Of a DNA stretch of 31,399 nucleotides, positions 1 to 31,399 are shown piece after piece. Made by a program: the position numbers and the translations under genes. Positions within the stretch are counted from its first letter, which is position 1, and each line of letters begins with the position of its first letter. The notes below the pieces were generated by a model. That model ran no database searches. It had not been told where the DNA came from and saw nothing but the letters and a program-made list of their open reading frames with translations. The DNA is taken from positions 1 to 31,399 of the IMG/VR virus record IMGVR_UViG_3300036945_000383; one strand, 5' to 3'. Origin of the DNA: a virus.

Positions 1-549
1 AATGGTGTCAATGAGTTAGCAAACTTTGCTCCTGAACTAGACTGGGAAACTCTACGTGTTCAAATGAAAGAACATGGTGTGCGTAATGCTACACAAATGG
101 CTGTTGCTCCTGTTGAGTCTAGTTCAGTTGTTATTAACTCGACTAACGGTATTGAAATGCCAATGAGTTTAATCAGCGTTAAAGAATCAAAAGCAGGTTC
201 GTTTGTACAAGTTGTTCCAGAGTACCACAAGTTGAAGAACAAGTATCAACTAATGTGGGAACAAAAGGACTGCGACGGTTATTTAAAAACAGCCGCTGTT
301 ATTGCAGCATATGTTGACCAATCAATTTCAACTAACACGTTTTACAATCCAGCGCACTTTGCAGATCGTAAAGTACCAACAACATTGATTGCCAAGAACT
401 TGATGCAGTCGCACATGTGGGGATTGAAAACATTCTACTACAGCTTGATTAATAAAGCAGGTAGTAAGGCCATTGCTGATGAAGCTCCAACTATGTTAGA
501 GCCAATCAACTTCGACGACGAAGAAGATTGCGAAGCATGCAAATTATAA
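1..549 (+). CDS. nrdA: Ribonucleotide reductase class Ia, large (alpha) subunit, C-terminal part
   Basis: The 5' end lies outside the window; 182 codons remain. NrdA reduces ribonucleoside diphosphates to deoxynucleotides for phage DNA synthesis. Visible family features are the ...ATNGIE..-like segment STNGIEMPMSLIS, the tyrosine pair in LKTFYY that matches E. coli Tyr730/Tyr731 of the radical-transfer path, and the C-terminal cysteine pair in CEACKL, which corresponds to the swinging redox tail reduced by glutaredoxin (the spacing here is CxxC, shorter than E. coli Cx4C). It is followed six bases later by nrdB and then by a glutaredoxin, so one transcript would make the enzyme and its reductant. 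Identification is firm; the N-terminal activity and specificity sites cannot be judged. Confidence 0.97.
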   Translation, partial: NGVNELANFAPELDWETLRVQMKEHGVRNATQMAVAPVESSSVVINSTNGIEMPMSLISVKESKAGSFVQVVPEYHKLKNKYQLMWEQKDCDGYLKTAAVIAAYVDQSISTNTFYNPAHFADRKVPTTLIAKNLMQSHMWGLKTFYYSLINKAGSKAIADEAPTMLEPINFDDEEDCEACKL

Positions 550-555
550 AATAAA

Positions 556-1656
556 ATGTCAAAAGAACAATACAACCTAAATACAAAAACAGACTACTTG
601 AACCGTAAGATGTTTCTAGACCCAGCTGGCCCTGTAACTATCCAACGATTCGAAGAAGTAAAGTATAAAAAAATTGCCGAGTTTGAAGAAACTGCTCGTG
701 GCTTCTTCTGGCAACCAGAAGAAGTAAGTCTTACTAAAGATAGCAACGATTTCAAAGAAGCAAGCGAAGCTGTCAGACATATCTTTACAAGTAACTTGTT
801 ACGTCAGACAGCACTGGACAGTTTGCAAGGCCGTGGTCCTAGTCAAGTGTTTACTCCTGTAATCAGTTTACCCGAGTTGGAATCATTGGTATACAACTGG
901 ACGTTCTTTGAAACTAACATTCACAGTAAGTCATACAGTCACATTATCCGTAACATCTACAACGTGCCAAAGGATGTGTTTAACACTATCCACGACACGA
1001 AAGAAATCGTCGACATGGCATCGAGTGTCGGTAACTATTACGAAGCATTGCATGTAATCAATTGTCGCAAACAGGTAGGTGAAGTAATTCCGGAAAAGGA
1101 ACATATCAAAGCAATTTGGATGGCACTACATGCAAGTTATGCACTGGAAGCGTTCCGCTTCATGGTATCGTTTGCTACAAGTTTGGCAATGGTCGAGAAC
1201 AAAATCTTCATTGGCAACGGCAACATCATCAGCTTGATTCTTCAAGACGAACTACTACACAAAGGTTGGACTGCTTATTTGATCAATCAAGTGGTCAAAG
1301 AAGATTCACGCTTTGCAGCAATCAAAGCAGAATGTGAAGCAGAAGTATATGCACTGTATCTAGATGTAATTTGCGAAGAAAAGGCATGGGCTAGTTATTT
1401 GTTTAAGATGGGACCGGTCATTGGCCTTAACGCAAACATTCTGCGTGACTTTGTAGACTACACAGCAGTGGGCGCACTCAAAGACATTGGTATCAAATAT
1501 CTAAGTCCTGCACCCAAGAGTACTCCTATCCCTTGGTTCAACAAGCATGTGGACACTAGCAAAAAGCAAACTGCACTGCAAGAAAACGAATCAACCAACT
1601 ATGTAATTGGTGTAATGGGGGATTCAATTGACTATGATGCTTTGCCATCACTATGA
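556..1656 (+). CDS. nrdB: Ribonucleotide reductase class Ia, small (beta) subunit
   Basis: 366 aa, close to the E. coli length of 376. It houses the di-iron/tyrosyl radical cofactor that activates NrdA. Ligand candidates in order are D88 (ALDSLQGR), E119, H123, radical Tyr127 (HSKSY), E198 (ALEAFRF), E232 and H235 (QDELLH). The C-terminal tail keeps ENESTNY, the region of E. coli Glu350/Tyr356 that relays the radical to NrdA. One oddity: the ligand helix reads ETNIHSKSY, one residue longer between the Glu and His ligands than E. coli ETIHSRSY, while all other ligand spacings up to D88-E119 and E198-E232 match. No Shine-Dalgarno is obvious, so expression probably depends on nrdA translation. 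The stop overlaps the next start (ATGA). Confidence 0.97.
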   Translation: MSKEQYNLNTKTDYLNRKMFLDPAGPVTIQRFEEVKYKKIAEFEETARGFFWQPEEVSLTKDSNDFKEASEAVRHIFTSNLLRQTALDSLQGRGPSQVFTPVISLPELESLVYNWTFFETNIHSKSYSHIIRNIYNVPKDVFNTIHDTKEIVDMASSVGNYYEALHVINCRKQVGEVIPEKEHIKAIWMALHASYALEAFRFMVSFATSLAMVENKIFIGNGNIISLILQDELLHKGWTAYLINQVVKEDSRFAAIKAECEAEVYALYLDVICEEKAWASYLFKMGPVIGLNANILRDFVDYTAVGALKDIGIKYLSPAPKSTPIPWFNKHVDTSKKQTALQENESTNYVIGVMGDSIDYDALPSL

Positions 1657-1904
1657 GTTTCAATGAGTTGTACATAATGGATCAGTGCGATGCATGTTGC
1701 ATTGCACGTGACAAATTGGAGCAAGCTGGCATAAAGTTTGACATAATTAAACTAGACGACGACAACATGCAGCAAGTCTTTAAGGTCTGGGAATACAGAT
1801 TAGGTCACAATCCAAACAGTGTGCCACAGTTTTGGCACCAAGGTGAGTATGTTGGCAATAGTGCAAAGATAGATAAATTTCTAAAGGAAAAGAATGTTAC
1901 TTGA
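1653..1904 (+). CDS. Glutaredoxin/thioredoxin-like protein
   Basis: 83 aa with the glutaredoxin fold signature: active site QCDACC at residues 11-16 (CxxC followed by a third Cys), the cis-Pro segment NSVPQFW, and the glutathione-binding style GEYVGNSAKIDKFL at the end. It most likely recycles the C-terminal disulfide of the phage ribonucleotide reductase, as NrdC/Grx proteins do in T4-like phages. Start overlaps the nrdB stop by four bases (ATGA), so the two are translationally coupled. Function is inferred from motif and position; the symbol is left blank because NrdH and Grx cannot be separated by eye. Confidence 0.92.
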   Translation: MSFNELYIMDQCDACCIARDKLEQAGIKFDIIKLDDDNMQQVFKVWEYRLGHNPNSVPQFWHQGEYVGNSAKIDKFLKEKNVT

Positions 1905-2208
1905 TATTAAAAAAGACGGCGATGTAGTTACGCTAAAAATGAGTTCAGGCGAAGAGTTAATTGGCACGTATAAAGATGACGACAGCTTGTCATACACAAT
2001 TGATCGTCCAGTGACACTAAGCGTTGGACCAAAAGGCGGACCTGCATTAACTCCGTACTTGATGACAGTCAACCCTGCTAATACACGCAACCTTAAAATT
2101 AACCGAGCGTTAGTGGTATGCATGGCAAATACTGACAAGGAGCTAGCCGATCAGTACAGTTCGGCAATGAGCGGCATCCAAGTTGCCCCTGCAGGATTTA
2201 GAGTATAA
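1894..2208 (+). CDS. Small conserved phage protein, possible LSm-like beta fold
   Basis: 104 aa, starting 11 bases inside the glutaredoxin gene in another frame and ending in a TAATG overlap with the PAAR gene. The sequence alternates short hydrophobic strands (VVTLKMSSGEELIGTY, SYTIDRPVTLSV, KINRALVVCM) in a pattern like a five-stranded Sm/LSm barrel, with a central glycine/proline-rich insertion (GPKGGPALTP). I do not recognise a specific family member, and the LSm suggestion rests on the strand pattern alone. Tight coupling between nrd and baseplate genes says nothing firm about its role. Confidence 0.75.
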   Translation: MLLDIKKDGDVVTLKMSSGEELIGTYKDDDSLSYTIDRPVTLSVGPKGGPALTPYLMTVNPANTRNLKINRALVVCMANTDKELADQYSSAMSGIQVAPAGFRV

Positions 2209-2480
2209 TGCCAGCTGTACATCGTCAAGGTGATGCCAATGATGGCGGAGGTACCATTGAAGGAATCCCTCAGGGCACAGTATATGTCAATGGACAATTG
2301 GCAAGCATTGACGGTAGTACAGTTTCTGACCATGGTCTAGGTGAGCACAGTAGCCCAACTACTGCAAACGGTAGCGGCACTGTTTTTATTGGCGGAATTC
2401 CTGTAAACAGGCAAGGCGATGCTGACACATGCGGGGATTCCAGGGCAGATGGTAGCCCAAACGTTTATGTAGGTCCATAA
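2208..2480 (+). CDS. PAAR-motif tail-spike tip protein
   Basis: 90 aa made of repeating beta turns typical of PAAR proteins: MPAVHRQGDANDGGG at the N-terminus, GTVYVNGQLASIDGS, GTVFIGGIPVNRQGDAD, and PNVYVGP at the C-terminus. PAAR proteins form a cone that sharpens the gp5/VgrG spike of contractile tails and bind a metal near the tip; T4 gp5.4 is the phage counterpart. The length is that of a stand-alone PAAR without an effector extension. It starts in the stop of the preceding gene (TAATG) and is followed by a terminator, so it ends the nrd transcript. The following genes are also virion-type. Confidence 0.93.
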   Translation: MPAVHRQGDANDGGGTIEGIPQGTVYVNGQLASIDGSTVSDHGLGEHSSPTTANGSGTVFIGGIPVNRQGDADTCGDSRADGSPNVYVGP

Positions 2481-2484
2481 TATT

Positions 2485-2519
2485 AAAATCTCCCATAAAT
2501 AACTGGGAGATTTTAATTT
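2485..2519 (+). terminator. Rho-independent terminator with a late-promoter box in its loop
   Basis: Perfect 11-bp stem AAAATCTCCCA / TGGGAGATTTT around the loop TAAATAAC, followed by TTTTAATTTA. It lies between the PAAR stop and the ATG of the M15 peptidase. Confidence 0.85.
2495..2502 (+). promoter_or_regulatory. Candidate T4-type late promoter (CATAAATA)
   Basis: CATAAATA fits the T4 late consensus TATAAATA at seven of eight positions. It sits in the loop of the terminator and 17 bases before the start of the lysis/virion peptidase at 2520, a distance that fits a short late leader. Late function is inferred. Confidence 0.45.
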
Positions 2520-3212
2520 ATGTGCAGTGTAAAACCAACAAAAAATGGCGGACGAAAAATAACACCTAGCGGCATTGTCTATTACGAAGACAATGCCGAA
2601 GGGCATGCAGCAGCGGCCGAAGATCAGCGCACTACCCAAGGTGGCGGAGATGTTGGAGAAGCAACTCAACCTCCAGGTGAAGAACCGCTGCCACCAGATA
2701 CAACAGATTGCTCAACATATACAGATGCAATGTGGGACACAGCATGCAGCAAATACTATAAATTTGCACACATGAAATACAAGCCAGCTCCAAACGGCGG
2801 ACAGTCGGCAGCACAAATTGCTTGCAATTGGCAAAAGCTATGTAAAAATATCCTAGATCCAATCCGCGATGCAGGATTCCCGATAACACTTTCATCAGGC
2901 TATCGTTCACCGGCATATAATGCAAGTATTGGCGGAAGTAATACAAGCGATCATACTTTTGCATGTGCCGCAGATATTCAATTGCTAAATGGTGATGCAG
3001 TTGAGAACGCTAAGAATTTATTCAAGTGGATTGGTAAGTCCGGTCTACCATTTAGCCAAGTTATTTTCGAAGGACGTTGGGTACACATTTCCTACGGTGG
3101 TAAATCACCTGCCAGCGTAGCAGTACTTGTAACAAGAAACGGAAAGGCTCCGTATCAAAACGGTGGCGGCCGCAGTGGCGCAAACTTACCAGCCGACCTA
3201 AAGTGGGCATAA
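2520..3212 (+). CDS. M15-family peptidoglycan peptidase (endolysin or tail-associated)
   Basis: 230 aa. The C-terminal half is an M15 peptidase domain: SGYRSPAYN at 126-134, then the zinc ligands H145 and D152 (SDHTFACAAD, H-x6-D) and H189 in RWVHIS. Such enzymes cut peptide bonds in peptidoglycan cross-links (D-Ala-D-Ala or L-Ala-D-Glu type). Residues 1-100 are a low-complexity linker rich in Gly, Glu and Pro (GGGDVGEATQPPGEEPLPPD) with several cysteines, perhaps for attachment to the virion. There is no signal peptide or transmembrane segment. A terminator and a late-promoter-like box precede it, consistent with late expression. Whether it lyses the host or serves in DNA entry is not decidable from the sequence. 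Confidence 0.88.
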   Translation: MCSVKPTKNGGRKITPSGIVYYEDNAEGHAAAAEDQRTTQGGGDVGEATQPPGEEPLPPDTTDCSTYTDAMWDTACSKYYKFAHMKYKPAPNGGQSAAQIACNWQKLCKNILDPIRDAGFPITLSSGYRSPAYNASIGGSNTSDHTFACAADIQLLNGDAVENAKNLFKWIGKSGLPFSQVIFEGRWVHISYGGKSPASVAVLVTRNGKAPYQNGGGRSGANLPADLKWA

Positions 3213-3222
3213 GTAATAGACC

Positions 3223-4914
3223 ATGGCAAATATTCCAGTTATCCCCGGCGTTAGTGTTGCAACCAAAGGCATCCTAAACAAACCTCTCAAAGACATTATA
3301 TGTGCGCTGCTTTTTGGCGGACTTAATAACATGCTGAAAGGTCCTCTGATTTGTGTTAACTTGGACATTGATAAGTTGCTACAGGAAAATGTCGACGGTA
3401 TTCCTTCCTTGGCTGATTTAAAAAACGAGCTAGCTGACCTAAAAAAAGAACTTAAAGCAGCCGAAGAAGCACTTGGTATCAAAGAAGCACTCGGAAGAGT
3501 AAATGCCGCTATTGCTGAAGTTCAAAGTTTATTAGCACTCGACGGTATGTGTGCTATTCCAATGAAAGCACCTGCTATACCTGATGTACTTGGGCAAGTG
3601 ATTGATGCAGAGTTTGCTGAAATGAATGCAATTCTAAATGACCTTGGCAGACTGGCAAAGCCTTCTGTGTGCTTAGATGGCACAGGTGGCTTAAGCCTTG
3701 GAGGCGGATATAATCCTGAAAGTATACTTGCTAGCATTGCAGCCCACGGTGGAAAAATGGCCGACATTCCAGGTGACAAACTAAACGCATTGGTTGCCAG
3801 ATTGAAGAATGTCAAGACTGCACTTAAAAAATCAGTCAATCGCCAGCTGTTCCCAGACTTTAGACACAAGCACAATTTAACAACAGGCAAGCCATATAAA
3901 GTATCTGATGCTACTGTTATTACACTAGCGCCACCGCCTCCGGCAGCTAACCAATGGAACGGTCCATATCCTCCAGCCGATGTACCAAACTTAAAAGACG
4001 CATCAGCCACTGCACAAACTCTTGTTGCAAGTGTAAACAAGTCTGCAAGTTATCCTGCTGATGTAAATGGGATTCGCAGTGTAAACATTTGGCCAGGGCT
4101 ATTAGGCCCAGAGTTGTATGGCATGGCAGTGGAAGCATTAACTCCACAGGATCCGCTGTTTGTACAACAAGACCCAGTCTATGACTATTGCGGAAAATTA
4201 GTCGGGTACGACTCAACTGTTATTACCGGCAATCAAGATGCGCTAGGTGGTGACCCAGCCCTAGGTGCTGACCTAAGCCCGCCAACTACTAACTTTAATA
4301 TGCTATGGATTGATGATCGCCAATGTTGGGCAGTTGATGGTAAACTAAGCGAGCAAGTAGTAAACGGCCGCAAAGACACGTACTTGGATGCAAATCCAAC
4401 TATTGAAATGCATCGTGGCTATACTCACATCTTTGGTGTCCCTTCTTACGATCTATTAGGTGACACATTGGCCCCAGAATTTTACATTTATAAAGTCAAA
4501 GCTGACCTAACTCCAGATACCACTGCACCATTTAATCTAGGACTAAGTCGCTTAGAAACATACGAACTGCTAGAAGATGCAAATGGTTTAGCGGGCAGAG
4601 AAGGTGAGCAACGTCGCGAAGATTTCCCGACAGGTACTACCCTTTACTTCGAAGCAGAAGCAAAAGTATATTCCGGAACTGTTCCGCCCGTGTATCCAAG
4701 CGAGCTGGTCTGGTGGTACAACACAGAAACATGTGTTGCACAACGATGGGTACCCGATGCTGATAGAATTAGTGGATCGTGGGTTGAAGTATCCAATCAA
4801 GACCGTGCTGAAAAATGGGTCGGATCAAGCAACAATGTAAACGATCCGCACGTTAATTACCTTTGTTACAGTAACCAAGATGGCTCAGTGTACGGCCTGC
4901 TCAAATTTATATAA
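3223..4914 (+). CDS. Large putative virion structural protein
   Basis: 563 aa, not matched to a named family. Residues about 1-50 are hydrophobic and glycine-rich (GVSVATKGILNKPLKDIICALLFGGL), residues about 62-105 form a likely coiled coil (LADLKNELADLKKELKAAEE), then a Pro/Ala-rich linker (TLAPPPPAANQ, near 235), and a C-terminal domain rich in aromatic residues and short strands (ELVWWYNTETCVAQRW). That architecture, no enzymatic motif, and a place between an M15 peptidase and other virion-type genes suggest a baseplate, tail or fibre component. It follows the peptidase by ten bases and ends two bases before the next start. Assignment to virion is inference. Confidence 0.7.
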   Translation: MANIPVIPGVSVATKGILNKPLKDIICALLFGGLNNMLKGPLICVNLDIDKLLQENVDGIPSLADLKNELADLKKELKAAEEALGIKEALGRVNAAIAEVQSLLALDGMCAIPMKAPAIPDVLGQVIDAEFAEMNAILNDLGRLAKPSVCLDGTGGLSLGGGYNPESILASIAAHGGKMADIPGDKLNALVARLKNVKTALKKSVNRQLFPDFRHKHNLTTGKPYKVSDATVITLAPPPPAANQWNGPYPPADVPNLKDASATAQTLVASVNKSASYPADVNGIRSVNIWPGLLGPELYGMAVEALTPQDPLFVQQDPVYDYCGKLVGYDSTVITGNQDALGGDPALGADLSPPTTNFNMLWIDDRQCWAVDGKLSEQVVNGRKDTYLDANPTIEMHRGYTHIFGVPSYDLLGDTLAPEFYIYKVKADLTPDTTAPFNLGLSRLETYELLEDANGLAGREGEQRREDFPTGTTLYFEAEAKVYSGTVPPVYPSELVWWYNTETCVAQRWVPDADRISGSWVEVSNQDRAEKWVGSSNNVNDPHVNYLCYSNQDGSVYGLLKFI

Positions 4915-4915
4915 C

Positions 4916-5527
4916 ATGACTTTTATCAATGATGCTGATGTCTGGAGACAATGTCCGCATGAATATCTTTGGATTTACGATAAACTCATAGTGGCTCGTA
5001 AACAAGGCTTTTTAGCTGGCCCAGCAGGTATACCTGTGCCTAAACCAGCACAGTACATTGTTCGCCCCATAACAAATATACGCATGATGAGTCGAGGCGC
5101 CAGCAAGCAGTGGTTAACACCAGATGATACTGACCTAGTACCAGACGGATACTTCTGGTCTGAATGCTTTGAAGGCCGTCATACCAGTGTAGATTTTCAC
5201 TACGGCATTCAACACTTGGCAGTTGAGGGATTCAGAGATGATCCTGACAGATTAGATAGATTTTCAAAATGGCAGAAAATTGACGACCAGTACAAGTTCC
5301 CCGAGATGCTGGGAGAACTATGGCGTCTGACACCTTGGATCAATATAGAATGCATAGATGGTAAAATCATTGAAGTACATTTGCGATGGAATGATGACTT
5401 TTGCAATCACGACAGCGAAGTTATATACCCAGTCTGGCAAGACAATCCAATGCCGCAGCCGCTGGGCACTACTTGGTACAGTAGTCCTGCTGGCGATAGA
5501 CTTGGATTTTGGTGCAAGAACAAATAG
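4916..5527 (+). CDS. Conserved phage protein of unknown function, possibly ATP-grasp-like
   Basis: 203 aa from the ATG one base after the previous stop; a longer reading from 4880 would overlap the upstream gene and is less likely. The order of segments YIVRPITNIRMMSRGA, FWSECFEGRHTSVDF and INIECIDGKIIEVHLRWND resembles the nucleotide- and metal-binding strands of ATP-grasp ligases (E at the end of a strand, then GKIIEVxxR). Five cysteines are scattered without a clear metal motif. The similarity is weak and judged by eye. It ends in TAG and is separated from smpB by a promoter, so it closes the virion-type operon. Confidence 0.65.
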   Translation: MTFINDADVWRQCPHEYLWIYDKLIVARKQGFLAGPAGIPVPKPAQYIVRPITNIRMMSRGASKQWLTPDDTDLVPDGYFWSECFEGRHTSVDFHYGIQHLAVEGFRDDPDRLDRFSKWQKIDDQYKFPEMLGELWRLTPWINIECIDGKIIEVHLRWNDDFCNHDSEVIYPVWQDNPMPQPLGTTWYSSPAGDRLGFWCKNK

Positions 5528-5540
5528 TCAAGATACATCA

Positions 5541-5569
5541 TTGACAATTGTTGCCAGGTAATGTACAAT
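5541..5569 (+). promoter_or_regulatory. Sigma-70 promoter for smpB
   Basis: TTGACA at 5541-5546, 17-bp spacer, TACAAT at 5564-5569. The -10 box ends only five bases before the smpB ATG, so the expected transcription start coincides with the start codon (leaderless mRNA). Confidence 0.75.
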
Positions 5570-5574
5570 AACGC

Positions 5575-6000
5575 ATGTTCGAAAATAAAAAAGCCCGTTA
5601 CGATTATGAAATCCTGGAAGACTACGAGTGTGGCATCGTGCTGGAATCGTGGGAAGTCAAGGCCATTGCCAACAAGACTTGCTCTATTGTAGGCTCACAT
5701 TGTAAAGTATTCAACAGCGATGTGTTCCTTGTTGGTGCCAGTGTCGGCTCATCAGACAATGAGCAACAGCGTACACGAAAGCTATTGCTGCATCGTAAAG
5801 AAATCAATCGGCTGATTGGCAAAACGCAGGAAAAAGGTTTAACACTGGTTCCGCTGAAAATGTATCACAAGAAGGGCAAGTTCAAGTTATTGATTGGCCT
5901 TGCTCGTGGTAAGAAAGAATACGACAAGCGGGAAGTTGACAAGAAGCGTGATATTGAAAATGAAACACGCAGGATTGTAAAAAGTCAAAAATTAGCTTGA
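5575..6000 (+). CDS. smpB: SmpB, tmRNA-binding protein
   Basis: 141 aa; E. coli SmpB has 160. SmpB binds the tRNA-like domain of tmRNA, delivers it to stalled ribosomes and mimics the missing codon-anticodon pair. Family landmarks are all visible: NKKARYDYEILEDYECGIVL near the N-terminus, LESWEVKAIANKTCSI, RTRKLLLHRKEINRL in the middle, GLTLVPLKMY, KGKFKLLIGLARGKKEYDKR, and the basic C-terminal tail KKRDIENETRRIVK that enters the mRNA channel. The start is fixed because the conserved core begins at residue 4. No ribosome-binding site fits between the -10 box and the ATG, so it looks leaderless. The tmRNA gene follows at once, and its promoter overlaps the smpB stop codon. Confidence 0.96.
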   Translation: MFENKKARYDYEILEDYECGIVLESWEVKAIANKTCSIVGSHCKVFNSDVFLVGASVGSSDNEQQRTRKLLLHRKEINRLIGKTQEKGLTLVPLKMYHKKGKFKLLIGLARGKKEYDKREVDKKRDIENETRRIVKSQKLA

Positions 6001-6025
6001 CAAGCAGGAAAAACAAGTATATAAT
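5997..6025 (+). promoter_or_regulatory. Consensus sigma-70 promoter for the tmRNA gene
   Basis: TTGACA at 5997-6002, 17-bp spacer, TATAAT at 6020-6025, a full match to the sigma-70 consensus. The -35 box includes the smpB stop codon. The overlapping AATAAATA at 6023-6030 also fits the T4 late-promoter pattern NATAAATA, so the gene could be read both early and late. Expected start is near 6032. Confidence 0.9.
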
Positions 6026-6096
6026 AAATACTTGAACAGCGTAAAGTAGGAACTGAAAAATATTCAAGAACCCGGTTCAAATCCGGGCAGGTCCAC

Positions 6097-6171
6097 CATA
6101 GATACATTGGGGAATAATATAGTCCGTAAGGATGAATGCTGTCCTAGAGACCGTCCAACAATGTATCTATG
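6097..6171 (+). other. Intervening segment hairpin of the permuted tmRNA
   Basis: Perfect 13-bp inverted repeat CATAGATACATTG (6097-6109) / CAATGTATCTATG (6159-6171). Its left arm uses the last two bases of the CCA end and its right arm stops two bases before the 5' end of the coding piece. The helix would bring both processing sites side by side in the precursor before excision. Confidence 0.9.
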
Positions 6172-6282
6172 ATGGGCCTGAACTGGTTATCGATTGGGTA
6201 TTAAGTATGTTATCTATCGCTCGGCAATGTAGAAGCCGTTAGGATTGGGGTAACCTGGTCGCAGAAGCAAAACAAAGTAAAC

Positions 6283-6315
6283 GCAAACGACTCACAGTTC
6301 GCATTAGCTGCCTAA
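6283..6315 (+). other. tmRNA tag reading frame, peptide ANDSQFALAA
   Basis: The frame GCA AAC GAC TCA CAG TTC GCA TTA GCT GCC TAA follows AGTAAAC, as expected upstream of the resume codon. It encodes ANDSQFALAA, with the ...ALAA end recognised by ClpXP-type proteases. The resume codon is GCA (Ala), as in most tmRNAs. Confidence 0.95.
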
Positions 6316-6356
6316 ACTCAGCTTAGGGTAAGACATACCTCGTAACAGAAACTCAA

Positions 6357-6384
6357 GAAAGCACCTTCGGGTGCTTTCATTTTA
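6357..6384 (+). terminator. Rho-independent terminator of the tmRNA gene
   Basis: 9-bp stem GAAAGCACC / GGTGCTTTC closed by a TTCG tetraloop, followed by ATTTTATA. Confidence 0.93.
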
Positions 6385-6403
6385 TAGTCAATTTCTACCT
6401 GTT

Positions 6404-6459
6404 TGTTGCTAAAATACAACATAAAATTGGTTGACACACGGTCCTATTATTGTTATAAT
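6404..6459 (+). promoter_or_regulatory. Operator-promoter module 1
   Basis: Operator TGTTGCTAAAATACAACA at 6404-6421 differs from the perfect palindrome TGTTGTAGAAATACAACA in the centre-left only. Nine bases on is TTGACA (6431-6436), a 17-bp spacer, then TATAAT (6454-6459). It drives the operon from 6481. Confidence 0.85.
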
Positions 6460-6480
6460 ACTTGCTGGTAGGAGGGCATT

Positions 6481-6672
6481 ATGATGATAGTCGCAAAAAT
6501 AGATGGACGTATGGTCCAGGTTATGCGGGTGGCACACACTGTTGGCTTCTCCAATGAACGAGACTGGGTTATGGTGTGTTTTGACTTCGAACAGTCAGAC
6601 CGCCGCAAGCAACAGTTCAAGTGGATACCTGCATCAACTCGATTCGAGTGGGTCCGCGAATATAACTTTTAA
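6481..6672 (+). CDS. Small hypothetical early protein
   Basis: 63 aa (MMIVAKIDGRMVQVMRVAHT...). No known domain; the residues alternate between hydrophobic and charged in a way that suggests a small beta-rich fold (QVMRVAHTVGF, WVMVCFDFEQ, QFKWIPASTRFEWV). A strong Shine-Dalgarno (TAGGAGGG) lies seven bases upstream, and it is the first gene after a near-consensus sigma-70 promoter with the palindromic operator, so it is expected early and strongly. Confidence 0.75.
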   Translation: MMIVAKIDGRMVQVMRVAHTVGFSNERDWVMVCFDFEQSDRRKQQFKWIPASTRFEWVREYNF

Positions 6673-6682
6673 GGAGAGCACG

Positions 6683-6895
6683 ATGGCATACTTTTGGAGA
6701 AAAGCAAGAGGCCTTGCAGCCGATGTCGAACGCCATCGTGCAAAAGAAGCTGAACTAGATGCTAAGATAGCAGAGCTAGAGGACAAGCGAGATCCACTAA
6801 GCATTGCTTCATTGCGAGTATATCGTAGATTTCGTGCCCAACTGCTACAAAGCAAGGCTGAAATTGTAAACAAAATTGGCAAGAAAAATGTTTAA
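6683..6895 (+). CDS. Small hypothetical coiled-coil protein
   Basis: 70 aa from the ATG after AAGGAGAG; a longer in-frame reading from 6503 only overlaps the upstream gene. It is highly charged and helical (RHRAKEAELDAKIAELEDKR), consistent with a short coiled coil, and ends in a basic tail IGKKNV. The next gene starts eight bases before its stop. No function can be assigned. Confidence 0.75.
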   Translation: MAYFWRKARGLAADVERHRAKEAELDAKIAELEDKRDPLSIASLRVYRRFRAQLLQSKAEIVNKIGKKNV

Positions 6896-7796
6896 AGACA
6901 AGTTAAAAGAATACGTAGAATCATCTAACCTAGTTAACATGAAAGAAGCTGGGCAAGGTATCTACGTACTCAAATATAAGAAGCGTGTGTTCTATGACAA
7001 CCTATGGAACGAGTACATTGCCGAATGTCGTGGAAGTATTGTGGATGCTGATTTTAACCTAGTGAGCTATCCATTCACAAAGATCTACAACTATGGTATC
7101 GAAAAGGAAGCACCTGTGTTTTCCGAACTTGATACTATCGTAACTGCTTTCCGTAAGGTAAACGGTTTTATGGTAGCAATGACTTGGTACAATGGCGACA
7201 TCTTAGTGTCTACTACCGGGTCAACCGACAGCCCATACGTTGCAATGGCAAAAGAAATGATGTTAATTCATCAATCTTGGGCAGACTGGCAGTTGGCATT
7301 TAACCGCTCAGACATGGACGGAATGACATTTATGTTTGAATGTGTACATCCTGATGACCCACATATTGTACCTGAAAAGCCAGGTATGTATATCTTGGGT
7401 TATCGTGAAAACACTTGGCGGTCAGAAGTGGGTCATGAACCTGCTGTATTAGAGCAACTGGGCGAAACGTTCAAGTGCTTTGTTCCTGAATGCCAGCACT
7501 TGACTGTTATGGCGCTAAAGAACTTGGTCAAGACAGTCAAGCACGAAGGCTTTGTGTTCTATGACGAAGAAGGCGTAGGAGCAAAGATCAAGAGTCCTTA
7601 CTACTTGACTTCAAAGTGGGTAGCACGTAACCCTCGTACAGACAAGCTGGTTGACCTGAACCGGGACATCAAGCAAAACCTAGACGAAGAGTACTATCCA
7701 CTGGTTGACGCTATTCGTGCTAACATTGCAGAATACACTGCCTTGGACGAGCAAGCTCGACTGGCATGGGTGCGTAACTATATGGAGACTGTATGA
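6888..7796 (+). CDS. T4 Rnl1-like RNA ligase
   Basis: 302 aa from ATG 6888 (a TTG 12 bases earlier is also in frame). RNA ligase 1 seals 3'-OH and 5'-phosphate RNA ends through an adenylated lysine. Signatures in order: ECRGSIVD near 46-53, matching T4 Rnl1 ECRGIMF; SYPFTKIYNYG; motif I KVNG with the candidate nucleophile K90 (T4 has KEDG); motif III MTFMFECV; motif IV HEGFVFY; motif V AKIKSPYYL. T4 Rnl1 is 374 aa, so the C-terminal specificity domain is shorter here. With the kinase at 19079 it makes a tRNA-repair pair like T4 Pnk/Rnl1, which counters anticodon nucleases. The stop overlaps the next start (ATGA). Confidence 0.9.
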   Translation: MFKDKLKEYVESSNLVNMKEAGQGIYVLKYKKRVFYDNLWNEYIAECRGSIVDADFNLVSYPFTKIYNYGIEKEAPVFSELDTIVTAFRKVNGFMVAMTWYNGDILVSTTGSTDSPYVAMAKEMMLIHQSWADWQLAFNRSDMDGMTFMFECVHPDDPHIVPEKPGMYILGYRENTWRSEVGHEPAVLEQLGETFKCFVPECQHLTVMALKNLVKTVKHEGFVFYDEEGVGAKIKSPYYLTSKWVARNPRTDKLVDLNRDIKQNLDEEYYPLVDAIRANIAEYTALDEQARLAWVRNYMETV

Positions 7797-7987
7797 CTTA
7801 CATTTTGATGATTTGGACAGTAGTAGCAATGGCCGGTGACAGGCATGCACAAGCAAAAGCATACGAATGGCGACCTATTGGTGAGTTTCATGACTTCAGT
7901 GCAGGTACTGGACAGGCCAAGTGTGAGGAAGCTGCCCGTCAGCTAGGACTGAAGCATGACCGTTATCGTTGCGTGAGGTCAAAATGA
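7793..7987 (+). CDS. Small protein with N-terminal hydrophobic segment
   Basis: 64 aa, translationally coupled to the RNA ligase (ATGA) and to the next gene (ATGA). The first 14 residues (MTYILMIWTVVAMA) could form a signal peptide or a membrane anchor; the rest (YEWRPIGEFHDFSAG...KCEEAARQLGL...YRCVRSK) has two cysteines that could form a disulfide if exported. No family recognised. Confidence 0.7.
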   Translation: MTYILMIWTVVAMAGDRHAQAKAYEWRPIGEFHDFSAGTGQAKCEEAARQLGLKHDRYRCVRSK

Positions 7988-8190
7988 AAGATGAATCACA
8001 TCTACCTGTAGCTGAACAAAGTCTAATCTTTCGCCTGCGCAAGCGGGCAGAGATTAGGCGACAGATTTCGGGACGCAAAAGTGTAGAAGAAGGTAAACCT
8101 GACCGTATTGCAGACTTACTAGAAGAAGCAGCCAACGAAATTGAAAATTTAATGAGCAAGTCAACTATTAATTTAGACTTGATGGGATAA
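7984..8190 (+). CDS. Small hypothetical helical protein
   Basis: 68 aa from ATG 7984, overlapping the preceding stop. Strongly basic N-terminal half (FRLRKRAEIRRQISGRK) and acidic C-terminal helix (IADLLEEAANEIENLM), a pattern common among small phage proteins of unknown role. It ends one base before the metallophosphoesterase start. Confidence 0.7.
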   Translation: MKDESHLPVAEQSLIFRLRKRAEIRRQISGRKSVEEGKPDRIADLLEEAANEIENLMSKSTINLDLMG

Positions 8191-8191
8191 T

Positions 8192-8725
8192 ATGAAAAAA
8201 TGGATCACAGCTGATATTCACTTCAGCCACACAAATATTTTAAAGTTCTGCGCCGCAAGCCGGCCGTTCTTTGACACAGAAGAAATGGACGAGACAATTA
8301 TCAAAAATTGGAACTCGTTGATTGCAGTTGACGACATTGTTTACATCCTTGGTGACGTTGCGTTTTCCAATGCTGCCAAGGCTGCACGATTGGTCAATCG
8401 ATTGAATGGCACCAAGATCCTTGTCAAAGGAAATCACGATACTAAGATTTTGCGCGAGCCAGTCTTTCGCGAATGTTTTGCTGAAGTTCACGACTATCTT
8501 GAAATTGGACATGCTGGCAATCGTTTAGTCATGTTCCATTTCCCAATTTGGGAATGGGATAGAATGCACCATGGCGCAGTGCATTTTCATGGCCACTGTC
8601 ACGGACGCAAAACAGGAATTCCTGGACGTATCTTTGACGTTGCAATGGATGCAAACAACTGTTTGCCTCACTTGCTTGACGATGCTATTGCCAAAGCAAT
8701 GAAGTTTCCAGTGCGTGATCGCTAA
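8192..8725 (+). CDS. Calcineurin-like metallophosphoesterase
   Basis: 177 aa with the complete set of metal-binding motifs: D8-x-H10 (ADIHFSH), GD at 54-55 (LGDVAF), GNHD at 80-83, H116 (MFHFP) and GHCH at 134-137. Small proteins of this architecture (about 170-180 aa) hydrolyse phosphomonoesters or phosphodiesters; the substrate is unknown. Being in the RNA ligase operon, it could trim 2',3'-cyclic phosphate ends before sealing, but that is inference. Last gene of the operon that begins at 6481; no terminator follows, and an operator starts at once. Confidence 0.9.
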   Translation: MKKWITADIHFSHTNILKFCAASRPFFDTEEMDETIIKNWNSLIAVDDIVYILGDVAFSNAAKAARLVNRLNGTKILVKGNHDTKILREPVFRECFAEVHDYLEIGHAGNRLVMFHFPIWEWDRMHHGAVHFHGHCHGRKTGIPGRIFDVAMDANNCLPHLLDDAIAKAMKFPVRDR

Positions 8726-8792
8726 TTGTTGTAAAAATACAACAACTTTTTGACGCAAAACGGTTGACTTTTGGATCTAAACCGGCTATAAT
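8726..8792 (+). promoter_or_regulatory. Operator-promoter module 2
   Basis: Palindrome TTGTTGTA-AAAA-TACAACAA at 8726-8745 (8-bp arms, 4-bp spacer), 18 bases, TTGACT at 8764-8769, 17-bp spacer, TATAAT at 8787-8792. It drives the 57-aa gene and the rIIA/rIIB operon. Confidence 0.88.
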
Positions 8793-8823
8793 ACATACAT
8801 ACGCAACACAGAAGGATCATATT

Positions 8824-8997
8824 ATGGCCGGTAAAGCAAAATCAATTTACCTTACTGTACTGCCCAAAGGTAGTCACAAAAGTGTATTTAAAAAGATGTT
8901 TTTTGAAGCCAAAGCATATAATGAATATGTCAAGAGCGAAGCATTTAAAACACAGTATCCACTAACAGAATTCGATATCGTTAAAGAAACATATTAA
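8824..8997 (+). CDS. Small hypothetical protein ahead of rIIA
   Basis: 57 aa (MAGKAKSIYLTVLPKGSHKS...), start chosen at the ATG after GAAGGATC; the in-frame upstream extension lies in the promoter. It is basic and likely alpha/beta (SIYLTVLP, VFKKMFFEAKAYNEYVKSEAF, FDIVKETY). No family recognised. First gene of the rII operon, nine bases before rIIA. Confidence 0.75.
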   Translation: MAGKAKSIYLTVLPKGSHKSVFKKMFFEAKAYNEYVKSEAFKTQYPLTEFDIVKETY

Positions 8998-9006
8998 GGA
9001 TTAGTA

Positions 9007-11211
9007 ATGATTTTAAACGATACTCCAGTCAACGAAGCAGTTTTGTCTAACGTAGGCGAAATTGGCGAATTCCGTATTCGCAACAGTGCCAAAGCATTTA
9101 ACATTCTGTCATCAGGTTTGTATGCTAACAAGATCCGAGCAGTGATTCGAGAACTGTCATGTAACGCAGTTGACTCGCATGCCGCATCTGGCAAAAAAGA
9201 TACCCCATTTGACGTACATCTTCCAAACAGTTTGGAACCATGGTTCGCCATTCGTGATTACGGTACAGGTCTCTCACATGACCAAGTTACCCAAATTTAC
9301 ACTACCTATTTTGAATCTACAAAGACCAACAGCAACGAGTTTATCGGTGCGTTAGGTTTGGGTTCTAAGAGTCCATTCAGCTACACTGACAATTTTACTG
9401 TCACTGCAATACGCGACGGTGTCAAAGGCATTTACTCTGCCTTCATTAATGGAAGCGGAGTACCAAGCATTGCATTGATGATGTCCGAAGACACCACCGA
9501 GCCTGCTGGCGTTGAAGTCAAGTTCTCTGTCAACGATCGTTATGACTTTGAAAAGTTTCGTCAGGAAGCAGTGGTCGTTTATACATACTTTGCACTCCGC
9601 CCTGTGGTGTCGGGTTCTAGTGAATTTGTATTCAAAGATGTCGAGTATATTGACCGCGATATTATTCCCGGTGTACATTCAACTGATAGCCGCCGCAATA
9701 GTGTTGCAGTGATGGGCAATATTGCATATCCAATCGATGTACCTAATCATGCTGATAACTTGGGTGAGCTTGCTCGTTTGTTGTCCTGCGGTTTGGAAAT
9801 GCACTTTGGCATCGGCGAACTGGACTTTCAAGCAAGCCGTGAAGGCTTGAGCTACATTCCACAGACCATTGCAAGTATCAAGTCCAAGTTGGAACAAGTA
9901 AATGCAGTACTGGCAGGACGAATTGCCGACGAAGCCGAAGCAATTGATAATCTGTGGGAACGTGCATTACTGTTGAAACGCAAAAATGAACAGCCGTTGT
10001 GGGGCGCCGCAGTTCGCAAGTATATCAGCGACACTGAGTTTGCAATGTTTGAAAATCCCACTGCAACCAGCGGATATTTACGCCTTGTGACCTTCCGCCC
10101 TGCAATTACTGAATTGGCTGCAAAGTTTAACTTGGTAGCTCGAGGCTTCAGTAAGGCCCGCGGCCAAGTCGGCGCACAAAATCGACGTAGCCAGACACAT
10201 TATGGTGAGTTGGATGCAGTAACAGGTGTGCGCGAAACATGGCAGTATTGGGAAATCAATACGTCGGCACTTGAGTATTTTGTTATCAATGATACCAAGA
10301 CTGGCGCATTAGAACGTGCAAAGTTTCATTGGCGCAACAGCAAAGATGTAAACACTGGTGGTTGGTCCAGTGATTCTATCACTGTACTTGAGCCTGCTGA
10401 TCGTAGCAAGCCAGTTGATACTGTTGGCTTCTTTGAGTCAATCTCAAATCCTCCTAAGAACCAAATTCTTATGGCAAGTGCTTTGCTGAGCCGCGAACGT
10501 GCAGATTCAGCAACAGGCAAGAACGTAACAATTTTGAAATTGGAAGAGCGAGGCAACGGCGGTTACTACCGTGCAAAGGAAATGGTGTGGCGCGATGCTG
10601 GCAAAGTTGACAGTTACGATGCCAGCCAAACTTACTACTACTTGCCGTTGAATGGCTTCATGTTGCAAAGCATTGGTGGCTATACAGGCGGCAAAGAGTT
10701 GTTCGACGACTTGTCAGAATCTGGGTTGGGAATCGCTCCTCATACTGTTTACGGCGTTCGCAAAACTGACATCGAAGACGTCAAGAAGCGTAAAAATTGG
10801 GTCAACTTGGAAACACACATTGTGGATGCATTGGGCAAAGTTGACGAACAGCGGTTGTTGAAAATGGCACTGAACTCCATTGACAAAGATGAATATTTGC
10901 ATTACAATGCTCGTGTACTGTATCATATTGACAATGTTGATAGTCCATACACTAAGTTTTTGAGTCAGTTCAAGGACGTCAAGAAAGTCAAGTATAGCCG
11001 ACAAGCACTGCAAACTTTGTGCCAACGCTATAAGACCAAATTGGCAACAGATCCAGACCAAGTGTTGGCTAAATTACTAGCAACTGCTGAAGAGATTAAA
11101 CAGCGATATCCATTGCTTGAATTCTTGACATCAAGTTCTCGTAAGGGCGATTACGACAAGGCAGTTGGTGAATACATTTCGATGATTGATAGTAAATTGG
11201 CAACAGTGTAA
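9007..11211 (+). CDS. rIIA: rIIA-like protein (GHKL ATPase fold)
   Basis: 734 aa; T4 rIIA has 725. The N-terminal third is a GHKL/Hsp90-type ATP-binding domain: N-box RELSCNAVDSH near 46-56, G1 box DYGTGLS near 80-86, and glycine-rich lid GALGLGSKSPF near 113-123. The remainder has no recognised motif. In T4, rIIA with rIIB protects against lysis triggered by the RexAB exclusion system and affects lysis timing; the biochemical activity remains unclear. Preceded by AAGGA and followed 20 bases later by rIIB, the T4 gene order. Expected to be early because of the operator-promoter module upstream. Confidence 0.92.
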   Translation: MILNDTPVNEAVLSNVGEIGEFRIRNSAKAFNILSSGLYANKIRAVIRELSCNAVDSHAASGKKDTPFDVHLPNSLEPWFAIRDYGTGLSHDQVTQIYTTYFESTKTNSNEFIGALGLGSKSPFSYTDNFTVTAIRDGVKGIYSAFINGSGVPSIALMMSEDTTEPAGVEVKFSVNDRYDFEKFRQEAVVVYTYFALRPVVSGSSEFVFKDVEYIDRDIIPGVHSTDSRRNSVAVMGNIAYPIDVPNHADNLGELARLLSCGLEMHFGIGELDFQASREGLSYIPQTIASIKSKLEQVNAVLAGRIADEAEAIDNLWERALLLKRKNEQPLWGAAVRKYISDTEFAMFENPTATSGYLRLVTFRPAITELAAKFNLVARGFSKARGQVGAQNRRSQTHYGELDAVTGVRETWQYWEINTSALEYFVINDTKTGALERAKFHWRNSKDVNTGGWSSDSITVLEPADRSKPVDTVGFFESISNPPKNQILMASALLSRERADSATGKNVTILKLEERGNGGYYRAKEMVWRDAGKVDSYDASQTYYYLPLNGFMLQSIGGYTGGKELFDDLSESGLGIAPHTVYGVRKTDIEDVKKRKNWVNLETHIVDALGKVDEQRLLKMALNSIDKDEYLHYNARVLYHIDNVDSPYTKFLSQFKDVKKVKYSRQALQTLCQRYKTKLATDPDQVLAKLLATAEEIKQRYPLLEFLTSSSRKGDYDKAVGEYISMIDSKLATV

Positions 11212-11231
11212 TTAAATTAAAGGCGATTAAA

Positions 11232-12083
11232 ATGACATATCCGTATCTGATTCAAGGAAAAAATATTGTAGTAGTAATTGGCAACAACAGCCATACTATT
11301 AGCAACACTCACTTGTCGTATGACAAGATCAAAACAGCTATCTGTAATAATGACTGGGACTTGGTCAAGGATCTAATTGAACCAAAGAAAGTTATCCTGA
11401 ACTACGGTCAAGGTAATGTTTCAATCCAAGGCGACAAATTGTTTTGGAAGGGCGAAGCATTCAACAATCACTTGGCAGGACGTTTGATTGAAATGTATCA
11501 AGACGGATTTCCAATTGAGCCAATGATCATGTTTATGGAAAACTTGATGCTGAACCCAAGCAAGCGAGCAGTCACTGAACTGTACTCGTTCTTGGAAAAG
11601 GGCAACTTGCCAATTACCCCTGATGGTCACTTCTTGGCTTACAAGAAAGTTCGTAAGGACTACTTGGATATCCACAGTGGTACAATGGATAACAGTGTTG
11701 GTAAGATTGTTGAGATGGAACGCAACACAGTTGACGACAACGCCAACAACACTTGCTCAACTGGTTTGCACTTCTGCTCATTGGCGTATTTGGATCACTT
11801 TGGTGGTAGCGATAGCCGTGTGTTGGTACTTAAAATCAATCCACGTGATGTTGTTAGCATTCCTGCTGACTACAATGCAACCAAGGGTCGTGCATGCCGT
11901 TATGAAGTTATTGACGAAATCGGCGGCGCTGTTGAAGAAGCATTTGTTGCTCCTGTGCAAGTTGGCCAAGCAGATGGTGCCACAGCAGACTTGATCCGTA
12001 TTGCAGTTGAAGCGGCAGTCAAGGCAGCGTTGGCAGTACAAGCAACTTTGCCAGTGAATGAAGCAGACGGTTCAGGCATCTAA
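11232..12083 (+). CDS. rIIB: rIIB-like protein
   Basis: 283 aa; T4 rIIB has 312. Recognised by the segment GHFLAYKKVRKDYLDIHSG near 138-156 and by the CSTGLHFCSLAYL stretch near 176-188, together with its place after rIIA. The C-terminal 50 residues are Ala/Val rich (EAAVKAALAVQATLP). Preceded by AAAGGCG. The stop overlaps the next start (TAATG). It is presumed to act with rIIA at the membrane, as in T4, but no membrane segment is visible. Confidence 0.9.
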   Translation: MTYPYLIQGKNIVVVIGNNSHTISNTHLSYDKIKTAICNNDWDLVKDLIEPKKVILNYGQGNVSIQGDKLFWKGEAFNNHLAGRLIEMYQDGFPIEPMIMFMENLMLNPSKRAVTELYSFLEKGNLPITPDGHFLAYKKVRKDYLDIHSGTMDNSVGKIVEMERNTVDDNANNTCSTGLHFCSLAYLDHFGGSDSRVLVLKINPRDVVSIPADYNATKGRACRYEVIDEIGGAVEEAFVAPVQVGQADGATADLIRIAVEAAVKAALAVQATLPVNEADGSGI

Positions 12084-12385
12084 TGGGACTTGCTGAATAC
12101 TTTGCATTACATCGCCCCGCGGCCAAATGGTCATTTGGTGAGCGAGTATTCGGCAAGTACAATGGAATTCCTTTTGTAGGAACTACCGGCGGCGAAGGAA
12201 TGGTCAATGAAACAGAAGGCAGTCTGGTAACTGTATTTGTTGACCTTCCAATTAAACACAATGATATTTGGCATTCTACTTTCATCAAAGTAAAGCCAGG
12301 AGCTATTAGAAAGTTAAGCAGTTTAGAAGATTCTTCCGTTTCTGATAAATCTGCTAAACGTACTAGCAAAGCCAAGACTAAATAA
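12083..12385 (+). CDS. Small hypothetical protein coupled to rIIB
   Basis: 100 aa, start overlapping the rIIB stop by one base. The core looks like a small beta-rich domain (WSFGERVFGKYNGIPFVG, GSLVTVFVDLPIKHNDIWHSTFIKV), reminiscent of a beta-barrel, and the C-terminus is a basic, Ser/Lys-rich tail (SAKRTSKAKTK) that could contact nucleic acid. No family recognised. A hairpin follows the stop. Confidence 0.7.
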   Translation: MGLAEYFALHRPAAKWSFGERVFGKYNGIPFVGTTGGEGMVNETEGSLVTVFVDLPIKHNDIWHSTFIKVKPGAIRKLSSLEDSSVSDKSAKRTSKAKTK

Positions 12386-12388
12386 ATT

Positions 12389-12440
12389 TGTAGCGCAAAG
12401 CTACACCCAACTGTCTTTAATAACTATGGTCTTAGACAGT
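12389..12440 (+). promoter_or_regulatory. Two hairpins between the rII operon and the zinc-ribbon gene
   Basis: TGTAGC-GCAAA-GCTACA (12389-12405) lacks a T tract, so it is a poor terminator. ACTGTCT (12410-12416) / AGACAGT (12434-12440) encloses a 17-base loop and ends 18 bases before the next start. It may stabilise or regulate the leader. No clear promoter is seen here. Confidence 0.5.
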
Positions 12441-12458
12441 GACCAGTAAAAAGGAAAG

Positions 12459-13328
12459 ATGATGATGTATCAATCAAAACTCGTTGCGAGTCTAAAAGCA
12501 AACGGTAAGATCCTCCGTGAATTCAAGGACACAGTTTATATTCCATTTGGCAGCGAATATAGCTTTCTAATCAAGAACCTCAACACAACTCGAGCACTAG
12601 TCAATATCTTCATCGATGGCGACAATGTCATTGAAGGTGGCCTTGTACTCAATGCAGGTCAAGAAGTAGACCTAGAGCGTTATGTTAAGAACGGTAACTT
12701 GTCAGCAGGTAACCGTTTCAAGTTCATTGAACGTACAAGTGCAATTGAAGATGGTCCACGTGGCACAAAGCTAGAAGATGGCTTGGTACGAATTGAGTTT
12801 CAATACGAAAAGCCTTATGTTGCTCCGGCGGTTAATAGAGAATGGTTTTTCGGCAATCGTTACAGCAATCATGATAGAATTGTAGGCGGTATGACACAGA
12901 CCAGCTTCAATGTCAATGGTGCATTGCGTGGAGTTGATTTTAGCCAAAATGGTTCTGTAATGGCACAAGCCGCAAGTGCCGCAGTAGACAAGTATTGTGC
13001 TGACAATGGCATTGTGAACAAAACTGAACTGCATGATGGCATGGCTACCATGGACTGGATGGACATGACACAGACAGTTAACGATGTTGGTATCACTGTG
13101 CCTGGTAGCAAGAGTACACAAAAGTTTCAAACTGTTACCATGGGTGTAATGGAAGCCGAAAAGCATACTATTGTTCTAAAGTTGCTAGGAGAAACAGCTG
13201 ATAACAAACCGGTGCTCAAGCCAGTTACAGTAGAGCGTAAACCCAAATGCGTCACATGCGGAAAACAAAACAAGGCCACTGCCAAGTTCTGTACCGAATG
13301 TGGAACAGCATTAGAAATCTTTGCATAA
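12459..13328 (+). CDS. Conserved phage protein with C-terminal zinc ribbon
   Basis: 289 aa; three consecutive ATGs (12459, 12462, 12465) follow AAAAGGAAAG, and the first is given. Residues about 10-110 form a beta-rich domain (EFKDTVYIPFGSEYSFLIKN, ALVNIFIDGDNVIEGGLVLN). The last 28 residues hold a zinc ribbon, CVTCGKQNKATAKFCTECG (CxxC...CxxC). The central part is rich in Met, Asp and Asn. No enzymatic motif. Proteins with this N-terminal domain occur in many phages with unknown role; abundance is likely given its own leader hairpin and strong terminator. Confidence 0.82.
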   Translation: MMMYQSKLVASLKANGKILREFKDTVYIPFGSEYSFLIKNLNTTRALVNIFIDGDNVIEGGLVLNAGQEVDLERYVKNGNLSAGNRFKFIERTSAIEDGPRGTKLEDGLVRIEFQYEKPYVAPAVNREWFFGNRYSNHDRIVGGMTQTSFNVNGALRGVDFSQNGSVMAQAASAAVDKYCADNGIVNKTELHDGMATMDWMDMTQTVNDVGITVPGSKSTQKFQTVTMGVMEAEKHTIVLKLLGETADNKPVLKPVTVERKPKCVTCGKQNKATAKFCTECGTALEIFA

Positions 13329-13331
13329 CCA

Positions 13332-13360
13332 AAACCCGCTTCGGCGGGTTTCTTGTTTGC
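13332..13360 (+). terminator. Rho-independent terminator after the zinc-ribbon gene
   Basis: Stem AAACCCGC / GCGGGTTT with a TTCG tetraloop, followed by CTTGTTT. Confidence 0.92.
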
Positions 13361-13415
13361 CAAACACAGCACTCTTGGGCTTACCCCCGTGAAAACACTT
13401 ATTAAATATACCTGA

Positions 13416-13439
13416 ACAGTACAGCTTTCATTGTACTGT
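13416..13439 (+). promoter_or_regulatory. Leader hairpin before the outer-membrane protein gene
   Basis: Perfect 8-bp stem ACAGTACA (13416-13423) / TGTACTGT (13432-13439) with an 8-base loop, 17 bases before the ATG. It could be an mRNA-stabilising 5' hairpin or an operator. TTATTAAATATACC just upstream is AT-rich, but no confident promoter is seen. Confidence 0.5.
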
Positions 13440-13456
13440 CAACAAAAGGAAACTAA

Positions 13457-13897
13457 ATGAAAAAACTTACTATTGCAACATTAATTGCTTTATCCGCTAC
13501 AGTAGCTAGCGCCGCAGAGTTTGGCGTTACAACTAGCCGTGCAGACGATCGTAACAGCTTTGGTGTTACAGTTGGCCAGCAATTTGGCGCAGTTGGTGTA
13601 ACAGCAGGTGCAGAACGCACATCAGTTGGCGCAAACGATCAAAATCGTTTCAGCTTAATTGGCGCATACGATGTTGTTAAATTAGGTCCAGTTGCCGTTG
13701 CTGTCAAAGCAGGTGGCGCATACTTGAACAACCAAACTGGTGCTGATGGTTATGCCGCAGTTGTTGGTGCAGGCCTAAGTGTGCCAGTTACCAAAACAGT
13801 TACAGCAGGTGTTGACTTTACTCGCCAATACGGTCAAGACCGTGTTAGCCAGTTTGACGGCAATCGCGTAACAGCTGGTGTTAAGTTTGCATTCTAA
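13457..13897 (+). CDS. Secreted outer-membrane beta-barrel protein
   Basis: 146 aa. A Sec signal peptide (MKKLTIATLIALSATVASAA, cut probably after ASA) is followed by about 126 residues of amphipathic strands with alternating Gly/Val and polar residues (FGVTVGQQFGAVGVTAGAERT, VAVAVKAGGAYLN, TVTAGVDFTRQYG). The last strand ends RVTAGVKFAF, with the terminal Phe that the BAM complex recognises. The size fits an eight-stranded barrel. Phage-encoded barrels of this type (such as Lom-like proteins) alter the host surface; blocking superinfection is a plausible but unproven role. It has its own leader and terminator, thus is a single-gene unit. Confidence 0.85.
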   Translation: MKKLTIATLIALSATVASAAEFGVTTSRADDRNSFGVTVGQQFGAVGVTAGAERTSVGANDQNRFSLIGAYDVVKLGPVAVAVKAGGAYLNNQTGADGYAAVVGAGLSVPVTKTVTAGVDFTRQYGQDRVSQFDGNRVTAGVKFAF

Positions 13898-13932
13898 TTT
13901 GGTCTAAAAACTAGATTTAGTTGATGTAAGTA

Positions 13933-13960
13933 GTAGGGGCAATTGCCCCTACACTTTTGA
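13933..13960 (+). terminator. Probable terminator after the outer-membrane protein gene
   Basis: Perfect palindrome GTAGGGGCAATTGCCCCTAC at 13933-13952 (8-bp stem, AATT loop), followed by ACTTTTG. The T tract is short, so termination may be partial. Confidence 0.7.
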
Positions 13961-13973
13961 AAGAAATAAACAA

Positions 13974-14756
13974 ATGAAGTCCCACTTTGACATTGTATTA
14001 GAAACAGCCACTGGCTTTCAGCGTGTAAAAACCTACAAAGATGGCCAAGTTGAAACTTCTGTGGCTGTGTTTAGCAAAGTCAATGACCCAGACATTGTGG
14101 TTGTTTATATCCCAGGTGGCACCGCGGCACTAGGACTTACTTCAAAGTCTAAGAACATTTCGGCAAGCATACCCAACGCCTTTACTTGGCGTTGGCTATC
14201 GCTGTGGCTAGATCGTGGTGTAGCAGTTGCTACAGTAGACTTCCCAACTAAGTTTTACAAAAAAGATATGCCACCTGCAGAACGTTCCTCATCTGAGCGT
14301 ATAGCTACCTTGTTAAACATCATTGATGATATACGAAACACATATCCTAGAGCTTCCATTGTTGGGTATGGACATAGCTATGGTGCTATCGAAATGTCAT
14401 TGCTGTCACAGTACAATGTTTTGGACAAGATAGTGGTTGGTAGTGGTGCTTGGAATGCTAGTCCGGACACAAAGGACAAGGAAGCAAAGGTATTTGCCAC
14501 TCCTCTAAGGAACAATACAGATACTCCAATCCTTATTGTTCATCATGAACAAGATCAAACACTAAAGTGTAGTATTTCTAAAATTAAACAACTAATGGAA
14601 GACAACGACTCTATTGTTGTGTCCGGTGGTATACCACATCTTGGTATCTATGGACTAGAACCGGGCCCGCACTTTTTTAGTGGTCAAGAGAATGAGGTAG
14701 CAAAAAATATCATCCTCTGGTTACGAAACAAGCCATACAGTGAATTTATAAACTAG
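13974..14756 (+). CDS. Alpha/beta hydrolase
   Basis: 260 aa. The nucleophile elbow GHSYG has the catalytic serine at 135; the acid is probably D194 (IVHHEQDQ) and the histidine H233 (GPHFF) or H222. An oxyanion-hole segment YIPGGTAA is near 45-52. There is no signal peptide, so it acts in the cytoplasm. Such folds cover esterases, acyl-peptidases and dienelactone-type hydrolases; the substrate is not deducible. It stands alone between two terminators, 20 bases after the outer-membrane gene terminator, as an auxiliary gene would. Confidence 0.83.
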   Translation: MKSHFDIVLETATGFQRVKTYKDGQVETSVAVFSKVNDPDIVVVYIPGGTAALGLTSKSKNISASIPNAFTWRWLSLWLDRGVAVATVDFPTKFYKKDMPPAERSSSERIATLLNIIDDIRNTYPRASIVGYGHSYGAIEMSLLSQYNVLDKIVVGSGAWNASPDTKDKEAKVFATPLRNNTDTPILIVHHEQDQTLKCSISKIKQLMEDNDSIVVSGGIPHLGIYGLEPGPHFFSGQENEVAKNIILWLRNKPYSEFIN

Positions 14757-14763
14757 TTTTGCC

Positions 14764-14797
14764 AAAGCCACTGTAAAAGGTGGCTTTTTTGTTTTTG
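14764..14797 (+). terminator. Rho-independent terminator after the hydrolase
   Basis: Stem AAAGCCAC / GTGGCTTT with an 8-base loop, running into TTTTTTG. Confidence 0.9.
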
Positions 14798-14802
14798 TAG
14801 TG

Positions 14803-14808
14803 TATAAT
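14803..14808 (+). promoter_or_regulatory. Probable -10 box (TATAAT) for the 88-aa gene
   Basis: A perfect TATAAT lies 52 bases before the ATG, but a good -35 is not seen at 17 bp (it would fall in the terminator stem). An activator or weak -35 is possible. Confidence 0.45.
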
Positions 14809-14860
14809 TATTTTGTAAGACAACAGTTTTACCACACACTCAACACACAGGAGATATCTT

Positions 14861-15127
14861 ATGAGTACAACAGCTACAAATGGCTATATGATCCGTCTTG
14901 ACCTACTTAAGATGGCAAAAGAAATGTTAGAACAGGATTGGCATGCGCACCGCGAAGCAGCTCAGCAATTTTGGCAACACGAAGTAGACATTGCAAAAAT
15001 CAAGGCCCGCGGAAAAGATTCACTTATCACCGTAGTACCACCTGTACCGGTCTTTAAACCTTTCCCTACCGAAGCAGAGGTTATTACCAAAGCCAAGGCC
15101 CTCAACGAGTTTATCAACACCAAATAA
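14861..15127 (+). CDS. Small conserved phage protein of unknown function
   Basis: 88 aa with a strong AGGAG seven bases upstream; the leader CAGGAGATATC is shared with the gene at 18501. It starts NGYMIRLDLLKMAKEMLEQDWH, a helical segment, continues helical and ends with EAEVITKAKALNEFINTK. The Pro-rich linker VVPPVPVFKPFP splits the two helical parts. I have no functional assignment. Monocistronic by appearance. Confidence 0.75.
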   Translation: MSTTATNGYMIRLDLLKMAKEMLEQDWHAHREAAQQFWQHEVDIAKIKARGKDSLITVVPPVPVFKPFPTEAEVITKAKALNEFINTK

Positions 15128-15148
15128 GATAAACTTGTTTAACCAAAA

Positions 15149-15202
15149 GAAGTCTTTATGGTTGACAAGCGTATAGACTTCTCTCTTCAAACTTGTTATA
15201 AT
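15149..15202 (+). promoter_or_regulatory. Promoter region of the HTH gene with an inverted repeat
   Basis: TATAAT at 15197-15202. A weak -35 (TAGACT, 15173-15178) is 18 bp away; TTGACA at 15162-15167 is too far (29 bp). The repeat GAAGTCT (15149-15155) / AGACTTC overlaps both -35 candidates and could be an operator, possibly for autoregulation by the protein that follows. Confidence 0.5.
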
Positions 15203-15248
15203 CAATATACCATTACACAGTAATGTTTTAAAAAATAGGAAATACAAA

Positions 15249-15527
15249 ATGTTAAAGAAATTCAAAGAAGACACAAAGCAGTTTAAGTTGTTCCAGGCAC
15301 TTGTTATCAATGGTGAGACATTGACAGAAGCAGCCATCAGCAAGCGTTTCGGCATTGCTAACCCATCTGCAACAATTAGCCAAATCCGTCAACGTGGCCA
15401 TGCAATTTATGCAAACCCACGTAAAGCTGGCAACGGTGTTCAAGTCACTGAATATCGTCATGGTGAAGCTAGCCGCCGTATGGTAGCACTTGCATACAAG
15501 GCACAGTCCATGGGCATCACCCTCTAA
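15249..15527 (+). CDS. Small helix-turn-helix DNA-binding protein
   Basis: 92 aa. Residues about 22-55 fit a winged helix-turn-helix (GETLTEAAISKRFGIANPSA then TISQIRQRGHAIYANPRK), with a basic wing (YRHGEASRR) after it. Preceded by TAGGAAAT. A likely phage regulator; a repeat over its own promoter hints at autoregulation, and the 18-bp palindromes elsewhere in the window are other candidate targets. Both target ideas are inference. Strong terminator follows. Confidence 0.78.
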   Translation: MLKKFKEDTKQFKLFQALVINGETLTEAAISKRFGIANPSATISQIRQRGHAIYANPRKAGNGVQVTEYRHGEASRRMVALAYKAQSMGITL

Positions 15528-15550
15528 TTTGCTTAAAAATTAGACAAATT

Positions 15551-15575
15551 AGCCCGCTTTTTGCGGGCTTTTTTG
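15551..15575 (+). terminator. Rho-independent terminator after the HTH gene
   Basis: Stem AGCCCGC / GCGGGCT with a TTTTT loop, followed by TTTTTTG. Confidence 0.94.
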
Positions 15576-15629
15576 TGGCTAAAATACAACAAAATTGTGG
15601 TTGACAGCAGGCTCAAGAACCAGTATAAT
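15574..15629 (+). promoter_or_regulatory. Operator-promoter module 3
   Basis: TGTGGCTAAAATACAACA (15574-15591) is a degenerate copy of the palindrome. Nine bases on is TTGACA (15601-15606), a 17-bp spacer, and TATAAT (15624-15629). Operator-to-promoter distance is identical to module 1. Confidence 0.82.
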
Positions 15630-15661
15630 TAACACATAGACAGCAACAAATAGGACTTAAA

Positions 15662-15835
15662 ATGCAAATCGCAACAGCAATTTCCCAAATCCAAAAAGAA
15701 TCAGAATTTTTGGGCCTGGGATTCCTAGAAACACTGCAATTTATTCAAAAAAATCCCCTTGCGCAACCACAAAAAACCATGGAAGCGTATCAGGTTATCA
15801 TGGCCCAAGGCGCCGCTATGTTTGCGCCTGCATAA
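15662..15835 (+). CDS. Short hypothetical protein
   Basis: 57 aa (MQIATAISQIQKESEFLG...), ATG preceded by TAGGAC. It runs between a consensus promoter and the next promoter, and its frame is open for its full length. Helical and neutral overall (SEFLGLGFLETLQFIQK, KTMEAYQVIMAQGAAMF). It looks like a small early protein that could bind a host target, but nothing specific is visible. Confidence 0.72.
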   Translation: MQIATAISQIQKESEFLGLGFLETLQFIQKNPLAQPQKTMEAYQVIMAQGAAMFAPA

Positions 15836-15840
15836 AACGG

Positions 15841-15869
15841 TTGACAACAGGTCCAAAACCTAGTATAAT
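15841..15869 (+). promoter_or_regulatory. Sigma-70 promoter
   Basis: TTGACA (15841-15846), 17-bp spacer, TATAAT (15864-15869). Starts five bases after the preceding stop. No palindromic operator is present upstream. Confidence 0.9.
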
Positions 15870-15898
15870 ACATACATACACACAAAACGGGAGTCACA

Positions 15899-16285
15899 AT
15901 GCGTAATTTCACTAAACAAGAACACCTCAACGATATCGACACTAACGACATTGGTGAGGGTATTGAGGACTTTGGTAACGAAACCTTAAACAAAGCGTTT
16001 GGTAAGTTCTGCATTATGGATGACCAAGTAGCATTCAATGATATCTTAGGAGACATGGGCTACGACGAAGAAGAGGTAGACGCTAGCCACTTGGATATTG
16101 TACAAAAGACAGTAGAAGAAACACTGAAGCAGGTCAACGTTGTTTTTAAGAACTTAGGAATTGACCTAGAGTTCAAGCAGGCTGACATGGTGGAGTACTA
16201 TGCTTATATGTTAACAGGCAAAGGCGACACACCCGAGGACATGGCCCACCGTATACGCAAATTGGTTGACGGCAAGCCAGTTTAA
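15899..16285 (+). CDS. Acidic hypothetical early protein
   Basis: 128 aa, start after ACGGGAGTC. Very acidic (DIDTNDIGEGIEDFGNE, GYDEEEVDAS), mostly helical, without cysteine motifs. The C-terminal part MLTGKGDTPEDMAHRIRKLVDG is more basic. Acidic small early phage proteins often mimic nucleic acid or bind host RNA polymerase; that is only a possibility here. A second promoter lies in its 3' end. Confidence 0.75.
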   Translation: MRNFTKQEHLNDIDTNDIGEGIEDFGNETLNKAFGKFCIMDDQVAFNDILGDMGYDEEEVDASHLDIVQKTVEETLKQVNVVFKNLGIDLEFKQADMVEYYAYMLTGKGDTPEDMAHRIRKLVDGKPV

Positions 16286-16294
16286 TGTTATAAT
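16265..16294 (+). promoter_or_regulatory. Promoter for the subtilisin-like protease gene
   Basis: TTGACG (16265-16270), 18-bp spacer, TATAAT (16289-16294), overlapping the last codons of the 128-aa gene. Confidence 0.7.
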
Positions 16295-16318
16295 AAGCAA
16301 ATACCCTAAAGGACAGTT

Positions 16319-18415
16319 ATGAAATTTAAACTTAACTCACTTGCTATTGCTCTTGCACTATTATCAAGTTCAATTGCGTTTGGTCAGACCAAAGCACTCA
16401 ACTACGAAGCAAAAGAAATCTCCACTGTACTCAAAGTCGGCGGAGTTAACTATGCATGGGCACGTGGCATCACTGGTAAGGGTGTAACTATTGCAATCCT
16501 TGACAGCGGCTTTGACCTGACACACACTGACTTGTCCGGCAAGATTGTTGCAAGCAAAAACTTCAACTCAACCGTTGCATATCAAAATCCAACTAACCCA
16601 ACAGCAGTGACATGGGGCTATCACGGTACAATGATGGCAGGAATTGCCGCAGGTGCCAACAACGGCACTGGCACAGTTGGTGTTGCACCTGATGCAAAAC
16701 TGTTGCTTGGACAAGTTGGACAAGGTGGTACATCTCCATTGGTCAGTATGGCAGCAGTGGTCAGTGGTGTTGACTGGGCCAGCTCGCTCGGAGCAACTGC
16801 CATTAACTTGAGCCTTGGCTCTACATTTGACCCAACATTCCAAAAGGGCATGGTATTGCTCAATCCTGGTGTAGCCGGGGTATGGAAGGCTCCAGCACTG
16901 TATGGTTCAATGTATGGCCAAAGCAGAGCAACTCTCAATGGCTTGGCAGTGGGTACAAATCGTGGAAGCATTATTGTAGCGGCCGCTGGTAACCAAGGCT
17001 TGCCTTATGCACAGTTTCCAGGCGCATTTGCCACACAAGTTGACAGCACAGGCAAGTTGATTCTTGGCGGCCGTATGTTAATTGTTGGCGCCACAGATGT
17101 TGCTGGCAAAACTATTGCACCATTTTCAAATCGTGCAGGGCACATTTGTACAAACATTGTGGGCACCACATGTAATGATCCGTATCAGGTCAAGGACTTC
17201 TTTGTTGTTGCACCAGGTATGGCAGTGTACGGCTCGACCCCTAATCAAATGGCGATGGGAACAAATGGTTCAATTGGTGTCAACGGAACAAGCCCAGCAA
17301 CAGCCTACGTAACAGGTGGCATTGCATTGATGAAGCAAGCATGGCCACAACTGCGTCCCGAACAGTTGGTTGCACTTACACTTAACACAGCCAAGGACAT
17401 GGGTGCCAAGGGTGTTGACGAAGTGTACGGCCACGGCATGGTAGACTTTGATGCCGCAACACGCCCACAAGGTGCGTTGGTCATTGCAAATAATACCAAG
17501 TTGACTGGTTCAGGTCCGCAAGGCAAAGTGTTGCAACTTCAAGGCACCGGGGTAGTAACAACAGGTGCAGTGAACTTGACAACCAGCTCAGTGCTAAAAA
17601 ATACACAAGTGGTTGACTCCATTGGTCGTAACTATGCAGTGGACTTGACAAAAGCAGTTGGCTATAACAATGCAATGAGTTACCAATATGCCAGTCCTTG
17701 GATGAGTATGGCAGGTGCAAACTACAAGCAGATTGCCAACCCAATTGGCAAGGACGCTACATTGACATTCATGGCAAGTGATGGTGGTGCAGCTTCGCAG
17801 TATGAATGGCAGTATGATGCCAGCACACGCTTGGGCTTTGAAGTTGGAACACTGAGTGAGCAAAAAGGTTTCTTGGGCACACAAGGCGGCGGCGCAATGG
17901 AATTTGGTGGCTCTAGTACTGTATGGTCAGGTGCTAACTTTAGTCATAACATTGCTCATAACACTGCACTGATTGGTAGCTACACAATGGGTATGACTCG
18001 AACTAACAATGCAGCCAACAGCATGGTGCAACTTGGATCTACTGTACTTGCAGACTCGTGGAAGATTGGTGTAGCCAAGAGCAATATTTTGTTTGCTGGT
18101 AAGACCAAAGACACATTGAGCTTTGCAGTGGCTACTCCGGTAGCAGTGCGCTCAGGTCATGCAACTGTGACTGGTGTAACAGGTTACACTTACACTGACA
18201 ATGAAGATGGTACAACAGATGCAAATCCAGTAACACAAAGTGAACGAGTAAGCCTGGCACCTAAAGTACGTGAAATGGATTTGGTCCTTGGTTACACTGT
18301 AAGTCATAGCAACACTTCGATAATTGGTGTTAACTTGGTCAAGCAGTTTAACGTAAGTGGGCAGTCGGGTGTACAAGGTTACGGTGTGTCTATAATGGCA
18401 CGTAGCATGTTCTAA
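16319..18415 (+). CDS. Secreted subtilisin-like (S8) serine protease with probable outer-membrane C-terminal domain
   Basis: 698 aa. Signal peptide at 1-22 (KLNSLAIALALLSSSIAFG). S8 catalytic triad: D62 in AILDSGFD, H102 in YHGTMMAG, S325 in GTSPATAY; oxyanion Asn225 in AAAGNQG. The protease domain ends near residue 385. The remaining about 310 residues are rich in short amphipathic strands and finish YGVSIMARSMF with a terminal Phe, as in autotransporter or other outer-membrane barrels. Length and order match bacterial S8 autotransporters (NalP/SphB1 type). Such an enzyme is very unusual in a phage. It may cleave surface proteins, receptors or matrix. Its own promoter and terminator make it a single-gene insert; base use does not look strikingly different from its neighbours. 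Confidence 0.88.
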   Translation: MKFKLNSLAIALALLSSSIAFGQTKALNYEAKEISTVLKVGGVNYAWARGITGKGVTIAILDSGFDLTHTDLSGKIVASKNFNSTVAYQNPTNPTAVTWGYHGTMMAGIAAGANNGTGTVGVAPDAKLLLGQVGQGGTSPLVSMAAVVSGVDWASSLGATAINLSLGSTFDPTFQKGMVLLNPGVAGVWKAPALYGSMYGQSRATLNGLAVGTNRGSIIVAAAGNQGLPYAQFPGAFATQVDSTGKLILGGRMLIVGATDVAGKTIAPFSNRAGHICTNIVGTTCNDPYQVKDFFVVAPGMAVYGSTPNQMAMGTNGSIGVNGTSPATAYVTGGIALMKQAWPQLRPEQLVALTLNTAKDMGAKGVDEVYGHGMVDFDAATRPQGALVIANNTKLTGSGPQGKVLQLQGTGVVTTGAVNLTTSSVLKNTQVVDSIGRNYAVDLTKAVGYNNAMSYQYASPWMSMAGANYKQIANPIGKDATLTFMASDGGAASQYEWQYDASTRLGFEVGTLSEQKGFLGTQGGGAMEFGGSSTVWSGANFSHNIAHNTALIGSYTMGMTRTNNAANSMVQLGSTVLADSWKIGVAKSNILFAGKTKDTLSFAVATPVAVRSGHATVTGVTGYTYTDNEDGTTDANPVTQSERVSLAPKVREMDLVLGYTVSHSNTSIIGVNLVKQFNVSGQSGVQGYGVSIMARSMF

Positions 18416-18430
18416 AATGTAAATGATTGT

Positions 18431-18461
18431 AACAAGGGCTAATTTAGCCCTTGTTTTTTGA
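18431..18461 (+). terminator. Rho-independent terminator after the protease
   Basis: 11-bp stem AACAAGGGCTA / TAGCCCTTGTT with an ATT loop, followed by TTTTTG. The T tract overlaps the next promoter. Confidence 0.93.
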
Positions 18462-18479
18462 CAAAAATTGTAGTATAAT
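18451..18479 (+). promoter_or_regulatory. Promoter overlapping the terminator
   Basis: TATAAT at 18474-18479 with TTGTTT (18451-18456) 17 bp upstream. A better TTGACA at 18458-18463 is only 10 bp away and cannot serve as the -35. It drives the operon from 18501. Confidence 0.6.
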
Positions 18480-18500
18480 TTGCGTAACCAGGAGATATCA

Positions 18501-19079
18501 ATGCACCAAGATCTAGACACAAAACTTTGCACCGCATACCCAAAACTATTTGTAAACCGTAACGCACCAATGCAAGAAACTTGTATGTGCTGGGGATTCT
18601 CGCATGGTGACGGCTGGTACAATATCATTAATCAATTGTGCGCAAATATCCAAGGTCATATCGATTGGACAGAACGCAAGCGTGAAGCCATTATCAAGTA
18701 CAATGCAATAGCTGAGCAATGCAAGGCGGGCAACTTCGAACTGTTTGAAGAAGACATGAAAAGTATAACCGACTTGGAATACAAGGAAAAGCGTAAACAA
18801 GAAATCATCAACGCTGATTTGAAAATTGTCACAGACGCATGTCCGCAAGTTACTGTAGATCAAGTCAAAGAGAAGTTTGGTACCTTGCGTTTTTACTACA
18901 GCGGCGGCGATGATTATGTCAGTGGACTGGTCAGTATGGCAGAAAGCATGTCAGCTGTTACCTGCGAAGAATGTGGAAACCCAGGCAAGCAAGTGGGCGG
19001 CGGCTGGATTACTACATTGTGCAAAGAACACGCTGAAGCCCGCGGAATTTATGCTAACGACAAAAAGGATATTGAGTAA
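18501..19079 (+). CDS. Conserved protein with C-terminal zinc-finger-like motif
   Basis: 192 aa from the ATG after AGGAGATATC (a TTG further upstream is in frame but ignores this site). The segment VKEKFGTLRFYYSGGDDYVSGLVSMAES near 124-151 and the following CEECG...GWITTLCKEH form the conserved part, with Cys/His spacing that suits a zinc finger. Two more cysteines (CMCWGF) lie near 28-30. It recurs in phages and proteobacteria as a hypothetical protein; I know of no function. The stop overlaps the kinase start (TAATG). Confidence 0.78.
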   Translation: MHQDLDTKLCTAYPKLFVNRNAPMQETCMCWGFSHGDGWYNIINQLCANIQGHIDWTERKREAIIKYNAIAEQCKAGNFELFEEDMKSITDLEYKEKRKQEIINADLKIVTDACPQVTVDQVKEKFGTLRFYYSGGDDYVSGLVSMAESMSAVTCEECGNPGKQVGGGWITTLCKEHAEARGIYANDKKDIE

Positions 19080-19564
19080 TGCCAGTGTTATATGTTCTAG
19101 TAGGAGTACCTGGTTCAGGCAAGTCTACTTGGATCGGTCATCAAAAATTTAACTGGGATAACACAGTTATTGTAAGCACTGATCGTTATGTGGAACGTTA
19201 TGCCCGATCCATTGGCAAAACCTACAACGAAGTATTCGACGACTACATGTCTACAGCAGTGGACTTGATGGCAACTGAAGCACGTGATGCATTTGCCGCA
19301 AACAAAGATGTTGTATGGGATCAGACCAGCACATCGGTTAAAACACGTGCCAAGAAATTGCGCATGGCCCCTGCCCACTATACTAAAATTGCAGTAGTGT
19401 TTAAAACTCCACCGTCTGCACTGCATGCCAAGATGTTGGACCGTCCGGGCAAGACCATTCCCGAATATGTTATGCGTAGTATGATTGACAATTTTGTTTA
19501 CCCAACCGTCGAAGAAGGGTTTGACAAGATTGTTAATGCAAAGTTACAAGGACTTGAATTGTGA
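19079..19564 (+). CDS. Polynucleotide 5'-kinase-like P-loop protein
   Basis: 161 aa. Walker A is GVPGSGKST (residues 9-17); STDRYVERY matches the T4 Pnk acceptor-site Asp/Arg segment (NRDDYR); DRPGKTIPEYVMRSM matches the T4 lid KRGTKAVPIDVLRSM. It corresponds to the kinase half of T4 polynucleotide kinase and lacks the C-terminal phosphatase domain (T4 Pnk has 301 aa). It should phosphorylate 5'-OH RNA or DNA ends. Together with the Rnl1-like ligase at 6888 this gives end healing and sealing; a 3'-phosphatase step would need another enzyme. The stop overlaps a GTG start downstream (GTGA). Confidence 0.85.
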   Translation: MPVLYVLVGVPGSGKSTWIGHQKFNWDNTVIVSTDRYVERYARSIGKTYNEVFDDYMSTAVDLMATEARDAFAANKDVVWDQTSTSVKTRAKKLRMAPAHYTKIAVVFKTPPSALHAKMLDRPGKTIPEYVMRSMIDNFVYPTVEEGFDKIVNAKLQGLEL

Positions 19565-20019
19565 AAAAGGTTTATTACGAAAAGGTTGGTCGAAAGTACG
19601 TGCCAGTGGCAGAATACGACAGCAATCTAATGGATGGTTTTACCAAGGGCAATCATCTTGTAATGTGCTATCCAGGTGGATCCAGTCGACGCTTTAACAT
19701 TGACCCAGCACTTGCACCAATGATTGCCGCCGGGCGATTTGCTGAAGATGCCATGAGCTCTGCGTTGGTTCGTGCCAGTGAAATGCGCCCACACAAGAAG
19801 CCAGTTACAGACCAGCAAGACAAAGCGTGGCGTGCATTGGCCCAAGCGTTTGGTGATGAACGCTACTACATTGAAATTCCCAGCGCAAGAGAAGTTACCG
19901 AAGCAGGCATCAAGGCCATGGAAGCCGAAGCTGTCAAGTTGTTGGAACACCCAATGGTCAAGCAAGCATACGATGAGTTCATGGCCACTGCCAAACTGGT
20001 AATGACAACAGATAAGTAG
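19561..20019 (+). CDS. Conserved phage hypothetical protein (GTG start)
   Basis: 152 aa starting at GTG 19561, which overlaps the kinase stop; no ATG gives a comparable coupling. It begins VYYEKVGRKYVPVAEYDSNLMDG, a small beta-rich segment, and continues as a helical domain (EVTEAGIKAMEAEAVKLLEH). No catalytic motif. Its place directly after the kinase suggests co-expression, not necessarily joint function. Confidence 0.72.
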   Translation: MKKVYYEKVGRKYVPVAEYDSNLMDGFTKGNHLVMCYPGGSSRRFNIDPALAPMIAAGRFAEDAMSSALVRASEMRPHKKPVTDQQDKAWRALAQAFGDERYYIEIPSAREVTEAGIKAMEAEAVKLLEHPMVKQAYDEFMATAKLVMTTDK

Positions 20020-20022
20020 TGC

Positions 20023-20730
20023 ATGCCACTAGTAGAACAATATCCAAACTGGGTCATGTTAGACCCAGTTCTTCATTATAAGCCGTTAGCAGACTACTTC
20101 TTTGCCAACAAGGATATTTGGCAGTCAAGGCCAACTGACAGTTTCTTTGCTGAATGTAGCTGGTACAAGTTTCCGTATTGTTGTCATGTTCCATGGTACC
20201 AAAGCTTAAATACACCCTCAACCATTGGCCAATCACAATCTGAAATTTACAAATTGGCTGCACCCATTTTCAATCAAGCAAATCAGCAACTTGGTTCAGA
20301 GTATGTACTTTGGGGCGCAGAGCTTAATTCAGTGCCGCCGGGTTGTACAATTGCCCCGCACACCGACAAGCATTTTTATTCTGATTATACCACACGAATT
20401 CATGCAGTACTTAAAACCAACAGCAATGTAGTCTTTAATTTTGACAGCGGTTCCTATCATTTTGCAGAAGGTCAATGCTTTATCTTTAATAACAAACTAC
20501 GACATGCTATTCAAAATAATGGTAGCAATGATCGCTTGCACTTGGTCATGGACTTTGTTCCAGTTGAAATTTTTAAGTATACAGAAAGAAGCATTGCACC
20601 CTTTGGCGGTCATGGAGCACGTCACATACTTGCTAACTTGGACAAGGGCAGTGTTGACTATGGCACATACATTAAAATGTCCGGTAATCAAGCGTACCCT
20701 TTTCTCACAGTAAAGGAACTGTCCAAATGA
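20023..20730 (+). CDS. 2OG-Fe(II) oxygenase, aspartyl/asparaginyl beta-hydroxylase-like
   Basis: 235 aa. Iron ligands H113-x-D115 (APHTDKH) and H161 (KLRHAIQN), with R171 (NDRLHLVMDF) as the 2-oxoglutarate binder, in the order and spacing of the Asp/Asn hydroxylase family. The N-terminal 100 residues contain aromatic and cysteine-rich stretches (WYKFPYCCHVPWYQ). Such enzymes hydroxylate side chains of proteins or small metabolites. Three other proteins in this window (20727, 29218, 29868 minus) show the same HxD...H pattern. Substrate unknown. Start is three bases after the previous stop; end overlaps the next gene. Confidence 0.82.
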   Translation: MPLVEQYPNWVMLDPVLHYKPLADYFFANKDIWQSRPTDSFFAECSWYKFPYCCHVPWYQSLNTPSTIGQSQSEIYKLAAPIFNQANQQLGSEYVLWGAELNSVPPGCTIAPHTDKHFYSDYTTRIHAVLKTNSNVVFNFDSGSYHFAEGQCFIFNNKLRHAIQNNGSNDRLHLVMDFVPVEIFKYTERSIAPFGGHGARHILANLDKGSVDYGTYIKMSGNQAYPFLTVKELSK

Positions 20731-21380
20731 TGGACAACTTGAATCAGCCTGTACAAGCTCATCCGGACTTTTTTATTCCGTTAGATCTAAAGTTGCCGCA
20801 GGAGGATGTAGATGCTTTAAGGGCCGGCCCAATTGACAAACTGCAATCACAGCATGCCAGTAGTACACGACTTTGGTTCAACAGTTCGTATGCAATAGGA
20901 CACGACTTTGCAGCCACCCGAAAATTAGCTGACGAGTTTTTAAACCCAATGGGACTGAAAGCCGAAGTCATGGGCGTGTTTATGGTCAACCCAAACACAT
21001 ATGATCGTAACATACATTCTGATTCAGCAAGGTTAGAAACACGATTAAACTTTTACGAACTTGCAGAAGCTCCTGGCGTAGTACGATGGTTTCCTGATAC
21101 CAAAGACGGATATGAATCGTACAACAAAAATCTCGACGGCGTTGAATTTCTAGATTACACTTGGCCCTGGGTCGCAGATTTCAAATCCCAGAAAATAGAT
21201 TGGGAAGATATACCTGATCCAATTTGGTCCACTGCTACTTCATGCTCAAGTGCATTGGTCAGGACCGATTTGCCGCATCATGTTATCCAAGGCAACGGAG
21301 TACGAATAACAGTTACTTGCAGAGTAGTGGATCTAAGCACAGGATCAACTCGAGGAACCTGGCGAAAAATAAAATCTTAG
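20727..21380 (+). CDS. Putative 2OG-Fe(II) oxygenase-like protein
   Basis: 217 aa, start overlapping the previous stop (ATGATGG). Ligand candidates are H97-x-D99 (NIHSDSARLETRLNFY), H184/H185 (DLPHHVI) and R193 (VRITVTCRV), the jelly-roll oxygenase pattern. Sequence identity to its neighbour is low outside the motif, so they are related by fold, not recent duplication. The last gene before the tRNA region. No terminator is seen, only TTTTTTT after the stop. Confidence 0.7.
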   Translation: MMDNLNQPVQAHPDFFIPLDLKLPQEDVDALRAGPIDKLQSQHASSTRLWFNSSYAIGHDFAATRKLADEFLNPMGLKAEVMGVFMVNPNTYDRNIHSDSARLETRLNFYELAEAPGVVRWFPDTKDGYESYNKNLDGVEFLDYTWPWVADFKSQKIDWEDIPDPIWSTATSCSSALVRTDLPHHVIQGNGVRITVTCRVVDLSTGSTRGTWRKIKS

Positions 21381-21398
21381 TTTTTTTCGCCATAACCG

Positions 21399-21427
21399 TT
21401 GACTTTTTCATTCAATGGATATATAAT
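21399..21427 (+). promoter_or_regulatory. Sigma-70 promoter of the tRNA-region leader
   Basis: TTGACT (21399-21404), 17-bp spacer, TATAAT (21422-21427). The first ATG is seven bases after the -10 box, so the leader peptide is expected to start on a leaderless or near-leaderless transcript. Confidence 0.85.
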
Positions 21428-21433
21428 AATACA

Positions 21434-21496
21434 ATGATACACTTAAACTTACTAGGTACAACAGGAAACGCCGCGGAGGATACTCCGGAGGCTTAA
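21434..21496 (+). CDS. Short leader peptide before the tRNA array
   Basis: 20 codons, MIHLNLLGTTGNAAEDTPEA, stop at 21494-21496. Codons 4-12 (Leu TTA, Asn AAC, Leu TTA, Leu CTA, Gly GGT, Thr ACA, Thr ACA, Gly GGA, Asn AAC) are all read by tRNAs encoded just downstream (Leu-TAA, Asn-GTT, Leu-TAG, Gly-GCC, Thr-TGT, Gly-TCC). The stop codon sits in segment 2 of a four-segment attenuator. No Shine-Dalgarno is present. A role as an attenuation leader is inference; chance cannot be excluded for so short a frame. Confidence 0.5.
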   Translation: MIHLNLLGTTGNAAEDTPEA

Positions 21497-21549
21497 TTCT
21501 ACATGTCTTGTAAGATTAAGCCCCGGAATTAAACACTCCGGGGTTTTTG
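21474..21549 (+). promoter_or_regulatory. Attenuator-like alternative hairpins ending in a terminator
   Basis: Segment 1:2 hairpin CGGAG (21474-21478) / CTCCG (21483-21487). Segment 2:3 antiterminator: 21484-21497 with 21515-21527, 13 bp around one bulged A (TCCGG, GGCTTAAT with ATTAAGCC, CCGGA). Segment 3:4 terminator: CCCCGGA (21521-21527) / TCCGGGG (21537-21543), then TTTTTG. The 2:3 and 3:4 pairings are mutually exclusive, the layout of trp-type attenuators. The first tRNA starts seven bases after this. Confidence 0.7.
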
Positions 21550-21555
21550 TTTTAT

Positions 21556-21631
21556 GCGGGTATAGCTCAGTTGGTAGAGCACTTCCTTGCCAAGGAAGAT
21601 GTCGAGAGTTCGAGTCTCTTTGCCCGCTCCA
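21556..21631 (+). tRNA. tRNA-Gly(GCC)
   Basis: 76 nt. Acceptor GCGGGTA / TGCCCGC, D arm GCTCAGTTGGTAGAGC, anticodon stem-loop CTTCC-TTGCCAA-GGAAG, T arm GAGAG-TTCGAGT-CTCTT, discriminator T and encoded CCA. Reads GGC/GGT. First gene after the attenuator terminator. Confidence 0.96.
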
Positions 21632-21642
21632 AGTTTTGTAAG

Positions 21643-21710
21643 TGTTGTAGAAATACAACAAAAAATAGTTTTAAACAAGTGTTGACAAGATGGTCAAAGT
21701 ACCATATAAT
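21643..21710 (+). promoter_or_regulatory. Operator-promoter module 4
   Basis: Perfect palindrome TGTTGTA-GAAA-TACAACA at 21643-21660, 21 bases, TTGACA (21682-21687), 17-bp spacer, TATAAT (21705-21710). A hairpin CTGTA-GCAA-TACAG follows at 21720-21733 near the start of the transcript. Confidence 0.9.
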
Positions 21711-21751
21711 AGTCACATACTGTAGCAATACAGCAAGAGGTTAAAAGTAAG

Positions 21752-21816
21752 TGTTGTAGAAATACAACAAAGAAATTTAAAAAAGTATTGACAAGATGAC
21801 GTAATAGTCGTATAAT
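21752..21816 (+). promoter_or_regulatory. Operator-promoter module 5 (tandem copy)
   Basis: Identical palindrome TGTTGTAGAAATACAACA at 21752-21769, 18 bases, TTGACA (21788-21793), 17-bp spacer, TATAAT (21811-21816). It resembles module 4 over about 70 bp, so the two look like a duplication. Confidence 0.9.
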
Positions 21817-21826
21817 TGATACTTAA

Positions 21827-21931
21827 ACAGCAACAGACCATCGTGTTAGTTGCTTAATTGTTCATTAACAATACAGTGACATTTTCAACGCAGAAGCAAG
21901 AACAGACTTGTCTTAGTATTGCTTCTGCGTT
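21827..21931 (+). ncRNA. Structured leader RNA between module 5 and tRNA-Glu
   Basis: Three successive hairpins without an open frame: GCAAC...GTTGC (from 21829), ATTGTT-CATT-AACAAT (near 21857-21872), and a perfect 13-bp stem AACGCAGAAGCAA (21887-21899) / TTGCTTCTGCGTT (21919-21931) that ends three bases before tRNA-Glu. It could be a processing element, an attenuator or a small stable RNA. Confidence 0.55.
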
Positions 21932-21934
21932 TAT

Positions 21935-22009
21935 ACTCGATTCGTCTATCGGTTAGGACATTTGGTTTTCAACCAAAGAAGAGCGGTTCAACTCCGCTAT
22001 CGAGTACCA
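21935..22009 (+). tRNA. tRNA-Glu(TTC), first copy
   Basis: 75 nt. Acceptor ACTCGAT / ATCGAGT, anticodon stem-loop TTTGG-TTTTCAA-CCAAA, T arm AGCGG-TTCAACT-CCGCT, discriminator A, CCA encoded. The CCA is the start of an 11-bp inverted repeat that closes the following spacer. Confidence 0.94.
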
Positions 22010-22096
22010 TATCGAAATGCATTAGATTTCTTTTAGCCTGCCCCCTGCACTTGTGCCCCTGGTGGACTAGATTCCTTTTAGTGTGTTTCGATATGG
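22007..22096 (+). ncRNA. Structured tRNA spacer S1
   Basis: CCATATCGAAA (22007-22017) pairs perfectly with TTTCGATATGG (22086-22096). Inside lies a direct repeat TAGATT(T/C)CTTTTAG and CTGCCCCC (22038-22045), which is complementary to the first eight bases of the next tRNA. The layout resembles the intervening hairpin of the permuted tmRNA. Confidence 0.55.
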
Positions 22097-22100
22097 TAAT

Positions 22101-22175
22101 GGGGGCAGTAATGGGTTACGGCGTGGGTTTGCAACTCGCGTGACTAGAAGGGTTCGATTCCCTCGGTCTCCACCA
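22101..22175 (+). tRNA. tRNA-Ala(TGC), degenerate copy
   Basis: 75 nt. Acceptor GGGGGCA / GGTCTCC pairs with three wobbles/mismatch but includes G3-U70. Anticodon stem-loop GTGGG-TTTGCAA-CTCGC. T arm AAGGG-TTCGATT-CCCTC has an A-C mismatch. The D arm is odd: GTAA-TGGG-TTAC leaves too small a loop. A normal Ala(TGC) exists at 25901. Could be a decaying duplicate or a tRNA-like RNA. Confidence 0.7.
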
Positions 22176-22183
22176 AAAGATTT

Positions 22184-22268
22184 GCGGGTATGGTGAAATG
22201 GTATACACAGGAGACTTAAAATCTCCCGCTATAATGGCGTGCTGGTTCGAGTCCAGTTACCCGCACCA
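22184..22268 (+). tRNA. tRNA-Leu(TAA)
   Basis: 85 nt, class II. Acceptor GCGGGTA / TACCCGC, anticodon stem-loop GGAGA-CTTAAAA-TCTCC, long variable arm CGCTATAATGGCG, T arm CTGG-TTCGAGT-CCAG, discriminator A, CCA encoded. Confidence 0.95.
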
Positions 22269-22274
22269 AGTTTA

Positions 22275-22326
22275 AATGTTATATCTTACATTTTGACTGG
22301 TAAGAGCATAAATACTCGTAGGAGGT
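22275..22326 (+). promoter_or_regulatory. Leader of the HNH gene with a late-promoter box and strong ribosome-binding site
   Basis: Hairpin AAATGT...ACATTT (22275-22294) after tRNA-Leu, then CATAAATA (22307-22314), which fits NATAAATA late promoters, then GGAGGT (22321-22326) ten bases before the HNH start. Confidence 0.5.
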
Positions 22327-22335
22327 GCTCACACC

Positions 22336-22722
22336 ATGGAATCAGTTTGTAAGAATTGTAACAAGATTTTTGCGTTTAGCAAACAAGGAAAAGTTAAAGG
22401 GGTCTATTGCGGTCTAGAATGCACATTCGAAGATCAACGTAGACAGCGTAGACAAAACTTCCTTGAAGGTAAAGTAAGTAACAGAGGGAATATCAAAAAA
22501 CATTTAGTTGACATAAACGGTTGGCAATGTGTTTGTTGTAAGACAACTGAATGGCAAGGAAAACCAGTGCCACTTGAAGTTGATCACATAGATGGAAATG
22601 CAGGCGATAATACTCCTGCAAATTTAAGATTACTATGTCCCAATTGTCATGCACAGACACCTACGCATAAAGCAAAGAATAAAGGAAACGGAAGAGGCAG
22701 CAGAGGGCTTCCGTGGAGTTAA
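22336..22722 (+). CDS. HNH endonuclease in the tRNA array
   Basis: 128 aa. HNH core: GWQCVCCK with CxxC, then LEVDHIDGNAGDNTPANLRLLCPNCHAQT (given in part: VDHIDGN, NLRLLCPNCHAQ), which carries the DH, N and CxxC/H positions. An additional N-terminal zinc finger is visible (CKNCNKIF...YCGLEC). Free-standing HNH genes are common homing endonucleases in T4-like phages and often sit in tRNA clusters; self-spread is the likely role. The gene divides tRNA-Leu from tRNA-Ile and has its own late-type leader. Basic C-terminus (KAKNKGNGRGSRG). Confidence 0.92.
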   Translation: MESVCKNCNKIFAFSKQGKVKGVYCGLECTFEDQRRQRRQNFLEGKVSNRGNIKKHLVDINGWQCVCCKTTEWQGKPVPLEVDHIDGNAGDNTPANLRLLCPNCHAQTPTHKAKNKGNGRGSRGLPWS

Positions 22723-22724
22723 GA

Positions 22725-22799
22725 ACCCGTGTAGCTCAGTGGTAGAGCAAACGCTTGATAAGCGTTAGGCCGTTGGATCGTTCCCAACCTCGGGTACCA
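22725..22799 (+). tRNA. tRNA-Ile(GAT)
   Basis: 75 nt. Acceptor ACCCGTG / CTCGGGT with one T-T mismatch, D arm GCTCAGTGGTAGAGC, anticodon stem-loop AACGC-TTGATAA-GCGTT, CCA encoded. The T loop is ATCGTTC in place of TTCGANT: position 54 is A and position 58 is T, a swap of the usual T54-A58 pair. Starts two bases after the HNH stop. Confidence 0.88.
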
Positions 22800-22803
22800 G
22801 TTA

Positions 22804-22922
22804 TGGAGACAGAAACTTATCACAGGTGCAACCGTTTCGCAATGCTTTCGGTCAATGTTCTCGGATAAGCGGATAACGTGGACGGTGTATGGGTCATGCC
22901 TGTACATAGGCGGTCTCCACCA
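22804..22922 (+). ncRNA. Structured CCA-ended RNA of about 119 nt (spacer S2)
   Basis: Closed by TGGAGAC (22804-22810) / GTCTCCA (22913-22919) and ending in CCA at 22920-22922, like a tRNA acceptor end. Inside are CTTATC/GATAAG, ACCG/CGGT and GCCT-GTACAT-AGGC. No T loop or anticodon arm is present and it is too long for a tRNA. T4 carries two stable RNAs (C and D) of unknown function in its tRNA cluster; this may be a counterpart. Confidence 0.55.
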
Positions 22923-22934
22923 AACACAATTGCC

Positions 22935-22969
22935 TTGATTGACGGCCTAAAGTGTAAGTAGTCAATTAA
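22935..22969 (+). ncRNA. Structured tRNA spacer S3
   Basis: TTGATTGAC (22935-22943) pairs with GTCAATTAA (22961-22969) in nine base pairs with one G-U, enclosing 17 bases. Lies between S2 and tRNA-Asp. Confidence 0.45.
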
Positions 22970-22976
22970 AATTTAT

Positions 22977-23052
22977 GCGGCGTTAACTCAGTTGGTAGAG
23001 TGTTTGCCTGTCTAGCAGAAAGTCAGGGGTTCGAGTCCCCTACGCCGCGCCA
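22977..23052 (+). tRNA. tRNA-Asp(GTC), first copy
   Basis: 76 nt. Acceptor GCGGCGT / ACGCCGC, D arm ACTCAGTTGGTAGAGT, anticodon stem-loop TTTGC-CTGTCTA-GCAGA, T arm AGGGG-TTCGAGT-CCCCT, discriminator G (an Asp identity base), CCA encoded. Base 37 is T, where tRNAs normally have a purine. Confidence 0.92.
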
Positions 23053-23055
23053 AAG

Positions 23056-23147
23056 TTTCTCGTCATTAGTGTGAAGAAAGCACTTTTCATTAGGAAGGCT
23101 AGATTTAACGTATCTAGTATATTGCTGGTGTAAGTCCGGCCGGGAAA
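23056..23147 (+). ncRNA. Structured tRNA spacer S4
   Basis: TTTCTCG (23056-23062) pairs with CGGGAAA (23141-23147) with one G-U; inside are AGTG...CACT and CTAGAT (23099-23104) / ATCTAG (23112-23117). Fits the pattern of a closed, multi-hairpin spacer. Confidence 0.45.
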
Positions 23148-23155
23148 AGAAATTA

Positions 23156-23230
23156 GGTGCGTTCGTATAGAGGTTATTACTGCGGATTGTCTATCCGCTT
23201 ACGGGAGTTCGATTCTCCCACGCATCGCCA
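23156..23230 (+). tRNA. tRNA-Asp(GTC), second copy
   Basis: 75 nt. Acceptor GGTGCGT / ACGCATC (one G-T), anticodon stem-loop GCGGA-TTGTCTA-TCCGC, T arm GGGAG-TTCGATT-CTCCC, discriminator G, CCA encoded. It shares T37 with the first Asp copy but differs elsewhere, so it is not a recent duplicate. Confidence 0.9.
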
Positions 23231-23236
23231 AGTTTT

Positions 23237-23311
23237 GCTGCTATCGTCTATCGGTTAGGACGCTGCCCTTTCAAGGCGGAAAGCGGGGTTCGATTCCCCG
23301 TAGCAGTACCA
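23237..23311 (+). tRNA. tRNA-Glu(TTC), second copy
   Basis: 75 nt. Acceptor GCTGCTA / TAGCAGT (G1-T72), anticodon stem-loop CTGCC-CTTTCAA-GGCGG, T arm GCGGGG-TTCGATT-CCCCG region, discriminator A, CCA encoded. The sequence differs clearly from the copy at 21935. Confidence 0.92.
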
Positions 23312-23315
23312 AGTT

Positions 23316-23396
23316 CTAAGGTGACGCTACAGTCGTAACTGCCCGGGCAGGAGAAGACAAAAAGCCTAAGTATGCAGATGAGCTCGCATAGCCTTA
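23316..23396 (+). ncRNA. Structured tRNA spacer S5
   Basis: TAAGG (23317-23321) pairs with CCTTA (23392-23396). Inside are CTGC-CCGG-GCAG (23339-23350) and TATGC (23371-23375) / GCATA (23386-23390). No open frame. Confidence 0.42.
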
Positions 23397-23405
23397 AATT
23401 ATTAT

Positions 23406-23481
23406 TCCTCGATAGCTCAGTTGGTAGAGTGCCGGACTGTTAATCCGTTGGTCCCTGGTTCGAGCCCAGGTCGAGGAGCCA
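23406..23481 (+). tRNA. tRNA-Asn(GTT)
   Basis: 76 nt. Acceptor TCCTCGA / TCGAGGA, D arm GCTCAGTTGGTAGAGT, anticodon stem-loop CCGGA-CTGTTAA-TCCGT, T arm CCTGG-TTCGAGC-CCAGG, discriminator G, CCA encoded. Confidence 0.96.
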
Positions 23482-23485
23482 AATT

Positions 23486-23557
23486 TGAAAGTTGACAAGC
23501 GAAAAGTTATAAGGAAGCGACAGGTAGAACCTATCCTTGACGAGTAACGGACTTTCA
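23486..23557 (+). ncRNA. Structured tRNA spacer S6
   Basis: TGAAAGT (23486-23492) pairs perfectly with ACTTTCA (23551-23557); nested AAGGA (23511-23515) / TCCTT (23534-23538) and AGGT/ACCT. A TTGACA at 23492 lacks a -10 box at a usable distance. Confidence 0.48.
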
Positions 23558-23569
23558 TCTTATTTTATT

Positions 23570-23653
23570 GCGTTAGTGGTGGAATGGTATACACGTTGGT
23601 CTTAGAAGCCAATGCCGAGAGGATTGTGAGTTCGAGTCTCACCTGACGCACCA
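23570..23653 (+). tRNA. tRNA-Leu(TAG)
   Basis: 84 nt, class II. Acceptor GCGTTAG / CTGACGC (one T-G), anticodon stem-loop TTGGT-CTTAGAA-GCCAA, variable arm TGCCGAGAGGAT, T arm GTGAG-TTCGAGT-CTCAC, discriminator A, CCA encoded. Confidence 0.94.
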
Positions 23654-23660
23654 AATATTA

Positions 23661-23736
<76 letters not shown>

Positions 23737-23739
23737 AGT

Positions 23740-23792
23740 TTAAGAGTTCGTCTAGAAACCGGTAAATTGTAGTTTGGTCTACAAGCTCTTAA
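23740..23792 (+). ncRNA. Structured tRNA spacer S7
   Basis: TTAAGAG (23740-23746) pairs with CTCTTAA (23786-23792); inside is the perfect hairpin TTGTAG-TTTGGT-CTACAA (23767-23784). Followed by ATTATTTT, so it might also act as a terminator ahead of the next promoter. Confidence 0.48.
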
Positions 23793-23808
23793 TTATTTTA
23801 AAAAGTTG

Positions 23809-23837
23809 TTGACAAGCGATAAAAAGTTTGCTACAAT
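23809..23837 (+). promoter_or_regulatory. Sigma-70 promoter of the large RNA unit
   Basis: TTGACA (23809-23814), 17-bp spacer, TACAAT (23832-23837). The transcript should begin near 23844 with the hairpin GTTAA-GAAA-TTAAC and then enter tRNA-Ser and the large RNA. Confidence 0.88.
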
Positions 23838-23902
23838 AGATACATGTTAAGAAATTAACAAACGTTCATTAAAAATTTATGTATAAGAGTTCTTATACAC
23901 AT

Positions 23903-23992
23903 ACGCACTGCGGCTGAGGCTAGGTCGTTATGTGGAACATAGCTGGGCCCGAATTCGAGCTTGGTCACCAGTTCGATTCTGGTAAGTGTGTA
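23903..23992 (+). tRNA. tRNA-Ser(GGA) without encoded CCA
   Basis: About 90 nt, class II. Acceptor ACGCACT / AGTGTGT, D stem CGGC/GTCG, anticodon stem-loop GTTAT-GTGGAAC-ATAGC, long variable arm, T arm ACCAG-TTCGATT-CTGGT. CCA is not encoded (TAGTTG follows). The acceptor is extended by a perfect 10-bp clamp TTCTTATACA (23890-23899) / TGTATAAGAA (23995-24004). It sits at the 5' end of the large structured RNA and may be part of it. Confidence 0.78.
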
Positions 23993-24004
23993 GTTGTATA
24001 AGAA

Positions 24005-25040
24005 TTTAAGGGTGGTTTAACATCCTGTAGGCGGCTTGCTGTCTACGAAGAATAACTGTGGTGACACAGCCAAAGGAGGTATGCCTACATAACTCCGCTA
24101 GAAATAGTTCATTTAGACAAGCCTGCTTGGTACCGTGAGGTACGCTTCGTTGATAAGACCGGCGGAGATAACAGCAAAGCTGATAGTAGTGGAAAGAACG
24201 TGTGCTCAAGCGCCGCAAGGTAACGCAAGTGCATGGAAAGGAAACAGGTGGTGCTGTCCTTCACTGCAAAACCAATCAGTTAGCTGGTACAAGAAAGGGT
24301 AGTGTATTGGTTCAAAGGGTCGCTCCTAAGAGCTGGTATGCAGTTTGAGTGGTTGGTGGTTGCGTTGTGAAACGCGGACATTGATCGCAAAAGACGACTG
24401 AGTAGCTCGCGAGGCAAAAGGTACGTGGTGTGTTGTATTGTGTAGAGCAAAACTTTATGCAGCAACTGAGTCAGCACATCGCAGTAGGTTGATATAGCTC
24501 ATTGTAGAGCAATTCCCTGTTAAGGAATAGGCTGTGGCTTCAAAACCACTATCTAACAAAAATGCAAAGACTGACTCGGTCATATGTGAAAAGCATCTAA
24601 TACTTGACACGCAAGTGAATCAAGTCCAACGTAACTCGCAAGGTGAAATTGGTTTATGCAGGAAGTTTCGTAAGGTGTTAGCGCACTTGAATGGCTCGCA
24701 AGGTCAACGGGATAGAAAGCGTAGAATAGCATATGGCGACAAGACTAGTGCCTGTCTTTAAAAACGGCGATGCTGATAGCAGACTATGATACATAGCAAT
24801 ATGGTTGTAGTGGAAATCAAGAGAAGGTATGCTCGCAAGGCGTACTATAATGCTTGAGGTGCTATTGGGAGAGATGTATTCTCAGTCCTCCACTATTCTA
24901 AAGCACATTACGAGTCCATGCCTCTTCCGCAAATAAGGAAGGATAGTGTGTTTCAGAATAGAAAGATACATTAAAGTGTGACTGCGTCATTGGCAACAGT
25001 GAGAGGCCTACTAAAGCTGTAGGACATTAGTGTGTTTTAA
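24005..25040 (+). ncRNA. Very large structured RNA, GOLLD/ROOL-like
   Basis: About 1.04 kb without a credible gene (about 1.2 kb if the tRNA-Ser domain and leader from 23844 are included). It is packed with GNRA-capped hairpins: CTGTG-GTGA-CACAG (24056), GTACC-GTGA-GGTAC (24130), GCGTT-GTGA-AACGC (24362), CAC-GCAA-GTG inside CTTGA/TCAAG (24603), and four copies of a bulged motif CTC-GNRA-GG at 24406, 24635, 24695 and 24832. Longer-range pairs include GTAGGC/GCCTAC (24027/24083), CTCCGC/GCGGAG (24093/24162), ACCAAT/ATTGGT (24271/24306), TAGTGGA/TCCACTA (24808/24889) and CCTAC/GTAGG (25007/25019). Known giant RNAs of phages and prophages next to tRNA genes are GOLLD and ROOL; GOLLD was first seen in lake DNA and can contain a tRNA. 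Family membership is inference; no consensus could be checked here. Confidence 0.75.
24488..24557 (+). tRNA. tRNA-Asn(GTT)-like domain inside the large RNA
   Basis: GTTGATA pairs with TATC-T-AAC with one bulged T; D arm GCTCATTGTAGAGC; anticodon stem-loop ATTCC-CTGTTAA-GGAAT; T-like arm GTGG-CTTCAAAA-CCAC. No CCA. It may be a functional tRNA released from the RNA, or a tRNA-shaped structural domain. Confidence 0.6.
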
Positions 25041-25047
25041 ATTATAT

Positions 25048-25121
25048 GCGGGTAAGCTCGAGGTGAGACGCCAGCCTTCCAAGCTGCGCTGAGTGGAGTT
25101 CGATTCTCCCTACCCGCTCCA
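25048..25121 (+). tRNA. tRNA-Gly(TCC)
   Basis: 74 nt. Acceptor GCGGGTA / TACCCGC, anticodon stem-loop CCAGC-CTTCCAA-GCTGC (outer C-C mismatch), T arm GGAG-TTCGATT-CTCC, discriminator T, CCA encoded. The D arm (GCTCGAGGTGAGAC) is slightly irregular. Confidence 0.9.
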
Positions 25122-25140
25122 TTAACAATAGGAGCAAAAG

Positions 25141-25323
25141 ATGAGTCATGGTGGTAAAGGCGATACACCTCGCCCATTTAGTGTTTCTCCGGAAGAGTTT
25201 GGTAGTAGACACGAAGCTATATTTGGCAAGAAACCAGCCAGAGTTCCTTATGTGTATGTGCCATCTAAAAATGATTATGAGCCACCTGAAACTGATGTAC
25301 GAGACTCAGAGCAAGGTGGCTAA
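25141..25323 (+). CDS. Small conserved phage protein in the tRNA array
   Basis: 60 aa; AGGAGC lies nine bases before the ATG. Begins MSHGGKGDTPRPFSVSPEEFG, a sequence start seen in many small phage proteins of unknown role, and ends with an acidic, disordered tail (DYEPPETDVRDSEQGG). It is interposed between tRNA-Gly and tRNA-Val, so translation and tRNA processing share a transcript. Confidence 0.78.
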   Translation: MSHGGKGDTPRPFSVSPEEFGSRHEAIFGKKPARVPYVYVPSKNDYEPPETDVRDSEQGG

Positions 25324-25334
25324 GTAAGAATAAC

Positions 25335-25410
25335 GGGTCTTTAGCTCAGTTGGTAGAGCGTCTGCCTTACACGCAGAATGTCATCAGTTCGAACCTGGTA
25401 GGACCCACCA
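25335..25410 (+). tRNA. tRNA-Val(TAC)
   Basis: 76 nt. Acceptor GGGTCTT / AGGACCC with weak inner pairs, D arm GCTCAGTTGGTAGAGC, anticodon stem-loop TCTGC-CTTACAC-GCAGA, T loop TTCGAAC, discriminator A, CCA encoded. Confidence 0.94.
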
Positions 25411-25416
25411 AAATAT

Positions 25417-25650
25417 ATGAACTTAACAGAACAATTAGTTGAACTTGCAGAGCAAATTGAATCTAGCGACCCTATTGATTGGGGTATGCTAAGTATCAAT
25501 GAGCATGATGCATATATGCTGATAGCAGGCAGTGTGTTGGACAGTTACCTTGGTACTGAACCAGACAGCAGAGATATGATTCTGCTGGCCACTGTAGTTA
25601 AGTTGACAGTAGAAAATTTTGTACTCAATCTAAAATTGATGCAAAAGTAA
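25417..25650 (+). CDS. Small acidic hypothetical protein in the tRNA array
   Basis: 77 aa (MNLTEQLVELAEQIESSDP...), starting six bases after the tRNA-Val CCA with no Shine-Dalgarno, so initiation may follow tRNA processing on a near-leaderless end. Helical throughout, with a segment HDAYMLIAGSVLDSYLG and a hydrophobic stretch MILLATVVKLTVENFVL. No family recognised. tRNA-Thr begins eight bases after it. Confidence 0.72.
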   Translation: MNLTEQLVELAEQIESSDPIDWGMLSINEHDAYMLIAGSVLDSYLGTEPDSRDMILLATVVKLTVENFVLNLKLMQK

Positions 25651-25658
25651 AAGTTTTT

Positions 25659-25732
25659 GCCCCTGTAGTTAAATGGTAGAACATCGGTTTTGTAATCCGA
25701 GGACGGGAGTTCGATTCTCTCTGGGGGCACCA
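25659..25732 (+). tRNA. tRNA-Thr(TGT), second copy
   Basis: 74 nt. Acceptor GCCCCTG / TGGGGGC, anticodon stem-loop TCGGT-TTTGTAA-TCCGA (inner T-T), T arm GGGAG-TTCGATT-CTCTC, discriminator A, CCA encoded. Different sequence from the copy at 23661. Confidence 0.9.
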
Positions 25733-25741
25733 AAATTTAAT

Positions 25742-25818
25742 CGGAGTGTAGAACAGCCCGGTAGTTCGCATCGTTTGGGACGATGAGGTCCAAGGTTCGA
25801 ATCCTTGTACTCCGACCA
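25742..25818 (+). tRNA. tRNA-Pro(TGG)
   Basis: 77 nt. Acceptor CGGAGTG / TACTCCG, anticodon stem-loop CATCG-TTTGGGA-CGATG, T arm CAAGG-TTCGAAT-CCTTG, discriminator A, CCA encoded. Confidence 0.95.
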
Positions 25819-25900
25819 AGAGCCTCGCCCCGTCAACGGCGTATAATAGGACAAGTTGTTGATAGTCTTTTGCCAGGACTCAAAACTAGGCAACTAATTC

Positions 25901-25974
25901 GGGGGATTGATGTAATGGTAGCCTGGGACCTTTGCAAGGTCTTCGCAACAGTTCGATTCTGTTATCCTCCACCA
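25901..25974 (+). tRNA. tRNA-Ala(TGC), canonical copy
   Basis: 74 nt. Acceptor GGGGGAT / ATCCTCC with G3-T70, the alanine identity pair; anticodon stem-loop GGACC-TTTGCAA-GGTCT; T arm AACAG-TTCGATT-CTGTT; discriminator A, CCA encoded. Confidence 0.94.
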
Positions 25975-25980
25975 ATTACA

Positions 25981-26054
25981 GCGGGTAGGGTTGGTCACCA
26001 CTCCAGTCTCATAAGCTCGGAGCATCGGCAGTTCGAATCTGTCACCCGCATCCA
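25981..26054 (+). tRNA. tRNA-Met(CAT), irregular
   Basis: 74 nt. Acceptor GCGGGTA / CACCCGC, then A-T-CCA, so one base separates the discriminator from CCA. Anticodon stem-loop CCAGT-CTCATAA-GCTCG with one C-C mismatch, T arm GGCAG-TTCGAAT-CTGTC. CAT could also decode ATA (Ile) if C34 is modified by lysidine; the sequence alone does not tell. Confidence 0.78.
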
Positions 26055-26055
26055 A

Positions 26056-26154
26056 ACCCCGCGTTAACTCAGCGTTACAGAGTTAGGTGATAGTTGAGCT
26101 CCTTATCGACAACTTAGTACATACGAACTTGACTACACGACCTCGGTTTGGGGT
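26056..26154 (+). ncRNA. Structured RNA or decayed tRNA after the array
   Basis: ACCCC (26056-26060) pairs with GGGGT (26150-26154). A good D-arm-like hairpin TAACTC-AGCGTTACA-GAGTTA follows the left arm. GATA/TATC and GTTG/CAAC are further on, but no T arm or anticodon arm is present. The rest of the gap, 26155-26305, shows only GGAAC/GTTCC pairing and no gene or clear promoter. Confidence 0.42.
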
Positions 26155-26305
26155 ACGGAAACAATCGTAGGTGAGGAACGCTAACCTATATCCATAAGAT
26201 AAAAATACGTAGACAGAGTAGTTCCACTCAGTTTAGGGCCTATGTGGTGTAGGTAGCTAGACACTTATTATCAAATGTCACTGTATTGTAACAAAGAAAA
26301 ATTTA

Positions 26306-26533
26306 ATGTATAAAATAATAGGAAAAGAAGAAAGCTTCAAAGTGCTTACACTTGCCGAAGCAATGAATGTTGCCAAGTCGATGAATGAATTTGTTACTAT
26401 CAAAGGCACAGACTTTGAAGTTTGTGGGTTGTTTGGAGTAGACAGTATCAAGGACGGAACGTGCCCAGATGGTGTCAAATATGATTGGAACAAGGCCAGC
26501 AGAATTGGTCGAGTTAAAAAAGAGAGAGTATAA
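26306..26533 (+). CDS. Small conserved phage protein
   Basis: 75 aa, starting MYKIIGKEESFKVLTLAEAMN. It ends in a basic strand RIGRVKKERV; the middle VTIKGTDFEVCGLFGVDSI is beta-rich. Similar small proteins are frequent in phages without known role. Its stop overlaps the release-factor start (TAATG), so the two are coupled. No strong Shine-Dalgarno. Confidence 0.73.
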   Translation: MYKIIGKEESFKVLTLAEAMNVAKSMNEFVTIKGTDFEVCGLFGVDSIKDGTCPDGVKYDWNKASRIGRVKKERV

Positions 26534-27204
26534 TGAAACGAGTCATTGAAATCCGAGCCGCAGAAGGCGGCGATGATGCAAAACTATTTGTCAGCGATCT
26601 TGCTGACGCTTACCAACGACTAGGCAACAAGCTAGGCTGAATTATTCGCACACAGGGCTCTTGGCCAGGAGAAATACATCTCTTAGTCAACGGCCCTGAT
26701 CTTACGAGTTTAGAATCAGAATCTGGTGGGCATCGTATACAGCGCATACCACCAACTGAGAGAAAAGGCCGTGTACATACCAGCACTGTCACGGTTGCTG
26801 TTATTGATCCGGAAGTTACCGTGATTGCGTTTGACAAGCGTGATTGTAGCATTGATTGGTTTTCGGGCACAGGTGCAGGTGGACAACATCGTAACAAGCA
26901 CCAAAATTCGTGTAGAATAGTACACATTCCTACTGGAATTACAGCAGTTGCACAGTGCAGAAGCAGGACCAATAGCCTTACAGAAGCCATGGGTATTATC
27001 CAGAAAAGACTTGACGAAACGGTTAGAACCAAGTATAATAAAGCTATTGCACAGGATAGAAAGACCCAAGTTGGTTCTGGTATGCGAGGAGATAAAATCC
27101 GTACATACCGTTTCCAAGACGATAAGGTACTGGATCATGCAACTGATAAGACAGCAAGTGTTAAAAAAGTACTAGCTGGAAACTTTGATTTGCTTTGGAG
27201 CTAA
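26533..27204 (+). CDS. RF1-like release factor lacking domain 1, with an in-frame UGA at codon 36
   Basis: 223 codons if the UGA is read. It begins at the domain 2 signature RVIEIRAAEGGDDAKLF. ESGGHRIQRIPPTERKGRVHTS carries P73-P74-T75, matching the PxT stop-codon selector of RF1 (UAA/UAG). GAGGQH with GGQ at 116-118 is the peptidyl-transferase-centre motif. RF1/RF2 domain 1 is missing; E. coli RF1 has 360 aa. TGA at 26638-26640 is in frame with no shift in the rest, and falls where RF1/RF2 have a conserved Trp (GNKLG-stop-IIRTQG, compare RRWRVE). TGA is a normal stop elsewhere in this window. The gene is therefore either a fresh nonsense mutant (TGG to TGA), a sequencing error, or a readthrough-regulated factor. 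Downstream of the UGA no good restart is visible. Confidence 0.85.
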
Positions 27205-27205
27205 T

Positions 27206-27604
27206 ATGGAATTCTTAGTCGAGGGTAGCCCTAAAAAGGTAGAATTTGTAAAGGCAATCATGCCTAGCATAATTCGTCAGCTTGGGTTGACTAACAGTCG
27301 CAAAAGTCTACTGATCCGTATTGCCAACGAATGTGAAGGCATGGGCATGACAGTTCCATTAAATGGCCTTGACAGTTATGTGGTTGTTGTTCGTCCAATG
27401 AAACTAAAAGATCTTGGAATCACGCTTGCACACGAAATGGTTCACGTTCGCCAAATGGCTCGCGGTACATTGCAGGCCATCAATGGTGTGAACTACTGGT
27501 GCGGCAAGCGGTATACCAAGCGCACAAAGTATCTTGACCAGCCTTGGGAACAAGATGCGTTTGCCCGACAAGAGATTATTTTTAGGAAAGCAATTTCAGA
27601 ATGA
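27206..27604 (+). CDS. HExxH zinc-metalloprotease-like protein
   Basis: 132 aa from ATG 27206, one base after the release-factor stop (a TTG at 27185 is in frame but overlaps). The motif HEMVH at 76-80 in LAHEMVHVRQMARG is the classic zincin helix; a third ligand may be the Glu in QPWEQDAFARQE near 119-126. No signal peptide, so it acts inside the cell. Related short HExxH proteins are widespread in T4-like phages, function unknown. The stop overlaps the next start (ATGA). Confidence 0.8.
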   Translation: MEFLVEGSPKKVEFVKAIMPSIIRQLGLTNSRKSLLIRIANECEGMGMTVPLNGLDSYVVVVRPMKLKDLGITLAHEMVHVRQMARGTLQAINGVNYWCGKRYTKRTKYLDQPWEQDAFARQEIIFRKAISE

Positions 27605-27825
27605 ACATCCAAACCGTAAAAACAAATCTTGAGAAAACAATCGCCGGCAAGGAAAAGATGCTGGCCCAATATCAGAGTGCCCTGGCAACATCATATGCTG
27701 GTCCTACTCCACCGCCGGGTGCTGAAATGGCTTGTATTGCTACTATCCAGTTCCTTGAGATCAACATCGCCGAACTCAAGCGTATTTTGCAGGATGTGGA
27801 ACAGTGTATCAAGGAAACAGTATGA
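27601..27825 (+). CDS. Small hypothetical coiled-coil protein
   Basis: 74 aa, coupled on both sides by ATGA overlaps. Two helices (VKTNLEKTIAGKEKMLAQYQ and FLEINIAELKRILQDVEQ) are separated by a turn GPTPPPGAEM. The heptad-like spacing suggests a helical hairpin. No function recognised. Confidence 0.72.
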   Translation: MNIQTVKTNLEKTIAGKEKMLAQYQSALATSYAGPTPPPGAEMACIATIQFLEINIAELKRILQDVEQCIKETV

Positions 27826-28580
27826 GTCAAATTACAGTTTGGAAATGTGATCAAACAGGTAAACTGTTTGAGGATCAAACAAAATACAAGAACCACCTGC
27901 GTAAGTTGGCACGTGAACGTAACACCAAGCGTAAGCTAACAGTTATGGAAGCAGTGGCTGATCAAAAGTGGAACGAACTTTACGAGTGCGAGCAGACCAT
28001 TGAACAGTGGAAGCTGATGGTTCTTGGCAACCAAGACATGTTTTGGGCCGAAGCTGCAAAAGCTGATCCTCATGACTGGCGTTATGTTGGCAAGACGCAT
28101 AGCCGTGGTAAGAACGGTGTTGTTTGTCCGATCCCTCGACTGCTGGAGTTTGAACGCTTTGATGTTCGTTGGAATACCAACGTTAGCAACAGCCATTCAT
28201 GCCCGCACAATGGCGTCCAAAACTGGGGAGGCCGAGAACAAATTAACGGACAACCTGCGCCTACTGGCTACCCTGGTTGGAGTGGCCGTGTTGATTGGAT
28301 CGTTGCATGGCCCAAAGAATGGGACGGTATGTATCTAGGTGGTGATTTGTTCCGCGGATTGCACGGATTTGGATCTGGACGTCAACGTGCTCATACTGGC
28401 ACAGGAGGTGGCGGTGGTATGCGTTGGAGTGAAAAGCACAAGTGCCATGTTCAGAGCTTTGGCTATGACTTCCGCATGTACGCCGCAGACTGGCCGGGTA
28501 TGGCTCGTGTTGTTGGTATGCAACAACTTGACGAAGTGCTGGCTGGCCAGCGCAAGCACATTGATTATGTTGCCGCATGA
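27822..28580 (+). CDS. Conserved phage hypothetical protein, glycine/tryptophan rich
   Basis: 252 aa from ATG 27822 (the in-frame extension to 27804 is inside the upstream gene). N-terminal VWKCDQTGKLFEDQTKYKNHL has the look of a zinc-finger remnant. The C-terminal half is rich in Gly and Trp (GYPGWSGRVDWIVAWPKEWDG, GLHGFGSGRQRAHTGTGGGG). There is no catalytic motif I can name. Coupled to both neighbours by ATGA overlaps. Confidence 0.73.
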   Translation: MSQITVWKCDQTGKLFEDQTKYKNHLRKLARERNTKRKLTVMEAVADQKWNELYECEQTIEQWKLMVLGNQDMFWAEAAKADPHDWRYVGKTHSRGKNGVVCPIPRLLEFERFDVRWNTNVSNSHSCPHNGVQNWGGREQINGQPAPTGYPGWSGRVDWIVAWPKEWDGMYLGGDLFRGLHGFGSGRQRAHTGTGGGGGMRWSEKHKCHVQSFGYDFRMYAADWPGMARVVGMQQLDEVLAGQRKHIDYVAA

Positions 28581-28744
28581 CACTCGAGGAACTTAACAAA
28601 ATAAAAGAAAGTCTGGAGGAACTCGAAGCCAGTGCTGAAACCTTTGATTGGGGGCCTAGCTTAGAGTTTGCTAGACGGCGCCAAGCAGAAGCTTTGCGTA
28701 TTGTAAAACAAGCTATCAAGGATAAGAAAAATGCCGTGGATTGA
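28577..28744 (+). CDS. Short hypothetical helical protein
   Basis: 55 aa (MTLEELNKIKESLEELEASAE...), coupled to the upstream gene (ATGA) and overlapping the phosphatase start by 14 bases in another frame. Highly charged, coiled-coil-like helices. No function recognised. Confidence 0.68.
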   Translation: MTLEELNKIKESLEELEASAETFDWGPSLEFARRRQAEALRIVKQAIKDKKNAVD

Positions 28745-29198
28745 AAACGTTGCCGCAGATGATATCCCAAAGAGGTTTCATCACGAGGCAGGAGAGAATA
28801 GTATGCTGATCAGCATTGTTGATCCGGCAAGCTGGCGTCCTACTCCTGCTCACAAGTTCAAAGAGATTCATAATTTTGAATTTTTAGATGTAGAAAAGAA
28901 TGATGAGGTTCTAGAAGAATCTATGAAGTGCAGCCAGGAGCAAGCCAACGAGCTGGTTCGATTGTTGCAACACGCATTGGCAAACAGAATGAATGTGGTT
29001 GTTCATTGTTATGCGGGTATCTGCCGTAGCGGTGCAGTATGCGAGTTAGGGGTAATGATGGGTTTTGAAGATACTGGCAGATTCCGTAGTCCCAACTTAC
29101 TGGTCAAGCACCGCATGATGAAGGCACTAGGTTGGACTTATGATGAAGATGAAAAGCCCAACATTGATGATTGGCGCACGTTTAGAAACATAGACTAA
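28731..29198 (+). CDS. Dual-specificity/tyrosine phosphatase-like protein
   Basis: 155 aa. The P-loop signature VHCYAGICRS (H92, C93, R99, S100) fits the HCxxGxxRS active site of cysteine-based phosphatases. A general-acid Asp would lie upstream (possibly in FLDVEKND near 51-58). The C-terminal part ...LVKHRMMKALGW is helical as in this fold. Phage-borne phosphatases of this kind are uncommon; targets might be phosphoproteins, RNA 5' ends or phosphoinositide-like substrates. Its position in a late-looking operon gives no further clue. Confidence 0.82.
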   Translation: MPWIENVAADDIPKRFHHEAGENSMLISIVDPASWRPTPAHKFKEIHNFEFLDVEKNDEVLEESMKCSQEQANELVRLLQHALANRMNVVVHCYAGICRSGAVCELGVMMGFEDTGRFRSPNLLVKHRMMKALGWTYDEDEKPNIDDWRTFRNID

Positions 29199-29217
29199 AG
29201 TCTCGGTAAATACAGAT

Positions 29218-29871
29218 ATGCAAAAATACCATATCCCAATGCCGATGTTCTGGCCAACTGAAGAAGAATCAGCGTGGGCAACTGAACACATCATTCCACA
29301 TGCTACTATTGCGGCAAATAAGTTATTTGAAAAATACGGTCCAAAGTTTGATAAAACAGATTTAGATCAAGGTGTGTTCGATGGATGGTCAATGACTGCC
29401 AAAGTTAAAAACCATTTCAGAGAACTGGGATTGTCATTTAGACGTTTTAGTTTATTTGTTGGAGCAGCTGGTGCAAAATCAGCAGTTCCTCATGTTGATG
29501 CGCATACAATAGGTATGCCGATGGTAGCACGTTTAAATATTCCACTTAGGGGTATAGAAGGTGCCAGACTCAGTTGGTGGGACAGCAGTGTAGACGATAT
29601 ACGAATGCTTGAACGTCACTTTGAGCAATGGGATGCCACACAAGGCAAAATGCGCAAGGCGTTTAGTTACCTTGCAGACCCAAATGCTGACTGGGGTCCT
29701 GCTTCATTTACAGTGACCAATCCAGGTCCATGTTGGAATCATGTTGAACTAGCACACAAGCTGGAATTGGACTTTACCACAGAAACTCGTATTAATATTA
29801 CAGCAGAAATACAAGAGCAAATAGCGTGGGACGAATTAGTTACCAGGTTGCGGGACTGCAATTACATTTAA
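29218..29871 (+). CDS. Putative 2OG-Fe(II) oxygenase-like protein
   Basis: 217 aa. H92-x-D94 (AVPHVDAHT), a downstream WNHVELAH histidine and R in TETRINITAE match the HxD...H...R order of 2OG-Fe(II) oxygenases. The segment MVARLNIPLRGIEGARLSWWDS supplies the strands of a double-stranded beta-helix. Start follows TAAATACAGAT without a good Shine-Dalgarno. It converges with the minus-strand oxygenase-like gene; their stop codons overlap. Substrate unknown. Confidence 0.72.
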   Translation: MQKYHIPMPMFWPTEEESAWATEHIIPHATIAANKLFEKYGPKFDKTDLDQGVFDGWSMTAKVKNHFRELGLSFRRFSLFVGAAGAKSAVPHVDAHTIGMPMVARLNIPLRGIEGARLSWWDSSVDDIRMLERHFEQWDATQGKMRKAFSYLADPNADWGPASFTVTNPGPCWNHVELAHKLELDFTTETRINITAEIQEQIAWDELVTRLRDCNYI

Positions 29872-30677
29872 GGTAAGTTGTTGCCGTACTTGGCAATACT
29901 TTGATCTATTAGCTTTTCGTATTTCACCCAGTCAAACTGGCAAGAAATTGAGCATAGAATCTTTGAGTGGTTTTCAATCTTCTGTGCTCCGTGCGCCCAT
30001 TGTTTATTGTTGTATAAAAATGTGTTAGACTCAGTTTGACTAACATCAACAAATTTACACTTGGACCAATCATTTGGTTTTCCTTTTGAGTGGAAGTTTG
30101 CATCCTGGTCTGGTGGAACTGGTTCTAGAAAGAATGTTGGTTTGGGATTGTTATCCTCAATAACAACTCGCAACGAAGTTGGCAGTGGGTATTGCTCGTG
30201 TAAGTCTCTATGAATTCCAATCGGTCTTTGGTTAGACCAAAAAATTACATAAGTTAATCGCTGTATTGGCAGCAGGTCGTTTAGCTGCTGAAATAGTTTT
30301 GGTAATACCACTGGCCCGTCGATCACAGACTCTGTCCACCTATCGTCAGCACCGTGTCCACGCAATGCAACTATACCATTCCAGTTTGGCATAGTGTATT
30401 CGTTAGTTTTTCCAGTTGTTTGATAAATTTCTTCTGCTTCTTCAGGAGAGTAGGGATAACGTGTATCTGGCTTTTTCCGAACGATAGGCACGTTCTTTTC
30501 TTTCCAAACCTCACCAAAGTGATCGTCGGGTACAATTTTAGGAATGTCTAAAATTACATAAGGTATGTTAAAGTACTTTTCGGCAAAGTGCGGAGGGTAA
30601 GTAGAATTTCTCATACCAGTACTTATGATACACCAAGTGCCCGATTGTTCACCTATTGTCGCTATAGGAAAATACAA
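29868..30677 (-). CDS. Putative 2OG-Fe(II) oxygenase-like protein (only minus-strand gene)
   Basis: 269 aa from TTG at 30677; the first in-frame ATG is at 30614 (residue 22), and the frame stays open another 17 codons upstream, so the start is uncertain. Ligand candidates are H156-x-D158 (IGIHRDLHE) and H229 (WAHGAQ), followed by HSKILCSISCQF, where the usual Arg is Lys. It has about the size and motif order of Asp/Arg-hydroxylase-type jelly rolls. Orientation opposite to all others suggests a later acquisition. Diverges from ahpC. Confidence 0.7.
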   Translation of the reverse strand: MYFPIATIGEQSGTWCIISTGMRNSTYPPHFAEKYFNIPYVILDIPKIVPDDHFGEVWKEKNVPIVRKKPDTRYPYSPEEAEEIYQTTGKTNEYTMPNWNGIVALRGHGADDRWTESVIDGPVVLPKLFQQLNDLLPIQRLTYVIFWSNQRPIGIHRDLHEQYPLPTSLRVVIEDNNPKPTFFLEPVPPDQDANFHSKGKPNDWSKCKFVDVSQTESNTFLYNNKQWAHGAQKIENHSKILCSISCQFDWVKYEKLIDQSIAKYGNNLP

Positions 30678-30698
30678 TGGGAAATTGCCAAATAATAG

Positions 30699-30727
30699 TT
30701 GATTTATGAGATATATACTGTTATACT
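30699..30727 (+). promoter_or_regulatory. Probable sigma-70 promoter for ahpC
   Basis: TTGATT (30699-30704), 17-bp spacer, TATACT (30722-30727), in the 129-bp gap between the divergent genes. The leader ends in AGGAG eight bases before the ahpC ATG. Confidence 0.55.
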
Positions 30728-30806
30728 TGAACTATCAGTATAAACACTGAGTTCCAAAGCTCTTAGAGAGATTGGAAATCAACTCGCTTAACAAGGAGAA
30801 ATAAGC

Positions 30807-31346
30807 ATGAAAACAATTGGTGATAAACTAACAGCATTCGCAGTAACAGGTGTCAAGCCAGGACAGCCAGCAGACCCATACTTTACAATTACAGATCAAA
30901 GCTTCGAAGGCAAATGGAAAGTAATCGTGTTCTATCCAAAAGACTTCACATTCGTTTGTCCAACTGAAATTGTGGCCTACGACAAGTTAACTACAGACTT
31001 TGCAGATCGTGATGCAGTGTTGCTAACAGGTAGCACAGACAATGAGTTCTGCAAGACAGCTTGGCAAATGGCACACGCTGATTTGAAGAAAATCACCCAC
31101 ACTCAGTTTGCTGACACACAGCGCGGTGAGTTGAGCTTGGTCGAACAACTTGGTGTGTTCTTTGGTCCAGCAGGCGCAGCACTTCGTGCAACATTCATTG
31201 TTGACCCGTCAAACGTTATCCAGCACGTTACTGTCAACAATCTTGATGTTGGTCGTAGCCCAGAAGAAACACTACGTATTCTTGACGCATTGCAAACTGG
31301 CGAACTTTGTGCTTGTAACCGCACTATTGGCGGAGAAACTCTGTAA
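30807..31346 (+). CDS. ahpC: AhpC-type peroxiredoxin
   Basis: 179 aa. The peroxidatic cysteine C51 is in FVCPTE, preceded by FYPKDFTF. The C-terminus reads GELCACNRTIGG with C168 and C170, the double-Cys pattern of mycobacterial-type AhpC, which is reduced by AhpD or a thioredoxin-like partner instead of AhpF. It detoxifies hydroperoxides in the cytoplasm. AhpC in a T4-like phage is unusual; it may keep host metabolism alive during infection or protect the radical-based ribonucleotide reductase. Strong AGGAG and own promoter. TAATG overlap with the next gene indicates coupling. Confidence 0.95.
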   Translation: MKTIGDKLTAFAVTGVKPGQPADPYFTITDQSFEGKWKVIVFYPKDFTFVCPTEIVAYDKLTTDFADRDAVLLTGSTDNEFCKTAWQMAHADLKKITHTQFADTQRGELSLVEQLGVFFGPAGAALRATFIVDPSNVIQHVTVNNLDVGRSPEETLRILDALQTGELCACNRTIGGETL

Positions 31347-31399
31347 TGTTTAACATGCTTCAACGAGGTATCGACACACTACGACAACCTGATCGTAAT
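31346..31399 (+). CDS. Start of a gene coupled to ahpC (partial)
   Basis: Eighteen codons to the window end (MFNMLQRGIDTLRQPDRN), start overlapping the ahpC stop by one base. Too short to identify. Position suggests an AhpC partner such as an AhpD-like reductant, but the visible residues do not show it. Confidence 0.6.
   Translation, partial: MFNMLQRGIDTLRQPDRN

Follow-up and report, generated by a model that had tools for sequence, protein, structure and literature searches.

The stretch of DNA analysed here (hereafter the window), a 31-kb fragment of 31,399 bases that forms an IMG/VR virus record, in all probability carries a functional trans-translation cassette of the phage's own, in which smpB is followed by the gene of a two-piece tmRNA; we put the likelihood of this reading at roughly 0.8. 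Phages with both SmpB and tmRNA are already known, and what is new is that the two form an adjacent pair with a permuted tmRNA. Such a cassette would make a trans-translation unit that is compact, self-contained and portable and has two strong promoters. We propose that two strong sigma-70 promoters would allow host RNA polymerase to express smpB and the tmRNA gene early in infection, that the tmRNA precursor would fold and have its intervening loop excised by host tRNA-processing enzymes, and that the two pieces would be held together by a 7-bp acceptor stem with CCA and the G3-U70 pair, the signal for the host alanyl-tRNA synthetase. Phage SmpB and Ala-tmRNA could then enter ribosomes stalled on truncated mRNA and add the tag ANDSQFALAA; the ribosome would be released at the UAA of the tag and the tagged fragment would go to host ClpXP.

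The smpB gene and the two-piece tmRNA

The smpB gene (5575..6000, plus strand) encodes a protein of 141 amino acids, an SmpB of the phage clade in which the C-terminal tail is intact and the central loop shortened. The match is full-length and lies above the curated cut-offs of both Pfam (PF01668, E 1.5e-45, 155.1 bits against a cut-off of 27) and NCBIfam (NF003843, 161 bits against 130; TIGR00086, 145 bits against 119.1). The C-terminal tail of SmpB goes into the mRNA channel; in the clade it contains the motif GKKxYDKR and a basic extension, is near-invariant across the aligned members (GKRDYDKR in the relative L095), and the profile alignment with solved SmpBs extends through residue 136. 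SmpB is under strong purifying selection, with dN/dS values of 0.048-0.086 in the six pairs with unsaturated synonymous change.

Downstream of smpB, ARAGORN called a permuted tmRNA at 6006-6406 with the tag ANDSQFALAA, and the Rfam model tmRNA_permuted (RF04321) matched positions 6038-6315 with 93.1 bits (cut-off 47). The best-fitting clade model was beta_tmRNA (RF01850), which matched 5983-6379 with 88.4 bits (cut-off 84); among the records scanned with this model, the window, L002, L004 and L005 exceeded 84 bits, and L003 was absent from the matches. The earlier note, made from the sequence alone, had described smpB as directly followed by tmRNA, and both genes do pass the cut-offs of their families (Pfam and NCBIfam for SmpB, Rfam for the RNA). 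The feature which its author overlooked is that the tmRNA of the window is circularly permuted, i.e. two-piece. According to ARAGORN, Rfam and stem comparison, the acceptor 3' half is encoded ahead of the 5' half and the two are joined by a segment that is predicted to be excised. The acceptor piece (6071..6098, plus strand, as are the following elements) comprises the T stem-loop (6071-6087), the 3' strand of the acceptor stem (6088-6094) and an encoded ACCA (6095-6098). The intervening segment of the precursor (6099..6173) is predicted to fold as a hairpin, and the coding piece then begins with the acceptor 5' strand GGGCCTG (6174..6180), which provides the G of G3-U70, and contains the tag reading frame, which has a resume codon and ends in a stop (ANDSQFALAA plus TAA), at 6283..6315. 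The hairpin of the window is long (-20.3 kcal/mol, z -1.7); against shuffled sequences z was -2.7 in L005 and -0.4 in L004, the latter being no better than shuffles.

Comparison of the eight distinct phages of the clade (see below) shows that the 7-bp acceptor stem is fully paired in all of them, with pairs 4-7 varying on both sides, that G3-U70 and the encoded ACCA are unchanged throughout, and that the 5-bp T stem is likewise paired in 8 of 8 with both sides varying. This bears on the idea that only SmpB is in use and the tmRNA is decaying as a relic, or vice versa. A tmRNA below the model cut-off, that of L096, would fit such decay. However, acceptor stems that have stayed intact through covariation in every phage, together with the purifying selection on SmpB, argue the other way; the covariation largely refutes the relic reading, which we regard as extremely improbable.

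As the earlier note had observed, each gene has a sigma-70 promoter of its own and the cassette ends in a terminator, all three being confirmed here. The smpB promoter (5541..5569, plus strand) reads TTGACA-17-TACAAT, the tmRNA promoter (5997..6025, plus strand) is a perfect sigma-70 consensus, TTGACA-17-TATAAT, that spans the smpB stop codon, and the intrinsic terminator hairpin lies at 6357..6378 on the same strand. Promoter-like sites number eight in the region 5400-6700, compared with 2.9 expected from shuffling. Since the second hexamer of the smpB promoter ends only 5 nt upstream of the ATG, the smpB mRNA is predicted to be leaderless. A promoter at such spacing is present in L003 (12/12 consensus bases, -5) and L005 (12/12, -7) and weakly in L096 (8/12, -5), and was not found in L004, L094, L095 and L098. 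Although smpB and tmRNA are separated by other genes in L003 and L004, the tmRNA promoter is retained there next to the tmRNA; it is missing in L005. From these sites, both promoters would be expected to be used, presumably early in infection.

Phage lineage and co-inheritance

Scans of viral contigs yielded nine further records with an SmpB of the window type (67-100% identity), the next matches being at most 47% identical. L002 comes from the population that the window itself represents (100% over 9,346 bases) and L096 and L097 are one phage (99.88%), so that the ten records represent eight distinct phages; they include records of 369 and 385 kb. No members beyond these ten records were found with a profile of the clade, and a nucleotide pattern describing the tmRNA core matched only six contigs, all already known. 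In a tree of 64 SmpB sequences, hand-picked from 190 extracted ones to span the groups (that of L012 was left out for a stop within its translation), the eight phages form one clade (support 100/100) that is separate from Neisseria and E. coli and whose stem measures 1.06 changes per site. The tree thus indicates that the SmpB of the clade has one origin.

All ten records contain a permuted tmRNA, above the RF04321 cut-off in eight of them; the phage represented by L096 and L097 scores 37 bits, under the cut-off. In five of the eight phages the tmRNA follows smpB without an ORF in between, whereas the two are separated by one ORF in L003, by 2.1 kb in L004 and by about 14 kb in L094. The distances measured on SmpB are correlated with those measured on the tmRNA (r 0.68; an equally high value arose in 29 of 5000 permutations). 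L003 has an SmpB that is 95% identical to that of the window yet a tmRNA which is nearer to that of L096 than to the window's, and this mismatch between its partners implies that the tmRNA can be swapped.

The earlier note had taken clustering of SmpB and tmRNA in phages as a sign of a phage lineage and near-identity to one host genome as the sign of a host contig or chance capture. The first is borne out by the SmpB clade and by the permuted tmRNA in every one of its records, and the second was not seen: the best bacterial SmpB among 84,980 species genomes, scanned in a way that reaches close relatives only, is 52% identical. As regards both partners being present, phage-borne and co-inherited, the reading of that note stands; as regards the permutation, it was incomplete. 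A phage-only clade, an identity of at most 52% to bacterial proteins, and a permuted tmRNA with covarying stem and G3-U70 in 8 of 8 phages lead us to suggest that the cassette is an old, selected phage module rather than host DNA or a recent capture.

The window proteins that were scanned include no integrase. The T4-like gene set of the window comprises rIIA and rIIB, NrdB and the last part of NrdA, a glutaredoxin, a PNK-like kinase and an RNA ligase of the Rnl1 type. The phage thus looks T4-like, and with rIIA, rIIB, NrdA/B and Rnl1 it is virulent in appearance. Could the cassette still be a host capture or the edge of a prophage, smpB and ssrA having been carried along since many temperate phages integrate in ssrA? 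Such an arrangement does occur in Klebsiella phage L016, where smpB lies at the very end and is adjoined by a standard, host-like tmRNA. In the window, however, the neighbours are T4-like, the tmRNA is permuted and the SmpB, whose best bacterial match found is 52% identical, belongs to the phage clade supported at 100/100. A host-like SmpB with a standard tmRNA at the phage end, as expected of a smpB-ssrA pair at a prophage attachment site, was not found, which largely refutes this origin; given a T4-like and virulent-looking phage, we consider it highly improbable that the cassette is a prophage edge as in L016.

The beta_tmRNA model fits the RNA of the window best, but the SmpB does not group with Neisseria. 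The betaproteobacterial two-piece tmRNA (RF01850) shares piece order, acceptor stem and tag region with the RNA of the window; it differs in that the window SmpB is not proteobacterial in the tree and in that three relatives have tags far from the usual length. A search for a bacterial host via beta SmpB or tmRNA gave 0 of 395 genomes above the cut-off in each of two samples (G006, G007) that were intended to be proteobacterial. These samples probably drew non-proteobacterial groups, as no genome in them had a permuted tmRNA above the cut-off.

How common are such pairs? Thirty-five virus records with SmpB, drawn from the best 80, were searched over their full length; 17 of them contain a tmRNA above the cut-off, nine permuted and eight one-piece. 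Two Lak phage records contain SmpB and a one-piece tmRNA above the cut-off, far apart. Both results speak against the earlier note's view that phages commonly carry one part at most, and so do the published huge phages, including Lak, which in the part of that source available to us (PMC7162821) hold, like the window, both partners in a single genome. The two Lak records searched here are unlike the window in that their one-piece tmRNA is far from smpB, and the SmpBs of Lak phages have another position in the tree. Two-piece tmRNAs as such make up 53 of 133 unique phage tmRNAs according to the accessible part of one report (PMC9004378). The Methylophilales phage Melnitz and the pelagimyophages described there are, like the present phages, aquatic myophages with a permuted tmRNA; unlike in the window cassette, however, the ssrA gene of Melnitz adjoins a transcription coactivator with a glutamine riboswitch, and a phage smpB is not mentioned in that part of the report (PMC9004378). 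From what is available of two further sources, phage sequences are present in a tmRNA database (PMC11915505) and earlier lists of phage ssrA have been published (PMC4131195). Our literature search, outside which most subscription papers and preprints lay, turned up no phage reported to have smpB next to a permuted tmRNA, and no report of long tags in phages.

Some other features of the window may be mentioned here. It contains 16 tRNAs, 15 of them called by ARAGORN and one found by Rfam only within a GOLLD RNA, and not 18 as previously counted. The GOLLD RNA (24425-24888, 206.8 bits, Rfam) lies within the tRNA array and contains the tRNA at 24488-24558. A subtilase (Peptidase_S8) of 698 amino acids is encoded at 16319-18415 and retained in the relative L005. 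A gene for a small outer-membrane-like secreted protein is located directly 3' of the tmRNA in several relatives and about 7 kb off in the window (window 13457-13897; L004 3300-3743; also in L096 and G009).

Tags and Clp proteases

The window tag ANDSQFALAA ends in ALAA and is, judged by its sequence, an ordinary ClpXP-type degron. Similar tags are found in L003 (ANDETPYALAA) and in L004 and L005 (ANDESYALAA), and L098 has the tag ANDSFYTEALAA. Three of the eight phages, L094 (ANNVSTEFASFDLSAFADAEVAFA), L095 (ATAYTTSVSQLDLSALDDVEEAIAA; its tmRNA was not called by ARAGORN) and L096 (ANANVTSGVKMTVAKGFRFGGSKVAATEAAFA), have long tags of 24, 25 and 32 amino acids. These look like insertions and not like lost stops, because in the alignment a similar downstream element follows the stop in short and long forms. 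In the SmpB tree the long-tag phages are not united in a single clade, and comparison of the long tags with other proteins of the same loci gave similarity at chance level only. When the tag ends of L094 and L095 are compared in an ungapped register picked by eye, the last 14 codons have eight residues in common, all eight specified by different synonymous codons; the differences at codon positions 1, 2 and 3 number 4, 3 and 12, and 51 of 100,000 random draws were as good. A degenerate pattern for this tag end matched only those two records in the whole viral collection. The phage-specific degron that the earlier note had envisaged is not what the window tag, which is canonical, would represent; in the three long-tag relatives it is plausible. 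Since the tags of this one lineage range naturally from the canonical form to very long ones, changes in ssrA degron specificity become directly testable.

Mycoplasma and Mesoplasma tmRNA tags are long, end in AFA and are read by Lon. The tags of L094 and L096 are likewise long with an AFA end, but the sequences are unrelated, and Lon, sought as the reader of AFA tags, was found in none of 16 phage records. Other tmRNAs in virus records (L020; L100/L187; L191; L193; L194) have diverse tags, for example DDEIDFRMAA, AKNNLPTVASNDSDFHMAIAA and EDALAFVDGEFALAA.

ClpP was found in 9 of the 16 records searched, among them G009 (L094), G011 (L096) and G013 (L098); the ClpP matches of G014, G030 and G032 cover part of the profile only and may be head-maturation proteases. 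Against an NCBIfam subfamily cut-off of 249, the ClpP proteins of G009, G011 and G013 score 249.4, 281.8 and 252.1, and all fail the stricter equivalog. AAA_2 proteins of ClpA and ClpX size are encoded in G009, G013, G021 and G024. The ClpX of G009 exceeds the NCBIfam cut-offs (473.7 against 359; 435.6 against 370.75), that of G013 was observed in part, and both ClpA proteins tested have ClpA as their best NCBIfam match, under the cut-off. From the combined profile matches we infer that G009 and G013 carry tmRNA, SmpB, ClpX, ClpA and ClpP. In the jumbo phages G009 and G013, and also in G021 and G024, ClpP and AAA proteins of ClpX and ClpA size are encoded in addition to SmpB and permuted tmRNA. 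The window and its 105-kb relative G003, both of them fragments, yielded neither ClpP nor Lon. It is our guess that phage Clp proteases read phage tags. In the Sinorhizobium jumbo phage AP-J-162, as in the jumbo relatives, tmRNA and Clp proteins occur together, but in the part of the source at hand SmpB is not mentioned and ClpX is ascribed to DNA replication (PMC11242549). The words Clp, protease and chaperone are absent from the main text on the huge phages (PMC7162821).

These observations are relevant to the alternative that SmpB and tmRNA of the phage serve interference, i.e. that they titrate or replace the host system and redirect tagging, for instance so as to shield phage products or have certain host proteins degraded. 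The rewritten long tags in 3 of 8 phages, two of them with ends conserved through synonymous codons, and the ClpP, ClpX and ClpA of the jumbo relatives G009 and G013 would agree with this. Against it, the window tag ends in ALAA as ordinary tags do, and genes for ClpP and Lon were missing from the window and G003 as far as these fragments reach. We therefore hold interference to be unlikely, if worth keeping in mind, and favour ribosome rescue by a phage-owned cassette. The cassette also suggests that some phages replace, and do not merely borrow, ribosome quality control.

A release factor gene with an in-frame UGA

The RF1-like ORF of the window is the second half of a gene for an RF1-type release factor without domain 1 (26533..27204, plus strand), which is interrupted by an in-frame TGA at 26638-26640. 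Read through this TGA, the gene encodes PCRF and RF-1 domains and scores 196.7 bits with the RF1 model NF001859, which is under the cut-off of 400, versus 108.2 bits for RF2; the match to NF001859 begins at position 107 of 347, domain 1 being absent, and its frame is broken by the TGA. The TGA sits where the compared solved bacterial RF1s have Trp. Relatives of the gene number 244, of which the best 80 were taken (L349-L428), three of them ending before the UGA codon. TGA is present in all 77 that reach the codon, in 81 of 81 when the window, L094, L095 and L098 are included, and in 43 of 43 after clustering at 85%. The six codons 3' of the TGA show the strongest synonymous constraint among 126 six-codon stretches (same-codon fraction 0.785 compared with a mean of 0.489). 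Of six release factors from records of the phage collection that were taken as controls, five lack a stop at the corresponding position and for the sixth no alignment by eye was possible; three of the six have in-frame stops elsewhere. A recoded genome in which UGA means Trp throughout can be set aside for the window, since 8 of its 35 genes end in TGA and UGA thus serves as a normal stop there.

These features make the gene a candidate for obligatory UGA readthrough by which UGA termination would be sensed, and it may be a bigger lead than the tmRNA cassette. According to the accessible part of a survey of 12,753 bacterial genomes, autoregulation is found for prfB and none for prfA (PMC12421855), and among the literature matches listed there was no paper on an in-frame UGA in a phage release factor. 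If the UGA is indeed read through, this would be a new kind of release-factor regulation. Tentatively, and with more doubt than confidence, one may envisage a phage-run surveillance of translation in which SmpB and two-piece tmRNA free ribosomes, the tags of the jumbo phages are long degrons read by phage Clp, and the RF1 without domain 1, made only on readthrough of the invariant UGA, both senses and answers failing UGA termination.

That the release factor gene is a fixed neighbour of the cassette was rejected, as 0 of 80 release factor loci have SmpB (tblastn) or tmRNA (ARAGORN) within about 2 kb, the tRNA listing having covered 52 of the 80; the gene adjoins SmpB or tmRNA only in L094, L095 and L098, which are jumbo or fragment relatives. 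RNA-repair genes are often located within 2 kb of the UGA-bearing gene, PNK-like ones at 17 and Rnl1-like ones at 15 of the 80 loci.

Follow-up and report, generated by a model that had tools for sequence, protein, structure and literature searches.

The window, that is the whole stretch of 31,399 nucleotides analysed, carries at 6034-6315 a circularly permuted (two-piece) gene for tmRNA, the bacterial RNA which rescues stuck ribosomes with SmpB as its protein partner. The gene is of the beta-proteobacterial type and its tag is intact; all features described in the window are on the + strand. The permuted, two-piece organization proposed in a preliminary description of this DNA was borne out by covariance-model searches, the window scoring 93.1 bits with RF04321 (cut-off 47, E 5e-17) and 88.4 bits with RF01850 (E 1.4e-25), the latter narrowly over the cut-off of 84, and by a permuted call of ARAGORN. 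The element order, the acceptor stem, the intervening hairpin and the tag had likewise been read correctly.

The acceptor piece (6034-6098), defined by covariance models, ARAGORN, folding and the alignment of relatives, has a predicted 5' end, and includes the T arm CCCGG-UUCAAAU-CCGGG (6071-6087; T stem 6071-6075/6083-6087), the acceptor 3' strand CAGGUCC (6088-6094), A6095 and an encoded CCA (6096-6098). All these elements, from the T arm to the CCA (6071-6098), lie upstream of the 5' acceptor strand GGGCCUG (6174-6180), which starts the coding piece. The two acceptor strands pair 7/7, with the G3-U70 pair present. Chance expectation for the 25-nt T-arm/CCA pattern is 0.00 occurrences. The intervening segment (6099-6173), predicted to be removed, features a 13-bp hairpin (6097-6109/6159-6171; MFE -26.1; z -5.2 against mononucleotide shuffles), the arms of which take in the CA of the CCA; relatives retain this hairpin with an altered sequence. 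Two helices join the pieces in the five-phage alignment, one formed by 6046-6051 with 6212-6217, the other by 6059-6067 with 6194-6202, where 5 pairs show two-sided changes among relatives. The coding piece contains a CGGC/GCCG hairpin (6222-6238), invariant in five phages, an extra 7-bp hairpin GAUUGGG-GUAA-CCUGGUC (6243-6260), located 22 nt 5' of the tag, and the ARAGORN frame ANDSQFALAA-stop (6283-6315). Folding of the whole tmRNA region gave a z of -3.65, a value as low being reached by none of 100 shuffles. A promoter-like site TTGACA-17-TATAAT, matching the sigma70 type at 12/12 positions (5997-6025), overlaps the smpB stop codon, and a terminator-like hairpin of the intrinsic type, with 9 bp and a T-rich tail, follows at 6357-6378.

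Directly upstream of the tmRNA gene lies smpB (5575-6000), overlooked in the preliminary description, which encodes an SsrA-binding protein of 141 aa. The Pfam profile PF01668 matches residues 2-136 (155 bits, E 1.5e-45), and the best PDB match is the SsrA-binding protein 7ljp (E 3e-33). The C-terminal tail GKKEYDKR fits the GKKxYDKR motif, and is invariant across four phages; the predicted structure model, built from four sequences only, has a pLDDT of 47, too low for interpretation. A promoter-like site TTGACA-17-TACAAT (11/12) is found at 5541-5569, the end of its -10 lying 5 nt upstream of the ATG. The same distance recurs in the related viral contigs L003 (site 12/12) and L118 (8/12); it is 7 nt in L005 (12/12), and no such site was found in L004. 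From the 5-nt distance, smpB mRNAs are predicted to be leaderless in the window, L003 and L118. By sequence, smpB is followed by a permuted tmRNA gene of beta type, and each of the two genes has a strong sigma70-like promoter.

NrdA and NrdB are encoded upstream of the pair, an RNA ligase (6876-7796), rIIA and rIIB downstream, and ARAGORN detected a tRNA gene cluster farther along the window. The gene content of this neighbourhood is that of a lytic T4-like phage, in line with the phage carrier initially assumed. The RNA ligase and a polynucleotide-kinase-like gene (19079-19564) share the window with tmRNA and tRNAs, and possibly serve RNA repair. Perfect matches (12/12) to the sigma70 promoter, each with a 17-nt spacer, occur at six positions of the + strand (5997, 6431, 15601, 15841, 21682 and 21788), and suggest heavy use of the host RNA polymerase. 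A GOLLD RNA (24425-24888; 206.8 bits) sits in the phage tRNA cluster; inside it is a tRNA match (24488-24558; 51.7 bits) missing from the ARAGORN list. A megablast search of sequenced phages with positions 1-25000 revealed no close relative, and matches to tRNA genes only; the tmRNA gave a single match of 45 nt to sequenced phages.

Linkage of smpB to a permuted tmRNA was found in the window and in five further lineages (L003, L004, L005, L118 and L286). Searching viral contigs with the SmpB protein retrieved L002, identical to the window across 8346 bp, and L003, L004 and L005, encoding SmpBs 95%, 86% and 85% identical to that of the window, respectively; in these four contigs the permuted tmRNA is 30 bp to 2.2 kb from smpB. 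L118, found by motif search, encodes a 68% identical SmpB with tmRNA directly downstream, and L286, found by hairpin search, a 67% identical SmpB. In L005 and L118 tmRNA comes immediately after the smpB stop and lacks a separate promoter; the two genes are spaced by other DNA in L003 and L004, where the tmRNA promoter is the same as in the window. ANDSQFALAA, ANDETPYALAA and ANDESYALAA are the tags found in the window and its smpB-linked relatives, apart from L118 and L286, whose tag has 32 residues. Over the acceptor stem, the T stem and the two joining helices of five phages, 94.8% of cells are paired, 15/27 pairs show two-sided changes (4/7 in the acceptor stem), and none of 500 shuffles was as good; the signal was lost once pairing partners were slid. 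SmpB is under purifying selection in the four phages compared (dN/dS 0.05-0.21). An origin of the window pair at a prophage edge was rejected upon testing 119 smpB-bearing viral contigs, the edge cases having standard tmRNAs.

The five window-type proteins cluster as a single clade (100/100) in a phylogeny of 52 SmpBs; the clade sits at the end of a long branch, beside proteobacterial SmpBs and away from those of giant phages, which make up a clade of their own. The 297-kb phage contig L126/L227 combines a permuted tmRNA of beta type with an SmpB falling among those of Burkholderiales, suggesting that this SmpB was captured independently. The tmRNA tree likewise recovers the window clade as one group (100/99) but, with only 8/28 branches well supported, does not show the source bacterium of the clade. 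The L003 tmRNA (4836-5258) groups with that of L118 (100/96), in conflict with the 95% identity of the L003 and window SmpBs; parts thus seem to have moved between phages, tmRNA bodies apparently being swapped behind a conserved promoter. The DNA pattern for bacterial tmRNA matched genome contigs only once, in Stenotrophomonas chelatiphaga, and was replaced by RF01850 searches. The S. chelatiphaga gene (L022, 3468-3810, - strand) is a permuted beta-like tmRNA (RF01850 112.6 bits) with the odd tag ANQVDYHQARIAA, and represents a permuted tmRNA in a gammaproteobacterium.

The extra hairpin, also overlooked in the preliminary description, corresponds to an insertion of about 22 nt relative to the RF04321 consensus. 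The coding piece of the RF01850 consensus is without further hairpins, a typical rather than strictly defining trait from which the window departs, and because of this insertion the window tmRNA is called a beta_tmRNA variant. The GAUUGGG hairpin is absent from the bacterial references and the named phage isolates compared, and no match to the exact 19-nt pattern was found in a sample of 399 Burkholderiales genomes. Scanning viral contigs revealed at least 117 loci, at least 43 of which have a permuted tmRNA overlapping the motif; adding the window clade and L007 and L014, where one hairpin pair is changed on both sides, the family comprises at least 49 viral permuted tmRNAs. L228 (63.7 bits, tag GNTNYSYRMAA), the acceptor stem of which was unparsed, is left out of this count. 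A 7/7 acceptor stem with G3-U70 is found in 36 of the 37 members parsed by a simple acceptor-stem script, the exception (L299) being a misparse; 12 members were unparsed. Eight compact members (L243, L273, L281, L312, L319, L327, L348 and L353) lack an encoded CCA, as bacterial genes do, and genes for a porin, a PstS-like protein and a homing endonuclease lie next to some of them. These features make a host origin possible for a few compact members, and the hairpin may thus not be confined to phages.

The preliminary description held phage tmRNAs reported so far to be all of the one-piece kind. This is contradicted by PMC9004378 (2022), which describes a two-piece tmRNA in phage Melnitz and 53 two-piece tmRNAs called by ARAGORN across publicly available phage genomes, most of them marine or aquatic, and by the permuted tmRNAs found in eight named isolates (Marzo, DLP_6, QDWS359, BUCTxx99, QDWS595, X1, Rb1 and Tunturi_4); tmRNA is already annotated in the record of Marzo, like DLP_6 a Stenotrophomonas phage. 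Melnitz and its marine relatives share with the window a two-piece tmRNA and a lytic myovirus as carrier. According to the same paper, the Melnitz tmRNA groups with those of alphaproteobacteria and has a glutamine riboswitch, whereas that of the window is beta-type, and no riboswitch exceeded the gathering score in the window. No phage smpB is mentioned in the passages of PMC9004378 consulted, and none was found in the whole genomes of the eight isolates, nor in eight viral records with permuted tmRNA identified by pattern (L007, L009-L012, L014-L016), several of which are fragments. Marzo, DLP_6, X1 and QDWS595, phages of Stenotrophomonas, Xanthomonas and Alcaligenes, resemble the window in having a tagged, permuted tmRNA of beta type or near it, but lack smpB anywhere as well as the GAUUGGG hairpin.

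The betaproteobacterial permuted tmRNA (RF01850, within RF04321) shares with the window permuted order, G3-U70, T arm, joining helices and an ALAA-type tag. The window differs in that it is on a phage, has the extra hairpin before the tag and an adjoining smpB; in addition, the span from the discriminator to the 5' strand is 79 nt, vs. 28-46 nt in Burkholderiales references. Giant phages (PMC7162821; Lak phages and phages of 642-735 kb) encode SmpB as the window does, but of a different clade, and a permuted tmRNA was found in none of the three smpB-bearing giant-phage records searched. Both tmRNAs and SmpB are reported among huge phages in PMC7162821, so that the literature leaves room for a phage having both. 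No report of a linked smpB and permuted tmRNA was found in the literature searched, beyond which such a paper may exist; the linked pair, and the extra hairpin in dozens of virus contigs, look new.

The locus quite probably encodes a trans-translation pair supplied by the phage, which would rescue ribosomes during infection. Supporting this are the covariance models, ARAGORN, covariation and the 7/7 acceptor stem with G3-U70 of nearly all phage relatives parsed, together with an intact SmpB under purifying selection, linkage in six lineages including the window, promoters and a terminator; against it, smpB is missing from many phages that retain a permuted tmRNA, and the RF01850 score exceeds its cut-off by little. 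Host RNA polymerase would transcribe smpB and tmRNA, and host tRNA-processing enzymes would cut the latter, RNase P at G6174 and 3' processing at the CCA (6098). Removal of the intervening hairpin would leave two RNAs held to each other by base pairs, of roughly 65 nt (acceptor piece) and roughly 170 nt (coding piece), which host alanyl-tRNA synthetase would charge via G3-U70. Bound to phage SmpB, this two-piece RNA would reach ribosomes that have stalled on broken mRNA; addition there of ANDSQFALAA, a degron ending in ALAA, would lead to degradation of the product and free the ribosome. An own pair may keep ribosomes available as mRNA is cut and host synthesis fails.

Tags vary in the hairpin family, which has at least 21 different ones, including tags of 26-32 aa and the endings LMVA, ALVA, LAANA and AAFA. 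The 32-residue tag ANANVTSGVKMTVAKGFRFGGSKVAATEAAFA, ending in AAFA, is identical in L118 (1300-1770, - strand) and L286 (2097-2567, + strand), and may not be a ClpXP degron; further long tags, AKTAFQYWQAPVGVSAMNDSEFALAA and ANADTFEFGALNFTGNTVGAANEGRFALAA, occur in L338, L308, L339 and L329. It is conceivable, though rather unlikely, that the family is a branch of permuted tmRNAs which evolved in phages and is distinguished by the extra hairpin and fast-changing tags, and that one of its sublineages became an autonomous tmRNA-SmpB pair setting a phage-chosen fate for tagged proteins. The same variety would fit a working pair that serves to substitute a tag chosen by the phage for that of the host, and so to alter what becomes of tagged proteins; this is improbable, as the window tag is an ordinary one, near the Burkholderiales tags ANDEQFAIAA and ANDESYALAA, and tag drift could be neutral.

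A phage tmRNA, SmpB, or both might instead titrate or poison host trans-translation. An RNA consisting of the tRNA-like domain only, similar to that of mycobacteriophage DS6A, a phage relative of tmRNA without tag, is a strong inhibitor of tmRNA, and may act through titration of SmpB (PMC4131195). The window has both a tag, intact and ALAA-ended, and a partner protein; the mRNA-like part is conserved, and the phage brings its own SmpB, conserved through the C-terminal tail, which makes a decoy quite improbable. It is very improbable that the pair is an unselected passenger, either a host ssrA-smpB segment picked up recently or what is left of an attachment site, although ssrA is a common integration site and many smpB-bearing viral contigs look like prophages bounded by host smpB-ssrA, as the pair sits between lytic T4-like genes and not at an end, is kept in divergent phages at the low dN/dS given above and with compensatory RNA changes, has an SmpB on a long phage-only branch, and differs from the prophage-edge cases, whose tmRNA is not permuted.

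Phage tmRNAs are usually read as captured RNAs that depend on the SmpB of the host. The hairpin motif is a simple handle for finding members of the family, and, with tags varying naturally across the family, the acceptance of different tag ends by host ClpXP can readily be tested. The linked pair makes the need of a phage for ribosome rescue testable in E. coli; a selected, linked smpB and tmRNA would mean that some phages come equipped with both rescue partners.

Follow-up and report, generated by a model that had tools for sequence, protein, structure and literature searches.

A phage-encoded GOLLD RNA with a linker pseudo-tRNA and an rRNA-operon-like leader

The GOLLD locus within a phage tRNA array

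The window, that is, the whole 31,399-nucleotide stretch of viral DNA analysed here, includes a tRNA array with more than 1 kb that lacks any gene: no open reading frame above 75 aa is present in 23737-25140, and ARAGORN calls no tRNA between the same positions (Table 1). The earlier note, made from the sequence alone, had called attention to this gap and named it a GOLLD or ROOL candidate, or a new giant RNA should neither family fit, to be searched with the Rfam models of both. In that search, Rfam GOLLD (RF02032) matched 24425-24888 over the full model (positions 1-416 of 416) with 206.8 bits against a cut-off of 150 (E = 2.7e-57), and no Rfam match to ROOL was obtained in 23700-25200 even at E up to 1. 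The GOLLD assignment was therefore borne out, and the ROOL and new-family alternatives were dropped. ROOL is also a giant phage RNA found near tRNAs, and it too forms a cage, so that the setting of the locus is comparable; nevertheless, its sequence is unrelated, and given the full-length match to RF02032, neither ROOL nor a hitherto undescribed giant RNA family retains any appreciable probability. Judged from its sequence, the feature is a phage-encoded GOLLD RNA about 950 nt long, which lies within a phage tRNA array and has tRNAs on both sides, as in most of its relatives.

Table 1. Features of the GOLLD unit and other features of the window
Feature	Position	Strand	Basis or remark
Ribonucleotide reductase small subunit	556-1656	+	
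Permuted (two-piece) tmRNA	6006-6406	+	Rfam tmRNA_permuted 93.1 bits, beta_tmRNA 88.4 bits
T4 Rnl1-type RNA ligase gene	6876-7796	+	Pfam PF09511, E = 2e-11
Subtilase	16319-18415	+	
Aspartyl/asparaginyl hydroxylase domain protein	20023-20730	+	
Second promoter and boxA-like leader, before tRNA-Glu of the array	21788-21870	+	GTTCATTAACA at 21860
Hairpin in tRNA-Glu/tRNA-Leu spacer	22005-22098	+	21-bp helix, variable loop (..CATTA/TAGTGTGT..)
HNH endonuclease gene inside the tRNA array	22336-22722	+	
Sigma70-type promoter of GOLLD unit, TTGACA-17-TACAAT	23809-23837	+	Sequence, regex scan, relatives
boxB-like hairpin GTTAAGAAATTAAC, just past predicted start	23846-23859	+	Homologous leaders, rrnB position
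boxA-like element GTTCATTAAAA	23864-23874	+	One mismatch to GYTCTTTAANA
Leader helix, 5' strand	23887-23899	+	13 bp with 23995-24007; alternative local pairing with 23882-23888
Ser-like (type II) tRNA-like domain, payload of 5' module	23903-23991	+	Read from sequence; loop GTGGAAC, no CCA
Leader helix, 3' strand, ending where GOLLD begins	23995-24007	+	Pairing with 23887-23899
GOLLD 5' domain (cap domain of cage by homology)	24008-24424	+	Profile matches, covarying helices
GOLLD conserved 3' domain	24425-24892	+	Rfam match 24425-24888
Pseudo-tRNA in GOLLD linker	24488-24558	+	Rfam tRNA 51.7 bits; in linker columns of the model
3'-terminal hairpin, 17 bp with one mismatch, 33-nt variable loop	24893-24961	+	Beyond Rfam model
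Possible old cassette, about 70 nt, outside the hairpin	24968-25037	+	Resembles 3' payload of L034, L035, L076, L112
tRNA-Gly(TCC)-like gene	25048-25118	+	Missed by ARAGORN; Rfam tRNA 27.6 bits, just below cut-off

Relatives were gathered by scanning viral contigs with a degenerate pattern of the GOLLD 3' domain, which yielded 112 stretches. The GOLLD cut-off was passed by 12 of the 13 viral relatives tested, the remaining one being narrowly below it. Two bacterial/archaeal matches to the pattern (L115 and L116) were rejected as chance, those genomes being without GOLLD. An unannotated GOLLD of 179.2 bits was found in the tRNA array of an isolated phage, Xanthomonas phage X1 (L002:3904-4333; OQ427096.1, 138361-138790), a relative that can be grown in the laboratory.

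The span first proposed for the RNA, 23844-25040, does contain it but is too wide, the conserved RNA occupying about 24008-24961. Conservation extends from about 24000 to 24911 and drops on both sides; 23844-24007 is leader, and 24962-25040 lies outside the conserved RNA. A profile of the 5' domain matched 105 of 117 loci, and the misses were contig ends, one distant member (L011) and the two chance bacterial/archaeal loci. This domain of about 420 nt is common to the clade and less conserved, with mere fragments recognised in the distant GOLLDs of X1, L031 and L044, in agreement with the known pattern of a conserved 3' domain and a divergent 5' domain (PMC12286853). Within 23844-25040, we counted nine GNRA hairpins closed by at least 3 bp (dinucleotide-shuffle mean 3.1, maximum 9 in 300 shuffles) and seven closed by at least 4 bp (shuffle mean 1.2, maximum 6), in line with the eight or more reported in the earlier note. 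Its four copies of the motif CTC-GNRA-GG were likewise found, at 24406, 24635, 24695 and 24832, with just one more elsewhere in the window.

The region, in which the earlier note had described many perfect local and long-range stems, has a covarying structure. In an alignment of 59 non-redundant homologues (A1), RNAalifold predicted 266 pairs in a structured core at about 24000-24911. An independent count in the same homologues found 96.7% of cells paired, against 35-39% when partners were slid by 1-3 columns; compensatory change on both sides was present in 179 of the 266 pairs (66-88 with partners slid), and double-change cells numbered 2250 (177-293 with partners slid). Because the pairs were both predicted and counted on one alignment, the comparison with slid partners is tilted somewhat in their favour, yet the difference is very large, and no shuffle attained the observed covariation values. 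Covariation among relatives, whose absence had been set beforehand as a reason to abandon the idea, is thus strongly present. Thermodynamic folding alone would not have revealed the structure, its signal being weak (z = -1.9, 20 shuffles). A possible helix joining the two ends of the core (AGAAT with ATTCT) is not claimed here, as the variation in the alignment gave it no clear support.

The boxB-boxA leader and its relatives

The RNA has its own consensus promoter, as previously proposed, and the position of this promoter predicts a start near 23844. Many relatives have a near-identical promoter, placed about as far upstream of the core. In the window, the promoter is followed by a small hairpin that directly precedes a boxA-like element, as in rrn-type leaders, and this layout is that of the E. 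coli rrnB antitermination leader, which reads CGCTGAGAAAAAGCG ... GCTCTTTAACA, the order being again hairpin then boxA. Antitermination itself we infer from this arrangement. Both boxA copies of the window have GTTCATT where the consensus form has GTTCTTT, and they are regarded as candidate boxA elements. In relatives, boxA is mostly GTTCTTTAAAAA, preceded by a variable hairpin, and in most of them it matches exactly the published consensus GYTCTTTAANA (PMC5725501). The hairpin ahead of boxA was more stable than 95% of shuffles in 29 of 38 unique homologous leaders, and its stem sequences differ among relatives. As for the host, the type of the permuted tmRNA of the window suggests a betaproteobacterium; ARAGORN reads the tag of this phage tmRNA as ANDSQFALAA.

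The general order of promoter, hairpin, boxA and then a long helix is shared with rRNA-operon leaders (boxB-boxA-boxC; PMC10250234, PMC5725501). Unlike these, the leader described here is phage-borne, stands before GOLLD or tRNAs, has one mismatch in the boxA of the window, and possesses a helix that encloses a short 5' module rather than the whole RNA. In relatives, enclosing helices of 13-26 bp with other sequences surround a variable 5' module located after boxA. The payload of this module in the window is the Ser-like domain, which the earlier note had described, together with an inner Asn-like one, as one of two tRNA domains. The inner domain was confirmed by its Rfam tRNA score; the Ser-like one was called by neither ARAGORN nor Rfam, yet homologous tRNA-like 5' modules are present in L005, L086, L058, L019, L049 and others, the domain being likewise Ser-like and devoid of CCA in several relatives.

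Upstream of the core, boxA is strongly concentrated: its density is 1.34/kb in the 450 nt preceding the core and 0.047/kb elsewhere in the loci, a 28-fold difference. Up to 800 nt upstream of the core there are 49 unique boxA-pattern sites, 43 of them with a promoter, and over 1.07 Mb the unique boxA sites number 74 on the plus strand versus 2 on the minus strand. These leaders are in part related by descent. A promoter-boxA pair within 450 nt is missing in 28 of 57 aligned loci, about half, and in some loci the promoter lies directly at the GOLLD 5' end, with no boxA; promoters placed for a start at that end were seen in L014, L023, L047, L052 and L101.

Such leaders are also found in viral tRNA arrays. 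A blind scan of all viral contigs for a promoter followed by boxA gave at least 120 stretches; the control with a reversed boxA gave 3. Of the 95 unique new sites among the matches listed, 82 are accompanied within 3 kb by at least two tRNAs on the same strand, and 39 precede a tRNA by 25-34 nt; tRNAs on the opposite strand were absent from the loci of all 95. Also among the matches listed, 11 loci have boxA but no tRNA or GOLLD; no giant RNA family was found in them, and in one of them Rfam tRNAs are present at a greater distance. In Xanthomonas phage X1, the sole strict boxA of 200 kb is located 28 nt before the first array tRNA. Over whole phage records, strict boxA gave 28 matches against 32 for the reversed control, and the enrichment is therefore positional, as are all claims made here on boxA. 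In the literature searched, we found no description of phage tRNA arrays preceded by boxA leaders; the word "boxa" in a Stenotrophomonas phage paper refers to a PCR primer.

The linker pseudo-tRNA and the 3'-terminal hairpin

A tRNA-like domain was recognised by a strict parse in 66 of 76 unique linkers, and is missing in some members (L006, L078, L083 and L105). The stems of its D, anticodon and T arms are preserved and covary (helices 32-34). The acceptor end presents a different picture: 42 of the 66 domains have only 4-5 contiguous acceptor pairs, seven have all 7 positions paired, and none encodes CCA, versus 1066 of 1107 array tRNAs (96%). A functional tRNA would have a 7-bp acceptor stem and a 3' CCA; in the window, the acceptor stem is bulged and CCA is lacking. 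The window copy, which ARAGORN does not call, has the anticodon loop CUGUUAA (Asn GUU) and is further decayed than its relatives, the GG of the D-loop being gone.

The anticodon loop reads CUNUUAA in 57 of 62 linker domains. When changes were mapped on a tree from which the linker had been left out, position 34 showed at least 16, positions 35-36 four, position 37 one, and positions 33 and 38 none; for the stem positions we counted 2-16 changes, with four of the five showing 11-16. From these data, the linker tRNA is recognisable as a near-universal pseudo-tRNA across the clade, and the pattern is most readily explained by selection acting on an NUU anticodon loop that has no acceptor end. A pseudo-tRNA has also been predicted inside the GOLLD of Mycobacterium aubagnense, which belongs to a tRNA cluster that, like the array of the window, contains an HNH endonuclease gene (PMC6582537); that is a single case, whereas here the pseudo-tRNA extends across a clade with conservation of its loop.

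The 3' end of the RNA is formed by a hairpin whose helix, about 14-22 bp long in the homologues, was significant against shuffles (P <= 0.05) in 53 of 59. Its outer strands occur in 11 different complementary versions, and its loops, of about 22-99 nt, are unrelated among members. L097, whose core is 79% identical, has the loop of the window with 2 of 35 bases changed; this loop is not found in the closest relative, L005 (core 87% identical). As the sequences indicate, loops of the 3' hairpin are exchanged between lineages. Hairpin cassettes of this type occur in the loci 92 times on the plus strand and 11 times on the minus strand (547 kb), and the hairpin in the tRNA-Glu/tRNA-Leu spacer of the window is built in the same way.

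Possible production and role of the RNA

The GOLLD of the window resembles env-38 (RF02032, PMC12286853) in its full-length 3'-domain match, its separate 5' domain of about 420 nt, its location in a phage tRNA array and its variable linker able to hold a tRNA. Rfam GOLLD models the 3' part only, and the tie of the 5' domain to env-38 is by homology. The linker of env-38 is disordered and located in the interior of a 14-mer cage, and tRNAs are described as "sometimes present" in it (PMC12286853). What seems to differ from env-38, and to be new beyond GOLLD membership, is the rRNA-like leader with the rrnB layout, the near-universal NUU-type pseudo-tRNA of the clade and the covarying 3'-terminal hairpin with exchangeable loops, beyond the Rfam model.

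Starting from the features established at the level of sequence (GOLLD membership, covariation of the 5' and 3' domains, the pseudo-tRNA, the 3' hairpin and the leader elements), we propose that the locus encodes a GOLLD cage RNA made through host rRNA-type antitermination, with tRNA-like arms in the lumen, a reading to which we give a probability of about 60%. Host RNA polymerase would start at about 23844, and the boxB-boxA leader would load NusB-S10 and partners, as on rRNA operons. With the antitermination complex, the long untranslated RNA could escape Rho and fold while being transcribed. Cutting of the leader helix, for which RNase III is the obvious candidate, would then free the GOLLD 5' end, and the RNA would assemble, by homology with env-38, as a 14-mer cage with the linker in its lumen. 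Each cage may therefore hold up to 14 tRNA-shaped, unchargeable arms. On rRNA operons, boxA is indispensable to the antitermination complex and suffices for it, and it also helps the transcript to fold and to attain its quality (PMC10250234); an untranslated RNA of 1 kb with both folding and assembly ahead of it would have the same needs as rRNA.

This proposal has to be weighed against other readings of the same elements. One is that the boxA-like element belongs to an extended promoter or is another protein site rather than an antitermination signal, which would fit its distance of 40-115 nt from promoters and the departure of the window copy from the consensus. We find this doubtful, though well worth considering, since most relatives match the published consensus, a hairpin stands ahead of boxA as in rrnB, and the elements are placed before long untranslated RNA units. 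A broader objection, which we also rate as unlikely but deserving of attention, is that this is an ordinary GOLLD whose linker tRNA and leader are incidental leftovers of a recombining tRNA array, without any role. In fact, GOLLD near or with tRNAs was already known (PMC12286853, PMC6582537), the anticodon identity switches often, and four of the loci named above are without a linker tRNA. Nevertheless, decaying tRNAs would lose their loops first, and here positions 33 and 35-38 are kept while the stems covary; moreover, the boxA leaders are strand-specific and positioned.

The linker tRNA could instead be functional, being excised and receiving its CCA after transcription, with GOLLD as a carrier precursor. 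The canonical D, anticodon and T arms of the 66 linkers and the fully paired acceptor of seven of them would suit such a role, but the shortened acceptors of 42 domains, the lack of CCA in all 66 when nearly all array tRNAs encode it, and the bulged acceptor and missing D-loop GG of the window copy speak against it. Additionally, no expression was detected for the pseudo-tRNA inside the Mycobacterium GOLLD (PMC6582537). We consider a functional linker tRNA very improbable.

If the antitermination reading is correct and the boxA leaders are functional, they would explain how long untranslated phage RNAs are made despite Rho, would extend rRNA-type antitermination to phage tRNA arrays, and would suggest that GOLLD, like rRNA, uses the antitermination complex to fold during transcription. 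This provides a testable idea of how GOLLD RNAs and phage tRNA arrays are produced. To our knowledge, the function of GOLLD has been an open question since 2009. A clade of more than 100 members with a conserved, presumably lumenal anticodon loop narrows it to which factor reads a CUNUUAA arm. The leading idea, advanced here very tentatively, is that the arms bind or sequester a factor that recognises NUU-type (Lys/Asn) anticodon arms; the conservation of the loop is what suggests such a decoy. Joined together, these readings would have phage GOLLD and whole tRNA arrays transcribed as rRNA-like operons by means of the host boxB-boxA machinery, and the cages of this clade carrying an RNA cargo, namely an unchargeable lumenal tRNA mimic, constrained to NUU anticodons, that would trap host factors directed against tRNA, plus exchangeable end hairpin cassettes. 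In this full form the scheme is speculative, and we would not expect all of it to hold. It speaks against the decoy idea that the GOLLD of L. brevis is reported to be dispensable for phage production (PMC7567579, citing the original work).

The window also carries a gene for an Rnl1-type RNA ligase. In T4, the ligase of this type repairs tRNA-Lys(UUU) cut by PrrC, a host anticodon nuclease (PMC10264068), which makes a link of GOLLD to tRNA-targeting defence at most thinkable.
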